64,000 nt of DNA, from positions 62,001 through 126,000 of the forward strand of contig NZ_RQYL01000005.1 of the NCBI RefSeq assembly GCF_003860125.1. Reading direction: 5' to 3'. The position numbers and the translations under genes were made by a program. Below the pieces are notes generated by a model. It did not search any database, was not told where the DNA came from, and saw only the letters and a list, made by a program, of their open reading frames with translations. This stretch comes from Fretibacterium sp. OH1220_COT-178 (GTDB taxonomy: Bacteria > Synergistota > Synergistia > Synergistales > Aminobacteriaceae). How positions within the stretch are numbered: position 1 is the stretch's first letter; each line of letters opens with the position of its first letter. Positions 1 through 64,000 of the stretch are shown here, one piece after another.

Positions 1-28
1 TTTCGACGATCGTTTCCCAGATCTTCAT
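1..28 (-). CDS. 5' end of an unidentified gene (runs off the window)
   Basis: The first nine codons read MKIWETIVE and the frame is still open at the window edge. A good Shine-Dalgarno sequence (GGGAGGAG) lies about 7 bases upstream of the ATG on the minus strand. It is the last visible member of the minus-strand run that begins at 7742 and follows the unknown gene at 207-755 after about 180 bases. Too little is visible to name a family. Confidence 0.5.
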
Positions 29-206
29 TCCCTTCACTCCTCCCTCTGCCATGATTGATGGGCGTTTCTCTTGGGCTGTATTTTTTCTTCCTGCTCGTTC
101 GCAAACGGAGTGCACCGATACGATGGGGGCAGGGAGTCGTTTTCACGATGGTTTTATCCCTCGTTTGCCGGCGTCCGGCCGGTAAGGACGCCCACGCTTT
201 TCCCCG

Positions 207-755
207 TCAGAAGGTGCGCTTCACGGTGCACCCGTCCGCAGGAAAGGGGATGTACCGGACTTTGGCCCCCTCGCGAAGTTCTCCGTAAAAGGCGACATGA
301 TAAGGCCTGAATACGCTCTCGATACTCTCCACCTCCAGGGTGATGTGTCCGCCGATCCGCCTTTTCAGGATCCTTCTGGCCAAAGCATTGCCCCGGACGG
401 CCAGAGCCGAGTCCGAAAAATCCGAAAGCTGGATCTGTTCCTCGTCGACATCCATGTCGGTTATCTCCACCCCTTGGGGATCGTAATAGGAGACCCCGCA
501 AGTGGAGCCGTTGGCGATCATCTGAATCAGAAAGTCGGAGTGCCGACCGGACTCCGACCTGCGTACGATTCGGGAGATCCAGTTGGGTGCGGACGAAACT
601 CTGTACGTGATGATCTTGTTCTCGATATAGATCGTCTTCATGTGGACCGCGACGTCTTTCCCGAGGAAAAGACGCCCGAAGAAGCCGTTGCCCCTGCTCG
701 CTTTCTTTTGTGCCTCTTCCAGGCTCAGCTTTTCTGCGAACGCTCGAATTTTCAT
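207..755 (-). CDS. hypothetical protein in the lyase/molybdenum-hydroxylase operon
   Basis: A soluble protein of 182 residues with no signal peptide, membrane segment or motif I recognise. It starts MKIRAFAEKLSLEEAQKKA and has an acidic middle (DMDVDEEQ). The frame is open to an ATG at 785, but that start has no Shine-Dalgarno sequence. The ATG at 755 is preceded by GGAG at 6 bases, so it is preferred. It lies downstream of the symporter pair with a large inverted repeat in the gap, so it may belong to the same transcript at reduced level. Function unknown. Confidence 0.6.
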   Translation of the reverse strand: MKIRAFAEKLSLEEAQKKASRGNGFFGRLFLGKDVAVHMKTIYIENKIITYRVSSAPNWISRIVRRSESGRHSDFLIQMIANGSTCGVSYYDPQGVEITDMDVDEEQIQLSDFSDSALAVRGNALARRILKRRIGGHITLEVESIESVFRPYHVAFYGELREGAKVRYIPFPADGCTVKRTF

Positions 756-789
756 CTTGGTCTCCACAGTCCCGTTCGAAAGCATGAAA

Positions 790-852
790 GGACGTCGCCC
801 GCGAGGGGGCGACGAGGATTCAATACAGTCCCTCGTGGGGCGGGCGACGTCC
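790..852. repeat. 13-bp perfect inverted repeat between the symporter pair and the next gene
   Basis: GGACGTCGCCCGC at 790-802 pairs perfectly with its complement at 840-852. An inner GAGGG/CCCTC pair lies at 803-807 and 830-834. Read on the minus strand the stem is followed only by TTTC, so it is a poor intrinsic terminator. It may act as an attenuator or as protection of the 3' end of the upstream mRNA segment. Confidence 0.55.
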
Positions 853-861
853 TCAAGGATT

Positions 862-1119
862 TTACCTGGATGCGCTCTTCCGGGTTTGGCGGGAGAAGGA
901 AAAGACCTCCAGGATGTATTTCAGAAAGATCATTGTGGTCACGCCCAACGTAAAATAAGGGGCCACGGTTCCGATCATGAAATCGACGTCGTACAGCAGG
1001 CAGTACCCGAAGACGAGGGCTTCGACGAAGTAGAGCAATACCAGAAAACCGTCCAGGCCGGACCATTGGATTTTCTCGTCGCCGACAGAGGGGGTCGTAT
1101 TGAGTTTTTCGTCCTGCAT
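862..1119 (-). CDS. small two-helix membrane protein, likely symporter partner
   Basis: An 85-residue protein with a short polar N-terminus, two hydrophobic segments (about residues 22-45 and 47-72) and a basic tail (RQTRKSASR). A strong ribosome binding site (AGGAGG) precedes the ATG. Only 5 bases separate it from the stop of the SSS symporter. Small two-helix proteins are known partners of some SSS symporters, for example YhdT beside the pantothenate carrier PanF. A role as accessory subunit is inferred from size, topology and position rather than from a recognised family signature. Confidence 0.75.
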   Translation of the reverse strand: MQDEKLNTTPSVGDEKIQWSGLDGFLVLLYFVEALVFGYCLLYDVDFMIGTVAPYFTLGVTTMIFLKYILEVFSFSRQTRKSASR

Positions 1120-1124
1120 TGTCG

Positions 1125-2546
1125 TCAGCCTCCTATAATGATGTTCCTGCGATCGCTGATATCCGTGCCGAATCGATTGCCGACAAACCAGGCGAGGAAG
1201 GAAACCGGAATCGCCGCCAGCAGTGGCTCGAGCGTTCCCAGGCCCCCAGGAAGCGGGATGGGATGCTGCCTGATGACGATAAACGTCAGGCACCCCAGGA
1301 CGAGGGAGCATCTTCCGGACCACACCGTCTTTTTCCCCTTGTACATGATGGCCATGAGGACGGGTACGAAGGCGGTGGACATCCAAAGGCTGGAGAGGAA
1401 CACGACGGCGTCGAAGACCATCTTGAACCGGAAGGCGAGGGTCAACCCCATCCCTCCGAGGAGCAGGGCTCCGATGCGGCTCAGGGTTATCAGTTTCTTG
1501 TCGTCCACGTCTTTTCTGAAGAATATTCTGCCATAGATATCCTTCGCGAGCGTCGTCCCGCCGATCAGGTAGTAACTGTCGAGGGTCGAGATGACGGCGC
1601 CGAACAAGCCTATGATGAAGAGTGCGCGGACGCCTTGGGGGAGTTTGGACAGGACCATGTGGACGTAGGCGACCTCGGGGATGGCGTCCGGGTGAAGAAC
1701 CCTGGTGATGACGCCGCACATGATGGCGACGAGGTCGAAGCCCAGCCATATGACGAAGCAGGTCAGCATGGCGCGGCGGCCCGTCCTGGCCGAATTGGAG
1801 GCGGAAAATCTTTGATAGAAGCTGGGGTCGGCATAGACGTTCAGACAAAGTCCGAGCAGCATGGCCGCTTTTGTGAAGGGCATGCCCGCTATGGGATGCA
1901 CCAGTTCGGGCTTTGAGGCCAGTGCCGTCCGAATGCCCTGCATGCCGCCGGCATCGGAAAAAATCTGGGGAAAGACGACGCAAACGCTGAATACCATGAG
2001 GAAGAAGAAGATCATGTCGGTCACCGCAACGCCCATCAGGCCTCCGAGGACGGTCAGCAGAAGGGTGATGACGACGACGATGAGGCCGATCAGGAAGCGG
2101 TTGGCGTTCCAGGCGGCGATGCCGATATAGCCGGTGGCGGTGATCTCCGCTATGGACGTGCAATAGAAGAACAGAAGACAGGAGCAGAAGACGGCCGCGA
2201 ATTTACCGTAGTGGGCCTGAATCATATCCGGGATCGTCACGTCCGCGCGGATATGGATTCTGGGACCGACCCACAGCGCCAGCGGAAAACGAACGGCATG
2301 GGCTCCGAAGGACCAGATGAACCATGAGGCAAGGCCGAATACCGAGGCGTAGCCGATCGTTCCCACAACGCCCGTTCCGCCGTACCACGAGGCCATCAGC
2401 GTCCCCACGACCAGGGACCAGGGCAGACTCCGGTTCGCCAGGTAGTAACTTTCCATATCGGTGACCGCCTTCGAGAAGTAGGCGCCTATGGCGACGATAA
2501 TGACCACTGCTGCAACGATGACGATATTGTCCACGACGTTTAACAT
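1125..2546 (-). CDS. sodium:solute symporter (SSS family)
   Basis: A 473-residue polytopic inner-membrane protein of the size and pattern of SSS carriers. It has about 12-13 hydrophobic segments and a conserved early stretch YYLANRSLPWSLVVGTLMAS followed by WYGGTGVVG. These carriers use the sodium gradient to import small organic solutes. The ATG has an excellent ribosome binding site (GGAGGAGG at 6 bases). It follows the molybdenum-hydroxylase subunits and precedes the 85-residue membrane protein, so it probably imports the compound that the lyase and hydroxylase degrade. The substrate cannot be read from the sequence. Confidence 0.9.
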   Translation of the reverse strand: MLNVVDNIVIVAAVVIIVAIGAYFSKAVTDMESYYLANRSLPWSLVVGTLMASWYGGTGVVGTIGYASVFGLASWFIWSFGAHAVRFPLALWVGPRIHIRADVTIPDMIQAHYGKFAAVFCSCLLFFYCTSIAEITATGYIGIAAWNANRFLIGLIVVVITLLLTVLGGLMGVAVTDMIFFFLMVFSVCVVFPQIFSDAGGMQGIRTALASKPELVHPIAGMPFTKAAMLLGLCLNVYADPSFYQRFSASNSARTGRRAMLTCFVIWLGFDLVAIMCGVITRVLHPDAIPEVAYVHMVLSKLPQGVRALFIIGLFGAVISTLDSYYLIGGTTLAKDIYGRIFFRKDVDDKKLITLSRIGALLLGGMGLTLAFRFKMVFDAVVFLSSLWMSTAFVPVLMAIMYKGKKTVWSGRCSLVLGCLTFIVIRQHPIPLPGGLGTLEPLLAAIPVSFLAWFVGNRFGTDISDRRNIIIGG

Positions 2547-2631
2547 GAGATCCTCCTCCTGCCTCTGCTGCTCTTTTCTCTCGGTGCGCCTGGGAGCTTA
2601 CGGCATGAAGATGCAGTGCGAGTCCTGTCCT

Positions 2632-4905
2632 CTACCCCTCCCTCCTCTCGGTCTCGAGCTGTCGGATGGCGGTGACGATACGCTCCGGGGTGGCCGGGTA
2701 GACGGTGATGTTCGTCCCGAGGCCGAAGTTGATGGCGTTCAGGACGGCGGGGGCGGGGGCGACCGATGCCAGCTCGCCGACGCTCTTCGCTCCGAACGGC
2801 CCCTCCGGTTCGTGTGCTTCGATGGTGCGCACCCTGACCTGCGGCATGATGGGGGCGTTGATGATGTGGTATTTCGAGAAGTTCCGGGATCGTACATAGC
2901 CCTTTTCGTCGACGGCCAGGTTTTCGTAGAGTGCCATTCCCAGGCTGAACTGGGCTCCTCCTTCGATTTGCCCCTCCACCAGAGTCGGGTTGATGTTCTT
3001 GCCCACGTCCTGGACCGCAAGCAGATCCGTGATCTCGACCAGTCCGGTGAACCTGTCGACCTTCACCTCGGCAAAACATGCGCTGTAGCTCCCGGGATTT
3101 GCGGGGGCCTCGTAGTGCACGTGCTGATCGAGCGTTTTCAGAAGTTCTCTTTCCGAGAGCGCGGCGACCTCTCCGTAGGAGAGGGACCGACCGTTCTCCG
3201 TGTTGCGGATGAATCCGTCGTCGGTGACGACGTGTTCCCGGACGGAGCCGGTCAATCTGCAGTAGCAGTCGATGAGCTCGTTCTTCATCCGTTCTCCGGC
3301 CATTTTTACGGCTCCTCCGCAAACGAACGTCACCCGGCTGGCCTGGGTCCCGGCTGCGTCGTAGGGGGTAATGAAGGTGTCCGCCTCGGTTACGGATATC
3401 CTCTCGATAGGCATGTCCAGGACCTCGGCGGCGATCTGCCGCATCGATGTCAGGGTGCCGCAGCCCTGTTCGTGCAGGCCGACCCTGAAGATCGCGTGGC
3501 CGCCCTTTGTCATGGAGACCAGGACATCGGTGAACTCCGGATAGACCCCCATGTAGCCATTGCCATGGACGCCGCAGGCCATGCCGACGCCGAAAGCGTA
3601 GCGCGGGGTGTTCCGCTCCCTTACGTTTTTTCTGCGTTCGAGCCAGCGGAATTCCTTCATGCCCAGCTCGATGCAGTCCCGGATCCGGGCGTTGCCGACG
3701 GACGGGGCCCCGAGGGGATCCTCCATGCCCGGATAGACCAGATTTTTTAGGCGGAATTCGCAGGGGTCCATTTTAATTTTCGCGGCGGCATTGTCGATAT
3801 TGATCTCGGTCAGCCCCTGGAGCTGCGGGGAACCGTATCCGCGGCACGCTCCGCCGATCTGGGTGTTGGTGTAATAGGACCTTCCGCGGAAGACCTGATT
3901 TTTGATGTCGTAGAGACGAAAGGCCTTCTTGCCTATGGTGGTCACGATCGCCGTGGCGTTCGTATAGTACGCTCCGCCGTTGATATCCGCCTCGATGGAC
4001 CGGCCCAGAATGCGTCCGTCCTTACGGATGGCCGTTCTGATCCTCATCTCCGTGGGATTGCGGACGCGGGTTGCGACAATCGCGTCCTGCCGGTCCATCC
4101 AGAGCTTTACGGGGCGTTTGAGGGTGTGGCTGGCAAAGGCGCACACCGGCTCCAGGATGGAATTGCTTTTTCCTCCGAAGGAACCGCCCATCGTCGCCTT
4201 GATGACTCGAATCCGCTCGAGGGGGATCGACAGGCAATGAGAGATGGTGTACTGCGACAGCGTTATGAACTGGCAGGGCGTCCAGACGACGAGGTTGCCG
4301 CCGTCGTCGATCTCGGCAAGGCAGATGTGGGGCTCCATTGCAGCGTGGTGTATCCGTGGCGTGGATCCCCGGTCCTCCACGATGTAATCCGCCTGCTTCA
4401 AAGCCTCTTCCCAGTTGCCGCAGCTGTATTCTTTCTGAAAACACAAGTTCGACCGGCCGTGTATTTTGACGCGGTCCCTTTTGGCTTCCTCGATGCTGAC
4501 GACGGCCTCGAGGTCGGTGTACTCCACCTTGAGGCGAGAGAGTGCCCGGTTGACGGCATCCATGGATTCTCCGACGACAAGCGCCAGGCGGTCCCCGACG
4601 AAACGCGCACGTTCGTTCAGGATGTATTCGTCCTCCGGGGTCTCGAAGCCCTTGAACCATTTTCGGTTGGAATTGTATTTGACCTTCGGGACGTCCTCGT
4701 GGGTAAAAATCTTTACGATCCCCTCCGTCTCGAGGGCCTCCGTTTTGTCGATGCGGATGTCCGCATGGGGCCTTTCGCTCAAGAGGAGTTTGGCGTGGAG
4801 CATACCGTAACGGTTCATGTCGCAGATGTATCGTGTCCTGCCGGTGGCTTTTTCGACAGCGTCCTCCAGCACCAATCTCCTTCCTACGTATTTGAGGTCA
4901 TTCAC
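2632..4905 (-). CDS. xanthine-dehydrogenase-type molybdopterin-binding subunit
   Basis: The large catalytic subunit (757 residues) of a three-component molybdenum hydroxylase. Family features are an N-terminal aldehyde-oxidase/xanthine-dehydrogenase a/b hammerhead, the QxTISHCLSIP region, GGSFGGKSN, and the C-terminal FGAKSVGELASVAP, which holds the glutamate expected to act as the catalytic base. The start chosen is a GTG 8 bases after AAGGAGG. It overlaps the stop of the FAD subunit by 8 bases, pointing to translational coupling; a longer TTG start at 4929 is less likely. The substrate is probably an N-heterocycle or another compound hydroxylated next to nitrogen, but this is unproven. Confidence 0.92.
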   Translation of the reverse strand: MNDLKYVGRRLVLEDAVEKATGRTRYICDMNRYGMLHAKLLLSERPHADIRIDKTEALETEGIVKIFTHEDVPKVKYNSNRKWFKGFETPEDEYILNERARFVGDRLALVVGESMDAVNRALSRLKVEYTDLEAVVSIEEAKRDRVKIHGRSNLCFQKEYSCGNWEEALKQADYIVEDRGSTPRIHHAAMEPHICLAEIDDGGNLVVWTPCQFITLSQYTISHCLSIPLERIRVIKATMGGSFGGKSNSILEPVCAFASHTLKRPVKLWMDRQDAIVATRVRNPTEMRIRTAIRKDGRILGRSIEADINGGAYYTNATAIVTTIGKKAFRLYDIKNQVFRGRSYYTNTQIGGACRGYGSPQLQGLTEINIDNAAAKIKMDPCEFRLKNLVYPGMEDPLGAPSVGNARIRDCIELGMKEFRWLERRKNVRERNTPRYAFGVGMACGVHGNGYMGVYPEFTDVLVSMTKGGHAIFRVGLHEQGCGTLTSMRQIAAEVLDMPIERISVTEADTFITPYDAAGTQASRVTFVCGGAVKMAGERMKNELIDCYCRLTGSVREHVVTDDGFIRNTENGRSLSYGEVAALSERELLKTLDQHVHYEAPANPGSYSACFAEVKVDRFTGLVEITDLLAVQDVGKNINPTLVEGQIEGGAQFSLGMALYENLAVDEKGYVRSRNFSKYHIINAPIMPQVRVRTIEAHEPEGPFGAKSVGELASVAPAPAVLNAINFGLGTNITVYPATPERIVTAIRQLETERREG

Positions 4906-5764
4906 GGCCCATTCCTCCTTCAAGGGCAAGGCAGTCGTCGATGGTATCCTCGAGCAGGCCGATGGCCGCTTCCTTTTTGTAATGCCTGGACGCCCGCGTC
5001 GGGATCAGGGTCTCGATCTGTCGCCGGATTGCATCTTGAAGGCCATGGACGACCTCTCCCCTGAAGGGCCTGCCTTCGAGGGCCGCCTCCAGCAGGGAGG
5101 CCCGAACGGGCTTCGGCCCTACGGCGCCGAGGCAGATGACGGGATTCTTGATCCTTTTGCCCTCCTCTTCGGCGATCAGACAGCAATTCAACTTGGAGAT
5201 CGCTACGGCCTTCCGTGACCCTATCTTGGCAAAGCCGGACAGGCCGGCGGGGATGGGGACGATGAAACGCGTGATGACCTCGTCTCGAGCCAGGGTCGTC
5301 TCGCCAAGGCCGATCACGATGTTATCGATCCTGTCCTTTCGCAGCCCCTTGCTGCCGCTCAGAATTTCACAGAGGCTCCCGCAGGCCATCAGGACGGTCA
5401 ACAGGTCGGCGCATTGGGAGGCGTTGGCTACATTGCCGCCGATGGTGGCCCGGTTTCTGATCTGTGTCGAGCCCATCCGGGAGGCGGCCGTCCTCATGGC
5501 GTTGAGGGATTGTACGACGAGGGGGTTTCGGGCCAGATCGGTCATCGTGACCGCAGCGCCGATGCGCAGTGAGCCTTCATCCTTGTCGATGTCCGAGAGG
5601 GATTCCACCCTCGACAGGTCGATCAGGTTGAAGTCGAAGGTCTTTTGCTTCCTCAGCTTGATCGTCAGGTCGGTCCCTCCCGCGACGAAGAAGGTGCCGG
5701 GGTCCGCCCGGGAGAGGAGGCCGGCGAGTTCTTCTATCGTTCGGGGCGCTCGGTATTGTCCCAT
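4898..5764 (-). CDS. xanthine-dehydrogenase-type FAD-binding subunit
   Basis: The 288-residue medium subunit that passes electrons through FAD. The FAD-binding signatures are FFVAGGTDLTIKLR near residues 25-38 and RNRATIGGNVANAS near residues 103-116. A typical C-terminal CO-dehydrogenase flavoprotein domain follows. It overlaps the 3' end of the iron-sulfur subunit by 31 bases and its own stop overlaps the start of the molybdenum subunit. The order small, medium, large is common for this enzyme family. Confidence 0.92.
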   Translation of the reverse strand: MGQYRAPRTIEELAGLLSRADPGTFFVAGGTDLTIKLRKQKTFDFNLIDLSRVESLSDIDKDEGSLRIGAAVTMTDLARNPLVVQSLNAMRTAASRMGSTQIRNRATIGGNVANASQCADLLTVLMACGSLCEILSGSKGLRKDRIDNIVIGLGETTLARDEVITRFIVPIPAGLSGFAKIGSRKAVAISKLNCCLIAEEEGKRIKNPVICLGAVGPKPVRASLLEAALEGRPFRGEVVHGLQDAIRRQIETLIPTRASRHYKKEAAIGLLEDTIDDCLALEGGMGRE

Positions 5765-6213
5765 CGCACCAGTTCCTCCACAGCTTTGACGATCTTCTCA
5801 TAGCCCGTGCAGCGGCAGAGATTGCCCTCTATGGCCCTGCGGATCTCCCACGATGTGGGATGCGGATTCTCCATAAGGAGCGCCTTGCAGGACAAAATCA
5901 TGCCCGGAGTACAAAAGCCGCACTGGATGGCTCCGTTCCGTACGAAGGCCTCCTGGAGCCGATCCAGATCTCCCGATGGCGCCAGTCCCTCGATCGACAC
6001 AATCTCGGTTCCATCGATCTGTCCCGTAAACACGGTGCAGGAGGTGACGGCCTTTCCGTCGAGAATCACGGTGCATGCGCCGCATTCCCCCTCGGAACAC
6101 CCCTCCTTTACGCTGGTGATCCCCAGGTCGTTGCGAAGAAAGTCGATCAGTCTCTTTGTGGGGGAGACCTTTCGGGTCATCGAAGTCCCGTTGATCTTGA
6201 AGGAGATATCCAT
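5734..6213 (-). CDS. xanthine-dehydrogenase-type 2Fe-2S subunit
   Basis: The 159-residue small subunit carries two 2Fe-2S clusters. The plant-type cluster site is CSEGECGACTV and the second cluster uses CGFCTPGM and CRCTGY. A longer frame begins with an ATG at 6237 that overlaps the lyase stop (ATGA). The ATG at 6213 has GGAGG at 8 bases and is preferred. It sits directly after the lyase gene, and the tight packing argues for one transcript encoding lyase plus hydroxylase. Confidence 0.92.
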   Translation of the reverse strand: MDISFKINGTSMTRKVSPTKRLIDFLRNDLGITSVKEGCSEGECGACTVILDGKAVTSCTVFTGQIDGTEIVSIEGLAPSGDLDRLQEAFVRNGAIQCGFCTPGMILSCKALLMENPHPTSWEIRRAIEGNLCRCTGYEKIVKAVEELVRWDNTERPER

Positions 6214-6233
6214 GACGTTTCCCTCCGGTCGTG

Positions 6234-7742
6234 TCATCGCACGTCTGCAACGGCCTTCAACAGGGCTCCCGAAGCGATCAGGCGACGAGCCTTTTCGATA
6301 TCGTCGGTCAGGGGTCTGTCGGTCACGTAGAATGCGATGGATCGGCGAACCTCGGCATGGCAGGCCTTTGCGGCTTCGCTGATCCGTTTATCCCCTCTGA
6401 AGTCGAGGGCCTGAACGGCGTGCATCAGTTCCATCCCCAGGATGTAACGCAGGTTGTCCAATACTTTTCGGATCTTCTGGACGACGAAGGGGGCGTTGGT
6501 GAAACGGTCCTCGATCTCGCCCGCAACGCAAAATCCGTCCATGGAACTCGGGTTGATGAGATTTCTGATCTCGTTGTCCAGGCTGACGAAAGTTTTTTGC
6601 AGCGTCCCGAAACAGATGGTTCGGGGATGGGGGGAAAGAAATCGCGGAAGCCCCGAAAATGCGGGGGTGCAGAGTTTTATGGACCTGAGGCAGGATGCCT
6701 TCGACACGTGGGACAGGGCGATCCCCAACATTTCGAAGCCCAGCACCCAGGGCAGAGGTTCGAAATTCGCGCACGAGACGATTCTGCCTTCTTCCAGCAA
6801 AAGACAGGGGTTGTCGTCGGAGGAATTGATTTGGACGGTCAGCAGTGAGCGCACATAGTCGATCGCCTCCCGGACCGCTCCATGGACGTGTGCCGCGTCG
6901 CGGAAGCACAAGGGGTCCTGCAAAGGCCTGTCGGGGTCCTCGTCGTAAATGTAGCTGCCCTTCAGATACGAACGGATCTTCGCGGCGCTCTCGTTCTGTC
7001 CCTTGAATGGGCGGACGGACTGAACTTTTGGGTCGAGCGGCGTCGTGTTTCCATTGAACGCCTCCAGGGAGACGGCGTAGACGATCTCCGCGGTCTCGAT
7101 CAGTTCCTGCAACGCATGGAGAACCAGGGCTCCCTGGCCGGCCGCGAGGGCGTTGGAGCTGATGATCGCGTGGCCGTCTTTCGGCCCCGTGGAGATCGGC
7201 TCCAGGTTCGCCTCCCGAAGGGCCTCGGCGGCCGACATCCTTTTGCCTCTGTAATGGACGTTGCCCTCTCCGATCATGGCGAGCCCGAGGTGGGCCAGGC
7301 TGCCGATATCCGCCTCGCCCAGCGATCCGCGTTCCGGAATGACCGGGTGGATGCCCTCGTTGAGCATCGCGGCCATCAAGACGGGGATGTCCGGGCTCGA
7401 GCCCGTACATCCCCATAGGAGTGCGTTCAGCCTCACCGCCATGGTCGCCCGGACCTCCTGTTCGGAGGCCTCCGGGGGAATGGCGATGCAATGGGAGCGA
7501 ATCATGTCCGTGTTGAATTGCCTGTAGAAATCCCTTTCGATGCGCACGTCCTTGTTCCATCCGACCCCCGCGTTGAAGCCGTAGATGGGCTTTTCGCTGT
7601 CGCACAGCTTGTGGACCAGCTCTCTGGACGCCTTGACACGCTCCATGGCCTTGGAGTCGATGCCGACGAGGGCCCCGTGATTTGCGATATTGGCCAGGTC
7701 GGTGATGGATAGGCTCTTTCCGTCCAGAACGACACAATCCAT
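6234..7742 (-). CDS. aromatic-amino-acid-lyase superfamily protein lacking the MIO triad
   Basis: A 502-residue homologue of histidine/phenylalanine ammonia-lyases. Family landmarks are YGFNAGVG near the N-terminus, ISSNALAAGQGAL, QDPLCFRDAAHVHGA and QINSSDDNPCL. The loop that normally holds Ala-Ser-Gly, which cyclises to the MIO electrophile, reads GSLGEADIGSLAHL here, so the triad is absent and the loop is one residue shorter. The usual QEDHVSM segment is replaced by GEIEDRFTNAP. A MIO-independent elimination, perhaps of a better leaving group than ammonia as in ergothionase, is a possibility. The start at 7742 has AGGAGG at 8 bases. It is the first gene of the operon, behind a strong promoter and a palindromic operator. 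Confidence 0.85.
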   Translation of the reverse strand: MDCVVLDGKSLSITDLANIANHGALVGIDSKAMERVKASRELVHKLCDSEKPIYGFNAGVGWNKDVRIERDFYRQFNTDMIRSHCIAIPPEASEQEVRATMAVRLNALLWGCTGSSPDIPVLMAAMLNEGIHPVIPERGSLGEADIGSLAHLGLAMIGEGNVHYRGKRMSAAEALREANLEPISTGPKDGHAIISSNALAAGQGALVLHALQELIETAEIVYAVSLEAFNGNTTPLDPKVQSVRPFKGQNESAAKIRSYLKGSYIYDEDPDRPLQDPLCFRDAAHVHGAVREAIDYVRSLLTVQINSSDDNPCLLLEEGRIVSCANFEPLPWVLGFEMLGIALSHVSKASCLRSIKLCTPAFSGLPRFLSPHPRTICFGTLQKTFVSLDNEIRNLINPSSMDGFCVAGEIEDRFTNAPFVVQKIRKVLDNLRYILGMELMHAVQALDFRGDKRISEAAKACHAEVRRSIAFYVTDRPLTDDIEKARRLIASGALLKAVADVR

Positions 7743-7871
7743 AATAGGATCCTCCTGAAGCGAACCCGGATATCGACCTTCATCTCCACGGACGAGACGG
7801 TCCGCCGGCGGGGATAAGGGGATGGTGGTATCCATAGATTTGTGATGCCGTCAGATGTGAAGAAGCTCAAC

Positions 7872-7888
7872 GATATGCTGTATATCGC
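7872..7888. promoter_or_regulatory. candidate GntR operator over the operon start site
   Basis: CGATAT at 7872-7877 and ATATCG at 7883-7888 form a perfect 6-bp inverted repeat around a 5-base spacer. It lies immediately downstream of the -10 box of the minus-strand operon promoter, covering the predicted +1. A repressor bound here would block transcription. The divergent FCD-type GntR gene at 8175 is the obvious candidate regulator. Confidence 0.5.
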
Positions 7889-7889
7889 A

Positions 7890-7918
7890 TGATAATTCCA
7901 ATTTAATTTCTTGTCAAT
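7890..7918 (-). promoter_or_regulatory. sigma-70 promoter of the lyase/hydroxylase operon
   Basis: On the minus strand a consensus -35 box TTGACA (7913-7918) is followed after exactly 17 bases by TATCAT (7890-7895). The segment is AT-rich against a GC-rich background. Transcription would begin near 7883, about 140 bases before the lyase start codon. The remaining intergenic sequence to 8174 contains a small hairpin near 7951-7970 and nothing else I can name. Confidence 0.65.
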
Positions 7919-8174
7919 AGAAATACCCATTTTCCGGGAAAGCGAAATGCTTTTCCTGCCGCTTAAAAAAGCGATGCTCTTGACCTTGAGGGGGGCCGCG
8001 TGGGAAGATAGCGAAGGCCCGCGACGCGGAGCTTGAGATGCGTCATGAGTCCGGCATCGAGTCCAGGGGAACCGAAGGGGATACCCGGAAGCCCTGATGT
8101 TGCCGATCCCATTGGCGGCGTCGCGGGAGGAGGCCTATGCCGCTTCGAATTTGTGGTGCCGGAGGCATTTCCCC

Positions 8175-8918
8175 ATGAGATTCGATCGTCCCACCCCATT
8201 GAGGAAGCAGGTCTACGATTATCTGCGCGAACTGCTGATCTCGGGCAGGCTGAAGGCGGGAGAGTTTGTCAATCAGGCCGAATTGATGGCCAAACTCGAC
8301 GTCAGCCGAACGCCTCTGCGCGACTCGCTGATGCAGCTGGAGGCGGAGGGTTTCGTCTCCATCATTCCCTGCAAGGGGGTGGTGGTCAATCCTCTGACCC
8401 GGGACGTGATCAGAAATATCTACCAGATATCGGGAGCCTTGGAGGCCGCGGCGTTTGAGATGGTCTTTCCGATGGTCGGGGAGCTGGAGCTGAAGAGGAT
8501 GGAGGAGATCATCGAGAGGACGGAGGCCCTGATTGCCGAGGGCGATTACAGCCGCTGCCACGAAAACAATCTGGCGTTTCACGAGGTGGCGCTCAATCTC
8601 TGCGACAACGCCGAATTGCTGCGGATTTTAAGGAGCAACCGGGAGCGCCTCTATCATTTTCCGATCTGGGCGACCCGCGAGCTCTCCTCCGAGTCGGCGG
8701 ACCTGTCCCTATGGGAGAGGGAATATTGGGTTCAGCACCGCAGGCTTCTTGCTCTTTTCGCCCGCGGCACGGCGCGCGAGGTCGCCGACTACGTGCGTTA
8801 CGTGCACTGGGCGTTCGAGGAGGTCGAGAGGCCGATCATCAGCTTCTATTGCCTGGACGAGGGCACGGGAGAGCAAAACGCGGAGCCCGCGGATAAGTTA
8901 TTGCCAAAGGACGGTTGA
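8175..8918 (+). CDS. GntR-family transcriptional regulator, FCD subfamily
   Basis: A 247-residue regulator. The N-terminal winged helix is typical of GntR (PLRKQVYDYLRELLISGRL, then SRTPLRDSLMQLEAEGFV). It is followed by an all-helical FCD effector domain with histidines in FHEVAL and QHRRLL that could bind a metal and an organic-acid ligand. The ATG at 8175 follows CCGGAGG at 9 bases; a longer upstream frame lacks a ribosome binding site. It is divergent from the lyase/molybdenum-hydroxylase operon and probably controls it through the palindrome at 7872-7888. Confidence 0.9.
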   Translation: MRFDRPTPLRKQVYDYLRELLISGRLKAGEFVNQAELMAKLDVSRTPLRDSLMQLEAEGFVSIIPCKGVVVNPLTRDVIRNIYQISGALEAAAFEMVFPMVGELELKRMEEIIERTEALIAEGDYSRCHENNLAFHEVALNLCDNAELLRILRSNRERLYHFPIWATRELSSESADLSLWEREYWVQHRRLLALFARGTAREVADYVRYVHWAFEEVERPIISFYCLDEGTGEQNAEPADKLLPKDG

Positions 8919-8998
8919 CCGGTTTTGTATCCGATGATGGTTTCACTATGACTGTGCTACGCTATACAAGTTGTGTAATCGCAAGTCTTACCTGTAAG

Positions 8999-9050
8999 TC
9001 ATTGCCATACTCCACATGACAAAGGGCTGTTTATGACTCATTGGCAATGA
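8999..9050. repeat. 9-bp inverted repeat after the GntR gene
   Basis: TCATTGCCA at 8999-9007 and TGGCAATGA at 9042-9050 are perfect complements. A run of T begins about 8 bases downstream (from 9058). It may help end the GntR transcript, although the T-run is further from the stem than in a classic terminator. Confidence 0.3.
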
Positions 9051-9095
9051 GCTTGGAGTTTTTTTGCGCTTCTCCGGCCGGGGTCGTTGCGGGCG

Positions 9096-9130
9096 CAAAA
9101 AAGAGGGGAGAAGCCTCGGGCTTCCCCCCT
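9096..9130 (-). terminator. intrinsic terminator of the repeat/nuclease gene
   Basis: On the minus strand a GC-rich stem built from GGGAAGCCC and its partner GGCTTCTCCCC closes over a CGA loop and is followed by TCTTTTTTG. It lies just past the stop codon at 9149, as expected for a rho-independent terminator of that gene. Confidence 0.75.
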
Positions 9131-9148
9131 CGCGGCATCGTTCCTCTC

Positions 9149-11458
9149 TCAGCCTCTCCGGCGCCGTATCGCTCCCTGCTGGAGCTCCCGGACCAGGTTG
9201 ATCCTGAAGACGTCGGCAAACTCGTCCAGGTTGCAGCAACTCAGCTCGTAGCGGGCCGAGAGGTTGTCGGCCGGGGCCAGGGTGTCCACGCTGACCAGCA
9301 TGGAGGTGTTGCGGTTCAGCCCCAGCACCTTCGAAACCCGGGAGTATTTGGGGAGGAAGTCCATGTACTCTCCGGTCTTGGCCTCGATCCAGAAGATCCT
9401 CTCGCCGATGCTCAAAAGGAGGTCGAGCTCGAAGTCCTCCTCGCCCGGCAGGATGATGCGCGGGTTCTTCATGAACGCGTAGGGGAGGTCGAGCGTTGCG
9501 GGGTGCGTCGTGAGGATGGAGACGACCTTGTCGCGGATGAAGTGCTCGAGCCACCCTCCGGTGAGGAAGTTGATCGCCGTCGGCGTACGGTTGACGCGGG
9601 CGACGATCTTGCAGTGAGGGGCCCGCCGGTAGGTGTACGAGGCCAGAAAATCCACCTCCTGAAGCATCCGGCAGAAGTTCAGGGTATGGGTCACGTCGCG
9701 GCTGTGCAGCCCCGCCATGGAATAGGAGAACTCCTCCCCCTCGTTGAGGGTGGCCTTCAGGGTGTCGTAAAAGGGAAGGACGTAGGAGAGGTATTTCCCC
9801 AGGAAGGCCGCGAGTTGCGAAACGCGCGGGTCCAGGTCGGACTCGTCGGGTATGGAGACGATCTCGACGCCGCGCCTCTGGAGATATCGGGCGAGCCCCT
9901 CCAGCTTTTTGACGGAGAACTGCCCCCCGGCCTCCTGTTCGGGGTCGGCGCCGCCCATGACGATGGTGCTGGAGAGCACGCTGGGAAAGACGGCGGAGCC
10001 CTCGTCGAGCGCCTCCTCCACGTGGCGCACCATGTTGGGGGAGAGCAGCTCGATGTGCCGTCCCATGCGTGAGCTGGAGAGGGTGCGCAGCAATCCCGCC
10101 GCCTCCAGGTTCTCGAGCTGGGCCAGCAGGGAAGGCTTGCCTATGGACAGAGCCTGAGCCAGCTGATTGATGTGGATCAGCCCCTCCTCCCTTCCCTTCA
10201 GGACGTCCATCAACACGAAGAGCATGCCCAGCGGAGCAAAGCCGTGTAGCGAGGACATCATCTGTACGGACCCATATTCGGTGGGCACATAGGGATTCTT
10301 TTTCCTCCTCCCCCGGCCCGCTCCCTCCGGCGTCGGCAAGGGCTTTGGGGGGACGGCTGAAACGGACGGAGCAGGGGAAGGCGGAGGTGTTCCGGTAGGG
10401 TTTTTATTCCCGGTATCGCTATCGGAACTCCTGTTCGAGGTGTCTTTATTGATTCCGGTATTGTTTTTATTGCCGATTTTTCGCCCCTTCGAGGGGCGCG
10501 CTTCCCGGAACGAGGAGGGGCGGGGTGGAAGCGCCTCTTTTTTCTCGGTATTTTTAATACCGGTATTGCTTTTGCCGTCCTCTGACAGAGGATCATTCCT
10601 TATACCGGTATTGTTTTTGTTGTTGATGTTTCGCCCTCTCGCGGTTCTTGCCTCCCGGGGAGAGGTGGGGTGGGGCAAAAAAGCTCCTTTTTCTTTGGTT
10701 TTTTTAATACCGGTATCGGTTTTATCGCTCTCGGTTTGGGTCTTGTTTTTTATATCGATATTGCTTTTATCTCTCTCTTTTTTGCTTTGTTGGCCGCCGC
10801 TCTTTGTTTTTTGAGGGCTATTTTTTTGCCCGGTATTGTTTTTATTCTCTTTTTGGATGCGGGGTTTGTCGTCGCGGGCCTCGCTCTGAGGATCTTCTTT
10901 CGACTTTTTCCGGTCGTTTACATTACCGGTATTGTTTTTTTCTGTTTTTCTGAGGGGTTGCGTCTCTTTTTTTTGTTTTTTATCGATACCGGTATCGTTT
11001 TTGTCAATCGATTTGATTGTGTTGTTTTTGTTACCGGTACTGTTTTTGTTTGCTTCTTGGGGGGTGGAGTGCAAAGGGTTGATGCTCTTTAGGGTATTCT
11101 TATTGGTATCGGTATTGTTTTTTGAGGGACGCCTTCCTGGGCGGGACGATTCGGCGCCCCCCTTTTTATCCGCGCCCATGGGGGATGCCTCGGCGGACGC
11201 AGAGGCGCCTCCGTCCGGGGTGCGTGCGCCTTTGGGCTCTGCGGGCGGCTGCTGCGAGGGGGCCGGAGGCTCCTGTGTCCTTTCCGCCGCCTTTTCCGCG
11301 GGCTTCCTTCTTCTCCTGGGGCGCGGCGAAGGGGCCTCCGTCGGCAGGGCAGCCGAGGCGTGGCCCTTCTCCGTTGTTCCCGCCGTCTTTTCCGCCAGGG
11401 GGGCTTTGGGGTTGCTCTCCGTCTTGGAGTCGGCTTGAGCTGAAGTTTTTTTCCTCAT
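9149..11458 (-). CDS. repeat-rich protein with winged helix and PD-(D/E)XK nuclease-like C-terminal domain
   Basis: A 769-residue protein, counted from the ATG at 11458. Residues 1-110 are basic and proline-rich. Residues about 113-355 hold at least eleven imperfect copies of an NKNNTGI-like motif, including two 40-residue near-duplicates. A helix-turn-helix/winged-helix segment lies at about 403-475 ([20 protein letters not shown]). The C-terminus resembles the nuclease part of DUF1887/Card1-type proteins: [11 protein letters not shown] near 634, then FELDLLL and [10 protein letters not shown], giving an Asp679, Glu692, Lys694 constellation. No CARF domain is evident. The start is uncertain: the frame is open to 11569, and ATG 11458 has only a weak, close AGGA. 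It may be a defence or DNA-processing effector; the function is unproven. Confidence 0.75.
10390..11125. repeat. eleven degenerate copies of an AT-rich palindrome-bearing unit inside the coding region
   Basis: On the plus strand the unit is close to ATACCGGTATTGTTTTT. Copies or variants begin near 10390, 10453, 10557, 10601, 10707, 10752, 10830, 10923, 10986, 11032 and 11104. The core TACCGGTA is self-complementary; one copy has TATCGATA instead. Spacing is irregular (about 45-105 bases) and the intervening sequence is not conserved throughout. In protein terms each unit encodes roughly KNNTGI. The block is much richer in A and T than the surrounding DNA. Confidence 0.85.
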
Positions 11459-11501
11459 GTCCTGCGGCGCAAACTTTCCCCGGACCTCGGACGACAGGGC
11501 T

Positions 11502-11537
11502 TTAGGCAGATCCTTGCCGATGGGGAGGCGTTCGCAT
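11502..11537 (-). CDS. possible 11-codon leader peptide before the repeat/nuclease gene
   Basis: An ATG at 11537 has a near-ideal ribosome binding site (AAAGGAGG at 8 bases) but opens an 11-residue frame, [11 protein letters not shown], ending in TAA. It lies in a different frame from the downstream 769-residue protein, whose own start lacks a good site. It could be a leader ORF that couples translation. Alternatively it may mark a frameshift that has separated the original start from the gene. Confidence 0.3.
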
Positions 11538-11861
11538 GCCTCGCTCCTCCTTTTCGTGTGTTGGCCCATATCCGCCGGACTTCGCGGAAAAGGGGGTGGG
11601 AGATTTCATGAGAGCCGCCCCATTCTATCATTTTTCAGCCGGTTTTGTAATCCAGTCCGGGAGGGTTTTCCCTACCGTATTGCGGCCGCCCTTCCGCCGT
11701 TTTCGGGATATTGGTGTTTGCGGGCCCTCATATCCTTAAAACGACGGAAGGGCGTTGGCGGGGAGACTGGCATAATTACCGGGCAGACGAGTTGCGGCCC
11801 CTTGGGCCGCGCCGGCTTTGCGGCATCGGGCTGCGATTGCCGCAGGAAGGGAGATGGCGTT

Positions 11862-12971
11862 TTGCGTTATGGCTTGTTTTCGGCGCTTTTGGTGGCTGGG
11901 ATTCTTTTGCTCTGGGGAGGTACACGCATGGCGAGCGCAGGCGGTGCTGGGAGAGGGCTTCCCAAGAACCCGAACGAGGGGTTGAAGTTCGAGTCCGCAA
12001 ATCTCAGGGAGGTCTTCCTGGCGGGCGGATGTTTCTGGGGCGTTCAGGCTTTCCTGGACAGGGTTCCGGGCGTGGCCGAGACCGAGGTCGGCTATGCCAA
12101 CGGCTCCACTTCCAATCCGACCTACGAGGAGGTCTGCCGCGGGGATACCGGGCATGCCGAGGCGGTGCGCGTCCGCTACGACGCCTCCCGCCTGCCGCTC
12201 GAGAAGCTGCTGACGGCCTTTTTTTCCATCATCAACCCCACCAGCAAGAATCGCCAGGGGGGCGATTTCGGCACGCAGTACCGGACGGGGGTCTATCTGG
12301 CCGGCCCCTGGGCCGCGGAGGATCGGGCGGTCGCCGAGCGGGTCTTCGCGGAGGAGGGAAAGAAGCACGGCCAGCCCCTGGCCGTCGAGCTCGAGCCCCT
12401 CAAGAGTTTCTACTCCGCGGAGGGGTATCATCAGAAGTACCTGGAGAAGAACCCCGGCGGCTATTGTCACGTCAACTTCGACCGCCTGAAGGATATCCCC
12501 GAGGCCCCGGCCCGTCCCAAGGAGCGGTCGGACTATGTCCGCCCCTCGGACGCGGAGCTCAGGGAGAAGCTGACGGACCTCCAGTACAGGGTGACGCAGA
12601 ACTCCGCCACGGAGGCGCCCTTTTCCAGCCCCCTGGACAAGCATTGGGAGCCGGGGATCTACGTCGACATCGTAACCGGAGAGCCGCTTTTCTCCTCCAC
12701 GGACAAGTTCGACTCGGGGTGCGGCTGGCCCGCGTTCTCCAAGCCGATCGACCCCGAGGTCGTCCGCGAGCTGATGGACACGAGCCACGGCATGGTGCGC
12801 TCCGAGGTGCGAAGCCGCGCGGGCGACAGCCATCTGGGGCACGTGTTCGAGGATGGTCCCAAGGACAAGGGGGGGCTGCGCTACTGCATCAATGGAGCCT
12901 CGCTGCGCTTCATCCCCGTTGCGGATCTGGATAAGGAGGGCTATGGGCCCTACAAAAAACTCTTCGAGTAG
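11862..12971 (+). CDS. msrAB: bifunctional peptide methionine sulfoxide reductase MsrA-MsrB, probably exported
   Basis: A fusion enzyme that repairs both S- and R-epimers of methionine sulfoxide. The MsrA domain carries the catalytic GCFWG; the MsrB domain follows with CGWPAF and the catalytic Cys in RYCING. The start chosen is a TTG 8 bases after GGAG. It gives a classic signal peptide ([17 protein letters not shown], ending near ASA), so the protein would act outside the cytoplasm. A second in-frame ATG at 11928 has an even stronger site (GGGGAGG at 7 bases) and would give a cytoplasmic form. The gene is followed by a strong terminator. Confidence 0.92.
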
Positions 12972-13005
12972 CGGCGGGCCGGCGGCGAAGGGCGGAGTTT
13001 GCCGC

Positions 13006-13047
13006 GGGGAGCGGGTGAGGGCGGACCTCATCCGCTCCCCGTTTTTT
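13006..13047 (+). terminator. intrinsic terminator after msrAB
   Basis: A 15-bp GC-rich stem has arms at 13006-13020 and 13026-13040, with one G-T pair and a 5-base loop. It is followed by GTTTTTT. It lies 35 bases after the msrAB stop. Confidence 0.85.
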
Positions 13048-13097
13048 GGGCGCGAGCCTTGAGCGTCGGTTCGATCTGTGAAAGAATGGAGGGGTTG

Positions 13098-13122
13098 CAA
13101 AAAAAGGTCCCCGACCGGGGAC
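13098..13122 (-). terminator. terminator-like hairpin in minus orientation
   Basis: GTCCCCG at 13107-13113 and CGGGGAC at 13116-13122 form a hairpin. On the minus strand it is followed by seven T residues. No minus-strand gene ends here, so it may stop antisense transcription or be a remnant. Hairpins directly in front of a ribosome binding site can also affect mRNA stability of the PHP gene. Confidence 0.3.
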
Positions 13123-13141
13123 GTTCGACAAGGAAAGGGGT

Positions 13142-13879
13142 ATGTTTTTGATCTCGCTGCGCGCCGATCTCCACACGCACACGATATCCTCGGGGCACGC
13201 CTACGGCTCGGTCAAGGAGATGATCGAGGGGGCGGCCGAGAAGGGGCTGGACCTGATCGCGATCACCGACCACGCTCCGGCCATGCCGGGGAGCTGTCAG
13301 GCCATCTATTTTTCCAATCTCGGATCCATTCCGCGCAGGGTCGGAGGGGTGACGGTCCTTCGGGGGGTGGAGGCCAACGTCCTGGACCGGCGGGGCGCGC
13401 TGGATCTCCCGGACCGCCTTCTGCGTCGGCTGGACTGGGTCATCGCGAGCCTGCACGACAACGTTCTGTTTCCCGAGCCCGGGGCGTCCTACACGGACCT
13501 GTACCTGGCCTTGGCGGAGAACCCCCTCATCGATATGATCGGACACCCCGACTCACCGGAGTTTCCCTTCGATGCCGAGCGGGTGATCCCGGCCCTGGGG
13601 GCGAACAACAAGATCGTGGAGCTCAACGAGCACCATGCGTTTGGCCTGAGGCGGGAGAACAGGGAGAACGCCCGGCGCATCGCGGCCCTTTGCGCCCGAT
13701 GGGGTGTCTCCATCGCGGTCAATTCCGACGCGCACTCGCCGTGGAATGTCGGGAGGACCGCATCGGCCGTGGCGATGCTGGAGGAGATCGGGTTTCCCGA
13801 GGAGCTCATCCTGAACGCCTCCGCCGAGCGGGTGCTGCAGCATGTCCGCTCGAGGAAAAACGGCGAGATGTGCGAGTGA
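13142..13879 (+). CDS. PHP-domain phosphohydrolase (YcdX/histidinol-phosphatase-like)
   Basis: A 245-residue single-domain PHP protein. Metal-binding motifs are in the expected order: DLHTHT near residue 9, ITDHAP, GVEAN, SLHDN, GHPD and NSDAH. PHP enzymes of this size hydrolyse phosphomonoesters using a trinuclear metal centre. The YcdX-like branch is the nearest match by eye, and the substrate is not determined. The ATG follows GGAAAGGGG closely. Nothing around it suggests histidine synthesis, so a histidinol-phosphatase role is not favoured by context. Confidence 0.85.
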   Translation: MFLISLRADLHTHTISSGHAYGSVKEMIEGAAEKGLDLIAITDHAPAMPGSCQAIYFSNLGSIPRRVGGVTVLRGVEANVLDRRGALDLPDRLLRRLDWVIASLHDNVLFPEPGASYTDLYLALAENPLIDMIGHPDSPEFPFDAERVIPALGANNKIVELNEHHAFGLRRENRENARRIAALCARWGVSIAVNSDAHSPWNVGRTASAVAMLEEIGFPEELILNASAERVLQHVRSRKNGEMCE

Positions 13880-14074
13880 ATTGGGACCCGGGCTCCGACG
13901 GGGCCGCGTCCGTGGGAGCAGGGGGCTCGCGGCGGCCATCCCCCGCGGGTCGTGTTTTTGCCCGCGCCGCGGGCCCCGCTCCTCGCGGGGCGTAGTAAAA
14001 TAAGAGGGAAAAATAAGGAAAATGGCCTGTCGGGGCTTCCCTTCGGCACGGCCGACGTTTTGGGAGTGATTCGA

Positions 14075-15001
14075 TTGTTTTCAGAGGATCTGTTCGACGT
14101 CCCGGGCCCCGGCAGTGAGGGCCCCGGTTTCTGGTGGAGCGTGGAGTTTGCGGGGGAGGAGGGCGGCGACCCCGCATGGGAGGAGGAGCGCCTGTTCGAC
14201 CTGGCCTCGATCTCCGGGGCCATGGGGTCGGAGATCGTCCTTGAGGAGGGGCGGCCGGTGCTTCGTGCGGCCTACCGCAGCTCCCGGGAGATCGGGCCCC
14301 TGCTCGCCGAGCTGGGGGAGCTCCTCGTCCATTTTCCGGGAATCGTCCTGCGCGCGCACGGCAAGGTGGAGAACCGCCCCTGGCACACGCAGCATCTGGA
14401 CGCCTTCCCGCCGCTGGAGGCGGGGAAGGGACTTCTGGTCATGGCCCCGTGGCACAGGGACCGCGCGCCCGAGGGGCGCCTCCCGATCCTGATCTATCCG
14501 GCGTCGGCCTTCGGGACCGGCTATCACGAGAGCACGCGCATCGCGCTGGATCTGCTGGAGGATGTCGTCCGCAAGGGCGATACGATCGTCGACGTCGGCA
14601 CGGGGACGGGCATCCTCTTCATCGCCGCGCTGAAGCTGGGGGCGGCGTACGCCGTGGCGCGCGACCTGGACCCGGCGACGCTCGACGAGGTGCGGCGCAA
14701 CATGGAGCTGAACGGCCTGGCCCCCATCCTGTGCGATCTGGCCGTCGGGGACCTTCTGAAGGGCGTGGAGACGAGCGCGGACCTCCTGACGGCCAACATC
14801 CTTCTGGAGCCCAACACGGCGCTTCTGCCGGACGTGCGCCGCGTGCTCAAGCCCGAGGGGGCGGCGATCTTCTCCGGCATGACGGCCGCGGAGCGCGAGG
14901 TCTTCCTGCCCGCCCTCTCCGCCGCGGGGCTGAGCCTGGAGCGCGAGCTGCATCTGGGCGACTGGTGGGGCTGCCGGGCGCGGCCCGCTCGGCTCGCGTG
15001 A
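14075..15001 (+). CDS. prmA: ribosomal protein L11 methyltransferase
   Basis: A 308-residue SAM-dependent enzyme that trimethylates ribosomal protein L11. The diagnostic GTGYHESTRIALDLLE motif precedes the SAM loop VDVGTGTGILFIAA; NILLEPN is the usual NILA-type motif. The start is not certain. A TTG at 14075 lies 8 bases after GGGAG, a GTG at 14066 overlaps that site, and an upstream ATG would add an unlikely basic tail. The stop overlaps the GTG of mtaB, so the two are translated together. Confidence 0.88.
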   Translation: MFSEDLFDVPGPGSEGPGFWWSVEFAGEEGGDPAWEEERLFDLASISGAMGSEIVLEEGRPVLRAAYRSSREIGPLLAELGELLVHFPGIVLRAHGKVENRPWHTQHLDAFPPLEAGKGLLVMAPWHRDRAPEGRLPILIYPASAFGTGYHESTRIALDLLEDVVRKGDTIVDVGTGTGILFIAALKLGAAYAVARDLDPATLDEVRRNMELNGLAPILCDLAVGDLLKGVETSADLLTANILLEPNTALLPDVRRVLKPEGAAIFSGMTAAEREVFLPALSAAGLSLERELHLGDWWGCRARPARLA

Positions 15002-16314
15002 GCGCAAACCGCACGCTCGGCCTGAGGGGCCTGCCCGTCTGGATCCATGTTCTGGGGTGCCGCTCCAACCTCTGCGAGGGGGATTTCCTGGCGGGGGATC
15101 TCGAGGCGCGGGGGGCGCATGTGGTGCGCGAGGCGAAGGGCTGTTCCGCCGCCGTCATCGTCAGCTGCTCCGTCACGGCCGAGGCCGACCGCAAATGCCG
15201 CCAGGCGGTGCGGCGCGCGAGGCGGGCCGTCGGAGAGCGGGGGATCGTCGCGGTCTGCGGCTGCTGGGCGCAGGGCGTGGGGGCGGACGAGGCCCAGGAC
15301 CTGGGGGTCGACGTCCTGGTGGGGAACCGAAGGAAGGCCGAGCTGACCGAGGCCGTCGAGTCGATGCTCCAAAACGGGCGCTCGTTCTGCGATCTCCGGT
15401 CCGACCTCGCCCGGGGCCGGGAATGGGAGGAGCTCCCCGCCTCGGGGCAGGGCCTTCATACGCGCGCCTTCCTGAAGGTTCAGGAGGGGTGCGACCACTT
15501 TTGTTCCTACTGCATCATCCCGTTTTTGCGGGGCCGATCCACCAGCCGCCCCGTGGAGCACACGATGGACGAGGTCCGGCGCCTCCTGGACGCCGGATGT
15601 TCCGAGGTGGTCCTGACCGGGATCCACCTCGGGATGTACGGTAGGGATACGGGGTCGTCGCTCGCGGCCCTGGTGCGCGCTCTCTCGGGCCTGACGGGGC
15701 TCGCGCGGCTGCGCCTGGGGTCGATCGAGCCCTTCACGCTGGACTCTCCGCTCCTCGACGCCCTTGCGGAGAGTCCGATCTTCTGTCCGCACCTGCACCT
15801 TCCCCTGCAGAGCGGGGACGATGCGGTCCTGGGGCGGATGCGGCGCGGCTATACGGCCTCGGACTTCATCCAAGTCTGCGACCGCGTGCGCGAGCGGCTG
15901 GGGCCGGACCTCCATATCAGCAGCGACATCCTGGTGGGCTTTCCCGGCGAGGATTCCGCCGCCTTCGCAAACACGCTCCGCGTGATGCGTCGTGCGGGGA
16001 TCGGTCGGGCCCATGTCTTTCCCTTTTCCCCGCGCCGGGGGACGCCGGCCGCGGCGTTCGGGGGGCGGGTGGATGCCTCGGCCCTCTCCGATCGGGCGGG
16101 GGAGGCCATCGAGCTCGGCGAAGCGCTTCTGAGCGCCTACGCCCGCCGTTTCGTCGGCCGTATCCTCCCGGTGTTGGCGGAGGACGGCCGACGGCGGGGT
16201 TACACCCCGCACTTCTTGCAGGCGGCCTGGCCGGGAGAGGCGGTCCCCGGCAGGCTCCTAGAGGTCAGGATCGAGTCCGAGGCGGGGGGGGAGCTGAGGG
16301 GATGTCTCGTGTGA
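14998..16314 (+). CDS. mtaB: radical-SAM tRNA methylthiotransferase, MtaB type
   Basis: A 438-residue enzyme of the MiaB/MtaB/RimO family, which adds a methylthio group to modified adenosine in tRNA. Three cysteines for the auxiliary cluster lie in HVLGCRSN, VSCSVT and CGCWAQ. The radical-SAM site is CDHFCSYCIIP, and the family stretch LHLPLQSGDD is present. The N-terminal pattern and the t6A-enzyme-like arrangement favour MtaB over MiaB; the exact paralogue is inferred. The GTG start overlaps the prmA stop and its 3' end overlaps the Hsp70-like gene by 13 bases. Confidence 0.88.
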   Translation: MSANRTLGLRGLPVWIHVLGCRSNLCEGDFLAGDLEARGAHVVREAKGCSAAVIVSCSVTAEADRKCRQAVRRARRAVGERGIVAVCGCWAQGVGADEAQDLGVDVLVGNRRKAELTEAVESMLQNGRSFCDLRSDLARGREWEELPASGQGLHTRAFLKVQEGCDHFCSYCIIPFLRGRSTSRPVEHTMDEVRRLLDAGCSEVVLTGIHLGMYGRDTGSSLAALVRALSGLTGLARLRLGSIEPFTLDSPLLDALAESPIFCPHLHLPLQSGDDAVLGRMRRGYTASDFIQVCDRVRERLGPDLHISSDILVGFPGEDSAAFANTLRVMRRAGIGRAHVFPFSPRRGTPAAAFGGRVDASALSDRAGEAIELGEALLSAYARRFVGRILPVLAEDGRRRGYTPHFLQAAWPGEAVPGRLLEVRIESEAGGELRGCLV

Positions 16315-17867
16315 AGGGCGAGCGCGTCTCCATCGGCATCGACTTGGGCACGCGCAGCGCCCTCTGTTCCTTCGTGGACGGGGCCGGCGCCGTGGTGCCG
16401 GTGACGAACCGCTGGGGAACCTTGTCCACCCCCTCCGTCGTGGGGTGGGACGGGGAGTGGCGCGTCGGCGAGGATGCGGTGCGCCTGGCCCTGCGCGGTT
16501 CCGAGGCCGTGTGGTGGGACGTCAAGCGGCGCGTGGGCACGCCCTTTCAGGCCGTCGTGAAGGGGCGTCGACGGTCGGCGGAGGAGCTGCTGGTGCCGCT
16601 GATCGCCGCCCTGAGGGAGGATGCCGAGGTTCGGCTGGGCACGTTCGTCTCCTCCTGCGTTTTGGCGGTCCCCGCCTGTTTCTCTCTGACCCAGAGGGAG
16701 GCCATGGTCCGCGCCGCGAGGGCGGCGGGCCTGCACGAGGCCCGCGTCGTGGCGGAACCGACCGCGGCCGCCCTGTCCTTTGGCGGGGAGGGCCGGTTTC
16801 TGGTCCTGGACTTCGGGGCCGGCACGGTGGACCTCTCCGTCGTCGAGAGCGGGGATGGCGTCTGGCAGGTTCTGGAGAGCGTCGGGAGCGACGGCATCGG
16901 CGGCTATGATTTCGACCTTGCGCTTGCGGACTGGCTCCGTGAGCGTCTTCTTCTGGAGCCCCTGCCGCCCAGCGATCCGCGCTGGCGCACCCTGGTGATG
17001 GAGGCGGAGCGGGTGAAGATCGCCCTGTCCGAATGCCTCTCCTTCGAATGGATCCCGCCGCCCCTGGGGGAGCGTCCCCTGCCCGCGCTGACGGTGCAGC
17101 GCGAGGACATGGAGCGCCTGATGCGCTTCCCCATCCGGCGCCTCGTCCACATCGTGCGCCGGCTTTGGGAGCGGCACGATCCGGCGCGTCTGCTCCTGGC
17201 CGGGGGCTCCAGCCGGATCCCCCTGCTTCGGGAGATCCTGGAGCAGGAGGTGGCGGCCCCGGAGCGCTTCGGCCTCTGCGGCGAGGACGCGGTGGTGTGC
17301 GGCGCGGCGCTCTACGCCCATTCGGGGGGAGAGCGCCTGCTGCTGGACGCCCTCTCCGGGGACCTGACGGCGGTCTGGGAAGGGGTCCCGACCCGGGTCA
17401 TCCCCTCGGACTCGACGCTGCCCGTCCGCGCCGTGGTGCCCCTGAGGGCGGTCCGTTCCGGCCGGGCCAGGCTGGAGCTGATCCAGTCCCCGAACGAGCT
17501 GCGGGAGGGAGGGGTGCGCCTGGCCTCGCTGGAGCTCGGCGTCCGATCGGGCGAGGAGCTCCGCCTCACCTGCGAGATCTCCGCCTCGGGCTGCCTCGAG
17601 GCGGAGCTTCGCCGGGACACGGGCGAACGCGTGGAAATCCCTCTGTTCCCCAAGGGGAATGGGTCGCCCAGGGACGTTGCGGCCGAGAGCGCGCGGCGGA
17701 TGCAGGAGCTGAAATTGGCCCTGGCCGCCGTGGAGACCGCGCTCTCCGAGCAGCAGCAGGACCGGCTGCATGCCCTGATGCGCCGGATCGAGGGGATGCC
17801 CTTCGACGCCGAGACCATGGCGTTGATGGAGGGGCTTGTCAAGGACCTGGAAAATGCGGTATCCTGA
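16302..17867 (+). CDS. Hsp70-family ATPase, non-canonical DnaK-like chaperone
   Basis: A 521-residue protein with an actin-fold ATPase typical of Hsp70. Phosphate loop 1 is GIDLGTRSALCS, the linker region is EPTAAALSFGG, phosphate 2 is VLDFGAGTVDLSVVE and the adenosine site is LLAGGSSRIPLL. The substrate-binding part after about residue 360 is short, with a truncated helical lid. It is smaller than DnaK (about 610-640 residues). It overlaps mtaB and is followed by a J-domain protein, so the two probably work as a dedicated pair. Confidence 0.88.
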   Translation: MSRVKGERVSIGIDLGTRSALCSFVDGAGAVVPVTNRWGTLSTPSVVGWDGEWRVGEDAVRLALRGSEAVWWDVKRRVGTPFQAVVKGRRRSAEELLVPLIAALREDAEVRLGTFVSSCVLAVPACFSLTQREAMVRAARAAGLHEARVVAEPTAAALSFGGEGRFLVLDFGAGTVDLSVVESGDGVWQVLESVGSDGIGGYDFDLALADWLRERLLLEPLPPSDPRWRTLVMEAERVKIALSECLSFEWIPPPLGERPLPALTVQREDMERLMRFPIRRLVHIVRRLWERHDPARLLLAGGSSRIPLLREILEQEVAAPERFGLCGEDAVVCGAALYAHSGGERLLLDALSGDLTAVWEGVPTRVIPSDSTLPVRAVVPLRAVRSGRARLELIQSPNELREGGVRLASLELGVRSGEELRLTCEISASGCLEAELRRDTGERVEIPLFPKGNGSPRDVAAESARRMQELKLALAAVETALSEQQQDRLHALMRRIEGMPFDAETMALMEGLVKDLENAVS

Positions 17868-17998
17868 GCGCCTTCGTGCCGCATCCTCCCGGGCGTTCGC
17901 CGCCGGGCCCCGAGCCGGCGGCATTGCCCCGTCGGGCGCTCCGGAAGCCTCCGGGGGAAGCGCGTTGGGAGATCGGAGCGCCCTGATATGAGGAACAC

Positions 17999-19024
17999 AT
18001 GAATCTTTCGGCGGAGATCGCGTACAATTTGCGGGTGTTGGGGCTCGCCCCCGGGGCGACGCCCGCGGACGTGCGCTCGGCGTTCCGCCGGCTCGCGCGC
18101 ACCTGCCATCCGGACGTGGCGGGAGGGCAGGGGGCGTATCGCTTCCAGGAGATCACCGGGGCCTATACGTTTTTGAAGGGACTGACCGCGGAGGAGCTGA
18201 GGCGCTTTCCCTCCGCCGGCCCCGAGCGGCCGTCGGAGTCGGATGGTAGCCATTGGCCCGACCTCTTCGCCTGGTACCGCAGACGCGCCGAACGCGCCGA
18301 GGCGGAGGCTGAGGCCGCCCGGGAGGCCGAGCGGCGTGAGGAGGAGCGCCGGGCCCGGGTGCGGGACGAGCGCATCGACCGCGTCTTTGCCCGTTACGAG
18401 GAGGCGTTGTCCGAGCGTCTGGCCCGCATGGAGGGGGCCGCGGACCGGCTCCAGGTTCGGGACATCGTCTCCCGGCTGGGTTCCTCGGTCCTTGCCGTAC
18501 GGCACCTGGTCCTGGGGAGCCTCGGCTCCCTGGCGGACCGGGACGAGGTCCTTCAGGCCATCGGGGAGGTCCTGTGCCGGTGGGAGGTCGACGACCGTAC
18601 GGCACGGCTGGTCGCGGGGCTCCCTTTGAGTGCCGGGAGCCGAAGACGCCTGGCGGAGGGCCTGGTGCGTCGTGCCGACGCCCTGCCGGACTGTCTGATC
18701 TCCGCCCTGCTGGGGCTGCGGATGGGGAAGCGGCCGGACCCGGATCTTATGGACCGCTATCTCGGCAGGGTGGCGCCGAGCGGGGTTGCCCTGATTCTGC
18801 GGTATTGGCCCGAGGGGGTGGCCCCGTCGAACGGGGCCCTGCTCCACCTGATCCACCAGGACGACGACCGCGTGCTGGTGCCCCTGCTCAGCGCGATGAA
18901 ACAGCGCTTTCCGGCCGCCGCGCTTCGGTTCCGTGCGCGACTGACCGCGCTTTTGGAGCACCCGGCCCCGACGGTGCGGGTCTGGAGCCGTGCCCTGCTG
19001 CCCCGGCCGGACGGCGTGCAGTGA
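17999..19024 (+). CDS. J-domain protein, partner of the Hsp70-like ATPase
   Basis: A 341-residue protein whose N-terminal about 60 residues form a J domain with the essential HPD tripeptide in TCHPDVAGG. A highly charged coiled-coil-like stretch follows (about residues 96-125, Ala/Glu/Arg rich). The remainder is helical and leucine-rich and may form HEAT-like repeats. It lacks the Gly/Phe and zinc-finger regions of DnaJ. AGGA precedes the ATG. Its position after an Hsp70-like gene is the main clue to function: it should stimulate that ATPase and may supply substrate specificity. Confidence 0.85.
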   Translation: MNLSAEIAYNLRVLGLAPGATPADVRSAFRRLARTCHPDVAGGQGAYRFQEITGAYTFLKGLTAEELRRFPSAGPERPSESDGSHWPDLFAWYRRRAERAEAEAEAAREAERREEERRARVRDERIDRVFARYEEALSERLARMEGAADRLQVRDIVSRLGSSVLAVRHLVLGSLGSLADRDEVLQAIGEVLCRWEVDDRTARLVAGLPLSAGSRRRLAEGLVRRADALPDCLISALLGLRMGKRPDPDLMDRYLGRVAPSGVALILRYWPEGVAPSNGALLHLIHQDDDRVLVPLLSAMKQRFPAAALRFRARLTALLEHPAPTVRVWSRALLPRPDGVQ

Positions 19025-19047
19025 GCATTCGACGACGGTAGTCCGGG

Positions 19048-21327
19048 CTACGGGAGCCCGCCCTTGGGCCCCTCGTACCGTTCGAGGGTCAGGAGCGCCT
19101 CCTCCCCGTCGTAGAGCGTCCTGCCCGTGGGCGCCGGGCCCTCCGGGGGCACCGGCCGCAGCGCGAAGGTCCCGACCTCGACCCGGGCGCCGGGCGAGGC
19201 GGAGCCCGCCAGCGCCCGTGCGGCCAGGCGCGCGGAGTCCAGCATGAAGTCCTTGCGTATCTCGACGGAGCAGGAGAGCCTGAGCCGTTCCCCCGGCCCC
19301 AGGACGGGCAGCGGGCAGTTCTCGCCGGACAGGAGCCAGGGGCCGTCCAGTCCGTGCACCATCCAATCGAGCCGTACGGATGCGTCGTTGGAGCTCGGCG
19401 CGGCGATCTCGAGGTCCAGAACGTATCGGCCGCCTTTCTCAAGCTGGATGTACTGTCCACCGGAGAGCCATATCTTGGACTCGATGCCGGGCGGGTCCTC
19501 GGAGGCGGCCCAGGCGGGGGCCCGGAAGGACGACCCGTCCGGAAGGAAGCGCCAGACCGCGGATCCGCTCCGTTTCCCCGCGTCCTGCTCGAAGGCCCGG
19601 GCCGCCCAGGAGAGCAGCGACGTCCCGGACCCCAGGGGCTCCGCCTTCGCACCGTTCGTGAGGGCGAAGGGCGAGCCGGAGACGGTGTATTTCACGAAAT
19701 CCCCGGGGCCGAAGTCCTTCATCAGGAGGGCGTCGCCCGACACGATGAAGAAGCGGTCCCCCCAGGAACCGGGGAGGGCCCGCCGTTCGGAGGCCGCGTA
19801 GTCGCGGAAGATGCTGCGTCCTCCGATCGCGTCGGCCGAGGCGGCCAGCCCCGCGTAGTCGAGGATCGACAGGGGCAGGTCGGCGAGTCCGAAGAGCCCC
19901 TCGTTGACCGCGGACACGGGGGGCGTGCCGTGTTTCCGGGGCGGCAGGGCCACGCAGAGCCCCCAGTTGCCGGCCAGCAGGATGTCGGCGTTCATGCCGT
20001 GCGACTCGTCCGAGGTGAGGATGACCAGGGTGTCCTCCAGGACGCCCTCCTCCTCCAGCCGGGACAGGAACAGGTCGACGGCGTCGTCCAGGAATGCGAC
20101 GCTCCTCAGCTTCGGGGGAAGCCCCTCGCCCCCGGCGTAGTCGTCCGGCAGGGTGTAGGGATGGTGCGTCCCCACGGTCAGCAACGTCAGGAACCAGGGC
20201 GCGGATTCTCCCCGCTCCCGTGAGCGCCTGCGCCGCTCGTTCAGCTCCCCGATCTTCCTCAGGCTCTGGAGGAGGAAGTCCCGGTCGTTGATGCCCCATC
20301 GGGTGAAAAAGGCGCTCGAGTCGGGCTCGAACCACTCCTCGCCCAGGACCTCGCCGAAGCCGATCCGCTTCATGAAGCGGTCCTTGTCCATGAACCTCAG
20401 CCCGGCGGCCTGGAGGTAGGTCGTGTTGTAGCCGTTCCGGGCCAGGACGCCCGGCAGGCTGTCGTTGGAGGCGGTCTCGGGCCGGGCGAGCAGCTCCTGG
20501 ACGATGGGGGTGCCGTCGGTGAGCCGGGGGTAGTCCGCGCAGAGCATCGAGTAGAGGCCGTTGATCGTCTGGTTCCGGTGCGAGAGGAAGTTGGGGACCC
20601 TGAGGCCCCGCTCGGCCCAGCGGCTGGTCTTTGGCATGGTGAAGTCCGACGATCCGTTCACGAACGTCACGTTCTGGCTCACGTAGCCGCCGGGGATGCC
20701 CTCCAGAACGACGAGCAGGACGTTGGGGGGCTCGTCCGGCCCCGCCGTGAGGGGGACCCCGGAGAGGTCGTGCGCGAGGCGAGGCAGGCCCCCGGGCAGG
20801 CCGGCGCCTCTGGAGAGAAAGGACCGGATCTGCGTGACGAGCGGATTTCCGTTCCCCCCGGGCCCGGGGACGAGAAGGGACGCCGACAGGAGCAGGGCGA
20901 GCGCCGCCGGGGCCCGGCCCCGCAGCCGGACGAGGCGCAGGTCCAGGCGCGCAAGGAGCGCGCCGAGGAGGACGGCGCCGAGGAGGGCGGGGAGGGCCGA
21001 GGCGTCCAGGGAGGCGAGAAGAAAATGGGGGTCCAGGAGGTATTTTGCCTGCTCCGGGGTCGGCAGGGCGTGCATCGCCGAGAAGTAGGCCGTCACGAGG
21101 CCGTAGTACCCCCACAGGAGGAGCGAGGACAGGACGGAGACGCTCCTGGAGCGGGTGCGGGCCTGAAGCGAGGCGGTCGTCAGGACCCAGAGGGCGATGA
21201 CCCCGATATCGGCGGCCCCGCCCAGGAGGAGGGCGCCGAGGTGGCCCTGCCCCGCACGGTTGAAGGCGAGACGAAAATACAGGGCCGGAAGGATGTCGAT
21301 CAGAAAAAGTCTTGTGCTCCACCACAT
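19048..21327 (-). CDS. membrane-anchored LTA-synthase/phosphoglycerol-transferase-like sulfatase-fold protein
   Basis: A 759-residue protein with about five N-terminal membrane segments (residues 1-190) and an extracytoplasmic alkaline-phosphatase/sulfatase-fold domain. Family motifs include NVLLVVLEGIPGGY with NGSSDFTMPKTSRWAERG, HRNQTINGLYSMLCADYP (nucleophile threonine region), TVGTHHPYTLPDDY and LTSDESHGMN. These resemble LtaS/OpgB/MdoB-type enzymes that move phosphoglycerol or phosphoethanolamine onto surface glycans. The last about 190 residues look like a beta-rich appendage. Start 21327 has GGAGG at 10 bases; the open frame further upstream is antisense to a Synerg-CTERM remnant. Confidence 0.8.
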   Translation of the reverse strand: MWWSTRLFLIDILPALYFRLAFNRAGQGHLGALLLGGAADIGVIALWVLTTASLQARTRSRSVSVLSSLLLWGYYGLVTAYFSAMHALPTPEQAKYLLDPHFLLASLDASALPALLGAVLLGALLARLDLRLVRLRGRAPAALALLLSASLLVPGPGGNGNPLVTQIRSFLSRGAGLPGGLPRLAHDLSGVPLTAGPDEPPNVLLVVLEGIPGGYVSQNVTFVNGSSDFTMPKTSRWAERGLRVPNFLSHRNQTINGLYSMLCADYPRLTDGTPIVQELLARPETASNDSLPGVLARNGYNTTYLQAAGLRFMDKDRFMKRIGFGEVLGEEWFEPDSSAFFTRWGINDRDFLLQSLRKIGELNERRRRSRERGESAPWFLTLLTVGTHHPYTLPDDYAGGEGLPPKLRSVAFLDDAVDLFLSRLEEEGVLEDTLVILTSDESHGMNADILLAGNWGLCVALPPRKHGTPPVSAVNEGLFGLADLPLSILDYAGLAASADAIGGRSIFRDYAASERRALPGSWGDRFFIVSGDALLMKDFGPGDFVKYTVSGSPFALTNGAKAEPLGSGTSLLSWAARAFEQDAGKRSGSAVWRFLPDGSSFRAPAWAASEDPPGIESKIWLSGGQYIQLEKGGRYVLDLEIAAPSSNDASVRLDWMVHGLDGPWLLSGENCPLPVLGPGERLRLSCSVEIRKDFMLDSARLAARALAGSASPGARVEVGTFALRPVPPEGPAPTGRTLYDGEEALLTLERYEGPKGGLP

Positions 21328-21489
21328 GGCGAACGTGCCTCCGGAGTCTGTTTTCCTGGTTCTTTCGGCAGGATGGAGGTAATGATAGACCGCCTCGCGG
21401 AGGGGCGTCAACCGGCAAAACCCCGCTTCGGGCCCCTGCAGTACGGGGGAATACGCCGGGGCCAGGCCCCGTAGCCCCCGAACCCCACC

Positions 21490-21564
21490 TCGGCGGTGGG
21501 GGGCAGTGTGGGCTGGGGCTCCCTGGGCCTTGCGGCCCTGGTGCCGCCGGGCGTGCGCCAGTGA
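21490..21564 (+). pseudogene. remnant of a Synerg-CTERM protein tail
   Basis: A 25-codon open tail reading SAVGGSVGWGSLGLAALVPPGV and ending RQ-stop matches the better-preserved tail at 23860-23943 over the hydrophobic stretch. The DNA match continues through the stop codon and the following terminator. Nothing upstream in frame looks like a gene, so this is a 3' scrap of a surface protein. Confidence 0.55.
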
Positions 21565-21583
21565 CGGCAGCAAACAAAAAAAA

Positions 21584-21615
21584 GGCGGCCCCCCGAGTCG
21601 GGGGCCGTCCTTTTG
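21584..21615 (+). terminator. terminator hairpin following the CTERM remnant (copy 1)
   Basis: GGCCCCC and GGGGGCC at 21587-21593 and 21600-21606, preceded by a run of A and followed by CCTTTTG, form an intrinsic terminator. The same sequence occurs again at 23961-23991 after the second CTERM remnant, so it is part of the duplicated block. Confidence 0.7.
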
Positions 21616-21628
21616 TTGTCTTTTCGTA

Positions 21629-22329
21629 AACCCCCGGCTCCGCCGGGGGTTCAGGTAGCTTCTAGCTATGAGAAGAGTTTTCCCTCAAGTAAAGTGAAAG
21701 GACGTCGATCCGCATCACGATACAGGAGGGAAAAGGTGGACAAGGGAACCTTAGCACACACGAGTTGGAATTGTAAATATCATATAGTGTTTGCGCCGAA
21801 GTATCGCCGCCAGATAGTCTACGGTCGCTACAAAGTGGAGATAGGCAAGATAATCCGGACCTTGTGTGAGCGCAAGGGAATAGAGATTATCGAGGCGGAA
21901 TTGTGTCCGGATCACATTCATATGCTGGTCAGCATCCCACCGAAAAACAGCGTGTCTGAAATTATGGGCTATGTAAAGGGCAAGAGTTCGTTGATGATCT
22001 TCGACCGATTTGCGAACTTGAAATATCGCTACGGGAACCGTCGATTTTGGTGCCGAGGCTATTACGTGGATACGGTGGGAAGGAATCAAAAGCGGATAGC
22101 CGAGTATATTCGAACGCAGTTGTCGGAGGATAAGGTCAATGATGAGTTGAACCTGAAGGAGATGTATGACCCGTTTACGGGTGAAGCTGTGGTAAGAGAA
22201 GGCAAATAACGGGCCCCTTTAGGGGCAGCCGGAGACGAAGTTGCGGGCGGCGTAACTTCAGGGCCCGTCAGGGCTGCCGGTATGGGGCCCTTACAGGGCC
22301 GGTGCAAACCACCGGCTCAGCCGGTGGTT
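21629..22329 (+). mobile_element. IS200-type insertion sequence
   Basis: The element is bounded by two hairpins of the same design. The left is AACCCCCGGC, loop TCC, GCCGGGGGTT (21629-21651). The right is AACCACCGGC, loop TCA, GCCGGTGGTT (22307-22329). Between them lies a single Y1 transposase. Subterminal hairpins instead of inverted terminal repeats are characteristic of IS200/IS605 elements, which move as single strands without target duplication. The exact ends lie a few bases outside the hairpins. Further GC-rich hairpins occupy 22210-22300. The interior has lower GC than the host. Confidence 0.8.
21736..22209 (+). CDS. tnpA: IS200/IS605-family Y1 transposase TnpA
   Basis: A 157-residue HUH-type single-strand transposase. 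The paired histidines lie in LCPDHIHMLV and the nucleophilic tyrosine lies in WCRGYYVDTVGRN. It starts at a GTG with GGAGG at 6 bases; the longer frame from 21613 has no such site. Length and motifs match complete IS200 TnpA, so the gene is probably intact and able to act. No TnpB is present. Confidence 0.92.
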   Translation: MDKGTLAHTSWNCKYHIVFAPKYRRQIVYGRYKVEIGKIIRTLCERKGIEIIEAELCPDHIHMLVSIPPKNSVSEIMGYVKGKSSLMIFDRFANLKYRYGNRRFWCRGYYVDTVGRNQKRIAEYIRTQLSEDKVNDELNLKEMYDPFTGEAVVREGK

Positions 22330-22351
22330 CTGATTCGCCGGCCGGGACGGG

Positions 22352-23389
22352 TTAGGGCCGGGCGTTCCTCAGGGACTCCACCTCGTCCGGGGACAGACCC
22401 GTGTACTCCGCAATCTGCTCCGAGGACAGGCCGTGCGCCAACATCCGCCGTGCGGTATCGGCCCTTCCCTCGGCCCTTCCCTTCGCTTCACCCTCGGCCC
22501 TTCCCTTGGCTTCGCCCTCGGCCCATCCCTTCGCCAGGGCTGCGGCCTCGAGCCTCTCCCTGTAGCGGTCTTCGTCCCACCGGTTCATCAGGTCCACGAT
22601 GTACGCCAAACGCTGGTCCCGGTCCTGAAAAAACTCGCGCTCCAGAAGCAGAGCCTCCCCGATCCTCGGTTCCTCCTCCGCGATTCGGCCCATCTCGTCA
22701 CCTCGCATCCCGTCAAGATAGCCCAGCCAGCGCTCCAGCTTGTTGCGGGGGCGCCGGCCGGCCCTCCTCTCCATCCTGTCCTTCGGCAACTCGAAATACA
22801 CGATCTGAAGGTCTTCGCAGAGTCGGCGGCCGCTCGCGTCGTTGCGGATGGAGTAGCTGTTGCGGCACCCCCGCTCCTCCGGAAAGAGCTCGAAGTCCAG
22901 AAGGTTCAGCGAGATCGTCCGCACCGTTTCGGTATAGTCCGCCCCGCGCTCCAGGGTCGCGGAGTACAGCAAGGCCCAGTAATAGAGGGTCCGCTTCAGG
23001 TAGTCCGGGTCGGGTCGGACCTGAACCTCCAGATTGACCAGCTCTCCGTCCAGGCGCGCAGCGATGTCGAGTCGGCTGCCCTTCCCGGACGCGCGCAGGG
23101 GCGACAGCTCGTTGTTGATGAAGGAGACCGACGAGAAGGCCCGCTCTCCGTCCGGAAACATCAGGGCATTGAGCAGGTCGAGAAAGAGCTCCGAACGGTC
23201 CGGCCTCCCGAAGAGGAACTTGAAGAGGACGTCGACCAAAGGGCAGACCCGCCCCCGGCCGATGTCTCGGAGGATCTGCGTCCTGGTCCCGGAACGAGGG
23301 GAGTAGAAGAGGTCCGAGTCCGCCTTCTCCGCGCGTCCGTCCATCCGAGTCTGGCCCTGATCTTTCGATGCCGTATCCCTGAAGGCCAT
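22352..23389 (-). CDS. Rpn/YhgA-family (PD-(D/E)XK) recombination-promoting nuclease-like protein
   Basis: A 345-residue member of the group annotated as Rpn family or TIGR01784. Landmarks are DVLFKFLFGRPDRSELFLDLLNALM near residue 50 and the nuclease-core stretch SRLDIAARLDGELVNLEVQVRPD, which holds the D...E-x-Q version of the PD-(D/E)XK site. Next comes YYWALLYSATLERGADY. The C-terminus carries a tandem charged repeat (GWAEGEAKGRAEGEAKGRAE) and a small helix-turn-helix-like end (HGLSSEQIAEYTGLSPDEVE). The ATG at 23389 is preferred; a GTG two codons upstream is possible. It lies next to an IS element and gene remnants, a typical place for this multi-copy family. Confidence 0.85.
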   Translation of the reverse strand: MAFRDTASKDQGQTRMDGRAEKADSDLFYSPRSGTRTQILRDIGRGRVCPLVDVLFKFLFGRPDRSELFLDLLNALMFPDGERAFSSVSFINNELSPLRASGKGSRLDIAARLDGELVNLEVQVRPDPDYLKRTLYYWALLYSATLERGADYTETVRTISLNLLDFELFPEERGCRNSYSIRNDASGRRLCEDLQIVYFELPKDRMERRAGRRPRNKLERWLGYLDGMRGDEMGRIAEEEPRIGEALLLEREFFQDRDQRLAYIVDLMNRWDEDRYRERLEAAALAKGWAEGEAKGRAEGEAKGRAEGRADTARRMLAHGLSSEQIAEYTGLSPDEVESLRNARP

Positions 23390-23570
23390 CGCCACCGCCC
23401 CCCTTCGAGCCCGATGCCATTATAGCAAAAGGGCGTAAGCGGCAAAACCCACCCCGAACCCCACCCCTGCGGGGGTGGCGCGCCGCGCCGGGATGGCCTG
23501 TAATGGAAGCAGGAACGGGTTGCGGGAATTTTGCGGCGGTTTTCGGCTTTGGGCCCCCCGGGGGGGAGCC

Positions 23571-23943
23571 CGGACGTGGCGTCCGTCGACCTGAGGTTCT
23601 ACGCACTGGGCACGAACAGCTCGGCGATCGGCAAGGGCCTGCCGGTGGGGACGCACACGTTTGTGGGCTCACCGTGGTGGTCCCGGCGAAGGACCAGCGC
23701 GGGTACTTCCGCCCGTCGAGCGGCCCCACGGACGTCGGTTCGTGGCAGAGCGGCGCGACGCCTCCGACCACCACGCCGCCAACCACCACGCCTCCGAGCA
23801 AGACCCCGCCGGACACGCCGGGGTCCGAGCCTGCGACGGAGCGCTCCGGCGGTGGGTGCAGCGCGGGGTGGGGCCTCCTGGGCTCCCTGGGCCTTGCGGC
23901 CCTGGTGCTGCCGGGCGTGCGCCGGCGCCGGGCGCGCCGGTGA
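23571..23943 (+). pseudogene. 3' fragment of a Synerg-CTERM surface protein, frameshifted
   Basis: Two frames join into one protein end. PDVASVDLRFYALGTN through GTHTFVG in one frame continues as LTVVVPAKDQRGYF in another after an apparent 1-base loss near 23668. It then runs through a Thr/Pro-rich stalk (TPPTTTPPTTTPPSKTPPD) to SGGGCSAGWGLLGSLGLAAL and ends with RRRRARR. That end fits the Synerg-CTERM sorting signal of Synergistota surface proteins. No start codon or 5' part is present. Confidence 0.7.
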
Positions 23944-23960
23944 CGGCAGCAAACAAAAAA

Positions 23961-23991
23961 AGGCGGCCCCCCGAGTCGGGGGCCGGCCTTT
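23961..23991 (+). terminator. terminator hairpin following the CTERM remnant (copy 2)
   Basis: GGCCCCC at 23965-23971 pairs with GGGGGCC at 23978-23984, with an A-run before and CCTTT after. It is nearly identical to the hairpin at 21584-21615. The rest of the gap to 24110 holds nothing I recognise. Confidence 0.65.
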
Positions 23992-24110
23992 CAGCCTGTT
24001 CCTGAATCTTCCCGCATAGCGGTTTCACCTCTTGGAGCGCAAGGGGCCCGGACTTCATTCGATCCGGGCCCCGCCTTTTGTGGAGAGGGCCTCGAATTGC
24101 GGGGCCTGCG

Positions 24111-25373
24111 TCAGCTTTCCTGAATTCTCCTGCACTCCAGGTAGTACCGTTTGTCCTCCGCGTGGCCGATGGAGAAGCTCTTTTTGGGGAACGGACCGGA
24201 GCGGACGATGGACGCAAAGAGCTCGTGCTTCTCCATCTTCGGCAGCAGGATCGCTGCGCCGCCGGGGCGGCCGCCCATCTCGAGGGCCGTATCGTCGTTG
24301 TGGATGTAGTCTATCCGCCCGCCGTGCGCGGCGGCGTAGCCCTGGCAGAAATCCTCCGCGGCCCCGATGATCTGTCCGATGGTCATGCCGCCGACGGCGA
24401 TGCGCTCCTCCCGCTGCCCGGCGAGCAGCCGGAGCGTGTGCACGGAGCCCGAGGCCCGGCCGCGCTCGGACCAGAACGCCTTGGCGGCGTCGAGGAAGCC
24501 CTGCGCGCCGGTTTCGAACAGCACCCTGTGGATCGGCTCGAAGCGGATGGCGTCGTCGTGGATGTTGACCAGCTCCACCAGGCTGAAGCGGGCGGGGTGC
24601 CTCTCGAGCCGCTCGGGCGGGAGCCCGCTTTTCTTGAGCTCCTCCCAGCAGTTTTTGGCTGCGGCGAGGCTGTGGTTGCCGTCCCCGATGGCGAAGGCCG
24701 CCGGGGCCGCTCCCGCGCGGCGTTCGCATATCGACCGGGCGTAGGCGTCCACCTCCCGGAGCAGGGCGGCCGCGTCGTCCCCGCTCACCAGCCGGCCGTG
24801 CAGATGCCCGCCGCCGCAGTTGAGGCTGAAGTCGTACACCGTCGGCAGCGCCGATCTTCCGGCCTCCAGCGGGCCCAGGACGTCGTCCCGTTCGTCGTCC
24901 ATCAGCACCATGATGTGCGGCATCTCCAGCGGTGCGTCGCGCCGCACCCGCACCCGCGGGGGCAGACGGTCCGGGACCGTGCCCTCGGTGGCCCGGACGG
25001 GCGAGGCCGAGGCGGCCGTGTAGTCGTACGCCTCCAGGTCCAGCGCGGCCACGATGCCCCGCCGGACCTGGCCGTCCGGCAACGTGCGCTCCAGATAGAT
25101 GCAGCTGTCCGGCAGCGCCCGGAGTACGCCGGCGTCGAGGTATCGGCGCATGGTCGCGTTGATGGTCCTCGCCTCGGCAAGCGGGTCCCTCCGATCCAGA
25201 TACGCCTCCGGCAGCATCAGCCGCAGGGTGCTGGGCGCCTCCCCGACGTACCCGTCCAGAGCGTCCCAGTAGCCCGGCTGGGAGGAGAACTGGTCGCAGG
25301 CGACGACGCTCCATTTGGCCATGTCGCAGCCCGCGGGGACGAGGATGTCCGCCGTCCTGAATATTCCGTTCAT
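24111..25373 (-). CDS. DUF1015-family protein in the serine operon
   Basis: A 420-residue cytoplasmic protein of the DUF1015 family, starting MNGIFRTADILVPAGCDMAK. It has the family-typical opening with a WSVVACDQFSSQPGYW segment and, near residue 225, AIGDGNHSLAAAK. This stands where other members commonly have a DGHHR-type motif recalling the ParB/sulfiredoxin-type serine kinases. The start is an ATG with GGAGG at 8 bases. It follows serA by about 25 bases and closes the serC-serA operon. No biochemical role is established; involvement in phosphoserine or serine metabolism is inferred from its neighbours. Confidence 0.85.
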   Translation of the reverse strand: MNGIFRTADILVPAGCDMAKWSVVACDQFSSQPGYWDALDGYVGEAPSTLRLMLPEAYLDRRDPLAEARTINATMRRYLDAGVLRALPDSCIYLERTLPDGQVRRGIVAALDLEAYDYTAASASPVRATEGTVPDRLPPRVRVRRDAPLEMPHIMVLMDDERDDVLGPLEAGRSALPTVYDFSLNCGGGHLHGRLVSGDDAAALLREVDAYARSICERRAGAAPAAFAIGDGNHSLAAAKNCWEELKKSGLPPERLERHPARFSLVELVNIHDDAIRFEPIHRVLFETGAQGFLDAAKAFWSERGRASGSVHTLRLLAGQREERIAVGGMTIGQIIGAAEDFCQGYAAAHGGRIDYIHNDDTALEMGGRPGGAAILLPKMEKHELFASIVRSGPFPKKSFSIGHAEDKRYYLECRRIQES

Positions 25374-25398
25374 CGTTCGCTCCTCCGTCCGCATCGCT

Positions 25399-26310
25399 TC
25401 AGGAAAGGCCCTCGATGATGTCCACCAGCTCCGCGCCGATGCGCTTTTGGGCCTCCCCAGTGCCGGCGCCGATGTGGGGCGTGCAGGAGACGGAGGGGTG
25501 CCGGGCGAGCGCCCAGTTGGGCTCCTTCTCGTCGAGCCAGACGTCCAGGCCTGCGGCCCTTACCTTTCCGGAGTTCAGGGCGTCCAGCAGCGCCGCCTCG
25601 TCCACGTTGCTCCCGCGGGAGACGTTGATGATGACGACGCCGTCCTTCATCTTGGAGATGCTCGCGGCGTCCACCAGCGGTTTGTCCCCGCCGGGCGCGC
25701 ACAGGGTGACGATATCGGACTGCGCGAGCAGCTCGTCCATCGGGACGAAGCGCATCGTCCCGCTCTCCGCGCCCTCGGGCTTGTTGCGGTGGACGACGGA
25801 GAGGACGTTCATGCCCAGCGCCTGCCCCTTTTCCCCGACCATCCGGCCGATGCGGCCGTATCCGATCACGCCCATGGTTTTCCCCGCCAGCTCGAAGCCT
25901 TTGGAGTAGGCCTTCTTCTCCCACCTGTTCTCCCTCATGGTGTGGCCTGCGATGGAGATGTGGCGGGCGCAGGAGAAGAGCAGCGCGACGGCCAGCTCCG
26001 CCACGGCGTTGGAGGAGGCGCGGGGCGTGTTCCGGACCTGCATGCCCGCCGCCTCGGCGTGGTCGACGTCGATGTTGTCCACGCCCACGCCGGCCCGGAG
26101 GATGAGTCTGAGGCGGCCCCCCTTTGCCGCGTCGATCTGGGGCCGCTCGATTTTTGTGGCGGAGCGGACGATGACGGCGTCGAATTCCCGGAGCGCCGGC
26201 CCCAGGGCCTCCGGATCGTAGAACCGCTCCACGACCTCATGGCCGCCCGCGCGAAGCCTTGCCGCCGCGCCCGCGTCCATCCCGTCGGTGACCAAGATTC
26301 TCATGGACAT
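25399..26310 (-). CDS. serA: D-3-phosphoglycerate dehydrogenase (short form)
   Basis: A 303-residue D-2-hydroxyacid dehydrogenase catalysing the first step of serine synthesis. Features are LRAGVGVDNIDVDHAEAAG, the NAD-binding loop GVIGYGRIGRMV, the catalytic arginine in NVSRGSNVDE, and the histidine of TPHIGAGTGEAQ. It lacks the C-terminal ACT regulatory domain and the intervening domain, so serine feedback of the E. coli type is not expected. It stands between serC and a DUF1015 gene, about 96 bases after serC. Confidence 0.9.
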   Translation of the reverse strand: MSMRILVTDGMDAGAAARLRAGGHEVVERFYDPEALGPALREFDAVIVRSATKIERPQIDAAKGGRLRLILRAGVGVDNIDVDHAEAAGMQVRNTPRASSNAVAELAVALLFSCARHISIAGHTMRENRWEKKAYSKGFELAGKTMGVIGYGRIGRMVGEKGQALGMNVLSVVHRNKPEGAESGTMRFVPMDELLAQSDIVTLCAPGGDKPLVDAASISKMKDGVVIINVSRGSNVDEAALLDALNSGKVRAAGLDVWLDEKEPNWALARHPSVSCTPHIGAGTGEAQKRIGAELVDIIEGLS

Positions 26311-26406
26311 AGGAAATTCCCCTTTCCGAAAAAACGGTCTTGGCCGTTCGCCGGAGCGTGCCGCGAAACGGCGCCGCAGTCGAAAAAATCCGACGGAACG
26401 GAGTTT

Positions 26407-27495
26407 TTACGAGCGCCGAGCCTCGTATTGCCGAAGAAAATCGACCAGGGCCTCGACGCCCTCCCTCGGCATCGCGTTGTAGATGGAGGCGCGCAGGCCG
26501 CCGACGCTCCTGTGACCCTTGAGGTTGTCGAACCCTGTGGCCTTGGCGGCGGCCACCACCTCCGCGTCCTCCTCCTTGCTGGGCGTCGCGAACGGCACGT
26601 TCATCAGGGAGCGATCCTCCTTGGACACCGTGCCCCGGAAGAGAGTGCTGCGGTCCAGGAAATCGTAGAGGATCGCGGCCTTCTCGCGGTTGCGCCGGTC
26701 CATCTCGGCCAGGCCGCCCATATCGAGAAGGTACCTGAAGATCTTCCCGCAGCAGTAGATGGCCCAGCAGTTGGGGGTGTTGTAGAGGGAGTCGGCGTCG
26801 GCATGGATCTTGTAGCTGAGGTAGGTCGGCACGGTCGGGGCCAGATCCTCCCGGATCAGGTCCTCCCGGATGATGACGACGGCCATGCCGGCGGGGCCGA
26901 CGTTCTTCTGCACTCCGGCCCAGATGAGCCCGTATCGGTCCACCTCGCAGGGGCGGGAGAGGAACATGGAGGACTGATCGGAGACCAGGACCTTGCCCCG
27001 GGCATCCGGGAGCCGGTAATAGGTGGTGCCGTGGATGGTCTCGTTTTCGCAGATATAGACGTAGTCCGCATTCTCGGGGATGTCTAGGCTGGAGCAGTCG
27101 GGGATGTAGGAGAAGTTCCTGTCCTTGGACGACGCGACAATCCGCACCTCGCCGTACTTCCGTGCCTCGGCGATGGCTTTCTGGGACCAGGCGCCGGTCT
27201 CGACGCAGCAGGCGACGCCGTTCTTCATCAGGTTCATGGGGACCATGGCGAACTGCACGTGTCCGCCGCCCTGGACGAAAAGGATCCTGTAATTGTCCGG
27301 AATGCCCATGAGTTTGCGCAGATCCGCCTTTGCCTCGGCCAGGATGTCCTCGAAGGCCTTGGAACGGTGGCTCATCTCCATGACGCACATGCCGCTTCCG
27401 CGGCAGTTCATCATCTCGGCGGCGATCTCCTCCAGAACGGGCTCGGGCATCATGGCCGGCCCGGCGGAAAAGTTGTACGTGCGACCGTAATTCAT
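26407..27495 (-). CDS. serC: phosphoserine aminotransferase
   Basis: A 362-residue PLP enzyme converting 3-phosphohydroxypyruvate to phosphoserine. It opens with the typical YNFSAGPAMMPEPVLEE. It has GGGHVQFAMVPMNLM for phosphate binding, and the PLP lysine lies in WAGVQKNVGPAG. HRSVGGLRASIYNAM near the end is also diagnostic. It is the first gene of the serC-serA-DUF1015 run. The region upstream (27496-27720) is divergent to the thiamin operon; the ribosome binding site is weak. Confidence 0.95.
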   Translation of the reverse strand: MNYGRTYNFSAGPAMMPEPVLEEIAAEMMNCRGSGMCVMEMSHRSKAFEDILAEAKADLRKLMGIPDNYRILFVQGGGHVQFAMVPMNLMKNGVACCVETGAWSQKAIAEARKYGEVRIVASSKDRNFSYIPDCSSLDIPENADYVYICENETIHGTTYYRLPDARGKVLVSDQSSMFLSRPCEVDRYGLIWAGVQKNVGPAGMAVVIIREDLIREDLAPTVPTYLSYKIHADADSLYNTPNCWAIYCCGKIFRYLLDMGGLAEMDRRNREKAAILYDFLDRSTLFRGTVSKEDRSLMNVPFATPSKEEDAEVVAAAKATGFDNLKGHRSVGGLRASIYNAMPREGVEALVDFLRQYEARRS

Positions 27496-27722
27496 AAGGA
27501 TCAGCTTCTTTCCTTCCGAATTTTGCCGTCGGAACGGGGCGGCGAGCTCTTCCCCACGCCGCGGCCTCGGGCTCCCCCCGCGGATGTCGGGGGCCTCTCG
27601 CAGCGCAGCGCTACTATATCAAACGCCGACGGCCCCGACAAGGTAAGGTTTTCCGGGGGAATCCCGGCCCTGCAGAACGGGCGTGCTTCCCGTCGTTCCC
27701 TTCGACGGAAGGGGCCCGGCGT

Positions 27723-27751
27723 TTGACTTTATCCCTGCCTTGCCCTAAAAT
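27723..27751 (+). promoter_or_regulatory. sigma-70 promoter of the thiamin riboswitch operon
   Basis: TTGACT (27723-27728) and TAAAAT (27746-27751) are separated by exactly 17 bases. A perfect 8-bp inverted repeat (ATTCGACT, CAC, AGTCGAAT at 27750-27768) overlaps the predicted start site near 27758. It could be an operator, or the first hairpin of the leader RNA. Confidence 0.6.
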
Positions 27752-27770
27752 TCGACTCACAGTCGAATAT

Positions 27771-27853
27771 CGTTTGCGGGGGAACTGAAGTTCGTTGAGA
27801 AGGTTAAAACCTGACCCCTTGAACCTGTCGGTTAATACCGGCGCAGGGAAGCA
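27771..27853 (+). ncRNA. TPP riboswitch (thi box)
   Basis: The leader contains the conserved thi-box elements in order: GCGGGGGAACTG, GTTGAGAAGG, TGACCCCTTGAACCTG, and GGTTAATACCGGCGCAGGGA. These match the TPP-binding aptamer, in which the CTGAGA-like and ACCTGATCTGG-like segments form the pyrimidine- and pyrophosphate-sensing helices. A terminator follows at 27886-27919, so binding of thiamin pyrophosphate should reduce thiD-cytX expression by early termination. Confidence 0.93.
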
Positions 27854-27885
27854 AAGCCGTAAGCGCACAGCGTTTCGTTGGATTC

Positions 27886-27919
27886 GGGGCGCCTTCCTTG
27901 ACTCGGAGGGCGCCCTTTT
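27886..27919 (+). terminator. riboswitch-controlled terminator
   Basis: GGGCGCC with TTCC at 27887-27897 pairs with GGA and GGGCGCCC at 27905-27915, followed by TTTTATTATT. It lies between the TPP aptamer and the thiD ribosome binding site (AAAGGAGG) and is the likely expression platform. Confidence 0.8.
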
Positions 27920-27944
27920 ATTATTGAAAGGAGGCGTTTTCGCC

Positions 27945-28766
27945 ATGAAGAAAGTATTGAGCATAGCGGGCTCCGACTGCAGCGGAGGGGCGGGGATCCA
28001 GGCGGATCTGAAGACGTTCTCGGCCCACGGGGTCTTCGGGATGAGCGTCGTCGTCTCGGTGGTGGCGGAGAACACCAGCCGGGTGATCGCCATCCAGGAT
28101 GTGACGCCGGATATGATCGAAAAGCAGATGGACGCCGTCTTCGAGGATATCGAGGTGGATGCCGTCAAGGTGGGGATGCTCTCCACGCCGGACTGCATGA
28201 GGGCCGTGGCGGCGGGACTGAGGCGCTACGCGCCCCGGAATGTGGTGATCGACCCCGTCATGTACGCCAAGAACGGCTGCGCCCTGATGGACCCGAACGC
28301 GGTGGGCTCGTTGATCGAGACGATCGTCCCCCTTGCGGAGGTCCTGACCCCAAACATCCCGGAGGCCGAGCGGATCGCCGGCATGAAGATCGGCTCTCGG
28401 GCCGACATGGAGACGGCGGCGCGCCTCATCCATGCCATGGGGTGCCGGAACGTTCTGGTGAAGGGAGGCCACGCCGTCGGCGACGCCGTCGACGTCCTGT
28501 TCGACGGGACGGAGTTCCGGCGCTTCGAGGCGCGTCGCATCGACACCAGGAACACGCACGGCACGGGCTGCACCTTCTCGTCGGCCATCGCCGCGAACCT
28601 GGCGCTCGGACACGACGTCGCCGGGGCCGTCGCACGGGCGAAGCGCTACGTCACCACGGCCATCGAGCACGCGCTGCCCATCGGCAAGGGGCATGGCCCC
28701 ACGCACCATTTCTACGATCTCTACCGTGAGGGATTGAAGGGGATGGAGAGGGAGGTGGAGGCATGA
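27945..28766 (+). CDS. thiD: hydroxymethylpyrimidine/phosphomethylpyrimidine kinase
   Basis: A 273-residue ribokinase-fold enzyme that phosphorylates HMP and HMP-P for thiamin synthesis. Characteristic motifs are VLSIAGSDCSGGAGIQADLKT at the N-terminus, DPVMYAKNG, TPNIPEAERIAG, LVKGGH and the GTGCTFSSAIAANLA anion-hole loop. The ATG at 27945 sits after AAAGGAGG; the longer open frame runs into the riboswitch. It overlaps cytX by 4 bases (ATGA). Under TPP riboswitch control with a pyrimidine transporter, it suggests salvage of HMP. Confidence 0.95.
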   Translation: MKKVLSIAGSDCSGGAGIQADLKTFSAHGVFGMSVVVSVVAENTSRVIAIQDVTPDMIEKQMDAVFEDIEVDAVKVGMLSTPDCMRAVAAGLRRYAPRNVVIDPVMYAKNGCALMDPNAVGSLIETIVPLAEVLTPNIPEAERIAGMKIGSRADMETAARLIHAMGCRNVLVKGGHAVGDAVDVLFDGTEFRRFEARRIDTRNTHGTGCTFSSAIAANLALGHDVAGAVARAKRYVTTAIEHALPIGKGHGPTHHFYDLYREGLKGMEREVEA

Positions 28767-29968
28767 CCACGGCCGACAGGGTATCCACCTTCAGCCAGAC
28801 GCTCCTGTGGTTCGGGGCCGCCGTCTCCATCGCCGAGATCCTCACCGGGGCGCTGTTGGCGCCCCTCGGGCTGGAGAGGGGGATGGGGGCGATCCTGCTG
28901 GGGCACGTCATCGGGGCCGCACTGCTCCTCCCCGCCGGGCTGATCGGTGCGCGAAGCGGCCTGTCCGCCGCGCGGTCGGTCCGCATCTCCTTCGGCCGGT
29001 ACGGCTCCTACGCCTTCTCCGTCCTCAACCTGATGCAGCTGCTGGGCTGGACGGCCATCATGATCGTCAGCGGGGCCAAGGCCATGGACGGCATCACGGG
29101 GGAGCTCTGGGGGTTCCGGGACGAGGTCCTGGGCTGCGCAGTCATCGGACTTCTGATCGCCCTTTGGGTGCTGATGGGCATCAGGAATCTGGCGCGGGTC
29201 AACGTCGTCGTGGTGACGATGCTCTTCGTGCTCTCCCTGGTCCTGGGCTTCACGGTCTTCGGGCGTCCGCCCCTGGGGGCTCCGGCGGGGGAGCCGATGT
29301 CCTTCGGAGCGGCCGTGGAGCTCAACGTCGCCATGTCGCTCTCCTGGCTGCCCCTCATCTCCGACTACACCCGAAGGCTCCGGCGTCCGTTCTCGGGCAC
29401 GGCGGGAAGCGTGCTGGGCTACTTTGCCGGAAGCGTGCTGATGTTCGCCATCGGCCTGGGGGCCGCCCTCTATGCGGGGACCTCCGACATCGCGCAGATC
29501 CTGCTTTCGGCGGGACTGGGGCTCGTCGCCCTGCTGATCGTCCTGTTCTCCACCGTCACCACGACCTTCCTGGACGTCTACTCGGCCGGGGTGAGCGCGG
29601 CCAACCTCAGCGAGAGCCTGAACGAGAAGGTGATCGCCGTCTTCGTTTGCGTGCTCGGGACCGTTCTGGCCACGTCGGTGCCCATGACGCAGTACGAGAA
29701 CTTCCTGTTCTTCATCGGCTCGGTGTTCGCCCCCCTGTTCGCGATCCTGTTCACGGACTACTGGCTCTTCGGCAGGCGGGAGATCGATCCCGGCTGCGCG
29801 CTGGACCTCAGGAACGCCGTCCTGTGGGCGGCGGGCTTCGCCCTCTATCGGCTGCTCCTGCCCTACAGCTCCCCGGTGGGGATCACCCTGCCGGTGATGC
29901 TGCTGATCGGCGCGCTGAGCTTTGCCGTCGGGCTGGTGGGCCGCAGGAGGTGCCGCCCGCGGGCGTAG
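28763..29968 (+). CDS. cytX: putative hydroxymethylpyrimidine transporter CytX
   Basis: A 401-residue membrane protein with 11-12 hydrophobic segments, of the nucleobase-cation-symport-1 family. CytX-type features include the early FGAAVSIAEILTGALLAPLGL and LSWLPLISDYTRRLR. CytX proteins are repeatedly found under TPP riboswitches next to thiD and are thought to import hydroxymethylpyrimidine. The arrangement here, with start overlapping the thiD stop, supports that role. Substrate assignment rests on context. Confidence 0.9.
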   Translation: MTTADRVSTFSQTLLWFGAAVSIAEILTGALLAPLGLERGMGAILLGHVIGAALLLPAGLIGARSGLSAARSVRISFGRYGSYAFSVLNLMQLLGWTAIMIVSGAKAMDGITGELWGFRDEVLGCAVIGLLIALWVLMGIRNLARVNVVVVTMLFVLSLVLGFTVFGRPPLGAPAGEPMSFGAAVELNVAMSLSWLPLISDYTRRLRRPFSGTAGSVLGYFAGSVLMFAIGLGAALYAGTSDIAQILLSAGLGLVALLIVLFSTVTTTFLDVYSAGVSAANLSESLNEKVIAVFVCVLGTVLATSVPMTQYENFLFFIGSVFAPLFAILFTDYWLFGRREIDPGCALDLRNAVLWAAGFALYRLLLPYSSPVGITLPVMLLIGALSFAVGLVGRRRCRPRA

Positions 29969-30047
29969 CGACGGACGGCCCGCAGACGGCCCGCCCTGCC
30001 GGAGCGATGAAAGATGTTCCTGCGACCGGCGCGATTCCGCCCCTCGC

Positions 30048-30076
30048 TTGACGGTGTGGTGAATCTACTCTAAAAT
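30048..30076 (+). promoter_or_regulatory. sigma-70 promoter of the sugar ABC operon
   Basis: TTGACG (30048-30053) and TAAAAT (30071-30076) are 17 bases apart. Transcription would start near 30083, about 85 bases before the binding-protein ATG. No obvious operator palindrome is visible beside it. Confidence 0.65.
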
Positions 30077-30168
30077 GCAGGCGGCTTCATGAGTTTTTGG
30101 ACTTGAGGTGGGATGTTCGGCGTTTTTTAAATTCCCGTTTTCCGAGGGATCCTGAGGAGGAAAAGTCC

Positions 30169-31251
30169 ATGTTCCTGAAGAAAGGCGCTCTGTTCTCGTG
30201 TGCATTCCTTTTCGTCCTGGCTCTGCTCGCCCTGTCCGGCTGGATTCCCGCCGAAGCGGCGGACAAGAAGGTCTACATCGGCATGTGCATCCATTCCACG
30301 GACAACGAGTACTGGAACCAGGAGGCGGAGGGGGGCAAGGAATTTGCCAAGACCCTGCCCGAGGGCGTTGCCGAGGTGCAGGTCCTGACCTGCGACGGCG
30401 ACGACGAGAAACAGTTGAACGGCATCAAGGCCTTCATCGCCAGCCATCCGGGCGAGTGCATCCTTTATGTCGACCCCAGCAACGCTCCCAACACGGCCGT
30501 CATCGCCGAGGTCTGTGAGGATGCGGGGGTCTACTGGACCAGCGTCTGGCACCTGGCCAAAGGGCTCAACCCCATGAACTACAAGTATTATGTGGCCCAT
30601 CAGTCCGTCGATGGCGTCAAGCAGGGCTACGACATCGCCATCGATCTCTTCAGGAACTTCAAGACGCCCAACAAGGGAAAAATTCTGGCGCTGCAGGGCC
30701 AGCTGGGCAACGATTCCGCGGTGGAACGCTACGAGGGCTTTCAGAAGGCCCTGAAGGAGAACCCCGACGTCGAGCTGCTGGATATGCAGGTCGCCGACTG
30801 GAACCCCCAGAAGGCTCTGAACATCACGGAGACCTGGCTTGCCAAGTTCAATGAGGTCGATGGGATCTGGTGCGCGAACGACGGGATGGCCCTGGGCGCC
30901 ATCCAGGCGCTGAAGGCCAAGGGGCTGAACGGCAAGGTCAAGGTTTGCGGCGTGGACGGCGTCTCGGGGGCGCTCGAGGCCATCGAGGCCGGGGACATGG
31001 TCTGTACCGTCGCGAACAACGGCTACCTCCAGGGCGGCTACGGCGCGGCCTACACGTATGCGGCCCACACCGGCAAGATCGATCCCTCGAAGATGCCGGC
31101 CGAGAAGCGCCTGTTCTACACGGAGGGTTATTTCGTCAACAAGGACAACCTGGCTGCCTACAGGAAGGATTTCGTGGAGAACCGGCCGGTCTACGACTTC
31201 GACAACCTCGATTTCGCCATAGCCCGGCCGATGGCGCTGGACGGAAAGTAG
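30169..31251 (+). CDS. sugar ABC transporter substrate-binding protein (type-1 periplasmic fold)
   Basis: A 360-residue exported protein with a clear signal peptide (basic MFLKK, hydrophobic core, cleavage after AEA near residue 30). The mature part is a ribose-binding-protein-like type I fold: KVYIGMCIHSTDNEYW, VQVLTCDGDDEKQLNGIKAF and VDGIWCANDGMALGAI are typical of the family. The ATG follows GAGGAGG. It is first in an operon with two RbsC-type permeases, an RbsA-type ATPase, split transketolase and an FGGY kinase. The ligand is probably a pentose, ketopentose or pentitol, inferred only from these enzymes. Confidence 0.9.
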   Translation: MFLKKGALFSCAFLFVLALLALSGWIPAEAADKKVYIGMCIHSTDNEYWNQEAEGGKEFAKTLPEGVAEVQVLTCDGDDEKQLNGIKAFIASHPGECILYVDPSNAPNTAVIAEVCEDAGVYWTSVWHLAKGLNPMNYKYYVAHQSVDGVKQGYDIAIDLFRNFKTPNKGKILALQGQLGNDSAVERYEGFQKALKENPDVELLDMQVADWNPQKALNITETWLAKFNEVDGIWCANDGMALGAIQALKAKGLNGKVKVCGVDGVSGALEAIEAGDMVCTVANNGYLQGGYGAAYTYAAHTGKIDPSKMPAEKRLFYTEGYFVNKDNLAAYRKDFVENRPVYDFDNLDFAIARPMALDGK

Positions 31252-31319
31252 GACGCAGGTCCCTTCATTACCTAAAGGACGCGTTCGTTCGGCTTTCGCG
31301 CAATAGCAACACGATCCTT

Positions 31320-31350
31320 GGGGGGACCTTCTGCGGATGGTCCCCCTTTT
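31320..31350 (+). terminator. partial terminator/attenuator after the binding-protein gene
   Basis: GGGGGACC (31321-31328) and GGTCCCCC (31339-31346) form a perfect 8-bp stem with a 10-base loop, followed by TTTT. It lies between the binding protein and the first permease. A leaky terminator here would give the usual excess of binding protein over membrane components. Confidence 0.7.
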
Positions 31351-31369
31351 CCATAAGGAGATTTTTTGC

Positions 31370-32398
31370 ATGAGAGAGGAATCCATTTGCAAGGCCCCGC
31401 AGGCGAAGACGATCGCGGAGGAGTTCGTCGACAGGATCAACGCGGAGCGGAGGCGCGAACACCTGGTGAGGACGGCGCCGCTGATCGTCCTGATCGCTTT
31501 GGCCCTCCTGGGCTCCGTCTTCGTGGAGGGGTTCTTTGGCCTGGCCAATCTGAGAAACCTTCTGAACCAGTCCTCCATCCCTCTGGTTCTGGTGACCGGT
31601 TTGGCCTTCGTTATCCTGGTCGGGAGCATCGATCTCTCGATCGAGGGGGTGATGGGCTTTTCGGGCTCCATCGTCACCCTGATGGTCGCGAACTCCAAGA
31701 ACGCCATGGACCTCGGTTTCTGGGCGATCCCCATCACGATCGCCGCGGGGACGCTCTTCGGCGCTCTCAGCGGCCTTCTGCACGTAAAGCTCCGCATCCC
31801 CTCCTTTATCGTCACCTTCGGCATGGGGAGCGTGGCCACCGGACTGGGGGTCCTGTCCTACCGGGGGATGCCCGCGACGGTGACCGACCCCCTCTTCGCC
31901 TCCATCGCACAGGGCTCGTTCCTGCACATTCCCTACCTGAACTGGATCGCCCTTCTCGTCTTCGGAGCGGGGTGCTTCCTGCAGAACTCCACGGCCTTCG
32001 GCAGGGCGGTCTATGCGATCGGGGACAACGAGGCGGTGGCCCGCTCCAACGGAATCCGTGTCGATCGGGTGAAGATCGAGGCTTTTGCCTGGTGCGCCTG
32101 CTGTGCCGCCATTGCGGGGGTGCTCGGCGCCATTCGCCTGAATCGGGGCGAGGTGATCATCGGCAAGGACAACCTCTTCACGACCATCACGGCTCTGGTC
32201 GTCGGCGGGGTCTCCCTCGCGGGGGGCAGCGGCGGCATGTTCCGCGCGCTGGTCGGGGTCGTCATCGTCACCGTCATCCAGAACTGCATGATCCTGATCG
32301 GAGTGGACCCCTACAAACAGGAGGCCATCAAGGGCGTGATCATCATCCTTGCGGTAGCCCTCAGCGTCTCGCGGGGACGCAGGGTCGTCGTCAAATAG
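31370..32398 (+). CDS. sugar ABC transporter permease (RbsC family), first of two
   Basis: A 342-residue inner-membrane permease with about 8-10 hydrophobic segments. The family signature is LVTGLAFVILVGSIDLSIEGVMGF, and NRGEVIIGKDNLFTTITALVVGGVSLAGGSGG is the usual late motif. The ATG at 31370 follows AAGGAG at 9 bases. It stands directly before the ATPase. The operon encodes a second, different permease after the ATPase, so the two may form a heterodimeric channel. Confidence 0.92.
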   Translation: MREESICKAPQAKTIAEEFVDRINAERRREHLVRTAPLIVLIALALLGSVFVEGFFGLANLRNLLNQSSIPLVLVTGLAFVILVGSIDLSIEGVMGFSGSIVTLMVANSKNAMDLGFWAIPITIAAGTLFGALSGLLHVKLRIPSFIVTFGMGSVATGLGVLSYRGMPATVTDPLFASIAQGSFLHIPYLNWIALLVFGAGCFLQNSTAFGRAVYAIGDNEAVARSNGIRVDRVKIEAFAWCACCAAIAGVLGAIRLNRGEVIIGKDNLFTTITALVVGGVSLAGGSGGMFRALVGVVIVTVIQNCMILIGVDPYKQEAIKGVIIILAVALSVSRGRRVVVK

Positions 32399-32408
32399 GG
32401 GAACGGAG

Positions 32409-33932
32409 ATGGACGAGAAGATTCTGTTTCGGGCGGAGGGAATCGCCAAGCGCTACGGCCCCAATACGGTGTTGAAGGACATCGACCTCGATATCCGGCC
32501 GGGAGAGGTGATGGGGCTGATCGGGGAGAACGGGGCGGGGAAGTCCACGCTGCTGCGGATCCTCGCCGGGGTGGAGGCCGCCGACGAGGGGAGCATGACC
32601 CTTCGCGGGCGGCCCTTCCGGTGCCGCAACATGATCGAGGCCAACCGCATGGGGGTGGGCATGGTCTTCCAGGAGCAGTCCCTGGTCCGCAACCTGACCG
32701 TCGCTCAGAATATGTATCTGGGGCGGGAGGATGCCTTCCGCGAGCGGGGCTTCATCCGCTGGTCCAGGATGAACCGTGCCGCGGGGGAGGCCCTTCGCGA
32801 GATGGGGCTGGATTCGGTCGACCCGATGCGGCCGGTCATGGACCTGAGCTTCGCCCAGCGCCAGATGGTGGAGATCGCCAAGGTGTTCAATGCCGTCGCC
32901 GGCGCGGGCGGCCGTGCGCTCATCCTTCTGGACGAGCCGACCTCCGTGCTGAACGAGCGGGAGGTCGAACAGCTCTTCCTGGAGGTCCGCCGCCTGCGCG
33001 ACGCGGGAAACTCCGTGGTCTTCGTCTCCCATCGTCTCGACGAGGTCCTCGAGATCTCGGACCGCATCTATGTCATGAAGGACGGCCGGCGGGCCGACTG
33101 CCTGCCCCGTTCCGCCGCCGATGCCGCGCTCCTGTACGAGAAGATGGTCGGACGGGAGACGACGGATCGGTATTTCAGGACGCACCTCCAGACGATCCCC
33201 GGAGAAAAGGTTCTGCTGGAGGTGGAGGGGCTGTCGCTGAAGGGCGTGTTCCGCGACGTCTCCTTCCGGCTCCATGAGGGCGAGGTCCTGGGGATCTGCG
33301 GCGTTGAGGGATCCGGAAAGGAGGCCCTCTGCGACGTCCTCGTGGGCGATGTCGGACCCAGCTCCGGGAGCATCGCGATCGGGGGCGTGCCTTGTCGGCT
33401 CGGGTCGCCGCGTCAGGCATTGCGCAGGGGCGTCCTGGCCATCCCCAAGGAGCGCCGCGTCGAGGGGATGGTCGACATCATGAGCGTCTCCGACAACATC
33501 GTGCTCTCGAACCTCGGGGCGGTCAGCCGCTATGGGGTGATCTCCGAGCGGAGGCGCCGTTCGGTCGCCGGGGAATGGGTGAACAAGCTCCGGATCAAAT
33601 GTTCGGGGATCTTCGAGCGCATGGGCCGTCTCAGCGGCGGGAACGCTCAGAAGGTCGTCTTCGCCCGGGCCATGTTGAGCGGGGCCCGAATCCTGATCCT
33701 GAACCATCCGACCCGCGGGGTGGACGTGGGGTCCAAGGAGGAGATCTACGAGCTGATCCGGGAGATGACGGCTCGGAGGATCGCCGTCATCCTGTTGGGG
33801 GATACCCTGGACGAGTGCATAGGGCTTTCGAGCCGCATCCTGGTCATGAAGGACGGGCTCGTCAGCCGCAGCTTCGACAGCCCTGCGGATGCAAAACCCT
33901 CTCAGGTCGAGATCGTACGCTGTATGATGTAG
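32409..33932 (+). CDS. sugar ABC transporter ATPase (RbsA family, duplicated domains)
   Basis: A 507-residue protein with two nucleotide-binding domains in tandem. The first has a full Walker A (GENGAGKST), the signature region LSFAQRQMVEIAK and Walker B ILLDEP. The second has a variant Walker A (GVEGSGKEAL) and signature LSGGNAQKVVFARA. This asymmetry is typical of RbsA-type importers. Start codon 11 bases after the first permease stop. It energises uptake through the permeases at 31370 and 34026. Confidence 0.93.
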   Translation: MDEKILFRAEGIAKRYGPNTVLKDIDLDIRPGEVMGLIGENGAGKSTLLRILAGVEAADEGSMTLRGRPFRCRNMIEANRMGVGMVFQEQSLVRNLTVAQNMYLGREDAFRERGFIRWSRMNRAAGEALREMGLDSVDPMRPVMDLSFAQRQMVEIAKVFNAVAGAGGRALILLDEPTSVLNEREVEQLFLEVRRLRDAGNSVVFVSHRLDEVLEISDRIYVMKDGRRADCLPRSAADAALLYEKMVGRETTDRYFRTHLQTIPGEKVLLEVEGLSLKGVFRDVSFRLHEGEVLGICGVEGSGKEALCDVLVGDVGPSSGSIAIGGVPCRLGSPRQALRRGVLAIPKERRVEGMVDIMSVSDNIVLSNLGAVSRYGVISERRRRSVAGEWVNKLRIKCSGIFERMGRLSGGNAQKVVFARAMLSGARILILNHPTRGVDVGSKEEIYELIREMTARRIAVILLGDTLDECIGLSSRILVMKDGLVSRSFDSPADAKPSQVEIVRCMM

Positions 33933-34025
33933 GGGCTTCGCCCTCTCCGCGGGCTCTCGCCGCGGGGGCGGGGCGAGAAGGGTCTTCCGCTCGTCCCGTT
34001 TTTTGAAACTAGGAGGCATCGGAGT

Positions 34026-34985
34026 ATGTCCGTCTCTCGAAATCGCGTTCTGCTCTTCCTGAGCCGGTACCTCGGGATCCTGGGGGTGGTCGGCGTGACC
34101 TCCGCTTTCACCTGGATCAACCCTCACTTTCTGGGGCCGCTCAACGTAAGGAACATCCTTACGGATACCGCCCCTCTGCTGTTGATGTCCGCGGGCGTGA
34201 CCCTCGTGCTGCTGCTGGGGTCGATCGACCTCTCCACGGGGTCGCTCTGCACTCTGACCTGCGTGATCACGGGGCTTTACATCGGAGACTACGGCAACGT
34301 CGTCATCCCGGCGATGGTCCTGGTCGGGCTGGCCGCGGGGATGGTGAACGGGCTGCTGTTCACGCGGCTCAAGGTGCCGTCCTTCATCGTCACGCTGTGC
34401 ACTTCGGCCGTGTGGCAGTGCTTCGCGCTCCTGATCTCGGGAGGCGCCCCGAAGGGCATACCGATCCCCGCATGGCCGCGCATTGCCTGGACCAAAACGT
34501 TGGTGCTCGGGATGCCCATCCTCTTCGTCCTTTCCCTTCTCGTCCTTCTGGGGCTTCACTTTGTCGAGCGCAGGACCGTGCTGGGGCGTGAGATCTTCGC
34601 CGTCGGCGCGAACGAGCCCGCCGCCCGAAAGATGGGCCTGAACCTCGAGCGGGCGAAGCTCTTCGCCTTCATGGCCAGTGGGGTGGGGAGCGCCCTCGCG
34701 GGCGTGCTCTACGCCATCAAGCTCAAAAGCAGTCTGCCGACCATCGGGCTGACCCTGAATCTTCTGGCCATCGCGTCGGTCGTATTGGGCGGAACCGCCC
34801 TGACCGGCGGGAGGGGGGGCGTCCACAGGACCCTCATCGGCGTCGTGCTGGTCATCCTCATTCAGAACGGGTTGAACGTCGTGGGGGTCGATGCCTTCTG
34901 GCAGCAGATCGTCTTTGGCGCCCTCATCATCGTTGCCATCAACCTGAACGCGGACAAGTCCGGCTCGGATGTCATCGTCAAATAG
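34026..34985 (+). CDS. sugar ABC transporter permease (RbsC family), second of two
   Basis: A 319-residue polytopic membrane protein with LMSAGVTLVLLLGSIDLSTGSL and LLAIASVVLGGTALTGGRGG, the same landmarks as the other permease but clearly diverged from it. AGGAGG lies 9 bases before the ATG. About 90 bases separate it from the ATPase, with a GC-rich stretch that can fold but lacks a T-run. It completes the importer. Confidence 0.92.
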   Translation: MSVSRNRVLLFLSRYLGILGVVGVTSAFTWINPHFLGPLNVRNILTDTAPLLLMSAGVTLVLLLGSIDLSTGSLCTLTCVITGLYIGDYGNVVIPAMVLVGLAAGMVNGLLFTRLKVPSFIVTLCTSAVWQCFALLISGGAPKGIPIPAWPRIAWTKTLVLGMPILFVLSLLVLLGLHFVERRTVLGREIFAVGANEPAARKMGLNLERAKLFAFMASGVGSALAGVLYAIKLKSSLPTIGLTLNLLAIASVVLGGTALTGGRGGVHRTLIGVVLVILIQNGLNVVGVDAFWQQIVFGALIIVAINLNADKSGSDVIVK

Positions 34986-35053
34986 CCGGAACGCGGAGCG
35001 GACGCTGCAACACCATACTCGCAAGACCATATTCGATCGAGGGGAGAATGCCC

Positions 35054-35899
35054 GTGAACGTTTGCCGAACCCGGATCCTCGCCGAGAGGATCCGATTGGA
35101 AAGCATGAGGTGCATGGCCTCCGAGGGCTGCGGACACGTCGGCGGCGTGCTGTCGGCGGCCGAGCTGGCGGCCGTGCTGTACGAGGATGTCCTGACCTGT
35201 TTCCCGTCCGACCCCGGCCGCATGGACCGGGACCGGGTGGTGCTGTCGAAGGGGCACTGCGGCCCGGTCCTCTATGCCGCACTGGCCCTCAAGGGATTTT
35301 TCCCGCTCGGGGAGCTCACGACCCTGAACAGGAACGGCACCCGGCTGCCCAGCCACTGCAATTGCCTCGATACGCCCGGAATCGACATCAGCACCGGTTC
35401 CTTGGGCCAGGGGGCCTCCCTGGCCGCCGGGATCGCCCTGGGAATGCGCCTGAAGGGGCTGTCGCGGTACACCTATCTGATCCTGGGCGACGGGGAGTGC
35501 GACGAGGGGCAGGTCTGGGAGGCGGCCCTGTTCGCCGCCCATTTCAAGCTGGGCAACCTGGTGGCCTTCATCGATCGGAACCGCCAGCAGCTGGACGGCT
35601 ATACCTGCGACGTCATGGACGTCGGGGACCTGGAGGAAAAATTCCGGGCGTTCGGGTGGCACGCCCGGACGGTCGACGGGCACGATGTCCGGGCCATTTA
35701 CGATGCGGTGGGGGCGGCCAAGGGTGAGGCCCGTCCCTCCGCGATCGTTCTGGAGACGGTGAAGGGCAAGGGGTGGAGCGTCTCGGAGGGCAGGCCGAAC
35801 GTCCATCATCTGAAGATAAGCGAGGAGCAGTTTGCGCTTGCCGAGAGGGAGATCTCGGCGAGGATCGGCGAAATCGAGGCGAACGACGATGGCGTATAG
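35054..35899 (+). CDS. transketolase N-terminal (TPP-binding) subunit
   Basis: A 281-residue half of a split transketolase. It carries the pyrophosphate-side features: SKGHCGPVLYAALA, the GSLGQGASLAAGIALG stretch and the TPP motif LGDGECDEGQVWEAALFA ending near VAFIDRN. The GTG at 35054 lies 7 bases after GGGGAG; an ATG at 35048 is nearly as close and would add two residues. Together with the next gene it transfers two-carbon units between sugar phosphates, feeding the pentose phosphate pathway from the imported sugar. Confidence 0.92.
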   Translation: MNVCRTRILAERIRLESMRCMASEGCGHVGGVLSAAELAAVLYEDVLTCFPSDPGRMDRDRVVLSKGHCGPVLYAALALKGFFPLGELTTLNRNGTRLPSHCNCLDTPGIDISTGSLGQGASLAAGIALGMRLKGLSRYTYLILGDGECDEGQVWEAALFAAHFKLGNLVAFIDRNRQQLDGYTCDVMDVGDLEEKFRAFGWHARTVDGHDVRAIYDAVGAAKGEARPSAIVLETVKGKGWSVSEGRPNVHHLKISEEQFALAEREISARIGEIEANDDGV

Positions 35900-36860
35900 A
35901 TTGGGAGAGGGGCCCCTGGAGCTCAGGGATGCGTTGGTGGAGGAGCTGTGCCGTCTTTCCGGCGAGGACGAGAGCGTCGTGGTCCTGGACGCGGACCTCT
36001 CGCGGTCCTCGGGGCTGTTCCGGTATCGGGAGCGGTTCCCCGACCGTTTTTTCAACTGCGGGGTGCAGGAGGCCAACATGATGGGCGTGGCGGGCGGGCT
36101 GTCCTCCATGGGTTTCGTCCCCGTCGTGCACTCCTTCGCCTCCTTCGCCTCCAGACGCGCAACGGATCAGGTCTTCGTCTCCTGCCTCTATTCGCGGCAG
36201 AACGTCAAGATCATCGGGAGCGACCCGGGGATCTGCAACGCCGCAAACGGAGGCACGCACCTTGCCTACGAGGATCTGGGCATCATGGGCAGCCTCCCGG
36301 GGATGCAGATCGTCGACTTCACGGACGCGGTCATGATCCGCGACGTGCTTCCCCAGATCCTCTCCGCTCCGGGGACCTTTTACATGCGGCTTTTCCGCAA
36401 GACCAAGGTGCAGGTCTACCTTGAGGGGGAGCGCTTCACGCTGGGACGGGCCAAACGGGTACGGGAGGGAAGGGACCTGACCCTCATCGCGGCCGGGGCC
36501 GTCTCGATCCCCGAGGCCCTGGCCGCGGCGGAGCTCCTCTCCTCCCGGGGGATCGAGGCCGAGGTGGTGGACATGTTCACGCTCAAGCCGCTGGATCGGG
36601 AGTGCGTGATCCGGCAGGCCGAGAGGACGGGGGCGTTGATGACGGTGGACAACCACAACGCGCTCAACGGCCTGGGGGCTGCCGTCGCCGACGTGATCGC
36701 CCGGGAACGCCTGAACGTCCCCTTCGTGACATTGGGGATCCCCGACACCTGCGGGGAGGTGGGCACGGTGGACTACCTCAAGGCGAAGTACGGCATCGAC
36801 AGGCAGAGCATCGTCGAAGCGGCCGAGCGGCTGATGCGGATGAAGGCCGGTCAGAGGTAG
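35889..36860 (+). CDS. transketolase C-terminal subunit
   Basis: A 323-residue partner of the preceding subunit, with the pyrimidine-binding and C-terminal domains. Motifs are VVVLDADLSRSSG, FFNCGVQEANMMGVAGGLSSMG (with the catalytic glutamate), and PGTFYMRLFRK, followed by the regulatory-fold end. Its ATG overlaps the stop of the N-terminal subunit by 11 bases, consistent with coupled, equimolar synthesis. Confidence 0.92.
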   Translation: MAYRLGEGPLELRDALVEELCRLSGEDESVVVLDADLSRSSGLFRYRERFPDRFFNCGVQEANMMGVAGGLSSMGFVPVVHSFASFASRRATDQVFVSCLYSRQNVKIIGSDPGICNAANGGTHLAYEDLGIMGSLPGMQIVDFTDAVMIRDVLPQILSAPGTFYMRLFRKTKVQVYLEGERFTLGRAKRVREGRDLTLIAAGAVSIPEALAAAELLSSRGIEAEVVDMFTLKPLDRECVIRQAERTGALMTVDNHNALNGLGAAVADVIARERLNVPFVTLGIPDTCGEVGTVDYLKAKYGIDRQSIVEAAERLMRMKAGQR

Positions 36861-36873
36861 GCGGGGGTTTGCG

Positions 36874-38349
36874 ATGCGGGCCCTCATGGGTATAGACGTC
36901 GGAACCTCGAGCGTGCGGTCGCTGATTCTGGATCCCCGGGGGCGGATTCTCTCGGTCTGTCGGGAGGAATACCGCTTCGATATCCCGGAGATCGGATGGG
37001 CGGAGCAGGATCCGGAGGTGTGGTGGCACGCCGTTTGCCGCACGGCGCGCCGGGCCGTCGGCCAGGCCGGGCTGGGCGGAGGGGAGATCGGGGCCGTCGG
37101 TTTTTCCGGGCAGATGCACGGCCTGGTTCCGGTGACCCGGTCCGGAGAGCCCGTGAGAAGGGCGATCATCTGGTGCGATCAGCGCTCTGCGGAACAGGTT
37201 CGGGCCATTCGGGAATCCCTCGGGGCCGCGCTGGGGCGGTACACCTGCAATACGGTCAACACGGGATCCCTGGTCGCCTCCCTGAAATGGATGCAGGAGA
37301 ACGAACGGGAGAACTACGCCCGGACCTTTGCCGTCCTGTTGCCCAAGGACTACGTCCGCTTCCGGATGACGGGGCGGATTTCCACGGACTGGACGGACGC
37401 CGCGGGGACCCTGGCCTTCGACGTGGCCCGGGGATGCTGGTCCGAGGAATTTTTAGGGCGACTGGGCCTGCATGTGGAGCTCTTCCCGGAGGTCCTCGCC
37501 CCCTCGGATGTGGCGGGGCCCCTCGCCCCTGCGGCCGCCGAGGCGATGGGGCTGTCCACGGACTGCCTGGTCGTTCATGGCGGGGCCGACCAGGTGATGC
37601 AGGCCCTGGGGAACGGGATTTTGGAGCCCGGCGTCGCCTCGGTGACCATCGGGACGGGGGGGCAGGTCCTGAGCCTCCTGACGGAGCCTCGGTACGATCC
37701 GGGGCTGAGCTCCCACACGTTCAATTATCTGGCCCGTGGGCAATGGTATTTCATGGGGGCGACCCTGTGTGCCGGCCTGTCCCTGCGCTGGCTGAGGGAC
37801 CATGTCCTGTCGGGGCTCTCCTACGGGGACATGGCCGCGCTTGCCGCCGAAGTTCCGCCCGGGAGCGAGGGGCTCGTCTACCTGCCCTATCTCCTCGGGG
37901 AGAGGACGCCCCACATGGACCCCGGTGCCCGGGGAATGTTTTTCGGGCTCTCCATGAAGCACGAGAGGGGCCATCTGATCCGCGCCGCGATGGAGGGGGT
38001 GGTCTATTCTCTCAAGGAGTGCTTCGCCGTCCTGGAGGCCCTGGGGATCCGGGTCCGTGAGGTCGTCGCCTCTGGAGGGGGAAGCAGGAGCCCCCTCTGG
38101 CTTCAGCTGCAGGCCGACATCCTGAACAAGGAGATCTACCTCTCCGATATGTCGGAACAGGCCTCGCTGGGGGCAGCCATCAACGCGGGGGTCGGCGTGG
38201 GGTGTTTCGATTCGTATTCCTCGGCCTGCAGGGGAATCGTCACGCGGTCGCCGAACCCCTACGTCCCGGATCCGGAGAACGCGGCGCGCTACGGGGAGGG
38301 GTTCGAGCGCTACAAAGCGCTTTATCGCAACACTCGGGAGCTGATGTAG
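36874..38349 (+). CDS. FGGY-family carbohydrate kinase (xylulokinase-like)
   Basis: A 491-residue sugar kinase. The N-terminal ATPase loop is GIDVGTSSVRSLILD. AVGFSGQMHGLVPV and IIWCDQRS are xylulokinase-like substrate-side motifs. STDWTDAAGTLAFDV contains the likely catalytic aspartate, and SGGGSRSPLWLQLQADILN is the late adenosine-binding segment. It lies 13 bases after the transketolase genes. Phosphorylation of a ketopentose followed by transketolase makes a coherent route. No isomerase or dehydrogenase is nearby, so the imported sugar may already be a ketose or may be converted by an enzyme encoded elsewhere. Confidence 0.9.
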   Translation: MRALMGIDVGTSSVRSLILDPRGRILSVCREEYRFDIPEIGWAEQDPEVWWHAVCRTARRAVGQAGLGGGEIGAVGFSGQMHGLVPVTRSGEPVRRAIIWCDQRSAEQVRAIRESLGAALGRYTCNTVNTGSLVASLKWMQENERENYARTFAVLLPKDYVRFRMTGRISTDWTDAAGTLAFDVARGCWSEEFLGRLGLHVELFPEVLAPSDVAGPLAPAAAEAMGLSTDCLVVHGGADQVMQALGNGILEPGVASVTIGTGGQVLSLLTEPRYDPGLSSHTFNYLARGQWYFMGATLCAGLSLRWLRDHVLSGLSYGDMAALAAEVPPGSEGLVYLPYLLGERTPHMDPGARGMFFGLSMKHERGHLIRAAMEGVVYSLKECFAVLEALGIRVREVVASGGGSRSPLWLQLQADILNKEIYLSDMSEQASLGAAINAGVGVGCFDSYSSACRGIVTRSPNPYVPDPENAARYGEGFERYKALYRNTRELM

Positions 38350-38447
38350 GCGGCGTCGGGCCCCGGCGAGCTGCACCGCCCGAGGGCCTCGCCACACCGT
38401 CTTGCCGGGGATGGATTGAACGGGGACGAGGGACAGGAGGTTTTCCT

Positions 38448-38480
38448 ATGAACAAAATCGGCATCCATTACGCCTATCGG
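38448..38480 (+). pseudogene. 5' remnant of a sugar 3-epimerase gene
   Basis: A strong ribosome binding site (AGGAGG at 7 bases) and ATG open the peptide MNKIGIHYAYR. The first ten residues match the conserved beginning of D-tagatose/D-psicose 3-epimerase-family proteins as I recall it. After that the frame continues into unrelated sequence and runs into the next gene. This looks like a deletion that removed all but the first codons of the last gene of the sugar operon. Confidence 0.4.
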
Positions 38481-38573
38481 GGCGCTGTTCACTCCGGAAT
38501 ACACCTTGCCGGGCTCTCTCAACCTCCTTTTCAATCGACGGAAGGTCAACGACCTGAAAGGGGCTCACGCGTC

Positions 38574-40394
38574 ATGGGGCCGTCTTCGGGGCGGCGCATT
38601 TGGGGCGGGTTTCCGTTGGCCGTGGTGCTTTATCTCGCCGTCATGTCCTTCGTTCCGCACGCGGAGGGCTCCATCGTTTATGCCCTGGACGTGAACGTGA
38701 CCCTCGACCGCGACGGTACCGCGCACTTCACGCAGCGGTGGGACGCCGAGCTCTCGGCCGGCGGGACGGAGTTCCTTCTGGCCCTCGATCCCGATGTGAA
38801 GGTGACCGATTTCTCCGTTGCGGACGAGTGGGGGCGCGTGTTCGAGAATGAGGGCAGGCGGTGGAATCCGCAGCGCAGCGCCGCGGAAAAGGAGGGGCGC
38901 TGCGGGGTCGTTCGGGGCGCGCGCGGCCTGGAGCTGCGCTGGGGACGTGCGGCGTCGGGGCGGCGCGTCTGCTACGTCTCCTGGACGGTCCCGGGCTTGG
39001 TCAAGGCCTATGACGACGCCGACGGCTTCCTGGTGCGCTTCCTCGACCGTGGGACGGACCCCATGCCTCGTCGGGTCCAGGTCCGTATCCGGCGGGCCGA
39101 CGGCCCCCTCGCGGAGGGACAGGCCGAGGTCCGCACGCACGGCTTTCGGGGCGTCGCCCAGCTGGTGAGCGGCACCGTCGTCGTGCGAAGCTCGCAGCCG
39201 CTGAAGGAGGATAACTACATCGCCGTGAAGCTGCGCCTCCCCAAGGGGGTGCTTCACCCGCACGAGGTCCTGTCGGGCCGTTTCGAGTATGTGCGGGACT
39301 CCGGCCGGGCAGGACGGGATGCGGACGGGGAGTCCCTCGTGCGTTTGGCGTCCGTCTGCGGCCGCCTCTCGAAGTTTTCCGATTACCTGCAGTGGATTCT
39401 TGCGCTCGGCTTCCTCGCCGTGGTGTTTCTTCGCATCTCGGCGTCGCGGTCGCCCTCCAGGATGCTGCGGGTGTCGCCCGCCTTCTTCGAGGAGCTGGAG
39501 GACCGGCCCTACTTCGGCTCGATCCCCTGCGGCGGGGACCTGGCCGCCGCCTTCTACGGCCTGTCCGCCGTTCCCCGTGCCTCCGTCCTTCGGAAGCTCT
39601 TCTCCTCCAGCCTGTTCAATTGGATGCAGCCTCACGTCGTCTCCCACGACCACAAGAGGTTGACGGACCTGATCCGCGCCTATGTGCTGCGCTGGTTTCG
39701 GGACGGGATCCTCCTGCCCTCGTCCTCGACCCTGCCGATCGTCGAGGACGAGAGGGGGCTCCGCTCCGAGCCCGAGAGAAAACTGATGGAGCTGCTCAAG
39801 GCGTTCCGCAGGCTCAAGGATGCGGAGGCCGGGACCAGGGTCCCCCTCGATCTGTCGCTCTCCTCCGCCTTCGACGCCCTGGTCCGTCGCGACAAGGACA
39901 TCGATGCGAGGAGGCGCGATTTCGCCGAGGAGGGGCGCCGTCAGGCGCTGAAAATGATGTTCGAGGATTGGCGGCGCAGCGTGGAGGACGCGGGGTTCGA
40001 ATACTTTCTGTCGAACGGCGGGATCGTGCAGCGGAACCGGCTGCTGCGTCGGGGACGCGCGGCGCCCTCGGAGCCCCGGGCGACTCGCCGGGGGCTCGAG
40101 ATGCTGCGCCAGCTGCGGGGATTCCGGAATTACCTCGAGGATTTCACCCTGATCAACGAGCGCCGGGCCGTCGAGGTGGAGCTGTGGGACGAGTACCTGG
40201 TCTTCGCCGTGCTCTACGGCATCGGCGACCGGGTGGAGGGGGAGCTGCGCGCCCTCTGTTCCGACCTCCCCGAGGCGATGGGCTTTTCGTTCCCGGGCCT
40301 GCTGGGGAACGGGACCCTGCTGCTGGAGGCCTCCTATCTTTCTCAGCTCCTCTACTCCGCATCCGGCACGCCCGACGGGATCCCCCGGCTCTGA
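38574..40394 (+). CDS. DUF2207-type exported membrane protein
   Basis: A 606-residue protein. A signal peptide (about residues 5-30) is followed by an extracytoplasmic beta-rich domain (IVYALDVNVTLDRDGTAHFTQRW) that resembles the DUF2207/YciQ N-terminus. A single membrane helix lies at about 270-290 (YLQWILALGFLAVVFLRI). A cytoplasmic domain of roughly 300 residues has charged helices. The ATG at 38574 with GGGG at 10 bases is chosen. An in-frame ATG at 38448 has a better site, but its N-terminus looks like an epimerase remnant. The role of this family is unknown. Confidence 0.7.
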   Translation: MGPSSGRRIWGGFPLAVVLYLAVMSFVPHAEGSIVYALDVNVTLDRDGTAHFTQRWDAELSAGGTEFLLALDPDVKVTDFSVADEWGRVFENEGRRWNPQRSAAEKEGRCGVVRGARGLELRWGRAASGRRVCYVSWTVPGLVKAYDDADGFLVRFLDRGTDPMPRRVQVRIRRADGPLAEGQAEVRTHGFRGVAQLVSGTVVVRSSQPLKEDNYIAVKLRLPKGVLHPHEVLSGRFEYVRDSGRAGRDADGESLVRLASVCGRLSKFSDYLQWILALGFLAVVFLRISASRSPSRMLRVSPAFFEELEDRPYFGSIPCGGDLAAAFYGLSAVPRASVLRKLFSSSLFNWMQPHVVSHDHKRLTDLIRAYVLRWFRDGILLPSSSTLPIVEDERGLRSEPERKLMELLKAFRRLKDAEAGTRVPLDLSLSSAFDALVRRDKDIDARRRDFAEEGRRQALKMMFEDWRRSVEDAGFEYFLSNGGIVQRNRLLRRGRAAPSEPRATRRGLEMLRQLRGFRNYLEDFTLINERRAVEVELWDEYLVFAVLYGIGDRVEGELRALCSDLPEAMGFSFPGLLGNGTLLLEASYLSQLLYSASGTPDGIPRL

Positions 40395-40452
40395 GCGCGT
40401 TTATTTCGGTCGTCCATGCCGGCAGTCTGCCGTGCGCCACATACGCGACTGC

Positions 40453-40479
40453 CGGGCTTTTGAAAGTCTCAAAAGCCCG
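40453..40479. terminator. bidirectional terminator between convergent genes
   Basis: CGGGCTTTTGA (40453-40463) and TCAAAAGCCCG (40469-40479) are perfect 11-bp complements around a 5-base loop. The T-stretch within the stem in each direction lets it work for both the DUF2207 gene (plus) and the YfcC gene (minus), which converge here. Confidence 0.75.
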
Positions 40480-40513
40480 ACATCTGCTATACGATCGATT
40501 GGTAACTCGGAGG

Positions 40514-41936
40514 TCAGTTCCAGCCGATGGCCTGGAGAATCGTCAGGGCCACGCTGGCCAGGACGGTCTGGAGCAGGAGCAGCGGGAGGAACCACTTGAG
40601 GTACTTCTGGTAGGGGATGCCCGCGAGGGCCAGCGCGCTCATCAGGATTCCGGAGGTCGGGTAGAGGCAGTTGGAGAACCCGTCCCCGAACTGGAACGCC
40701 TGGACGGCCACCTGGCGGGTGATCCCCGCGAGGTCCGCCAAAGGCACCATCAGGGGCATGACGACCACGGCCTGGCCGGACCCGGAGTTGACGAAGAAGT
40801 TGATGATCGTGTTGGCGTAGAACATCAGGTTGGCCCCCACGATGGGGCCGTAGTGGGAAATGGGCTCCGACAGGTAATGGACGATGGTGTCGATGATCTT
40901 GCCGTCCACCATCACGACGGAGATGGCGCGCGACATGCCGATGACGAAGGCGCCGACGATGAGAGTCGCACAGCCCTTGACGAACGCGTCCGCCGTGCCG
41001 TCCACCCCCAGGCCGCCCACAAGGCCGATCAGCAGGGCCATGCCCAGAAAGACGGCGGAGTAGTCCGGGACGCCCCAGCCCCAGCTGACGGATCCCCAGA
41101 CGATGGCCCCGAACCCCACCACCGTGATCAGGGCGCAGCAGATCTGTCGCCAGTTCATGGAGCGAAGTTCGGCATCCTCCATTCCGTTCGTTGCGGGAAG
41201 GATTTCGCTCTCCTCATAAACCAGGCTTCTGGTTGGGTCGCGCTTCACCTTTCTGGCGTAGAGGGCGACAAAAGCGTAGGTCAGCAGCAGGTTGACGGCG
41301 TGGAAAAGAACCCGGACCCAGAGTCCGGAGAACTGCGGGATCTGCGCGACGTTCTGGGCGATCCCGATGGAAAAGACGTTGCCCCACCCGACGTTGAAGC
41401 CGGCGAAGGCGCCGAGGTAGACCATGCCGAGCCCGACGACGCTGTCGTAGCCGAGCCCGCGCGCCAGCAGGATGGCCAGCGGCATCAGGGCCAGCACGTT
41501 GTTCGCGAAAGCGCCCACGGCCCCGCCCACCGACATCAGAAGCATCACCGCGAAGATGGCCAGATGCTCCCTGCCCTGCATTTTTCTGACTGAAGCGCTG
41601 GAAGAGGACGTGCACCGTTCCCGTCTTCTCCAGAATGTGGATGGCCGCGCCGCAGAAGAGCACCATGAAGACCATGGCGGCCGAGTCCTGGAATCCCTTG
41701 ACCAGAGCGGGCGCCACCTTCCAGACCTGCTGGGGGGCCGGCGGCACGGCGTGGTAGGAGCCTGGAACGACGCGGTTCTGCGTTCCCAGCTCCGTCTTGA
41801 CGACCTCGCGGTTGTACTCTCCGGCGGGGATCACCCAAGTGAAGCCGATCATGATCAGAATCATGATCAACAGAAACGCCAGGACGTGCGGCATCTTGAA
41901 GCGCTTGAGGGTGGGCGCGGCTTTCGTCTCGTTCAT
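40514..41936 (-). pseudogene. YfcC-family carrier, frameshifted at an A5 tract
   Basis: Two overlapping minus-strand frames join into one YfcC/DcuC-like membrane carrier of about 470 residues. The first part starts at an ATG (41936) with AAGGAGG at 7 bases, MNETKAAPTLKRFKMPHVLA, and runs to FQRFSQK. The second continues as MQGREHLAIFAVMLLMSVGG to the stop at 40514. The switch falls at five A residues (minus strand; 41581-41585), where four would keep the frame. About 11 membrane segments are spread over both parts. It could be a true mutation, an assembly error in a homopolymer, or slippage-dependent expression. The substrate of this family is uncertain (dicarboxylates, amino acids or peptides). 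Confidence 0.8.
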
Positions 41937-42129
41937 GGTGGAACCTCCTTGGGGTAATGAGATAGGAATTGAATATGCGTCCGAGTTTATCATGAAAGAT
42001 ACGTTTTGTGGCTTTTACCAGATAAAATGAACCATAGTTTCTTTTGCTTCGTCTCCTACGGTCGTTACGGTGGGGAAGCTGATAGAATGGAACGGGGGAA
42101 TCCCCGCAATCGACGAGGAGGTGCTCTTA

Positions 42130-43026
42130 GTGAGAATCGCAGCCAAGGATCACGTGTTCGCCCTGTCGTCCGCGCATGCTCCGGCGGCCGAGGTGGAGTC
42201 GGGGAGCGTCGTCACCTTCGAGACCATGGACTGCTTCGCCAACGGCCTTGCCTGTGCGGACCAGCTCTTCAGCTCGATTGACTGGAACGAGATCAACCCT
42301 GCCACGGGCCCTCTGGCCGTGAGAGGGGCCCTGCCCGGGGACGTCCTGAAGGTGGAGATCCTGGACATTCGGTTGGCGGAGCAGGGGGTCATGGTGACGG
42401 TCCCGGGCTTCGGCGTCCTGGATCGAGAGATGGTCCGCGAGACCACGAAGATCGTCCGGGTCGAGGGTGGAAAGGCGGTTCTGAACGACCGCATCGAGCT
42501 TCCGGTCGCCCCGATGATCGGGGTGATCGGCGTCGCCCCGAAGGGGGACCCCATCGTGACGGGGACGCCCGGCGACCATGGCGGCAACATGGACTGCAAG
42601 AGGATCGTGAAGGGCGCCAGCCTCTACCTTCCGGTGAACGTCCCCGGCGCGCTGCTGGCCCTGGGGGACCTGCACGCCGTCATGGGGGACGGCGAGATCG
42701 TCGTCTGCGGCGTCGAGATCGCCGGCGAGGTCGACGTCCGGGTCTCGGTCCTGAAGGGCGCCGTGCTGCCGACGCCCTTCCTGGCCGAGGGGGGCCGCCT
42801 GATGACCATCGCCTCGGCCGAGACGCTGGACGAGGCGGCGGCCGAGGCCACGCGAAGGATGCACCGTTTTCTGCTGGAGCGTCTGGGCATCGAGTCGCAC
42901 GAGGCGGGGATGCTGCTCTCCGCGGCGGCGGACCTGAGGGTGTGCCAGGTCGTCGATCCCCTGAAGACCGCGCGCGTGGAGCTGCCCGCCTGGATCGCGG
43001 AGCGTTACGGCTTCCGGTTGGACTAG
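42130..43026 (+). CDS. acetamidase/formamidase family protein
   Basis: A 298-residue enzyme of the FmdA/AmdA family, which hydrolyses small amides to ammonia and the acid. It begins HVFALSSAHAPAAEVESGS, followed by VVTFETMDCFA. It carries NPATGPLAVRGALPGDVLKVEIL, GTPGDHGGNMDCKRIVKGAS and LGDLHAVMGDGE, all standard landmarks. The GTG at 42130 has GGAGG at 8 bases; the longer frame from 42070 is less likely. It is divergent from the YfcC carrier and precedes an MBL hydrolase by about 38 bases. Confidence 0.92.
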   Translation: MRIAAKDHVFALSSAHAPAAEVESGSVVTFETMDCFANGLACADQLFSSIDWNEINPATGPLAVRGALPGDVLKVEILDIRLAEQGVMVTVPGFGVLDREMVRETTKIVRVEGGKAVLNDRIELPVAPMIGVIGVAPKGDPIVTGTPGDHGGNMDCKRIVKGASLYLPVNVPGALLALGDLHAVMGDGEIVVCGVEIAGEVDVRVSVLKGAVLPTPFLAEGGRLMTIASAETLDEAAAEATRRMHRFLLERLGIESHEAGMLLSAAADLRVCQVVDPLKTARVELPAWIAERYGFRLD

Positions 43027-43063
43027 CGTCCCGGCCTCCGGGGAGCTTGAGGGGGGACGAGGG

Positions 43064-43975
43064 ATGAAGCTGGAACTGAGACGGCTGGGGCCGAGCACCT
43101 GGTACGTTCCCGGCCGCGTCAATGTCGGCTATTACGAGGAGGAGGGGCGGGGATACCTGATCGACTCCGGGCTGGACGACGACCAGGGGCGCAGGCTCCT
43201 GAACCTGATCCGGTCGGAGCGCGGCGTGCCGCTGCGTGCGATCGTCAACACCCACTCGAACGCGGACCACGTGGGGGCCAACGCCTTCATCCAGGGGCGC
43301 ACGGGCTGCGAGGTCTGGGCGACCCGCATCGAGGCGGCGCTGACGGAGTGCACCACCCTGGAGCCCCTGTTTTTGTGGGGGGCGTTCCCGTTCCCGCAGA
43401 TTCGGGACAAGTTCGTCGAGGCCAAACCGTCCCGTGCGGCGTTCATCGGGAACTCGGGCCCCATCCGCGACACGCGGCTCTCGGCCGTGCCGCTCCCGGG
43501 GCATTTTCTGGACATGATCGGCGTTCGGACCCCGGACGACGTGCTGTTCCTGGCGGACGCGCTGTTCGACCCCGCGGTCCTGAACAAATATCGCTTCATG
43601 GTGATGTTGGACGTGCGGCGCGGCCGCGAGACCCTGGAGTGGCTGGAGCGCGAGCCGGCCGCCTGGTACGTGCCCTGCCACGCCCCGGCCTCGCAGGACA
43701 TCCGCGAGCTGGTGCGGCGGAACCGGGAGGCGCTGGACTGGGTGGCCGATGCGGTCTGGACGGCCCTGGAGTCCCCTTCGAGCCGGGAGGACGTGCTGGC
43801 CCGGCTGGCCGTGGAGAACGGGTTGTCGATGGACGCCTCCCACCTGCTCCTGAACCTGTGCTGCGTCGGGGCGCACCTGACGGCGCTGGCGGAGGCGGGA
43901 CGGGCCGAGCCGCACGTGGAGGGCGGCCGCCTGCTCTGGCGGAGGACGGAGCGTCCACGGGCCGCGTCCGCGTAA
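43064..43975 (+). CDS. metallo-beta-lactamase-fold hydrolase
   Basis: A 303-residue MBL-fold protein. The metal site reads NTHSNADHVGAN (a variant of HxHxDH with Ser-Asn between the first His and Ala-Asp-His). Later ligands are in PLPGHFLDMIG, ADALFD and VPCHAPA. The last about 90 residues form a helical extension resembling a winged-helix tail. Substrate unknown. It probably shares a transcript with the acetamidase-type gene. Confidence 0.85.
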   Translation: MKLELRRLGPSTWYVPGRVNVGYYEEEGRGYLIDSGLDDDQGRRLLNLIRSERGVPLRAIVNTHSNADHVGANAFIQGRTGCEVWATRIEAALTECTTLEPLFLWGAFPFPQIRDKFVEAKPSRAAFIGNSGPIRDTRLSAVPLPGHFLDMIGVRTPDDVLFLADALFDPAVLNKYRFMVMLDVRRGRETLEWLEREPAAWYVPCHAPASQDIRELVRRNREALDWVADAVWTALESPSSREDVLARLAVENGLSMDASHLLLNLCCVGAHLTALAEAGRAEPHVEGGRLLWRRTERPRAASA

Positions 43976-44051
43976 TGCCGCGGGATCTCAGGCCGATTGC
44001 GGGGGTGCTCCGAAATGGCGCCCTCGCGGTCGGCCCGTTCGAATCCCCGTC

Positions 44052-44393
44052 CTACTGCTTGATGTTACGCGAGGTTATCTTGACGACATGGCCGGGGCCC
44101 GCATCGAAGACCACCACGAACTCCCCGCGGGGCTTGTCGAAGGTGAACTCGCTGTCCTCGTTCATCTTGCCCTGAATCACCACCCTGCCCTTTTCGTCCT
44201 CGACCCTCAGCTCCACCCCGGCGGCGGAGGACCCGTCGGAAAAGCCTCCCTCGCAGGAGATCGTCCCGTCCCCATTGTCCCAGCACATGCAGACGGGCGT
44301 GTGAGCCCAGGCTGCGGATCCGAACAGGACGGCGCCGAGCATGCATAATGTGGACAAGGCCCTCGTTCCAATGATCCCTTTCATCATTTCCAT
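44052..44393 (-). CDS. small exported protein downstream of the ABC exporter
   Basis: A 113-residue protein with an N-terminal signal peptide (basic MMKGIIGTR, hydrophobic LCMLGAVLFGSAAW, cleavage after AWA). The mature part is about 80 residues with a Cys-rich beginning (TPVCMCWDNGDGTISCEGG) and a beta-strand pattern ending VVKITSRN. A carboxypeptidase-regulatory-like or small metal-site fold is possible; the two-to-three cysteines near the mature N-terminus may bind metal or form a disulfide. It is the last gene of the ABC/DUF4857 run. No specific family recognised. Confidence 0.7.
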   Translation of the reverse strand: MEMMKGIIGTRALSTLCMLGAVLFGSAAWAHTPVCMCWDNGDGTISCEGGFSDGSSAAGVELRVEDEKGRVVIQGKMNEDSEFTFDKPRGEFVVVFDAGPGHVVKITSRNIKQ

Positions 44394-44490
44394 CCTTTCT
44401 CCATATAAATGTTCCCGATGATCGGCACGGATGAAGTCGTGCGCCGGGCGGCTTCCCCGTGCGTCTGCGCTTGCCCCGCAGGCCGACGCG

Positions 44491-45627
44491 TCAGCGCCAT
44501 GGCATCAGTAGACTCACGGATGAGGCCCTCTCGCCCTCCGTCCCCACGATGAACCGGAAGGGAAAGAGCACGCGTGACACCCTTTTGGCGAGCGTGTCCT
44601 CGGCGCGGGACATGCGGTGCCGGAAGGAGCGAACCGGAACGTAATCCGCGGTCATGGCGATGCCGAAGATCGTCTCCTCGTCGGAATAGACGGCCACCCG
44701 ATAGAGGGGATTCACAATGAGCTTGAAGTCCATCGTCCTGAAATCGTACCCCTCGAGCGGCAGAGGGACCGTCCGATACCGCTCGCACAGCAGGACGTGC
44801 AGTGCGCCCGAACCGTCCAGAAGCAACCCATAATACTCTCCCCGAGTGCTCTCCGACAGGGCGATATGGCGGGTTTTTAGCTCTCTCGGGATGGGGGTTT
44901 GCACGACGACGGCGTCGCCCCGTCTCCTTTTCACGTGAAAGACCGAGTATTCCGCGTCCACCATGAAGAACCCCTCATCAACCGGCTTCAGGATGCTGGT
45001 GTTCGCGTGGACGGAGCGCGCCGGAAAGACGAACCCCGCTTCCGAAAGCGCGCCGGTGAACGTGCGGGTCAGGTCCGGTACGGGCGCGTTGGTGTCCGTC
45101 CCTATGAACTGCATCTCCGAGGCGGTCATCCTGAAGGCGTCGTCCGGCAGGACAAGCCGGGCCCCGTCGGGCTGGGAGTCCATAAGGAAGTGCAGGGCAG
45201 GCGGAGCGTCCGCGATCTCGCGGCTGCGGAGCTCCGTAACCTGGCGTTCCCGCTTCATCTCGGCGCGGTCGAAGACGCGTCCTTCGAGGGTGAGGGGCAG
45301 AAGGCCCCAGAGCTCCATGTTTTTGTAATAGATGAAGGGCAGGCTCTTCTCGAAGTCCACGCGGGAAAACCACGCTCCGTCCTCGTCCCGGTAGGCGATC
45401 TCCGCATGATGGTCCTCGGCCATGGCCCTGGCCTCATCGGGAATGGGCCCGACGATGCTCTCCCTGTAGACGAAGCGCTTCTTCACGGGGCTGAAGAGCA
45501 GGTGCGTCCGTTCGACCTCTGGCACGAAGATCCTGTCGTAAAGCCGGGGCACGTACAGGAAAAAAACTAAGAAGGCCAGGAGAACCGTGGCGGCCGTGCT
45601 GAGTGCGCGCATTGGAGCCCGGAACAT
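44491..45627 (-). CDS. DUF4857-type membrane-anchored protein of the ABC operon
   Basis: A 378-residue protein with one N-terminal membrane helix (STAATVLLAFLVFFLYVPRLY) and a large external domain. The middle (KSLPFIYYKNMELWGLLPLTLEGRVFDR) resembles proteins annotated DUF4857. Its ATG overlaps the stop of the permease (ATGA) and has GGAGG at 8 bases. The much longer open frame extending upstream is antisense/out-of-frame to the ABC genes and is not real. It probably works with the ABC transporter as a periplasmic or envelope component. Confidence 0.75.
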   Translation of the reverse strand: MFRAPMRALSTAATVLLAFLVFFLYVPRLYDRIFVPEVERTHLLFSPVKKRFVYRESIVGPIPDEARAMAEDHHAEIAYRDEDGAWFSRVDFEKSLPFIYYKNMELWGLLPLTLEGRVFDRAEMKRERQVTELRSREIADAPPALHFLMDSQPDGARLVLPDDAFRMTASEMQFIGTDTNAPVPDLTRTFTGALSEAGFVFPARSVHANTSILKPVDEGFFMVDAEYSVFHVKRRRGDAVVVQTPIPRELKTRHIALSESTRGEYYGLLLDGSGALHVLLCERYRTVPLPLEGYDFRTMDFKLIVNPLYRVAVYSDEETIFGIAMTADYVPVRSFRHRMSRAEDTLAKRVSRVLFPFRFIVGTEGERASSVSLLMPWR

Positions 45628-46298
45628 CAGGCGACCCTCCGATACCGGAACCGGTAAGCCGGCAGCAGGACTGCAAACAGCATAAGGACCAGGATCCCGC
45701 TTCCCCAGAGCAGAACGTGGCCTCCTCGGCCCGGGGGAATGTCGAAGAGGAAAAAGTTCGTCAGCCCTGCGCCCAACAGGAGGTCGAACAGCTTCAATCG
45801 GTAGTCGGGCTCGAAAAACACCTGCGTCGCCCCCAGGTAGGCGGCGAACCCTCCCATGGCCCAGGGGGCCGAGGTTATCACGGCCAGCGAGACTGCCTCC
45901 GATGGGAAATAGACCCGAGTCAGAGCGGCAAGCACGGCCAGGTCCACTCCCGTCAGGATCAGCAGAGCCATGGCCCCCGCGAGGACATGGGCAAAGATCA
46001 CCGTATGGGGTTTGACGGGAAGATGCAGTGACAGGCGCAGCTTTTGTCCTGCCGTCTCGGAGAGGTACTGCACGCAGGAGATCACGATGCCCGAGACCAG
46101 GAAGGCGTATTTGAGTCCGCCGTAGTAGACCTCCCTGAGGTAAAAGATCTTGAACCATACCTCCTCGGAGTGGTCGAGGACAAAAAGTCTGCGGGTCTCC
46201 ACGCAGATCCAGCCCATCAGCCCCAGGTGCAGCAAAAGCAGGACGAGCCCGTGGAAGCGCAGCTTGATGTATTCCTTCATCAAAACGGCCCGAATCAT
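45627..46298 (-). CDS. ABC-2-type membrane subunit
   Basis: A 223-residue protein with six predicted membrane segments, starting MIRAVLMKEYIKLRFHGLV. The charged N-terminus before the first helix and the overall layout are typical of ABC-2 exporter permeases. GGGGAGG lies 6 bases before the ATG, which directly abuts the ATPase stop. It forms the channel of the exporter energised by the 46299-47186 gene. Confidence 0.82.
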   Translation of the reverse strand: MIRAVLMKEYIKLRFHGLVLLLLHLGLMGWICVETRRLFVLDHSEEVWFKIFYLREVYYGGLKYAFLVSGIVISCVQYLSETAGQKLRLSLHLPVKPHTVIFAHVLAGAMALLILTGVDLAVLAALTRVYFPSEAVSLAVITSAPWAMGGFAAYLGATQVFFEPDYRLKLFDLLLGAGLTNFFLFDIPPGRGGHVLLWGSGILVLMLFAVLLPAYRFRYRRVA

Positions 46299-47186
46299 TC
46301 AGTACCTCCCCGTATAGCCGATAAAGGCGTCCTCGAGGCTCATGGGACATTCTTGGAGGGACGCCGGATCGAACCCCTGGCGGGCCAGGGCCTCGCGGAC
46401 GGCGGGAAAATCGGTGAAGCTGAAGACATCGGCAAACCCCCGATGCCGTTCGACGTTCTCGATGATTCCGCCGGGAGATGGTGCCTGGGCTTCCTCCCGG
46501 AGCTCCAGGCGATAGCAGCGAAACTTCCTTCGAAAATCGGCCATCGAGGTCACCAGATGGTCGCCTCCCCTCTTGAGGAACAGGACCTCGTTCACGAAGT
46601 CCTCCATGTCCTGAATGACGTGAGATGTCAGGAATACCGTTCGCCGGCTCTGCCCCAGGTACTCCCTGAGATAGTCCAGAAACAGCCTGCGGTACCCCGC
46701 GTCCAGGCCCATGGAGTAGTCGTCCAGGATCAACAGGTCGGGCTCCTGGGCCATCAGCAGGCCCAGAACCACCTGCGACTTCTGCCCGCAGGACATGTTC
46801 CGGATCCTGTGCGTGTGCGGCAGCCCCAGGATCTCGATCAACGCAAAAAAATGCTCCGCGTTCCATCGGGGATAAAAGGACGCATAAAAGCGTTCGATCT
46901 GCGCGATGGTCAGGAAGTCGTAGCAGAGGTAGCCCTCGAAGAGCAGGCCGATCCGCGAGCGTGCGGACGGGCTCAGGGCGTGGGAGTCCTCCCCGAAGAC
47001 GCGGCAGGTGCCTCCGAAGGGCCTGAGGAACCCCATCAGAATGCTGATGAGCGTCGTCTTGCCGACGCCGTTCTTGCCCAGCAGAGCAAAGACCTGCCCC
47101 GGCGCCACGCCGAAGCTCAGGCTCCTGTAGAGGCATCGTTCGCCGTAATAATGACAAAGTTCATCGACCTGTATGATATTCTCCAT
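46299..47186 (-). CDS. ABC exporter ATPase
   Basis: A 295-residue single ATPase domain. Walker A is GKNGVGKTTL, the signature is variant (MSCGQKSQV rather than LSGGQ), Walker B is LLILDDYSMGLD and the switch histidine lies in LTSHVIQDM. In Walker B the usual D-E end is D-D, so ATP hydrolysis may be altered. The ATG is preceded by AAGGAGG. It is first in the exporter operon, divergent from the TetR gene, with shared repeat/operator DNA between them. Confidence 0.88.
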   Translation of the reverse strand: MENIIQVDELCHYYGERCLYRSLSFGVAPGQVFALLGKNGVGKTTLISILMGFLRPFGGTCRVFGEDSHALSPSARSRIGLLFEGYLCYDFLTIAQIERFYASFYPRWNAEHFFALIEILGLPHTHRIRNMSCGQKSQVVLGLLMAQEPDLLILDDYSMGLDAGYRRLFLDYLREYLGQSRRTVFLTSHVIQDMEDFVNEVLFLKRGGDHLVTSMADFRRKFRCYRLELREEAQAPSPGGIIENVERHRGFADVFSFTDFPAVREALARQGFDPASLQECPMSLEDAFIGYTGRY

Positions 47187-47289
47187 TTTGCCTCCTTCTT
47201 TTCGGCTGGAGAGGTTGCCCGATTCCCGCGGCCGGGGCGTCCCGTGGGGGATCGAGGGCAATAGGATAAAAAAGAGGGCGTCATTATCA

Positions 47290-47390
47290 AACATCTTGTT
47301 CGTTAACGATTATAATGATCGGTATGTGGAGGGGGAAGAATCAGTTGGGGGGATGTGTTCCGTACGGGACACATCCGAAAAAATGTTTTG
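47290..47390. promoter_or_regulatory. TetR/ABC intergenic control region (repeat copy A)
   Basis: The segment holds AACATCTTGTTC (47290-47301), a TATAAT box (47311-47316) and a near-perfect palindrome with arms GGATGTGTTCC and GGGACACATCC (47351-47376). The same series, including the shared GGGGAAGAATCAGTTGGGGG, recurs at 55596-55696 in front of the P-type ATPase. The palindromes are likely binding sites for the TetR protein encoded at 47406; the second could also fold in the mRNA leader. Confidence 0.6.
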
Positions 47391-47405
47391 TAGGGGAGTG
47401 TTGGA

Positions 47406-47993
47406 ATGCCGGAGCAAGTACTGGACAGACGGCAGCGGAAGACTCGGGTTGCGGTGCTGGAGGCGTTTTCCAGGCTTTTGGCGGAGGAGCCTTACGACAA
47501 GATCACGATTCAGGAGATCATTGACCGGGCAAACATCGGCCGCAGCACTTTCTATTCGCACTTCGCCACCAAGGACGATCTGCTGCGCACGCTGTGCGGC
47601 GGGCTCTTCGACCATATCATCACTTCCGCCCTCGACAGGACGCACACGCACGGGCTCTGTTCGGACGGGGAAAGGCCCGTCTCGATCTTCCTCCATATTC
47701 TGGCGCACCTCCGGGAGAACGACAGCAACATTTTGAGCCTCCTCTCCGGGGAGAGCAACGACCTGTTCCTGCGGGACTTCAGGAACGGCATCAAGGAGGT
47801 GGTCCGGACGGAGCTTCCGGGGGAGGCGAGGGAGGCGGGCGATATTCCCCGGGAATTTCTGGTCAACCACATCGCCGGGAGCTTCATCGAGATGGTGCGC
47901 TGGTGGCTGGAGAACGGCATGAGGCAGACGCCGGAGGAACTGGACGGCTATTTTCAGGCCGTCTCGTCCCCGCTGTTGCAGCGGGGACGCTGA
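47406..47993 (+). CDS. TetR/AcrR-family transcriptional regulator
   Basis: A 195-residue regulator with a classic N-terminal helix-turn-helix (ITIQEIIDRANIGRSTFYSHFATKDDLL) and an all-helical ligand domain of the TetR_C type. GGGGAG precedes the ATG at 7 bases. It is divergent from the ABC exporter operon and likely represses both itself and that operon. A second copy of its upstream region precedes the heavy-metal ATPase at 53588, suggesting a small regulon. Confidence 0.9.
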   Translation: MPEQVLDRRQRKTRVAVLEAFSRLLAEEPYDKITIQEIIDRANIGRSTFYSHFATKDDLLRTLCGGLFDHIITSALDRTHTHGLCSDGERPVSIFLHILAHLRENDSNILSLLSGESNDLFLRDFRNGIKEVVRTELPGEAREAGDIPREFLVNHIAGSFIEMVRWWLENGMRQTPEELDGYFQAVSSPLLQRGR

Positions 47994-48064
47994 CGCCGGG
48001 CCGGGCGCCGAATCCGCGGGAAGGGGACAGAAAGGCAAGGTGGTTCTGGCCGGTCCTCCCTTGC

Positions 48065-48093
48065 TTGAAAAGCCCGCCGCGCTATAGTATATT
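48065..48093 (+). promoter_or_regulatory. sigma-70 promoter of the TAXI-TRAP operon
   Basis: TTGAAA (48065-48070) and TATATT (48088-48093) are spaced by 17 bases, about 75 bases before the start codon of the binding protein. Confidence 0.6.
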
Positions 48094-48167
48094 TCGAGGG
48101 CCGTCTTCTGCGCGTTTGACGGTTTTCCATTGCTGGAACTGAAGAACTCACTCGGGAGGGAAGGGAA

Positions 48168-49139
48168 ATGAAGGTTAAGGCATTGGCGGCCTGGACCGTG
48201 GGGGTGGCCCTGATCCTGGGCGCCGGCGCGTCGCTTGCGGAGCCCCCGAAGGTTTCGGGAAGCTTCCTGATGGGCACGGGGAGTGCCACGGGGAACTATT
48301 ACGCTTTCGGCAACGCGCTCGCACAGGTGGTCAACAAGCACACGGGCTCCAACATCACCGTGAGCTCCACCGGCGGGTCCGTGGAGAACGTGCGGCTCCT
48401 CAAGAAGGCCGATATCGAGATGTCCCTGGTGCAGACCGACGTCAACAACTACGCGCTGAACGGGATCGAACAGTTTGCCGACGGGGCCGTGAAGAACTTC
48501 TCCGCCGTCACCGCCTGCTATCCGGAGATGGTCCAGATCGTGGCCAGCAGGGCCAGCGGCATCAAAAGCGTGGCCGACATGCGGGGCAAGCGCATTTGCG
48601 TCGGCGCCGTCGGCTCGGGGTACGAGGTTGCGGCGCGGCAGATCCTGGGCATCTACGGCATGAGCTACGACGACATCGACGAGCGCTTCCTCAGCCAGTC
48701 CGAGGCCAAGAACGCCCTTCAGGACGATCAGATCGACGCCTTCTTCATGTGTAGCGGGTACCCCAACGCCAACGTCACCGAGCTCTCCCTGACGGGCAGG
48801 ATCGACGTGATCTCCATCGACGACGAGCACGTGGGGATGCTGCTGGAGAAGTACCCCTTCTACGCCGCCTTCACGACCCCGGACGATCAGTACAAGCTGG
48901 GCCACCCCGTGACCTCGGTGGCGGTCATGTCCATGCTCGTCGCGCTGAACGACCTTGACGAGAACGACGTCTACGCCATCACCGCGGCCATCTACGAGAA
49001 CCTCGACGAGATCCGTGCGGTGAACAAGAAGGCCGAGCACATGTCCTTGGAAAATCCCTTCCGCGGGATTCCCGGCAACGTTCACCCCGGCGCGGCCCGT
49101 TTCTACGAGGAGAAGGGGCTGAAGGTGCCCGGAAGGTAA
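48168..49139 (+). CDS. TAXI-family TRAP transporter substrate-binding protein
   Basis: A 323-residue exported protein with a signal peptide (MKVKALAAWTVGVALIL, cleavage near SLA). The TAXI-family opening is clear: MGTGSATGNYYAFGNALAQVVNKH, followed by STGGSVENVRLLKKADIEMSLVQTD. It binds an organic acid or amino acid and delivers it to the fused TRAP membrane protein encoded next. GGAGGGAAGG precedes the ATG. Glutamate or other amino/dicarboxylic acids are known ligands of some TAXI proteins; the ligand here is not determinable. Confidence 0.93.
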   Translation: MKVKALAAWTVGVALILGAGASLAEPPKVSGSFLMGTGSATGNYYAFGNALAQVVNKHTGSNITVSSTGGSVENVRLLKKADIEMSLVQTDVNNYALNGIEQFADGAVKNFSAVTACYPEMVQIVASRASGIKSVADMRGKRICVGAVGSGYEVAARQILGIYGMSYDDIDERFLSQSEAKNALQDDQIDAFFMCSGYPNANVTELSLTGRIDVISIDDEHVGMLLEKYPFYAAFTTPDDQYKLGHPVTSVAVMSMLVALNDLDENDVYAITAAIYENLDEIRAVNKKAEHMSLENPFRGIPGNVHPGAARFYEEKGLKVPGR

Positions 49140-49301
49140 GCCCCCGGGGCTTGACGCTTTTCTTCCTTTTGCTTGCTGTTTTCGAGTCCGAATCCGGCCG
49201 TTCAACGGATGCCCTCCACCCTTCCGTGAACCGCCGGATTTTTTGACTGTTGCCGTGTGGGATACGTGGACGTTCATTTACAGTACAGGAGGACCGCAGG
49301 G

Positions 49302-51257
49302 GTGAGTTTTTTCGATCGAAAAAAGTTGAACGCAGTTCCCGAGAACGTTGACCTGTCCGAGCTGGAAAGGGACTCGCGCTACCGCATCTTTTCCGGGCGC
49401 ACTGAAATCTTCATCTCGGCGGTGCTGGTGCTCTTCGCCGTTTTTCAGCTCTACGCCTCGCTGAGCGGTCGGCTGCCGCAGCAGATCCTGCGCTACGGGC
49501 ACCTCGGCTTCGCCATCAGCCTGGCCTTCATCCTCTACCCCACGACCAGGAAATCGAGCCGCAGGAAGGTCAACCCCCTGGACGTGCTCTGCTCCGTCGC
49601 CTTTCTGACGGTCGTCGCCTACTTCATCGGCAATTTCAAGGCCCTCCAGCTCCGCGCCGGCGACTACACGACCCTCGACACCGTCATGGCGGGGGTGGGG
49701 CTGTTCCTCGTGCTGCTGGCGTGCTGGCGCGTCGTGGGGCCTCCCATCGTGATCATCGCGTCGTGCTTCATCCTCTACGGCCTGATGGGCTCGCGCGGAT
49801 TGATCCCGGTCGAGATGCCCGGCTTCCTCGCGCAGAGGGGCTATCAGCTGCCGCGCGTCATCACGCACCTGTTCATCACCACCGAGGGCGTGATCGGCAA
49901 CCCCATCGGGGTCTGTTCGACGTACATCTTCCTGTTCATCCTGTTCGGCGCGTTCCTCGAGAAGACGGGGATCGGGCAGTTCTTCATCGACCTCGCCAAC
50001 GCGCTGGCGGGGTGGGCGGTGGGGGGGCCCGCCAAGGTGGCGGTGCTGTCGTCGGCCCTTCAGGGCACCGTTTCGGGCTCGTCCGTGGCGAACACCGTGT
50101 CGACGGGAGCGTTCACGATTCCCCTGATGAAATCCCTCGGCTATGCGCCGGAGTTCGCCGGCGCCGTCGAGGCCGCGGCCTCCACGGGCGGGCAGATCAT
50201 GCCCCCCGTGATGGGGTCGGCCGCCTTTCTGATCGCCGAGTCGGTGGGGGTGCCCTATTCCCACCTCATGCTGGTGGCGCTCGTGCCCGCCGTCCTGTAT
50301 TTCTCGGGGATCTGGATCATGGTGGACCTCGAGGCGCGGCGCAAGGGGCTGAGGGGCCTGCCGCGCGCGCAGCTGCCGCCGGCCGTGCCGCTCATCCTGC
50401 AAAAGGGGCATCTCGTCCTGCCGCTGTGCGCCATCATCTACTTCATGCTGTCGGGCTTCACCATCACCCGGTCGGCCCTGTGGGGCGTCGCGATCGCCGC
50501 CGTCGTCCCCTTCCTGAGGAGGAGCACCTGGGTGTCCCCCAGGCGGGTGCTCGAGGCGCTGCCCCTGTCCGCGCGGAACATCGTGTCGGTGGCCACGGCC
50601 TGCGCCACGGCCGGCATCATCGTGGGGATGGTGACCCTCACCGGCCTCGGTCAGCGCATCGGCACCGGGATGTTCCAGGTCGTGGGGGGCAACGTGTTTC
50701 TGGGGCTTCTCTGCGCCATGATCACCTCGCTGGTGCTGGGCATGGGCGTCTCCACCACCTCGAACTACATCATCACCTCGACCGTGGCGGCCCCGATCCT
50801 GATTCAGCTGGGGATCCCGCTGCTGGCGGCCCACATGTTCTGCTTCTACTTCGGCATCATCGCGGACATTACGCCGCCCGTGGCGCTGGCGGCCTACGCC
50901 GGCTCGGCGATCGCCAAGAGCAACCCCTTCAGAACCGGGGTCAACGCCTCGAAACTGGCCATCGCCGCCTTTCTGGTGCCCTATATGTTCGCGCTCAACC
51001 CCAAGCTCATCATGATCGGTGGGACCTTCTCCGAGGCGCTCCCCATGATCCTGACCGCCTTGGTCGGCCTGTTCGGCATCGGCGGCGGGCTGATCGGCTA
51101 CCTCAACGCGCCGATCGGGTCCTGCTGGCGCCTGCTCCTGGTCGCCGGCGGACTGGGGCTGCTGATCCCCGGGACGACGAGCGACCTTGTGGGGGTCTCG
51201 CTCATCCTGGCGGTGTATGGCCTGAATATGCGTAAAAGAAGAGGCGAGGCAGCCTGA
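49302..51257 (+). CDS. TRAP transporter fused permease (DctQM-type, TAXI-linked)
   Basis: A 651-residue membrane protein combining the small 4-helix and large 12-helix TRAP subunits. Family motifs include FGAFLEKTGIGQFFIDLANAL, GTVSGSSVANTVSTGAFTIPLMKSLGY and EAAASTGGQIMPPVMGSAAFL. The sodium-coupled translocation sites would be in these regions. A GTG with GGAGG at 9 bases is the likely start. It is about 160 bases downstream of the binding protein. Its last base overlaps the ATG of a truncated ATPase gene. Confidence 0.93.
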   Translation: MSFFDRKKLNAVPENVDLSELERDSRYRIFSGRTEIFISAVLVLFAVFQLYASLSGRLPQQILRYGHLGFAISLAFILYPTTRKSSRRKVNPLDVLCSVAFLTVVAYFIGNFKALQLRAGDYTTLDTVMAGVGLFLVLLACWRVVGPPIVIIASCFILYGLMGSRGLIPVEMPGFLAQRGYQLPRVITHLFITTEGVIGNPIGVCSTYIFLFILFGAFLEKTGIGQFFIDLANALAGWAVGGPAKVAVLSSALQGTVSGSSVANTVSTGAFTIPLMKSLGYAPEFAGAVEAAASTGGQIMPPVMGSAAFLIAESVGVPYSHLMLVALVPAVLYFSGIWIMVDLEARRKGLRGLPRAQLPPAVPLILQKGHLVLPLCAIIYFMLSGFTITRSALWGVAIAAVVPFLRRSTWVSPRRVLEALPLSARNIVSVATACATAGIIVGMVTLTGLGQRIGTGMFQVVGGNVFLGLLCAMITSLVLGMGVSTTSNYIITSTVAAPILIQLGIPLLAAHMFCFYFGIIADITPPVALAAYAGSAIAKSNPFRTGVNASKLAIAAFLVPYMFALNPKLIMIGGTFSEALPMILTALVGLFGIGGGLIGYLNAPIGSCWRLLLVAGGLGLLIPGTTSDLVGVSLILAVYGLNMRKRRGEAA

Positions 51258-52171
51258 TGAGCGGGGGCCGGCGAGCGTTGCTGCGGCCTCTGTCCCTCTA
51301 CGCGTCCGGCGACTCCAGCGGCAGGGTTTCCCTGGAAAAGCTGTGCAACGGGGATATGAGGCCGCAGATGACCGGAGCGGTGGAGCTCGGGACCCTCGTC
51401 GACCTGATCCTCCGCGGCGGATGGCCCGGCAGTCGGGACCTTCCGCCGGAGCGGGCGGCGCGTCTGCCGGAGGAATACCTGAATGTCGTCCTCGACCAGG
51501 CCCGGAGGCATAACGACGGCGTCCGGCCCGACCCATCCGAACTGCGCCTGGTGTTGCGCTCGCTGGCCCGGAACGAGAGCAGGGCCGTCGACGGCGAGGC
51601 GCTGATGCGGGACATCAAGGCTGCCGAGGGCGTGGAGGTCGACCTCGATACCGTCCGCGCCTGTCTGGACCTTTTCAGGCGGCTGTCCCTTACGGACGAC
51701 CAGCCGCCGTTTCTCGCCCCTATCATCTCGTATGCCCGCGTCAAAGGGAAGGTGAAGCGGCACTTTTCCGATCCGTCCCTTGCCTGTGCGCTGCTGGGGG
51801 CGACGCACGAAAGCCTGATGCAGGATCCGGAGACGCTCGAGCGTTTGTTCGAGGCGCTTTGTGCGCGGGATCTGCGCATCTATGCGGAGTCCTTCGGGGC
51901 CGCGCTCTACCACTATCGGGATGATGGGAATCGCCGGTTCGACGCGGTCATCGAGCGGCCGGATGGACGTTGGTGCGGCTTTGCGATCGTGTTGTGCGAG
52001 AAACGGGTCAACGATGCGGCCGTGAACCTGAAGGGGATTCGGAGGGAGATAGTCCGGGATCCCAAGGTCATCTGGCCCGATGCCCTCTGCGTCCTTTGCG
52101 GCGTGCTGGACGCGGCCTACCGTCGTCTGGACGGCGTGCTCGTGGTCCCGATCACGGCGTTGAGGGAATGA
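51257..52171 (+). pseudogene. 5'-truncated DUF4143 ATPase
   Basis: The 304-residue frame matches the C-terminal part of AAA/DUF4143 proteins of about 420 residues. It starts at RPLSLYASGDSSGRVSLEKL, continues LGTLVDLILRGGWPG and ends with the nuclease-like DUF4143 domain (DAVIERPDGRWCGFAIVL). The whole N-terminal ATP-binding half (Walker A and B) is missing. The break falls exactly at the end of the TRAP permease gene, so a deletion probably fused the two regions. The frame itself has no stops and could be translated by coupling. Confidence 0.75.
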
Positions 52172-52363
52172 GCGCAAGCGCTGCGACGGATACGGAGCCG
52201 CCGGGGTTCGCCCCCGCGATGGCGGTACCCTTGTCCTCCTCGATCTTCGATTCGCGGACCTTCCGATCCCCAAATATTTGAGGGGTTTCGCCTGCGTTCG
52301 TCACCCCTTCGACTCGAGGGGTGCGCGGCAAGCCGCTTCATGTTCGAGCCCTGTGCCTGCCGT

Positions 52364-53410
52364 TTACGCTTTTATATATCTCGATGCCCTTCCGGCGCCG
52401 ATTCGTCTGATCGTCCCGTCCTTTACCATCGCTCCCAGCACGGCTTCCACTGTCGTAGGACTGACGTCCGGGAGGATCTTGCATATCTCCGTCTTGGAGA
52501 GCGGCGTCAGGCTGTTCAGGACCGTCGCTTCGATGCGGGCCTTTTTGGTGATCCTTTTCCCGTGAACTACCGCGAAACGCTTGTCCAGCTCCTTGTAACA
52601 CATATACAAGGTGGATAGAAAATTTTCGATAAACGGAAAATAGGTGTTTCCATTCGTATGCCAGCCCTCGGAGGACCGCCGCAGGGCCTCGTAATAAAAT
52701 GCCTTGCGATTGTTGATCTGCTCCTCGAAAGAAACATATTTCCCCACGTCATAGCCGCTTTTATAGAGCAGAAGGAGGGAGAGCAGCCTGGACATTCTTC
52801 CGTTTCCGTCCCGGAACGGGTGGATACACAGAAAATCCAGGATCACACAGGGACTCAACAAAAGCGGATTGATGCCGGCGTCGCTGTCGGCTTCCAGATA
52901 GGCAAGCTCCAGCTGCTCCATGGCCGCCTCCGTCTCGGCTGCCGGTGTGGGGGAAAAGCGCACCTTTCGGTTTCCAGACGCATCGACCTCCAGGATGACG
53001 TTGTCGACCGTCTTGTAGCGTCCGCCGTGTTCATGCCCGGCGACGGACAGCAGCATTTCATGCAGACGCAATATGTCGCTCTGCCGGAAATGGATGTGCT
53101 CGTACCCCAGATGTATTGCATTCAGGGCGTCCCTGTACCCGGCAATTTCCGCTTCGTTGTGGTTCAACGGTGCGCTGTTCTGATTGACGATGGCCGCGAT
53201 ACGCTCATCACTGGTGACGATCCCCTCGATAGCATTGGAACTTTTGACGGACTGTATTTTTGCAATGGCCTCCAACTCTGTGAAGACACGGATGTACTCC
53301 TCTTTTCGGATACCGGCCATCGTTTTCAGGCTTGCGATGCCCGCCGTCAGGTTCGCCAGGTTTGCAGGCAGCAGCCCATTGCCAAGAAAAGAATAATCAA
53401 ATCTTCTCAT
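52364..53410 (-). CDS. Fic-domain protein with C-terminal winged helix
   Basis: A 348-residue Fic protein that likely AMPylates a target. The active-site loop is HPFRDGNGRMSRL and the inhibitory helix motif lies upstream as SSNAIEG, which makes it a class II enzyme (inhibitor N-terminal to the Fic core). Residues about 290-348 look like a winged helix (KTEICKILPDVSPTTVEAVLGAM). AGGAGG-like GGAGG lies 8 bases before ATG 53410. Base composition is lower in GC than neighbours, suggesting transfer. Four copies of a 12-base half-site in its promoter suggest autoregulation. Confidence 0.9.
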   Translation of the reverse strand: MRRFDYSFLGNGLLPANLANLTAGIASLKTMAGIRKEEYIRVFTELEAIAKIQSVKSSNAIEGIVTSDERIAAIVNQNSAPLNHNEAEIAGYRDALNAIHLGYEHIHFRQSDILRLHEMLLSVAGHEHGGRYKTVDNVILEVDASGNRKVRFSPTPAAETEAAMEQLELAYLEADSDAGINPLLLSPCVILDFLCIHPFRDGNGRMSRLLSLLLLYKSGYDVGKYVSFEEQINNRKAFYYEALRRSSEGWHTNGNTYFPFIENFLSTLYMCYKELDKRFAVVHGKRITKKARIEATVLNSLTPLSKTEICKILPDVSPTTVEAVLGAMVKDGTIRRIGAGRASRYIKA

Positions 53411-53423
53411 GATGCCAGCCTCC

Positions 53424-53513
53424 AATCTGCATATAAAAGTACCAGGCTATATGCAGATTATCAAGCCTCTCAAAGCAGAATCTGCATATAATCGCCTGGA
53501 ATATATGCAGATT
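53424..53513. promoter_or_regulatory. two tandem copies of a split palindrome upstream of the Fic gene
   Basis: AATCTGCATATA occurs at 53424-53435 and 53479-53490. Its exact complement TATATGCAGATT occurs at 53448-53459 and 53502-53513. The half-sites are separated by 12 and 11 bases, about one helical turn, and the two pairs by 19 bases. All four are perfect 12-mers, which is unlikely by chance, and they flank the Fic promoter region. They look like operator sites for a dimeric winged-helix protein. Confidence 0.75.
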
Positions 53514-53587
53514 CTTTTTCGTATAGGCCCATGCCGCAGAAGTTGGGGGTGCTCAAGACATCGTCGATGGGGGCGGGATACGTCAAA

Positions 53588-55522
53588 TCAATCGCGGACG
53601 ACGGAGGTCTGCGGTTGATTTTGAGGGGGAATGGCGCCCTCCGCTCCACCGGTCCCGACCCGGCATCGGTCCCTTTCCCGCAGCAGCAGCGCCGCGTTGA
53701 CCACGACGAAGACGGAGCCGAAGTTGTGCCACAGCGCGCCGGTGACGGGAGTCAGGATCCCCGCCGCGGACAGCGAGACGGCACTGGCGTTGATGACGAG
53801 GGAGGCGATGATGTTGGTCCTCACCTTATCCATCGCCCTTCTCGTCAGCCGGAACAGGTAGGGGAGGCGCTTGATGTCGTCGCCGACGAGGACGGCGTCC
53901 GCGGCCTCGACCGCGATGTCGCTGCCGATCCCGCCCATCGCGATGCCGGCGTAGGCGCCGCTCAGGGCCGGAGCGTCGTTCACCCCGTCCCCGATCATGC
54001 AGGTCGGTTCCCTCTCGTCGTCTCCCTTGACGATGGATGCCTTTTCCTCCGGCAGCAGGTTGGCGCGAACCTCCGATATCCCCGCGGCCTCTGCCGCCGC
54101 CGCGGCCGCACGCTCGTTGTCCCCCGTGAGGAGCATACAGGAGATGCCGAGCCCCTCCAGGGCCCGAACCGTGTCCTTCGCGTCCGGACGGATCTCGTCC
54201 GCCAGGGCGATCAGGCCGACGATCCGGGCGCCGCGGGAGAGGAGGACGACCGTCGCCCCCCGATCCAGGAACTCCTCTGCCGCCTCCGCGGCCCCGTCGG
54301 GTGAAATTCCCCGCGAGGCGAAGTAATCCGCCTTCCCGACCGCGACCTCCGTCCCGTCGATCGTGCCGCTCATGGCCCGGCCGGCGATCGCCCGGGAGTC
54401 GGCGACGGGCTCGGGATCCTCTCCCGTCCTCTCCAGGAAGGACGCGACGACGGCCTTGCCGAGCGGGTGTTCGGAGCGGCGCTCGACCCGCGCCGCGATG
54501 CGGAGGACGTCCCCGTCCGAGAGGGAGGCGTCGAGGCTCCTGAAGGCGACGACCTGCGGCCGCCCGTGGGTGAGGGTCCCCGTCTTGTCGAAGGCCGCGC
54601 GCCTCACCCTCGAAAGGCGCTCCAGCGCGTCGCCGGAACGGATCAGGATTCCATGGCGCGCCGCGTTTCCCATCCCCGCGACGACCGCCGTGGGCGTCGC
54701 CAGGATGAAGGCGCAGGGGCAGAAGACGACGAGCACCGTCACGGCCCGGACGAACTCGCCCGTGAGGAGCCAGGTGAGGAGGGCGCAGGCGAGCGCGGCG
54801 ACGACGAGCCACGTCGCCCAGGCGTCGGCCAGGGAGACGATGGGCGCCTTGTTCTCGTCCGCCTCCTCCGCGAGCCGGATCATCCGCTGGAGCGAGCTGT
54901 CGCCGCAGACCCGGTCCGCACGCATGGAGAACGTCCCGAACCGGTTTATCGTGCCGCTGGTGACCGAGTCGCCCTCCCCCTTGTCCACGGGGATGCTCTC
55001 GCCGGTCATCACGGACTGGTCGATGGAGGTCCGTCCCTCCAGGATGGTCCCGTCGACCGGGATCGTCTCGCCGGCGAGCACGGTCAGGACGTCGCCCTCC
55101 CGCACTTCCTCGGCGGGCAGGACGACGTCGGCCCCCTCCCGTCTGACGCGCGCCGTCCGGGGCGTGAGCCCGATCAGCTTCTCGATGCCGCGGCGCGCCC
55201 TTTCGGAGGTGTAGTCCTCCAGCAAAGACCCGATCTGCATGATCAGCGCAACCTCGCCGGCCGCGAAATATTCCCCTATCCCTACGGAGGCGGCGAGCGC
55301 CATGGCGACCAGGAGGTCGGCCTTGATGTCGCGCTCGAAAATCACTCCCCTTGCGGCACCGACGACGATCGGGACGCCGCAGAGGACGATCGCCACCCAC
55401 GCGATGTCCGCCGGGAGGCTGCCCTCGAACGTGCCCGCCAGGCTCAGCGCCAGGGAAACCGCCGAGACCAGAACGCAGACGACCGTGGTGCGCGTCTCGT
55501 TTTCCATCCATTTCCCGAACAT
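53588..55522 (-). CDS. P1B-type heavy-metal-transporting ATPase
   Basis: A 644-residue P-type ATPase. Motifs in order are the actuator loop MTGESIPVDKGEGD, the metal-site CPC in FCPCAFILATPTA, the phosphorylated aspartate in FDKTGTLTHG, the HP dipeptide in SEHPLGKAVV, GDGVNDAPALSGA, and the last helices with ALWHNFGSVFVVVNAALLL. It has no N-terminal HMA metal-binding domain. The final-helix His-Asn-x-Gly-Ser pattern differs from the classic Cu(I) and Zn/Cd types, so the metal is not assigned. ATG 55522 follows GGGAGG. Its promoter region repeats the TetR operator region. Confidence 0.9.
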   Translation of the reverse strand: MFGKWMENETRTTVVCVLVSAVSLALSLAGTFEGSLPADIAWVAIVLCGVPIVVGAARGVIFERDIKADLLVAMALAASVGIGEYFAAGEVALIMQIGSLLEDYTSERARRGIEKLIGLTPRTARVRREGADVVLPAEEVREGDVLTVLAGETIPVDGTILEGRTSIDQSVMTGESIPVDKGEGDSVTSGTINRFGTFSMRADRVCGDSSLQRMIRLAEEADENKAPIVSLADAWATWLVVAALACALLTWLLTGEFVRAVTVLVVFCPCAFILATPTAVVAGMGNAARHGILIRSGDALERLSRVRRAAFDKTGTLTHGRPQVVAFRSLDASLSDGDVLRIAARVERRSEHPLGKAVVASFLERTGEDPEPVADSRAIAGRAMSGTIDGTEVAVGKADYFASRGISPDGAAEAAEEFLDRGATVVLLSRGARIVGLIALADEIRPDAKDTVRALEGLGISCMLLTGDNERAAAAAAEAAGISEVRANLLPEEKASIVKGDDEREPTCMIGDGVNDAPALSGAYAGIAMGGIGSDIAVEAADAVLVGDDIKRLPYLFRLTRRAMDKVRTNIIASLVINASAVSLSAAGILTPVTGALWHNFGSVFVVVNAALLLRERDRCRVGTGGAEGAIPPQNQPQTSVVRD

Positions 55523-55595
55523 GATGCCCTCCCGCGTCCTCGCCCCTGTACGAAGCCTGAGGGGCGATAAAATAGAGAACGAAATCATCGTTATT

Positions 55596-55696
55596 GAACA
55601 TATTGTTCATTAGTGATTATAGTGATTGGACTCCGGGAGGGGAAGAATCAGTTGGGGGTGATGTGTTCCCTATGGGACACATCACGGAAAATGTCC
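55596..55696. promoter_or_regulatory. control region of the metal ATPase (repeat copy B)
   Basis: It contains the perfect palindrome GAACA, TAT, TGTTC (55596-55608) and a TATAGT box. The block GGGGAAGAATCAGTTGGGGG follows. A second palindrome has arms GATGTGTTCCC and GGGACACATC (55660-55683). Order and spacing match copy A at 47290-47390. It lies in front of the minus-strand metal ATPase; on the other side is guanine deaminase with its own promoter. Confidence 0.6.
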
Positions 55697-55758
55697 GCAA
55701 GCGGCGGGCCTTGCGACGGATCCCTCGACCGCAGCGCCCGTTCGGAGAGGTGGGGATG

Positions 55759-55786
55759 TTGCCCCTTCCGGATTGTCGGTTATGAT
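55759..55786 (+). promoter_or_regulatory. possible promoter of guanine deaminase gene
   Basis: TTGCCC (55759-55764) and TATGAT (55781-55786) with a 16-base spacer, about 100 bases upstream of the start codon. The -10 box is good and the -35 box is weak. Confidence 0.4.
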
Positions 55787-55887
55787 ATAAAGTGAGTAGT
55801 GTGCGATTTTTTCGGCGGGCGCGAACGCCGGAGCACGGGGCGGGGGAGGCCGGGAGTACGGTTCCCGCCCGGAAAGGAATCGTTGCT

Positions 55888-57159
55888 ATGGATGCACTCG
55901 TACTGAGGGGGCAGATCGTCTATGCCCCGTTCCCCAAAAAACTGACCGTGAGGCCCGACGCCTATCTCGTGGCGGAGGGCGGGAGGGTGGCGGACGTCTA
56001 CGACGCCCTGCCGGAAGCCTATGCGGGCGTCCGTGTGGAGGACTGGGGGGACTGCCTGATCGTCCCGGGCTTCAACGACCTTCACGTCCACGCGCCCCAG
56101 TTCCCGAACCGCGGGCTCGGCATGGACAAGGAGCTGCTGCCCTGGCTGAACGCCTACACGTTTCCGGAGGAGGCGAAGTTCCGGGACGAGGCCTATGCAA
56201 GGCGCGTTTACGGCCGCTTTGTGAGGGAGCTCTGGAGGGTGGGGACGACGCGGGCGGCCGTGTTCGCCACCGTCCACGCTCCGGCCGCGCGGATCCTCGC
56301 GGAGCTGATGGGGGAGGCCGGGCTGGGCGGGTTCGTCGGCAAGGTCAATATGGACCGGAACGGTCCCGACGACCTCATCGAGACGACCGGGGCGTCGCTG
56401 GCGGAGACGGAGCGCTTCGTCGAGGGGTTCGCCGAGGGGCGCGTGAGGCCCATCCTCACTCCGCGCTTCGCGCCCAGCTGCACGGAGGCGCTGATGCGGG
56501 GGCTGGGCGGGATGGCGGCACGCCGGGATCTGCCCGTGCAGTCGCACCTCTCCGAGAACGAGGGAGAGATCGCCTGGGTCCGCGAGCTGCACCCCTGGGC
56601 CCGGGACTACGCCTCCGTGTACGACGCCTTCGGGCTGTTCGGCCAAACGAAGACCGTCATGGCCCACTGCGTCCACGTCACCGACGACGAGATCGCCCTG
56701 ATGCTGCGCCGGGGCGTCTACGTGGCCCATTGTCCGTTCTCGAACCTGAACCTGGCCAGCGGCATCGCCCCGGTGCGCCGCTTTCTCGACGAGGGGCTGA
56801 ACGTGGGGCTGGGGTCGGACGTGTCCGGCGGGCACAGGCTGTCCATGACGGACGTGATGGCCTCGGCGGTGGAGTGCTCCAAGATGCGGTGGAAGTACGT
56901 GGACGGCCGTGCGCCCCTGACGACGGCGGAGGTCCTCTACCTGGCGACGAAGGGCGGGGGCTCCTTCTTCGGCAGGGTCGGGAGCTTCGAGCCCGGCTAC
57001 GCGATGGACTGCCTCGTGGTCGACGATGCCCGGCTGAGCGACGAGACCCCGCGCTCACCCGAGGAGCGGCTGGAACGTTTCATCTACCTGGGCGACGATC
57101 GGGAGATCCGGGCCCGCTACGTGGACGGCGCGCTCCTGAGCGAGCCGAGGGGAGGCTGA
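55888..57159 (+). CDS. guaD: guanine deaminase (amidohydrolase)
   Basis: A 423-residue zinc amidohydrolase that converts guanine to xanthine. Ligand motifs appear in order: PGFNDLHVHAPQF, QSHLSENEGEI, MAHCVHVTDDEI and GLGSDVSGGHRLSM, the last equivalent to the GTDVGGG of known guanine deaminases. Start 55888 follows GGAAAGGA; the open frame extends upstream without a site. No purine gene cluster surrounds it, although the window also encodes a molybdenum hydroxylase that could in principle act on purines. Confidence 0.88.
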   Translation: MDALVLRGQIVYAPFPKKLTVRPDAYLVAEGGRVADVYDALPEAYAGVRVEDWGDCLIVPGFNDLHVHAPQFPNRGLGMDKELLPWLNAYTFPEEAKFRDEAYARRVYGRFVRELWRVGTTRAAVFATVHAPAARILAELMGEAGLGGFVGKVNMDRNGPDDLIETTGASLAETERFVEGFAEGRVRPILTPRFAPSCTEALMRGLGGMAARRDLPVQSHLSENEGEIAWVRELHPWARDYASVYDAFGLFGQTKTVMAHCVHVTDDEIALMLRRGVYVAHCPFSNLNLASGIAPVRRFLDEGLNVGLGSDVSGGHRLSMTDVMASAVECSKMRWKYVDGRAPLTTAEVLYLATKGGGSFFGRVGSFEPGYAMDCLVVDDARLSDETPRSPEERLERFIYLGDDREIRARYVDGALLSEPRGG

Positions 57160-57194
57160 CCGGGAGGCGGTCCCGCCCCGGTCTTCTTCCGCTG

Positions 57195-57230
57195 AGCAGA
57201 ACCACCGGCCAAGCCGGTGGTTCTGCTTTT
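57195..57230 (+). terminator. 15-bp palindromic terminator resembling the IS200 end hairpin
   Basis: AGCAGAACCACCGGC and GCCGGTGGTTCTGCT pair perfectly over a CAA loop (57195-57227), followed by TTT. It ends the guanine deaminase transcript. Its core, AACCACCGGC with GCCGGTGGTT, is identical to the right-end hairpin of the IS200 element at 22307-22329. Confidence 0.8.
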
Positions 57231-57260
57231 CGAAGGGGCTGCCCCTTGGTGCTCTTCACC

Positions 57261-57269
57261 TGCTATAAT
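57261..57269 (+). promoter_or_regulatory. extended -10 promoter of the aldo-keto reductase gene
   Basis: TGCTATAAT is a perfect extended -10 element, 30 bases before the start codon. There is no recognisable -35 box, as is common for extended -10 promoters. Confidence 0.55.
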
Positions 57270-57300
57270 AGCAAGAATCTTTTTTTGAGGGGGAGCCGTC

Positions 57301-58446
57301 ATGCTTTACAGAAAGATATCGGGAGTGGAGGGGGCGCTCTCGGTCCTGGGCTTCGGCTGCATGCGTTTGCCCGTCACCGCGGGCGGGGCCATCGACGAGC
57401 CCGCGGCCGAGCGCCTGATGCGCGCCGCATTCGACGGCGGCATCAATTATTTCGATGCGGCCTGGCCCTATCACGAGGGCAAGTGCGAGGAGTTCGTCGG
57501 ACGGGCCCTGGAGGGCTACCGGGACAAGGTGACGCTGGTGACCAAGCTGCCCGTGTGGCTGGTGCGCGAGCCTAGCGATATGGAGGACTTTCTGGAGAGG
57601 CAGCTGAACTTTCTGCGCACGGACCACCTGGATATCTACCTGCTCCACTCCCTGAATGGGGACCGATGGCGGAGGATGAGGGAGATGGGGGCGCTCGAGT
57701 TCATGGAGCGGGCCCGGGCCGCGGGCAGGATTCGGCACATCGCCTTCTCGTTTCACGACGGGATCGACAGCTTCAAGGAGATCGTGGACGCCTACCCGTG
57801 GACGATGTGCCAGATCCAGTACAACCTCCTGGACCGAAACTTCCAGGCGGGAAGGGAGGGGCTGGACTACGCCGCCGCCAAGGGGATCGGCGTCGTGGTG
57901 ATGGAGCCCCTGAAGGGCGGCAACATCAGTCTTCCGGTCCCTGAAGAGCTCAAGGAGGAGGCACGGCTCGCGGGGTACGCCTCGCCCAACCTGGCGGACC
58001 TGGGCCTGCGCTGGGTCTGGGACCATCCCGGCGTCTCGGTGGTGCTGAGCGGCATGACCACGCCGGAGCAGCTGGCCCAGAACCTGGCCAGCGCCGACAG
58101 GGGCTTGGCGAACGGCCTGTCCGGGCCCGAGCGTCGCTTTGCGGACCGGGTGTGGAAATTCTTCACCGACCGCGTGAGGGTGCCCTGCACGGCCTGCGGC
58201 TACTGCAAGCCCTGTCCGCAGGGGGTGGACATCCCTCAGTGCTTCACGAACCTGAACACCGCGTCGGTCTCCGGAAACTGGGAGGCCCAGGGCCGAAACT
58301 ACCGGTACATCCTGGCGCCGGACCGGGACGGAAAGCGGGCGTCCGCCTGCGTGAACTGCGGGGCCTGCGTCCCCAAGTGCCCTCAGGGCATTCCCATACC
58401 GGACAGGCTCCGTGAGGTGGCCGCGGCCTTCGAGTCGGAGGCATAG
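57301..58446 (+). CDS. aldo/keto reductase with C-terminal 4Fe-4S domain
   Basis: A 381-residue fusion. Residues 1-270 form an aldo-keto reductase barrel: LGFGCMRLPVT, INYFDAAWPYHEG (with the catalytic Asp/Tyr) and a Lys in VTKLPVWL. Residues about 295-370 are a ferredoxin-like domain with CTACGYCKPCPQGV and CVNCGACVPKCPQGI, binding two 4Fe-4S clusters. This type is common in anaerobes and probably links ferredoxin to the reductase. Substrate unknown. GGGGGAG precedes the ATG. Confidence 0.92.
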   Translation: MLYRKISGVEGALSVLGFGCMRLPVTAGGAIDEPAAERLMRAAFDGGINYFDAAWPYHEGKCEEFVGRALEGYRDKVTLVTKLPVWLVREPSDMEDFLERQLNFLRTDHLDIYLLHSLNGDRWRRMREMGALEFMERARAAGRIRHIAFSFHDGIDSFKEIVDAYPWTMCQIQYNLLDRNFQAGREGLDYAAAKGIGVVVMEPLKGGNISLPVPEELKEEARLAGYASPNLADLGLRWVWDHPGVSVVLSGMTTPEQLAQNLASADRGLANGLSGPERRFADRVWKFFTDRVRVPCTACGYCKPCPQGVDIPQCFTNLNTASVSGNWEAQGRNYRYILAPDRDGKRASACVNCGACVPKCPQGIPIPDRLREVAAAFESEA

Positions 58447-58523
58447 GGGCGGATTTAAATTGCGGAGAAGCCGCCGGCGTCGTTTTGAGACGGGCGGCCA
58501 TACAGCATAGGGAGGTTTTGCAG

Positions 58524-59906
58524 ATGGAGGAGAAGCGTACCAGGGAATCGTTGGGAAGCCGGTTGGGGTTCATCTTCCTCTCCGCCGGTTGTGCCATAGG
58601 GCTGGGGAACGTGTGGCGTTTTCCCTACATCACGGGATTGCATGGCGGTGCCGCTTTCGTTTTGATCTATCTGCTCTTCCTGCTGTTCCTGGCGATGCCG
58701 ATCATGGTTATGGAGTTTGCCGTGGGGCGCGCCTCGAGGCAGGGCGTGGCGGGGTCCTTCGAAGTCCTGAAGCCCGAGGGGGGATTCTGGCGGCTCTTCG
58801 GCCGTCTGGCCCTGGCCGGAAACTACATCCTGATGATGTTCTACACCACGGTGACGGGGTGGATGCTGGCCTACACCTGGTACGCGGCGTCGGGCACCCT
58901 GACGGCGCTGTCGCCCGAACAGATCGGCGCGAACTTCGGTGCTCTGCTCGGGGATCCGAAGGCCTTGATATTCTGGCTCTTCGTGACGGTGCTGATCGGG
59001 TCGGCCATCTGCTTCATCGGCCTTCGGACGGGGGTCGAGCGCATCACCAAGATCATGATGTGCGGGCTGCTGCTGATCATGATCGCCCTGGCCGTGCGTT
59101 CCGTGACCCTGCCCGGAGCGGAGAAGGGGCTGGACTTCTACCTCAGGCCGGACTTCGGCAAGCTGATGGAAAACGGGCTCTGGAACAGCATCTATGCCGC
59201 CATGGGGCAGGCGTTCTTCACCCTGAGCCTGGGCATCGGCAGCATGGCGATCTTCGGCAGCTACATCGGCCGCGATCGCGCCCTGACCGGCGAGTCGGTC
59301 GTCATCACCGCGCTCGACACCTTCGTGGCCATCACCGCGGGCCTCATCATCTTCCCCGCGTGCTTCGCCTATGGGGTCAGTCCGAATGCGGGACCGGGCC
59401 TGATTTTCGTCACCCTGCCCAACATGTTCAACCACATGCCTCAGGGGCGCATCTGGAGCAGCCTGTTCTTCCTGTTCATGAGCTTCGCGGCCATGTCCAC
59501 GGTCGTCGCGGTGTTCGAGCACATCATCGCCTGTTCCATGGACCTGCTGGGCTGGGACCGGAGGAAGGCGACCACGGTCAACTTCTTCGCCATCTTGCTG
59601 CTCTCGCTGCCCTGCGTCTTCGGCTTCAACATCTGGTCGCACGTCGCGCCGCTGGGGAAGGGGACCATCATCCTGGACCTCGAGGACTTCATCGTCAGCA
59701 ACAACCTGCTGCCCTTGGGCTCCATCGTCTATCTGCTGTTCTGCACCACGCGCTACGGCTGGGGATGGGACAACTTCATTGCCGAGGCCGACATGGGCCG
59801 GGGCCTGAAGTTTCCCCGTGCCCTGCGTGGGTATCTGCTCTATGTCGTGCCGGTGATCATGCTGGTGATCTTCGCCTTCGGATATTACGAGAAGTTCTTC
59901 AAATAA
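58524..59906 (+). CDS. SNF-family sodium-dependent transporter
   Basis: A 460-residue neurotransmitter:sodium symporter homologue with about 11-12 helices. The signature near the start is SAGCAIGLGNVWRFPYIT, which contains the sodium and substrate site of the first helix; GRIWSSLFFLFMSFAAMSTVVAVFEHI corresponds to helix 8. Bacterial members import amino acids such as tryptophan, leucine or tyrosine. ATG 58524 has GGGAGG at 8 bases. A strong terminator follows at 59931, so it is the last gene of its transcript. Confidence 0.93.
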   Translation: MEEKRTRESLGSRLGFIFLSAGCAIGLGNVWRFPYITGLHGGAAFVLIYLLFLLFLAMPIMVMEFAVGRASRQGVAGSFEVLKPEGGFWRLFGRLALAGNYILMMFYTTVTGWMLAYTWYAASGTLTALSPEQIGANFGALLGDPKALIFWLFVTVLIGSAICFIGLRTGVERITKIMMCGLLLIMIALAVRSVTLPGAEKGLDFYLRPDFGKLMENGLWNSIYAAMGQAFFTLSLGIGSMAIFGSYIGRDRALTGESVVITALDTFVAITAGLIIFPACFAYGVSPNAGPGLIFVTLPNMFNHMPQGRIWSSLFFLFMSFAAMSTVVAVFEHIIACSMDLLGWDRRKATTVNFFAILLLSLPCVFGFNIWSHVAPLGKGTIILDLEDFIVSNNLLPLGSIVYLLFCTTRYGWGWDNFIAEADMGRGLKFPRALRGYLLYVVPVIMLVIFAFGYYEKFFK

Positions 59907-59930
59907 GCACGGATTCCGTTGTGGAGGGCG

Positions 59931-59959
59931 CGGGGGCGGGCAGGGTCCGCCCCCGTTTT
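59931..59959 (+). terminator. intrinsic terminator after the SNF transporter
   Basis: CGGGGGCGG (59931-59939) and CCGCCCCCG (59947-59955) form a perfect 9-bp stem with a 7-base loop, followed by TTTT. Confidence 0.85.
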
Positions 59960-60037
59960 CCGTGTGGCGCGGCGCTCGGTTTGGGGTATGATAGACGGAG
60001 AATCCGGCTCGGCCGAAGATGAGGGGGAGTCTTGCGG

Positions 60038-61381
60038 GTGGAACGTCCAAGGACGGCGTCGGGGGAGACGTCGAGGTTCGAGATCGAGAGGCTGTCGAGT
60101 GACGGCAGCGGCATCGCGCGCACGGACCGCGGGGTGGTGTTCGTTTCCGGTGCCCTGCCGGGCGAGCAAGTCGACGCGGAGATCGTGCAGCGCCGAAAGG
60201 ACTTCGCTCTGGCGCGCACCACCGCCGTGGTGCGTCCCTCGCCGGGGCGCGTCGTCCCGAGGTGTCCCGTCTTCGGGCAGTGCGGGGGCTGTCAGCTCCA
60301 GCACGTGGACTACCCGCTCCAGCTGTCGCTGAAAGCCGAGCTGGTCCGCGACGCCATGACGCGCATCGGGGGGTTCCCACCCGAGCTCTTCGAGGCATTG
60401 GAGTGCGTGCCCTCGCCTCTGCCCTGGGGATACCGCAACAAGGCGTCCTTTCCCGTGCAGTCGCTGCGGGGCCGGATCGTCACGGGGTTCTACCGGGCGG
60501 GGACCCACCGCCTGGTGCCGCTCAAGCGCTGCCCCGTCAATGCGGGCCCCCTCGACGCGCTCTACGGAACCGTCCTGAGGGCCCTGCCCTCGCTGCCCTT
60601 CTCGGGGTACGACGAGAGGACCCACGAGGGCAAGCTGCGCCATCTGGTGATGCGTGCGGGCCTGAATACGGGACAGACCCTGCTCTCCTTCGTCGTCAAC
60701 GGACGCCTCGCGGCCAAGGGGATCAAGGCGCTGGTGGCCGCGGGGGCGTCGGGGCGTCCCACCACCCTCACGCTGAACCACAACTCCAAGCCGGGCAACG
60801 TCATCCTGGGCACCCACACCGAGCCGCTGATCGGGAGCGGCCGGATCGCGGAGCGGCTGGATGGCTGGACGCTCGAGTTCGACACCACGTCCTTCTTCCA
60901 GGTGAACACAGGCCAGACGGAGCGGCTCTTTCGATACGCGGCCGAGCAGGTCCGGGGGACGGACGTCCTGGAGCTCTACAGCGGCGTGGGGTCCCTGACC
61001 TGCTATCTGGCGCGCGGGGCGCGCGTGACGGCGGTGGAGGAATGGCGCAGCGCCGTGAAAATGGCGGAGCGGAACATGGAGGCCAACGGCCTGGAGGTCC
61101 GGACCCTCTGCGCCCGGGCCGAGGAGGCGGTGGGGGACCTGCACGGCTCCTACGGCACCGTGGTGGTCGATCCGCCCCGGGACGGCTGCGACCGTGCGGT
61201 GCTGGAGGCGATCCACGGCTTTCGCGTCCCGCGGGTGGTCTACGTCTCGTGCAACCCCGCGACCCTGGCCCGCGACGCCCGGATCCTGGCCGGACACGGG
61301 TACCGCCTGGCCTCCATCCGTTCCTTCGACATGTTCCCGCAGACGGTCCACGTGGAGACCGTGGCGGTGCTGGAACGGTAG
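60038..61381 (+). CDS. rlmD: 23S rRNA (uracil-5)-methyltransferase, RlmD/RumA family
   Basis: A 447-residue SAM enzyme. An N-terminal TRAM domain is followed by an iron-sulfur site beginning CPVFGQCGGCQLQH. The methyltransferase core has VLELYSGVGSLTCYLA, VVVDPPRDGCDRAV and VYVSCNPATLARDARIL, with the catalytic Cys in SCNP. The exact position in rRNA (RlmD or RlmC/CD-type specificity) cannot be told from motifs. A GTG 8 bases after GGGGAG is preferred over the TTG two codons earlier. Confidence 0.9.
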   Translation: MERPRTASGETSRFEIERLSSDGSGIARTDRGVVFVSGALPGEQVDAEIVQRRKDFALARTTAVVRPSPGRVVPRCPVFGQCGGCQLQHVDYPLQLSLKAELVRDAMTRIGGFPPELFEALECVPSPLPWGYRNKASFPVQSLRGRIVTGFYRAGTHRLVPLKRCPVNAGPLDALYGTVLRALPSLPFSGYDERTHEGKLRHLVMRAGLNTGQTLLSFVVNGRLAAKGIKALVAAGASGRPTTLTLNHNSKPGNVILGTHTEPLIGSGRIAERLDGWTLEFDTTSFFQVNTGQTERLFRYAAEQVRGTDVLELYSGVGSLTCYLARGARVTAVEEWRSAVKMAERNMEANGLEVRTLCARAEEAVGDLHGSYGTVVVDPPRDGCDRAVLEAIHGFRVPRVVYVSCNPATLARDARILAGHGYRLASIRSFDMFPQTVHVETVAVLER

Positions 61382-61424
61382 GCCGCAGCTTCGAGCCCCA
61401 TCATCATCAAAGGAGGAAGTTTGC

Positions 61425-61775
61425 ATGCTGTTTCTCTGTCATCCCAAGTGAGGAACCTGTCGGAAGGCCAAGGCTTGGCTGGATGAAAAGGGTTTGGAGC
61501 ACACGGTGCGGGATATCGTCCAGGACCCTCCGACGGCTGTGGAGCTGGCGGAGTGGCTAAGGCGGAGCGGGCTGCCCCTGGCGAGGTTCTTCAACACCAG
61601 CGGCATGGCCTATCGCGCGCTGGGGCTCAAGGACAGGCTGCCCGCGATGGGCGAGGCCGAGGCGCTCTCGGTCCTGGCGTCCGACGGGATGCTCGTGAAG
61701 CGTCCGCTGCTCGTCGCCGACAGGGCCGTCCTGATCGGGTTCCGCGAGGCGGCGTGGGCGGAGGCGCTGCTTTAG
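61425..61775 (+). CDS. ArsC/Spx-family thiol-redox protein with in-frame UGA (probable selenoprotein)
   Basis: Reading UGA (61449-61451) as selenocysteine gives a complete 116-residue ArsC/Spx-family protein. It begins MLFLCHPK, then Sec at residue 9, then GTCRKAKAWLDEKGLEHTV. Relatives have the catalytic cysteine of a C-x-x-C motif exactly where the UGA lies, giving U-x-x-C here. The rest (RFFNTSGMAYRALGLKD, LLVADRAVLIGF) is typical of the fold. AGGAGG at 8 bases precedes the ATG and lies well upstream of the UGA. A small hairpin follows the UGA at a suitable distance. The alternative, a nonsense-mutated gene, is less likely given the exact position. Confidence 0.8.
61449..61479 (+). promoter_or_regulatory. 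UGA codon with candidate bacterial SECIS hairpin
   Basis: About 16 bases after the UGA, GCCAA (61467-61471) and TTGGC (61475-61479) form a stem over a GGC loop. Bacterial SECIS elements are short hairpins in the coding region just 3' of the UGA, with a guanine in the apical loop. This one fits in distance and loop but is short. Sec-insertion genes are not in this window. Confidence 0.5.
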
Positions 61776-61907
61776 GGCGCTTGGGGGCTTGCCCTTGGTG
61801 CGGACGCGAGGTGCGCGGAGGCGGCCCCTCCGGAGGAGGACAATAGCCGACCGGAAGCGCGCCGTGCCGCTCTCGTACATCATTTTCCAGGAAAGAAGCG
61901 TTGCGCG

Positions 61908-63203
61908 ATGATCAGGATGTTCGTCAAAAGAACGATCGAGAGGGTTCGGAACAGCATTTGGCTGTATCCGGTCCTCTACGGCACACTCTCCCTTTGTCTT
62001 GCCCTGGTGCTGGCCACCGTCGACAGCCGCGGCGGCGTCCCCTTGGGGGGGTATGCCCTTTTCTATACGACGCCGGAGCTGGCCCAGACCGTGTTGAGCA
62101 TTGTCGCCGGTGCCTTCATCACCACGGCGATCTTCACCTTTTCGACGACCATGGTCGTCCTGACCATGTATTCCTCCCAATTCACTCCCCGCGTGGTGGA
62201 GAATTTCCTGGACAACAGGACCACGATGAAGTCCTTCGGGCTCTTCCTCGGCGGATTCGTCTATGCCGTGACCTCCCTCATGTTCATGGATGCGGGCCGG
62301 CAGAACGTCCGCGTTCTCGCTGCGGGGGCGGGGGTGCTCTACTCCATCGCGGGCCTGATCTATTTCCTCGTTTTCATCCACAACGTGTCGATGTTCATCC
62401 AGGTCGACAACCTGATCCTGAGGCTGCACAGGCAGGCGTTGGAGGAGATCGAACGGTACCGCACCTTCGTGGAGCGCTGCCGGGCGGTTCCGTCGTCGGT
62501 GGCGCAGGAAAGGCTGCGCCGCACCAGAGCTTTGTCCGTCCCCGGCTTGGCCGACGGCTTCATTCAGGAGATCGACCGGTCCAGGCTCGAGGAGATCGTG
62601 GAGGAACACTCCCTGAACGTCTGCATCCGAAAGCTCGTCGGACAGCCCGTATCCAGGGATACGGAGATCTTGACCCTCCACTCCGGCCAGGACGAGGATT
62701 TGGAGGACGACCTCGTCGAAAGGATACGGAGCTGCGTTCGGATAGGCAACAAGAGGACGCAGTCGCAGGACTTCGGCTTCGCAATCCAGAAAATCGTGGA
62801 GATCGCTCTGAAGGCCCTTTCGCCCGGAATCAACGATCCCAACACGGCGGTCCATTGCCTGAAGTTCATCGGGCTGTCGCTGCGCGAGGTGGCGGGACTG
62901 CGGGAGGGCTATCTCGTTCCGGAGGACATGGAGGGAGACGAATGCCTGTTTTTCAGGGCGCACGACCTTTCCGGTCTGCTGTTCGGGGCCTACCATCAGA
63001 TTGTCCTGTACGGGAAGGGCGACGTGACCATCGCCATGGAGGTGCTGCGGTCCCTGCGTTCGATCAAGACGGGAGCCTCGGAAAGCGGCGTCCGTACCGT
63101 CGAGGAGTATGCGGCTTACCTCTTTGAAAAGTGGACGGCCTGCAAATATGACGAGCTGGAGATGGACAGGCTCCGTGAGGCGTATCGGGACCTGTTGAGC
63201 TGA
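61908..63203 (+). CDS. DUF2254-family membrane protein
   Basis: A 431-residue protein with about four to five membrane segments in the first 165 residues (including SIVAGAFITTAIFTFSTTMVVLTMYSSQF, a family landmark). A cytoplasmic part carries SPGINDPNTAVHCL, also typical of DUF2254. The function of the family is unknown; members occur widely as single genes. The ribosome binding site is weak (AGGAAAGAAG). It faces the end of the CobB/CobQ-like gene on the opposite strand. Confidence 0.85.
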   Translation: MIRMFVKRTIERVRNSIWLYPVLYGTLSLCLALVLATVDSRGGVPLGGYALFYTTPELAQTVLSIVAGAFITTAIFTFSTTMVVLTMYSSQFTPRVVENFLDNRTTMKSFGLFLGGFVYAVTSLMFMDAGRQNVRVLAAGAGVLYSIAGLIYFLVFIHNVSMFIQVDNLILRLHRQALEEIERYRTFVERCRAVPSSVAQERLRRTRALSVPGLADGFIQEIDRSRLEEIVEEHSLNVCIRKLVGQPVSRDTEILTLHSGQDEDLEDDLVERIRSCVRIGNKRTQSQDFGFAIQKIVEIALKALSPGINDPNTAVHCLKFIGLSLREVAGLREGYLVPEDMEGDECLFFRAHDLSGLLFGAYHQIVLYGKGDVTIAMEVLRSLRSIKTGASESGVRTVEEYAAYLFEKWTACKYDELEMDRLREAYRDLLS

Positions 63204-63247
63204 GGGGGCGAAACGCCGCGCGGACGGATTGCCTTTGCCCTTCCTTC

Positions 63248-63286
63248 CGAGCGGCGGAAGGCCGGAAACGCGCCCTCCGCCGCTCG
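63248..63286. repeat. 11-bp inverted repeat between convergent genes
   Basis: CGAGCGGCGGA (63248-63258) and TCCGCCGCTCG (63276-63286) are perfect complements with a 17-base loop. It lies between the convergent DUF2254 and CobB/CobQ-like genes. There is no T-run on either side, so it may be a weak or rho-assisted terminator. Confidence 0.5.
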
Positions 63287-63289
63287 GGC

Positions 63290-64000
63290 TCACTTGCGTT
63301 TTCGAAGCGAAAGCCAGCGGTGGAGGACGTCGAGGGAGCTCCAAAGGTCCAGGCGGAGCCCCGTGACGAAGCAGTAGCTGGAGTTCCAGCCCGAGACGCC
63401 CGTCTCGGCGTCGCCGTTCATGTTGCGGTAGGAGAGGCAGGGCTGCCCCAGATTGCCGGGGTTGGCGATGGCCACCCCTTTGATCTCGTAGCCCCGCAGC
63501 CTCTCGTCCGTCCTGGTGAAGTACGTGTCCCGCGTCCCCCGGATCTCGATCTTCCGAGCTCCGTGCTCCTCGTCCCTGGGGATGGAGTAGGCGTGAAACG
63601 GAAAGACGCCCAGCCCCTCCAGAACGTTTTGGGCCGTGGTCCGGTACTGTTGTCCGAAGAGGACGGCGGAGGCCCCAGTGGCCAGGATCAGTTTGTTGTT
63701 CTGGACGCTCTTCAGGATCCCCTCCCGGAAGCCCGCGTTCGTCAGGATGCGTTCGGCGGTCGTATCGGCCAGGGCGTGGGGGAAATAGAGCATGTCGGCG
63801 GCCATCGGAAAGGGGTCGCGCGTGGGGTCGCAGGGGTGGGGGGTGCAGCCCATGGCGCGAAGGGCCTCGATGTTGCCCTCCCCCTCGAGCGAGATGTCCT
63901 GGCCTATGACGGCCACATTGAGGTGGCAGGACGGATATCTCAGCAGCTCCGGAGGCGTCCAGGGCTCGTTCAGGCGGGCCAGGGCCTCAATTACGGACCA
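63290..64000 (-). CDS. CobB/CobQ-like protein, C-terminal part, glutaminase site lost
   Basis: The frame is open from the window edge through the GTG at 63916 to the stop at 63290, so at least 236 residues. It begins within WSVIEALARLNEPWTPPELL and continues NVAVIGQDISLEGEGNIEAL. It resembles the amidotransferase half of cobyrinate a,c-diamide synthase: FPMAADMLYFPHALAD for the oxyanion region, and LRGYEIKGVAIANPGN for the late His region. Where relatives have the nucleophile in AECGG it has ATGAS, and the HEFH-type histidines are absent. It therefore probably cannot use glutamine and may have another role. Confidence 0.6.
   Translation of the reverse strand, partial: WSVIEALARLNEPWTPPELLRYPSCHLNVAVIGQDISLEGEGNIEALRAMGCTPHPCDPTRDPFPMAADMLYFPHALADTTAERILTNAGFREGILKSVQNNKLILATGASAVLFGQQYRTTAQNVLEGLGVFPFHAYSIPRDEEHGARKIEIRGTRDTYFTRTDERLRGYEIKGVAIANPGNLGQPCLSYRNMNGDAETGVSGWNSSYCFVTGLRLDLWSSLDVLHRWLSLRKRK

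What the first reader, a model, noticed from the sequence alone, without database searches (positions are those of the whole stretch)
53424..53513. Four perfect 12-base half-sites in the Fic promoter
Two inverted pairs of AATCTGCATATA with nearly equal spacers lie head to tail within 90 bases upstream of the Fic gene. The Fic protein ends in a winged helix, so it may bind these sites and repress itself, coupling AMPylation state to transcription. The gene has low GC, which suggests that it arrived with its operators.
Basis: partly seen in the sequence, partly recalled or inferred. Interest (0 to 1): 0.52.

Follow-up and report, generated by a model that had tools for sequence, protein, structure and literature searches.

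The report
Self-repressing Fic enzyme with matched operators
A gene for a protein-modifying enzyme carries, in its own promoter, paired DNA sites that the enzyme's own DNA-binding tail very probably recognises to switch the gene off, and the same sites recur in front of related genes in many unrelated gut microbes, changing together with the DNA-contacting helix of the protein.

Summary
Four perfect AATCTGCATATA copies form two inverted pairs (spacers 12 and 11 bp) at 53424-53513, just upstream of a Fic gene (53410-52364, minus strand), and nowhere else in the window. Reading: two operators for autorepression by the Fic protein itself.

Evidence: the inverted TCTGCATATA pair precedes the gene in 66 of 77 sampled homologues (shuffles: at most 1), archaeal ones included. 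The proximal operator straddles the promoter. Operator centres lie about 43.7 or 54.3 bp apart, one helical turn different, none between. In 36 genomes searched, all 29 distinct pattern matches sit at Fic promoters. Half-sites differ between subfamilies and track the recognition helix of the C-terminal winged helix, which ranks first of 340 protein windows in redundancy-reduced tests.

Closest precedent: CccR, a FIC-HTH autorepressor proven by footprinting, with another site and a 26-bp spacer. So this is a new variant of a known kind. Binding, repression and any coupling to AMPylation are inferred, not measured. SoFic promoters carry a different repeated site (TCGACAT), a direct prediction for that defence enzyme.

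The parts
52364..53410 (-). Fic gene, 348 aa from ATG at 53410-53408; stop at 52364-52366
   Evidence: ORF, translation, Pfam Fic, homologues starting at the same Met
53222..53239 (-). Inhibitory alpha-helix motif SNAIEG, residues 58-63 (class II Fic)
   Evidence: SN-x-(I/L)-E-(G/N) in 140 of 141 aligned homologues, the other being STRIEG; class II definition as in PMC9755527 section 9
52787..52822 (-). FIC catalytic motif HPFRDGNGRMSR, residues 197-208
   Evidence: 141 aligned rows: H197 0.99, P198 1.00, G202 1.00, N203 1.00, R205 1.00, R208 1.00
52367..52546 (-). C-terminal winged helix, residues 289-348
   Evidence: AlphaFold2 model: helices 289-298, 306-312, 318-331, strands 334-337, 344-347; weak Pfam HTH matches below cut-off
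52436..52462 (-). Recognition helix, residues 317-325 SPTTVEAVL
   Evidence: rank 1 of 340 nine-residue windows for covariation with half-site sequence in three redundancy-reduced sets; rank 2 in the full set
53424..53459 (.). Proximal operator: AATCTGCATATA-N12-TATATGCAGATT
   Evidence: conserved in homologues
53479..53513 (.). Distal operator: AATCTGCATATA-N11-TATATGCAGATT
   Evidence: two or more operators in 51 of 77 upstreams
53459..53464 (-). Putative -35 hexamer TTGATA, starting 7 nt before the TCTGCATATA arm
   Evidence: best -35-like hexamer at this offset in 36 of 57 aligned proximal operators
53436..53441 (-). Putative -10 hexamer TACTTT (3 of 6 match to TATAAT), inside the operator spacer, 17 bp from the -35
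   Evidence: read from sequence
53419..53423 (-). Ribosome-binding site GGAGG, directly next to the operator arm
   Evidence: read from sequence

Best explanation
This is a self-contained, horizontally moving, autorepressed class II Fic enzyme. A Fic dimer places its two C-terminal winged helices on the two half-sites of an inverted repeat. Two such operators lie on the same face of the DNA (centres about 44 or 54 bp apart), so two dimers probably bind cooperatively. The proximal operator covers the -35/-10 region and the likely start of transcription, so a bound dimer blocks RNA polymerase and keeps the protein scarce. Shown here: sites, conservation, promoter overlap, helical phasing, confinement of the intact operator to this gene, covariation with the recognition helix. 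Inferred: binding by the Fic protein, dimer stoichiometry, cooperativity, repression. Speculative: that operator DNA also switches the enzyme between AMPylation and deAMPylation, as proposed for Coxiella CbFic2.
For: Inverted TCTGCATATA pairs (at most 2 mismatches a half-site, spacer 10-13) in 66 of 77 upstreams (window plus 76 genome contigs homologues); shuffled mean 0.02, maximum 1. Free search for inverted repeats (10-nt arms, 9 or more matches, spacer 8-16, last 130 nt): 105 of 130 distinct homologues against a shuffled mean of 9.0, maximum 16. Of 55 centre-to-centre distances, 26 lie at 41-46 bp (mean 43.7), 28 at 52-56 (mean 54.3), 0 between, 1 elsewhere at 22.5. Promoter overlap. Operator pattern in 36 genomes: 24 have it, and all 29 distinct matched sequences occur in Fic upstreams, control 0 (G103 and G209 among the 24 look like one genome held twice). 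Covariation: partial correlation 0.375 between half-site distance and recognition-helix distance given Fic-domain distance, 0 of 2000 permutations as high; after thinning to 95, 56 and 25 proteins, helix 317-325 ranks 1 of 340 each time with r 0.38, 0.40, 0.48 and 0 of 1000 permutations as high. Predicted winged helix with 318-331 as third helix. Published precedent CccR.
Against: No binding or expression data for any member of this subfamily. 11 of 77 upstreams lack the pair; most of these have another inverted or reiterated site with another helix sequence, but L062 and L076 have near-standard helices (SPTTVEAAL, TPTTVESVI) and no pair, and L079 has a near-standard helix (SVTTIEAVL) with a TTGCATAT variant. 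Partial Mantel tests can be inflated by shared ancestry. In the full set, single residues outside the winged helix (166, 191) gave slightly higher single-column correlations than residue 319. The window's -10 hexamer is weak. Among remote SoFic-like proteins a generic repeat test was only weakly above shuffles (9 of 22 against a mean of 4.6, maximum 6).
Confidence: 0.88

Rival explanations
1. A host-encoded regulator, not the Fic protein, binds the operators.
For: No direct binding data; the operator is in an intergenic promoter, where any regulator could act.
Against: The same site precedes the gene in hosts of many phyla and in archaea, occurs only at Fic promoters in the 36 genomes searched, no neighbour gene is shared widely by the non-phage loci, and site sequence follows the Fic recognition helix.
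Confidence: 0.06
2. The inverted repeats act as RNA hairpins (terminator or attenuator), not as protein-binding sites.
For: The distal pair in the window has 17-nt arms with a 5-nt loop and a T run on the plus-strand side.
Against: In relatives the spacers are 10-12 nt, and the sequence itself and not only the pairing is conserved; the proximal pair overlaps -35/-10, so it would be only partly transcribed. No RNA folding test was run on it.
Confidence: 0.03
3. The repeats are ends or recombination sites of a mobile element that carries the Fic gene.
For: In several relatives the conserved DNA block ends near the distal operator and at the stop codon; the gene moves between phyla and occurs on plasmids and phages.
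Against: All four copies lie on one side of the gene, none downstream; operators keep fixed spacing to the start codon and promoter.
Confidence: 0.03

Closest known systems
CccR of Yersinia pseudotuberculosis (PMC9755527; abstract, section 9, part 1 of 2 of section 10 and found passages read; protein sequence not fetched)
   Same: Class II Fic enzyme with C-terminal helix-turn-helix; binds inverted repeats near -35/-10 of its own promoter as a dimer and represses itself (shown there by lacZ fusion, EMSA, DNase I footprint, ITC).
   Different: Half-site AGATAATCAT with a 26-bp spacer against TCTGCATATA with 10-13 bp here; one footprinted pair there, two phased operators here; CccR is a type VI-secreted effector acting on FtsZ, for which nothing was tested here.
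SoFic (Shewanella oneidensis SO_4266, PDB 3EQX/3ZCN; NCBIfam NF046030; PADLOC SoFic)
   Same: Fic plus C-terminal winged-helix layout; structural match over model residues 1-348 (3ZCN: Z 26.6, rmsd 5.9, 298 aligned); PADLOC SoFic model E 9.9e-34.
   Different: NCBIfam equivalog score 40.3 against a cut-off of 550. SoFic genes in sampled genomes carry another repeat, TCGACAT, upstream.
CbFic2 of Coxiella burnetii (PMC10628234; abstract, outline and found passages read; sequence not fetched)
   Same: Class II Fic with winged helix; DNA binding drives dimerisation.
   Different: Its specific site is not known, random DNA was used; DNA-stimulated (de)AMPylation measured there, not here.
Bordetella bronchiseptica Fic family protein (PDB 8UQU)
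   Same: Closest solved sequence, E 7.7e-68 over query residues 49-352, winged helix included in the chain sequence; fold Z 33.8, rmsd 1.6, 252 aligned.
   Different: Its title gives only the N-terminal domain; no paper naming 8UQU found.

Membership tests
Class II Fic (AMPylase) proteins | FIC motif HPFx(D/E)GNGRxxR | tested here: met
   HPFRDGNGRMSR at 197-208; Pfam Fic over cut-off
Class II Fic (AMPylase) proteins | Inhibitory helix (S/T)xxxE(G/N) N-terminal to the FIC motif | tested here: met
   SNAIEG at 58-63; SN-x-(I/L)-E-(G/N) in 140 of 141 homologues, STRIEG in one
Class II Fic (AMPylase) proteins | AMP transfer activity | not testable with these tools
   needs biochemistry
CccR-type FIC-HTH autorepressors | C-terminal helix-turn-helix / winged helix | tested here: met
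   model helices and wing at 289-347
CccR-type FIC-HTH autorepressors | Inverted repeat over the own promoter | tested here: met
CccR-type FIC-HTH autorepressors | Same half-site and 26-bp spacer as CccR | tested here: not met
   TCTGCATATA, spacers 10-12 found against AGATAATCAT, N26
CccR-type FIC-HTH autorepressors | Direct binding and repression by the Fic protein | not testable with these tools
   covariation with the recognition helix is indirect support
CccR-type FIC-HTH autorepressors | Type VI secretion and FtsZ as target | not tested
   -
SoFic (NCBIfam NF046030 equivalog) | Score at or above the curated cut-off of 550 bits | tested here: not met
   40.3 bits
SoFic anti-phage defence | Protection against phage | not testable with these tools
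   PADLOC model match 9.9e-34 only

The most novel reading that the evidence does not exclude
Fic enzymes with a C-terminal winged helix are, as a superfamily (SoFic included), single-gene feedback modules whose operator DNA is also an allosteric ligand: on the operator the enzyme is a dimeric repressor and deAMPylase, off it an AMPylase, so that one protein reads its own abundance on its own promoter. The operators have diversified together with the recognition helix as the genes moved between phyla, phages and plasmids, which keeps the modules from cross-repressing each other.
Probability: 0.25. Interest if true: 0.75.

Novelty: new variant of a known kind. Interest (0 to 1): 0.55.

Why it matters
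Of the Fic proteins with winged helices in the papers read, only CccR has a known specific DNA site; PMC10628234 states that DNA binding by SoFic has not been shown and calls for work on the specific site of CbFic2. This case gives a large set of natural operators with their matching recognition helices, and a concrete candidate site for SoFic, so that both DNA specificity and the question whether operator DNA controls AMPylation become directly testable.

Tried and rejected
Host regulator, RNA hairpin and mobile-element-end readings: see rivals. A shared partner gene (such as the antitoxin AS1 of Sofic) was looked for among flanking reading frames: of the 25 largest clusters printed, those recurring in 9 or more loci were all from viral contigs; clusters holding cellular loci reached 8 loci at most, at varying positions, so no conserved partner was found. 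A wider regulon was looked for: none seen with exact or near-exact patterns, but degenerate sites were not scanned genome-wide. A generic 8-mer repeat test in remote families was positive for 13 of 20 gammaproteobacterial homologues (shuffled mean 3.6, maximum 6), for 6 of 7 SoFic genes (shuffled mean 1.6, maximum 3), and only marginal for SoFic-like proteins (9 of 22, shuffled mean 4.6, maximum 6). The half-site TCTGCATATA was derived from these same promoters, so its count there is descriptive; the shuffles and the free inverted-repeat search are the controls.

Rows dropped before counts: L024, L047, L070 and L078 (too little upstream sequence or partial match) from the 80; L090, L097, L098, L100, L101, L131, L141, L145, L146, L149, L150 from the later sets; identical proteins counted once; half-sites with fewer than 9 of 10 matching arm positions left out of the covariation tests (108 kept), so those tests cover only proteins with a clear inverted repeat. 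In one search the tally of other homologues (11 of 64) wrongly includes the window; it is 10 of 63. The shuffle control crashed and was repeated. The structure list leaves the winged helix barely tested by fold. Literature searches for this site or family; none showed it, in an open-access library only.

Full report
Observation. The four AATCTGCATATA copies are exact and unique in the window, arranged as two inverted pairs with spacers of 12 and 11 bp, and in the whole 2.86-Mb assembly the pattern TCTGCATATA-N10..14-TATATGCAGA is found only here. They lie in the 177-bp gap between the end of an upstream reading frame at 53588 and the Fic start codon at 53410.

The protein. The 348-aa product has a Fic domain over the Pfam cut-off, an intact FIC motif, the class II inhibitory motif SNAIEG and, in an AlphaFold2 model with mean pLDDT 91, a C-terminal winged helix with helices 289-298, 306-312, 318-331 and a two-stranded wing. 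Closest solved sequence is 8UQU from Bordetella bronchiseptica; SoFic and CbFic2 are among the structural matches. It is not a SoFic equivalog by NCBIfam (40.3 bits against 550).

Homologous promoters. The single genome-contig scan kept the best 80 of at least 578 relatives, 50-86% identical, from many phyla and from archaea. Of 77 upstream regions long enough to score (window included), 66 carry the inverted TCTGCATATA pair and 51 carry two or more; shuffled sequences give at most 1 of 77. The 11 without it are listed: most have another inverted or reiterated site (for example ACTACCCAAA, ACTCTATATA, TTACTACATA) together with a changed helix, but L062 and L076 have near-standard helices and no pair.

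Promoter geometry. Aligning proximal operators with a 12-bp spacer gives the consensus CTTGATTTTCTGCATATAAAATGGTATAATTATATGCAGAAAGGAG (weak positions included): the -35-like TTGATT is followed by the left arm, the -10-like TATAAT lies in the spacer and the right arm runs into the ribosome-binding site; the best -35-like hexamer is at the same offset in 36 of 57. In the window these are 53459-53464 (TTGATA) and 53436-53441 (TACTTT, weak). Of 55 distances between neighbouring operators, 26 average 43.7 bp and 28 average 54.3 bp, with none between 46 and 52 and one at 22.5. The difference of 10.6 bp is one turn of the helix, so the two dimers sit on the same face: a sign of protein-protein contact.

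Who binds. Further homologues from the phylum, viral contigs and phage and plasmid records bring other half-sites: TTCGCCTAA, TTCCCTTAA, CGTCCA, TTCGACCA, TCTGCATCAT and more. Half-site distance correlates with recognition-helix distance after Fic-domain distance is removed (0.375; 0 of 2000 permutations as high). Scanning all 340 nine-residue windows without prior choice, the best six in the full set start at 314-319, and in sets thinned at 90, 75 and 65% Fic-domain identity (95, 56, 25 proteins) the window 317-325 ranks first each time. That window is the start of the third helix of the winged helix. This is the strongest argument that the Fic protein itself is the repressor. Limits: only proteins with a clear inverted repeat entered the test (108), and shared ancestry is only partly removed.

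Regulon. In 36 genomes searched for CTGCAYATA-N11..15-TATRTGCAG, 24 had matches, and the 29 distinct matched sequences all occur in Fic upstream regions; the control pattern had none. Twelve of the 36 had no exact match to this pattern, although their Fic promoters hold variants. The intact operator therefore serves this gene alone; weaker sites were not scanned.

Transfer. A homologue is present in 16 of 185 genomes of the window's phylum at E 1e-15. One genome of the window's family (G103) has the same contig coordinates and operator as G209, the genome of L058, titled Synergistaceae bacterium, so the window is inferred to be from Synergistaceae. Its Fic protein nests within Bacillota (set of 3 with L003 and L067, support 100/99; bins may hold foreign contigs). 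DNA similarity to the eight best rows starts at 52362-52376 and ends between 53410 and 53536, in five of them (L084, L085, L086, L067, L003) at or just past the distal operator. Together with the low GC this supports arrival as a unit of operators plus gene, though loss of similarity outside may also be plain divergence. The unit has no conserved partner gene in cellular genomes.

Wider family. SoFic genes above the NCBIfam cut-off (7 of 229 sampled genomes) carry TCGACAT 25 times in their seven upstream regions, shuffles at most 2 in all (the motif was chosen after looking at these regions). Another gammaproteobacterial group shows direct repeats such as TCGGGTAT or TGGGTGTAAT. This suggests, without proof, that autoregulation is usual for Fic proteins with this tail.

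Known background. CccR is an experimentally proven FIC-HTH autorepressor with AGATAATCAT-N26-ATGATAATCT (section 9 and part 1 of section 10 of PMC9755527). CbFic2 switches towards deAMPylation when DNA drives its dimerisation, and its authors suggest that CccR might do so too (passages of PMC10628234). Anti-Sofic AS1 is described in PMC12249575 (abstract and passages). The searches showed no paper on this operator family.

Verdict. Real, well conserved and mechanistically coherent; a new variant of a known kind. Binding, repression and any allosteric effect of DNA on the enzyme remain to be measured.

Noticed in passing
L102-L151 (viral contigs); L151:3001-4074: Phage homologues often lie among reading frames shared between viral contigs; in the annotated record PV036453 the Fic gene stands between the terminase large subunit and the portal gene: a cargo gene in the packaging region.
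   Followed up: partly
L204-L210, 250 nt upstream of SoFic genes: SoFic genes carry repeated TCGACAT sites upstream (25 in seven regions; shuffles at most 2), a candidate operator for a defence enzyme whose DNA site is not known.
   Followed up: partly
L189-L203 upstream regions: A more distant gammaproteobacterial Fic group has tandem direct repeats (TCGGGTAT, TGGGTGTAAT) close before the start codon, not inverted pairs: a different operator layout.
   Followed up: partly
L030, L032, L039 upstream regions: Some promoters hold three operators in a row rather than two.
   Followed up: no
window 53588-55588 (-) and 48168-51257 (+): Neighbours look like a heavy-metal P-type ATPase (ends 177 bp before the Fic start) and a TRAP-type transporter pair, by reading of the ORFs only; nothing suggests that they belong to the Fic unit.
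   Followed up: no

Follow-up and report, generated by a model that had tools for sequence, protein, structure and literature searches.

Selenoproteins of the ArsC-like or 'Arsenate reductase 2' group, in which selenocysteine (Sec) opens a UxxC motif, have been on record since 2006 (PMC1794560; PMC2398784, cd03032; PMC9312934, COG1393). According to the available portions of these reports, which cover Deltaproteobacteria and marine metagenomes, such proteins combine the ArsC/Spx fold with Sec in the first position of UxxC, Cys-containing homologues and a SECIS element 3' of the UGA, and the protein described here resembles them in each of these features. Its gene belongs instead to the Synergistota, a phylum already known as rich in selenoproteins (PMC5029168), and for which no ArsC-like member was found in the available portions of PMC1794560, PMC2398784 and PMC9312934.

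The gene lies in the window, by which we mean the whole stretch of 64,000 nucleotides analysed, from a genome assembly of Fretibacterium sp. OH1220_COT-178 which measures 2.86 Mb and is 99.96% complete. We assign a probability of about 95% to its being a complete selenoprotein gene of the ArsC/Spx thioredoxin-fold family, because the Sec machinery of the genome is complete, the TGA recurs at the same codon in related genes (19 from Synergistota and 1 from Clostridia) and a SECIS-type hairpin is shared among them. The same evidence supports the sequence-only reading, which had proposed a selenoprotein from the UGA at the catalytic Cys.

The interrupted frame and its homologues

The features of the locus are the following:
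61410..61417, + strand: Shine-Dalgarno sequence AAGGAGGA, read directly, 7 nt 5' of the ATG
61425..61775, + strand: predicted Sec-containing gene of the ArsC/Spx fold, 116 codons plus a TAG stop, with a single in-frame TGA
61449..61451, + strand: UGA codon 9, at the catalytic Cys position directly before helix 1, aligned with Cys in 101 and with TGA in 19 other homologues
61458..61460, + strand: codon of Cys12, putative resolving Cys of the U-G-T-C motif, invariant in both alignments
61466..61480, + strand: bacterial SECIS-type hairpin GGCCAA-GGC-UUGGCU, with 6 bp, a GGC triloop and G in the loop

Direct reading confirmed the layout first proposed, in which a ribosome binding site and an ATG at 61425 open a frame broken by the TGA at 61449 alone and running through to the TAG stop at 61773-61775. 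A site of the AGGAG or GGGGAG type occurs at roughly the same spot in several Synergistota homologues. The joined product of 116 aa (MLFLCHPKUGTCRKAKAWLDEKG...) carries the motif U9-G-T-C12, i.e. U-x-x-C, and proved to be an ArsC/Spx protein as claimed: with U read as Cys, the Pfam ArsC score rises from 43.9 bits for the truncated ORF to 60.2 bits, and NCBIfam TIGR01617 is matched with 92.7 bits. As had been anticipated for a standard gene caller, an ordinary ORF call finds no more than a stub of 8 codons and, from TTG 61494, an ORF of 93 aa. Gene callers would cut the window gene short or overlook it, so that mis-annotation is probable for it and for its counterparts.

The search for orthologues over 188 Synergistota genomes returned about 40, among which, after removal of duplicates, the catalytic codon is TGA in 19 genes (that of the window included) and Cys in 22. 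A further 80 homologues were taken from the genome collection, mostly labelled Bacillota or Actinomycetota; TGA is found in one of them, from an uncultured Clostridia bacterium (L071), and Cys in the rest. Residue 9 is thus encoded by TGA in 20 and is Cys in 101 of the 121 homologues, and is nothing else, in agreement with the claim that the TGA takes the place of the catalytic Cys. The 20 genes bearing TGA (19 Synergistota and 1 Clostridia) contain no other in-frame stop. The first base 3' of the UGA is a purine and never U in all 20 Sec genes, while U directly follows the Cys codon in 36 of the 101 Cys genes.

These counts bear on the possibility that the TGA is a nonsense mutation or a miscalled TGC or TGG, the frame downstream of it being in decay. 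The nearest homologue, G006 (72% identity), does have TGC at codon 9, and no second genome of the window's genus stands among the relatives for checking the base. In 18 further Synergistota genes, each set drawn from separate assemblies, and in the Clostridia gene the codon is nonetheless the same TGA; moreover, the genome decodes Sec and bears TGA in selD and grdA as well, and the ribosome binding site, the start, the SECIS-type hairpin and the sequence to either side of the TGA are intact. A sequencing error or pseudogene, which according to the sequence-only reading the closest relatives would have revealed, was rejected on account of the same TGA in 19 other genes, and we hold it to be extremely improbable; neither this nor the other refuting condition named in that reading, a genome lacking the Sec machinery, was encountered.

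An equally slight chance is left to the UGA being read as another amino acid (Trp, or by near-cognate read-through) or to translation in two pieces, the stub and a product of an internal start. The TTG at 61494 does open a 93-aa ORF which still matches Pfam ArsC, but this truncated ORF is devoid of strand 1 and of the catalytic motif. As for Trp, the aligned residue is Cys in 101 of 101 non-UGA homologues and never Trp, and the anticodon TCA belongs to a dedicated tRNA of the Sec type in this genome, which argues against any other amino acid at this codon.

Two side observations concern these homologues. Gly follows Sec directly (UGTC; codon 61452-61454 in the window) in 10 of the 20 Sec forms, and stands at that position in 1 of the 101 Cys forms, which otherwise have Ser or Thr; the window gene and the other UGTC genera are separated from one another on the tree. 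The Clostridia gene (L071:5001-5345, from the metagenome-assembled contig CALYAP010000013.1) is a Sec form with U-S-T-C; its best identity, 74%, is to a Synergistota Cys form, and it may therefore represent a transferred gene or a misbinned contig.

Sec decoding and the SECIS-type hairpin

In the window's genome selA and selB are adjacent (L040:6634-8040 and 8037-9959), selA having been identified by reading the ORF adjoining selB, without a model search. A tRNA-Sec with anticodon TCA (UCA in RNA) is present, selD (L042) scores 326.9 bits and has an in-frame TGA at its expected Sec site, and so does grdA (L176). This gene content, selA, selB and tRNA-Sec together with TGA-bearing selD and grdA, indicates that the organism reads UGA as Sec. 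The machinery is complete, all of the components named beforehand in the sequence-only reading (selA, selB, selC and selD) being accounted for. The genome also contains 13 Synergist-CTERM domains over the cut-off, compared with none in 14 control genomes, which marks it as Synergistota; it belongs to the family of Aminobacterium, the Aminobacteriaceae.

The short hairpin with G in its loop was found as described, at 61466-61480 and with the triloop GGC. The published constraints on bacterial SECIS elements (PMC13188914) comprise a loop of 3-9 nt, a stem of 4-16 bp, G in loop positions 1-2, a spacing of 16-37 nt and an MFE of -7.5 or lower. The window hairpin falls within these ranges, with a loop of 3 nt, a stem of 6 bp, GG, a loop which begins after 20 intervening nt from the UGA, and -8.6 kcal/mol for the 40 nt from the UGA. 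Checking the bases after the UGA for a SECIS element, as had been suggested, thus succeeded as regards the published constraints, but not as regards the stability of the single hairpin, which is not significant against dinucleotide shuffles (z from -0.1 to -1.7); 25% of synonymous-codon shuffles of the gene fold at least as stably, and an Rfam search of the window found no SECIS at the gathering threshold. Such single-sequence statistics were not taken as proof, and the hairpin is, on the sequences compared, convincing through comparison and not by the window gene alone.

A GCC...GGC hairpin is located 16-31 nt 3' of the UGA in 20 of 20 UGA genes, and a stem of at least 4 bp is kept in every one. 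The codon of Ala15 is GCC in 20/20 UGA genes versus 31/101 Cys genes, GCC making up 30% of the other Ala codons of those UGA genes. A stem with [G/U]G in the loop characterises 19/20 Sec genes versus 7/101 Cys genes or, within Synergistota only, 19/19 versus 2/22. The innermost pair is altered on both sides with pairing kept in 6 of 17 sequences, and the proportion of paired cells falls from 86% to 55% or less once the partner strand is slid. Fisher and shuffle values are inflated by relatedness. A sign test restricted to phylogenetically independent pairs showed hairpin and Sec together in 4-5 of 6 cases, with hardly any case of the opposite; its median p was 0.06, six pairs being too small a sample for formal significance. 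Part of the stem follows from the conserved A-x-x-W-L motif of the protein, and its presence is to that extent a side effect of the coding sequence. Furthermore, the TGA of selD in the same genome is followed by a hairpin whose triloop is likewise GGC.

The reading frame, its homologues, the Sec machinery, the conserved UGA of codon 9, the shared hairpin and the fold were established here by computation; actual Sec insertion, the catalytic cycle and the substrate are inferred. Ribosomes would begin at the ATG at 61425; the hairpin at 61466-61480 would recruit SelB with Sec-tRNA(UCA) at the UGA at 61449, so that Sec is inserted at the catalytic position, and translation would then proceed to the TAG at 61773. 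In the protein, Sec9 would act as the nucleophile on a disulfide or another oxidised substrate, and Cys12 would resolve the selenenylsulfide (Se-S bond) formed by Sec9. These roles of nucleophile and resolving thiol are drawn from thioredoxin-fold chemistry.

Fold, family models and gene neighbourhood

The AlphaFold model (pLDDT 96.5) places residue 9 directly before a helix spanning residues 10-21, and the conserved K92-R93-P94 loop sits in the active-site region. The closest fold is PDB 3GKX (rmsd 0.8 A, 52% identity), followed by 3FZ4 and 2M46; Spx structures (identity about 21%) and E. coli ArsC (about 20%) come after these. Among the family models, Pfam PF03960 ArsC passes its cut-off (60.2 versus 24 bits), as does TIGR01617 (Spx/MgsR; 92.7 versus 75.05), which is matched by 20 of 20 aligned homologues. 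Scores below cut-off were obtained with the arsC equivalog TIGR00014 (51.1 versus 106.05), with two dedicated Spx models (43.9 versus 123 and 37.3 versus 159) and with NF041106, ArsC_rel_Se_1 (17.1 versus 85). The window's genome has no further ArsC match.

A Sec-dependent arsenate reductase, a true ArsC detoxifying arsenate, would account for the ArsC fold, for the conserved equivalent of Arg94 (R93, present in all 119 alignment rows that have a letter in that column) and for the correspondence of C-G-T-S in E. coli ArsC with U-G-T-C here. The equivalent of E. coli Arg60 is however Asn in 121 of 121 members, no residue aligned with Arg107 is visible in an alignment which is gappy there, and the arsC equivalog cut-off is missed. 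Moreover, the gene is flanked upstream by an RNA uracil methyltransferase and downstream by a DUF2254 membrane protein, with no ars operon among its immediate neighbours, and an Mrp/NBP35-type gene lies upstream in several relatives. We therefore regard this identity as quite unlikely. The family name is no ground for calling the protein 'arsenate reductase', given the Asn at the Arg60 position, the lack of a visible Arg107 equivalent and the arsC score.

A Sec-containing transcription regulator of the Spx type, binding the C-terminal domain of the RNA polymerase alpha subunit, is suggested by the TIGR01617 match and by the Spx structures among the fold neighbours. The dedicated Spx models fall far below their cut-offs, and the closest structures are the uncharacterised ArsC-like 3GKX, 3FZ4 and 2M46, so that such a function seems rather unlikely. 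Judged by its sequence, the protein is probably a Sec-based reductase of the thiol/disulfide type or of small oxyanions, and not a canonical arsenate reductase. Between the two functions originally suggested, thiol oxidoreductase is hence the safer, whereas the arsenate-reductase-like half was not upheld.

The neighbourhoods compared revealed no conserved operon partner common to all members, and therefore do not name a substrate. Genes of one conserved family lie immediately upstream in eight further Synergistota genomes, some of which carry the Sec and others the Cys form (L147, L159, L165, L006, L157, L158, L160 and L163). The scanned representative of this family is an Fe-S cluster carrier of the Mrp/NBP35 type (PF10609), which may hint that the ArsC-like gene acts in the metabolism of Fe-S clusters or in redox metabolism. 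In one genus the ArsC-like gene is near an AsnC-type regulator. Elsewhere in the window are found an aldo/keto reductase with a C-terminal 4Fe-4S ferredoxin domain (57301-58446, +), an apparent cation-transporting P-type ATPase, recognised by reading its sequence (53588-55588, -), and a TPP riboswitch scoring 63.2 bits (27768-27867, +), the sole hit of the Rfam search over the gathering score.

Sec/Cys switching and comparison with known systems

A maximum-likelihood tree of 121 proteins, built on 114 alignment columns with residue 9 masked and with deep forks that did not resolve, requires about 10 Sec/Cys changes as a whole and 9 (bootstrap range 9-10) in the Synergistota Sec group alone; the well-supported (starred) branches by themselves force at least 6, and horizontal transfer, if it took place, would bring down the count of real conversions. 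On the tree the window gene groups most closely with the Cys form G006 (support 99/95). The selB gene is above cut-off in 9 of 9 tested relatives (2 with the Sec form, 6 with the full Cys form and 1 with a partial gene); as it is kept in the tested Cys-form genomes, their gene content indicates that loss of the Sec trait does not explain the Cys forms of those six.

What is new here is the recurrent switching between Sec and Cys, for which we advance a hypothesis. The ArsC-like family may toggle between the two residues unusually often in organisms which keep the Sec machinery because its A15-x-x-W18-L19 motif, with the coding pattern GCN-NNN-NNN-TGG-CTN, already contains a latent hairpin where a SECIS would lie, a tentative explanation to which we give slightly less than even odds. 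If true, a change of TGC to TGA together with a synonymous GCC and a loop G would suffice for the gain of Sec. The Gly beside Sec (UGTC) appears, from the sequences, to have originated on more than one occasion together with Sec.

The only Cys homologue with C-G-T-C, L142 (G161, C171:7106-7447), retains the GCC...GGC hairpin with GGG in the loop. It looks like a reversion from a U-G-T-C form, yet it groups with other Cys forms, and convergence is equally possible. Reversion from Sec to Cys in G161 and in G006, where the hairpin is kept with a GGA loop, is suggestive and is not claimed, because this feature of the hairpin is also present in 5 of 79 Cys genes from outside the Synergistota.

In the Synergistota set, a single small protein is available in matching Cys and Sec versions from related genomes, and every genome tested has selB. 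The set constitutes a good natural experiment on the conditions and reasons for the exchange of Cys for Sec in bacteria, and also bears on the amount of sequence change required for a new SECIS element.

With respect to family models, NF041106, 'ArsC family (seleno)protein', likewise describes a UxxC protein, and the score of 17 bits against 85 places the window protein in a different subgroup. The arsC_related model TIGR01617, whose cut-off is exceeded, is named for an RNA polymerase-binding regulator and makes no mention of selenium; neither TIGR01617 nor Spx is named in the available part of the 2026 review (PMC13188914). The NCBI model matching the window protein is thus silent on selenium, and the NCBI model of ArsC selenoproteins does not reach it.

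Among known structures, the same fold and subgroup are shared by 3GKX from Bacteroides fragilis, 3FZ4 from Streptococcus mutans and 2M46, SACOL0876 of Staphylococcus aureus, at 52%, 50% and 41% identity respectively and with TM-scores of 0.87-0.94 to the window model; these are Cys forms, in entries labelled putative, whereas the window protein is a Sec form. With the glutaredoxin-dependent ArsC of E. coli it has in common the fold, the catalytic Cys/Sec position and Arg94; unlike that enzyme, it lacks Arg60 and has no visible equivalent of Arg107, and its second Cys (C12) takes the place of a Ser in ArsC. The subgroup of the window protein (FFNTSG / LVKRPLL) is likened to the listed ArsC-like selenoproteins through the descriptions given in the available portions of those reports, and on its sequence the protein joins the already known ArsC-like UxxC selenoproteins.
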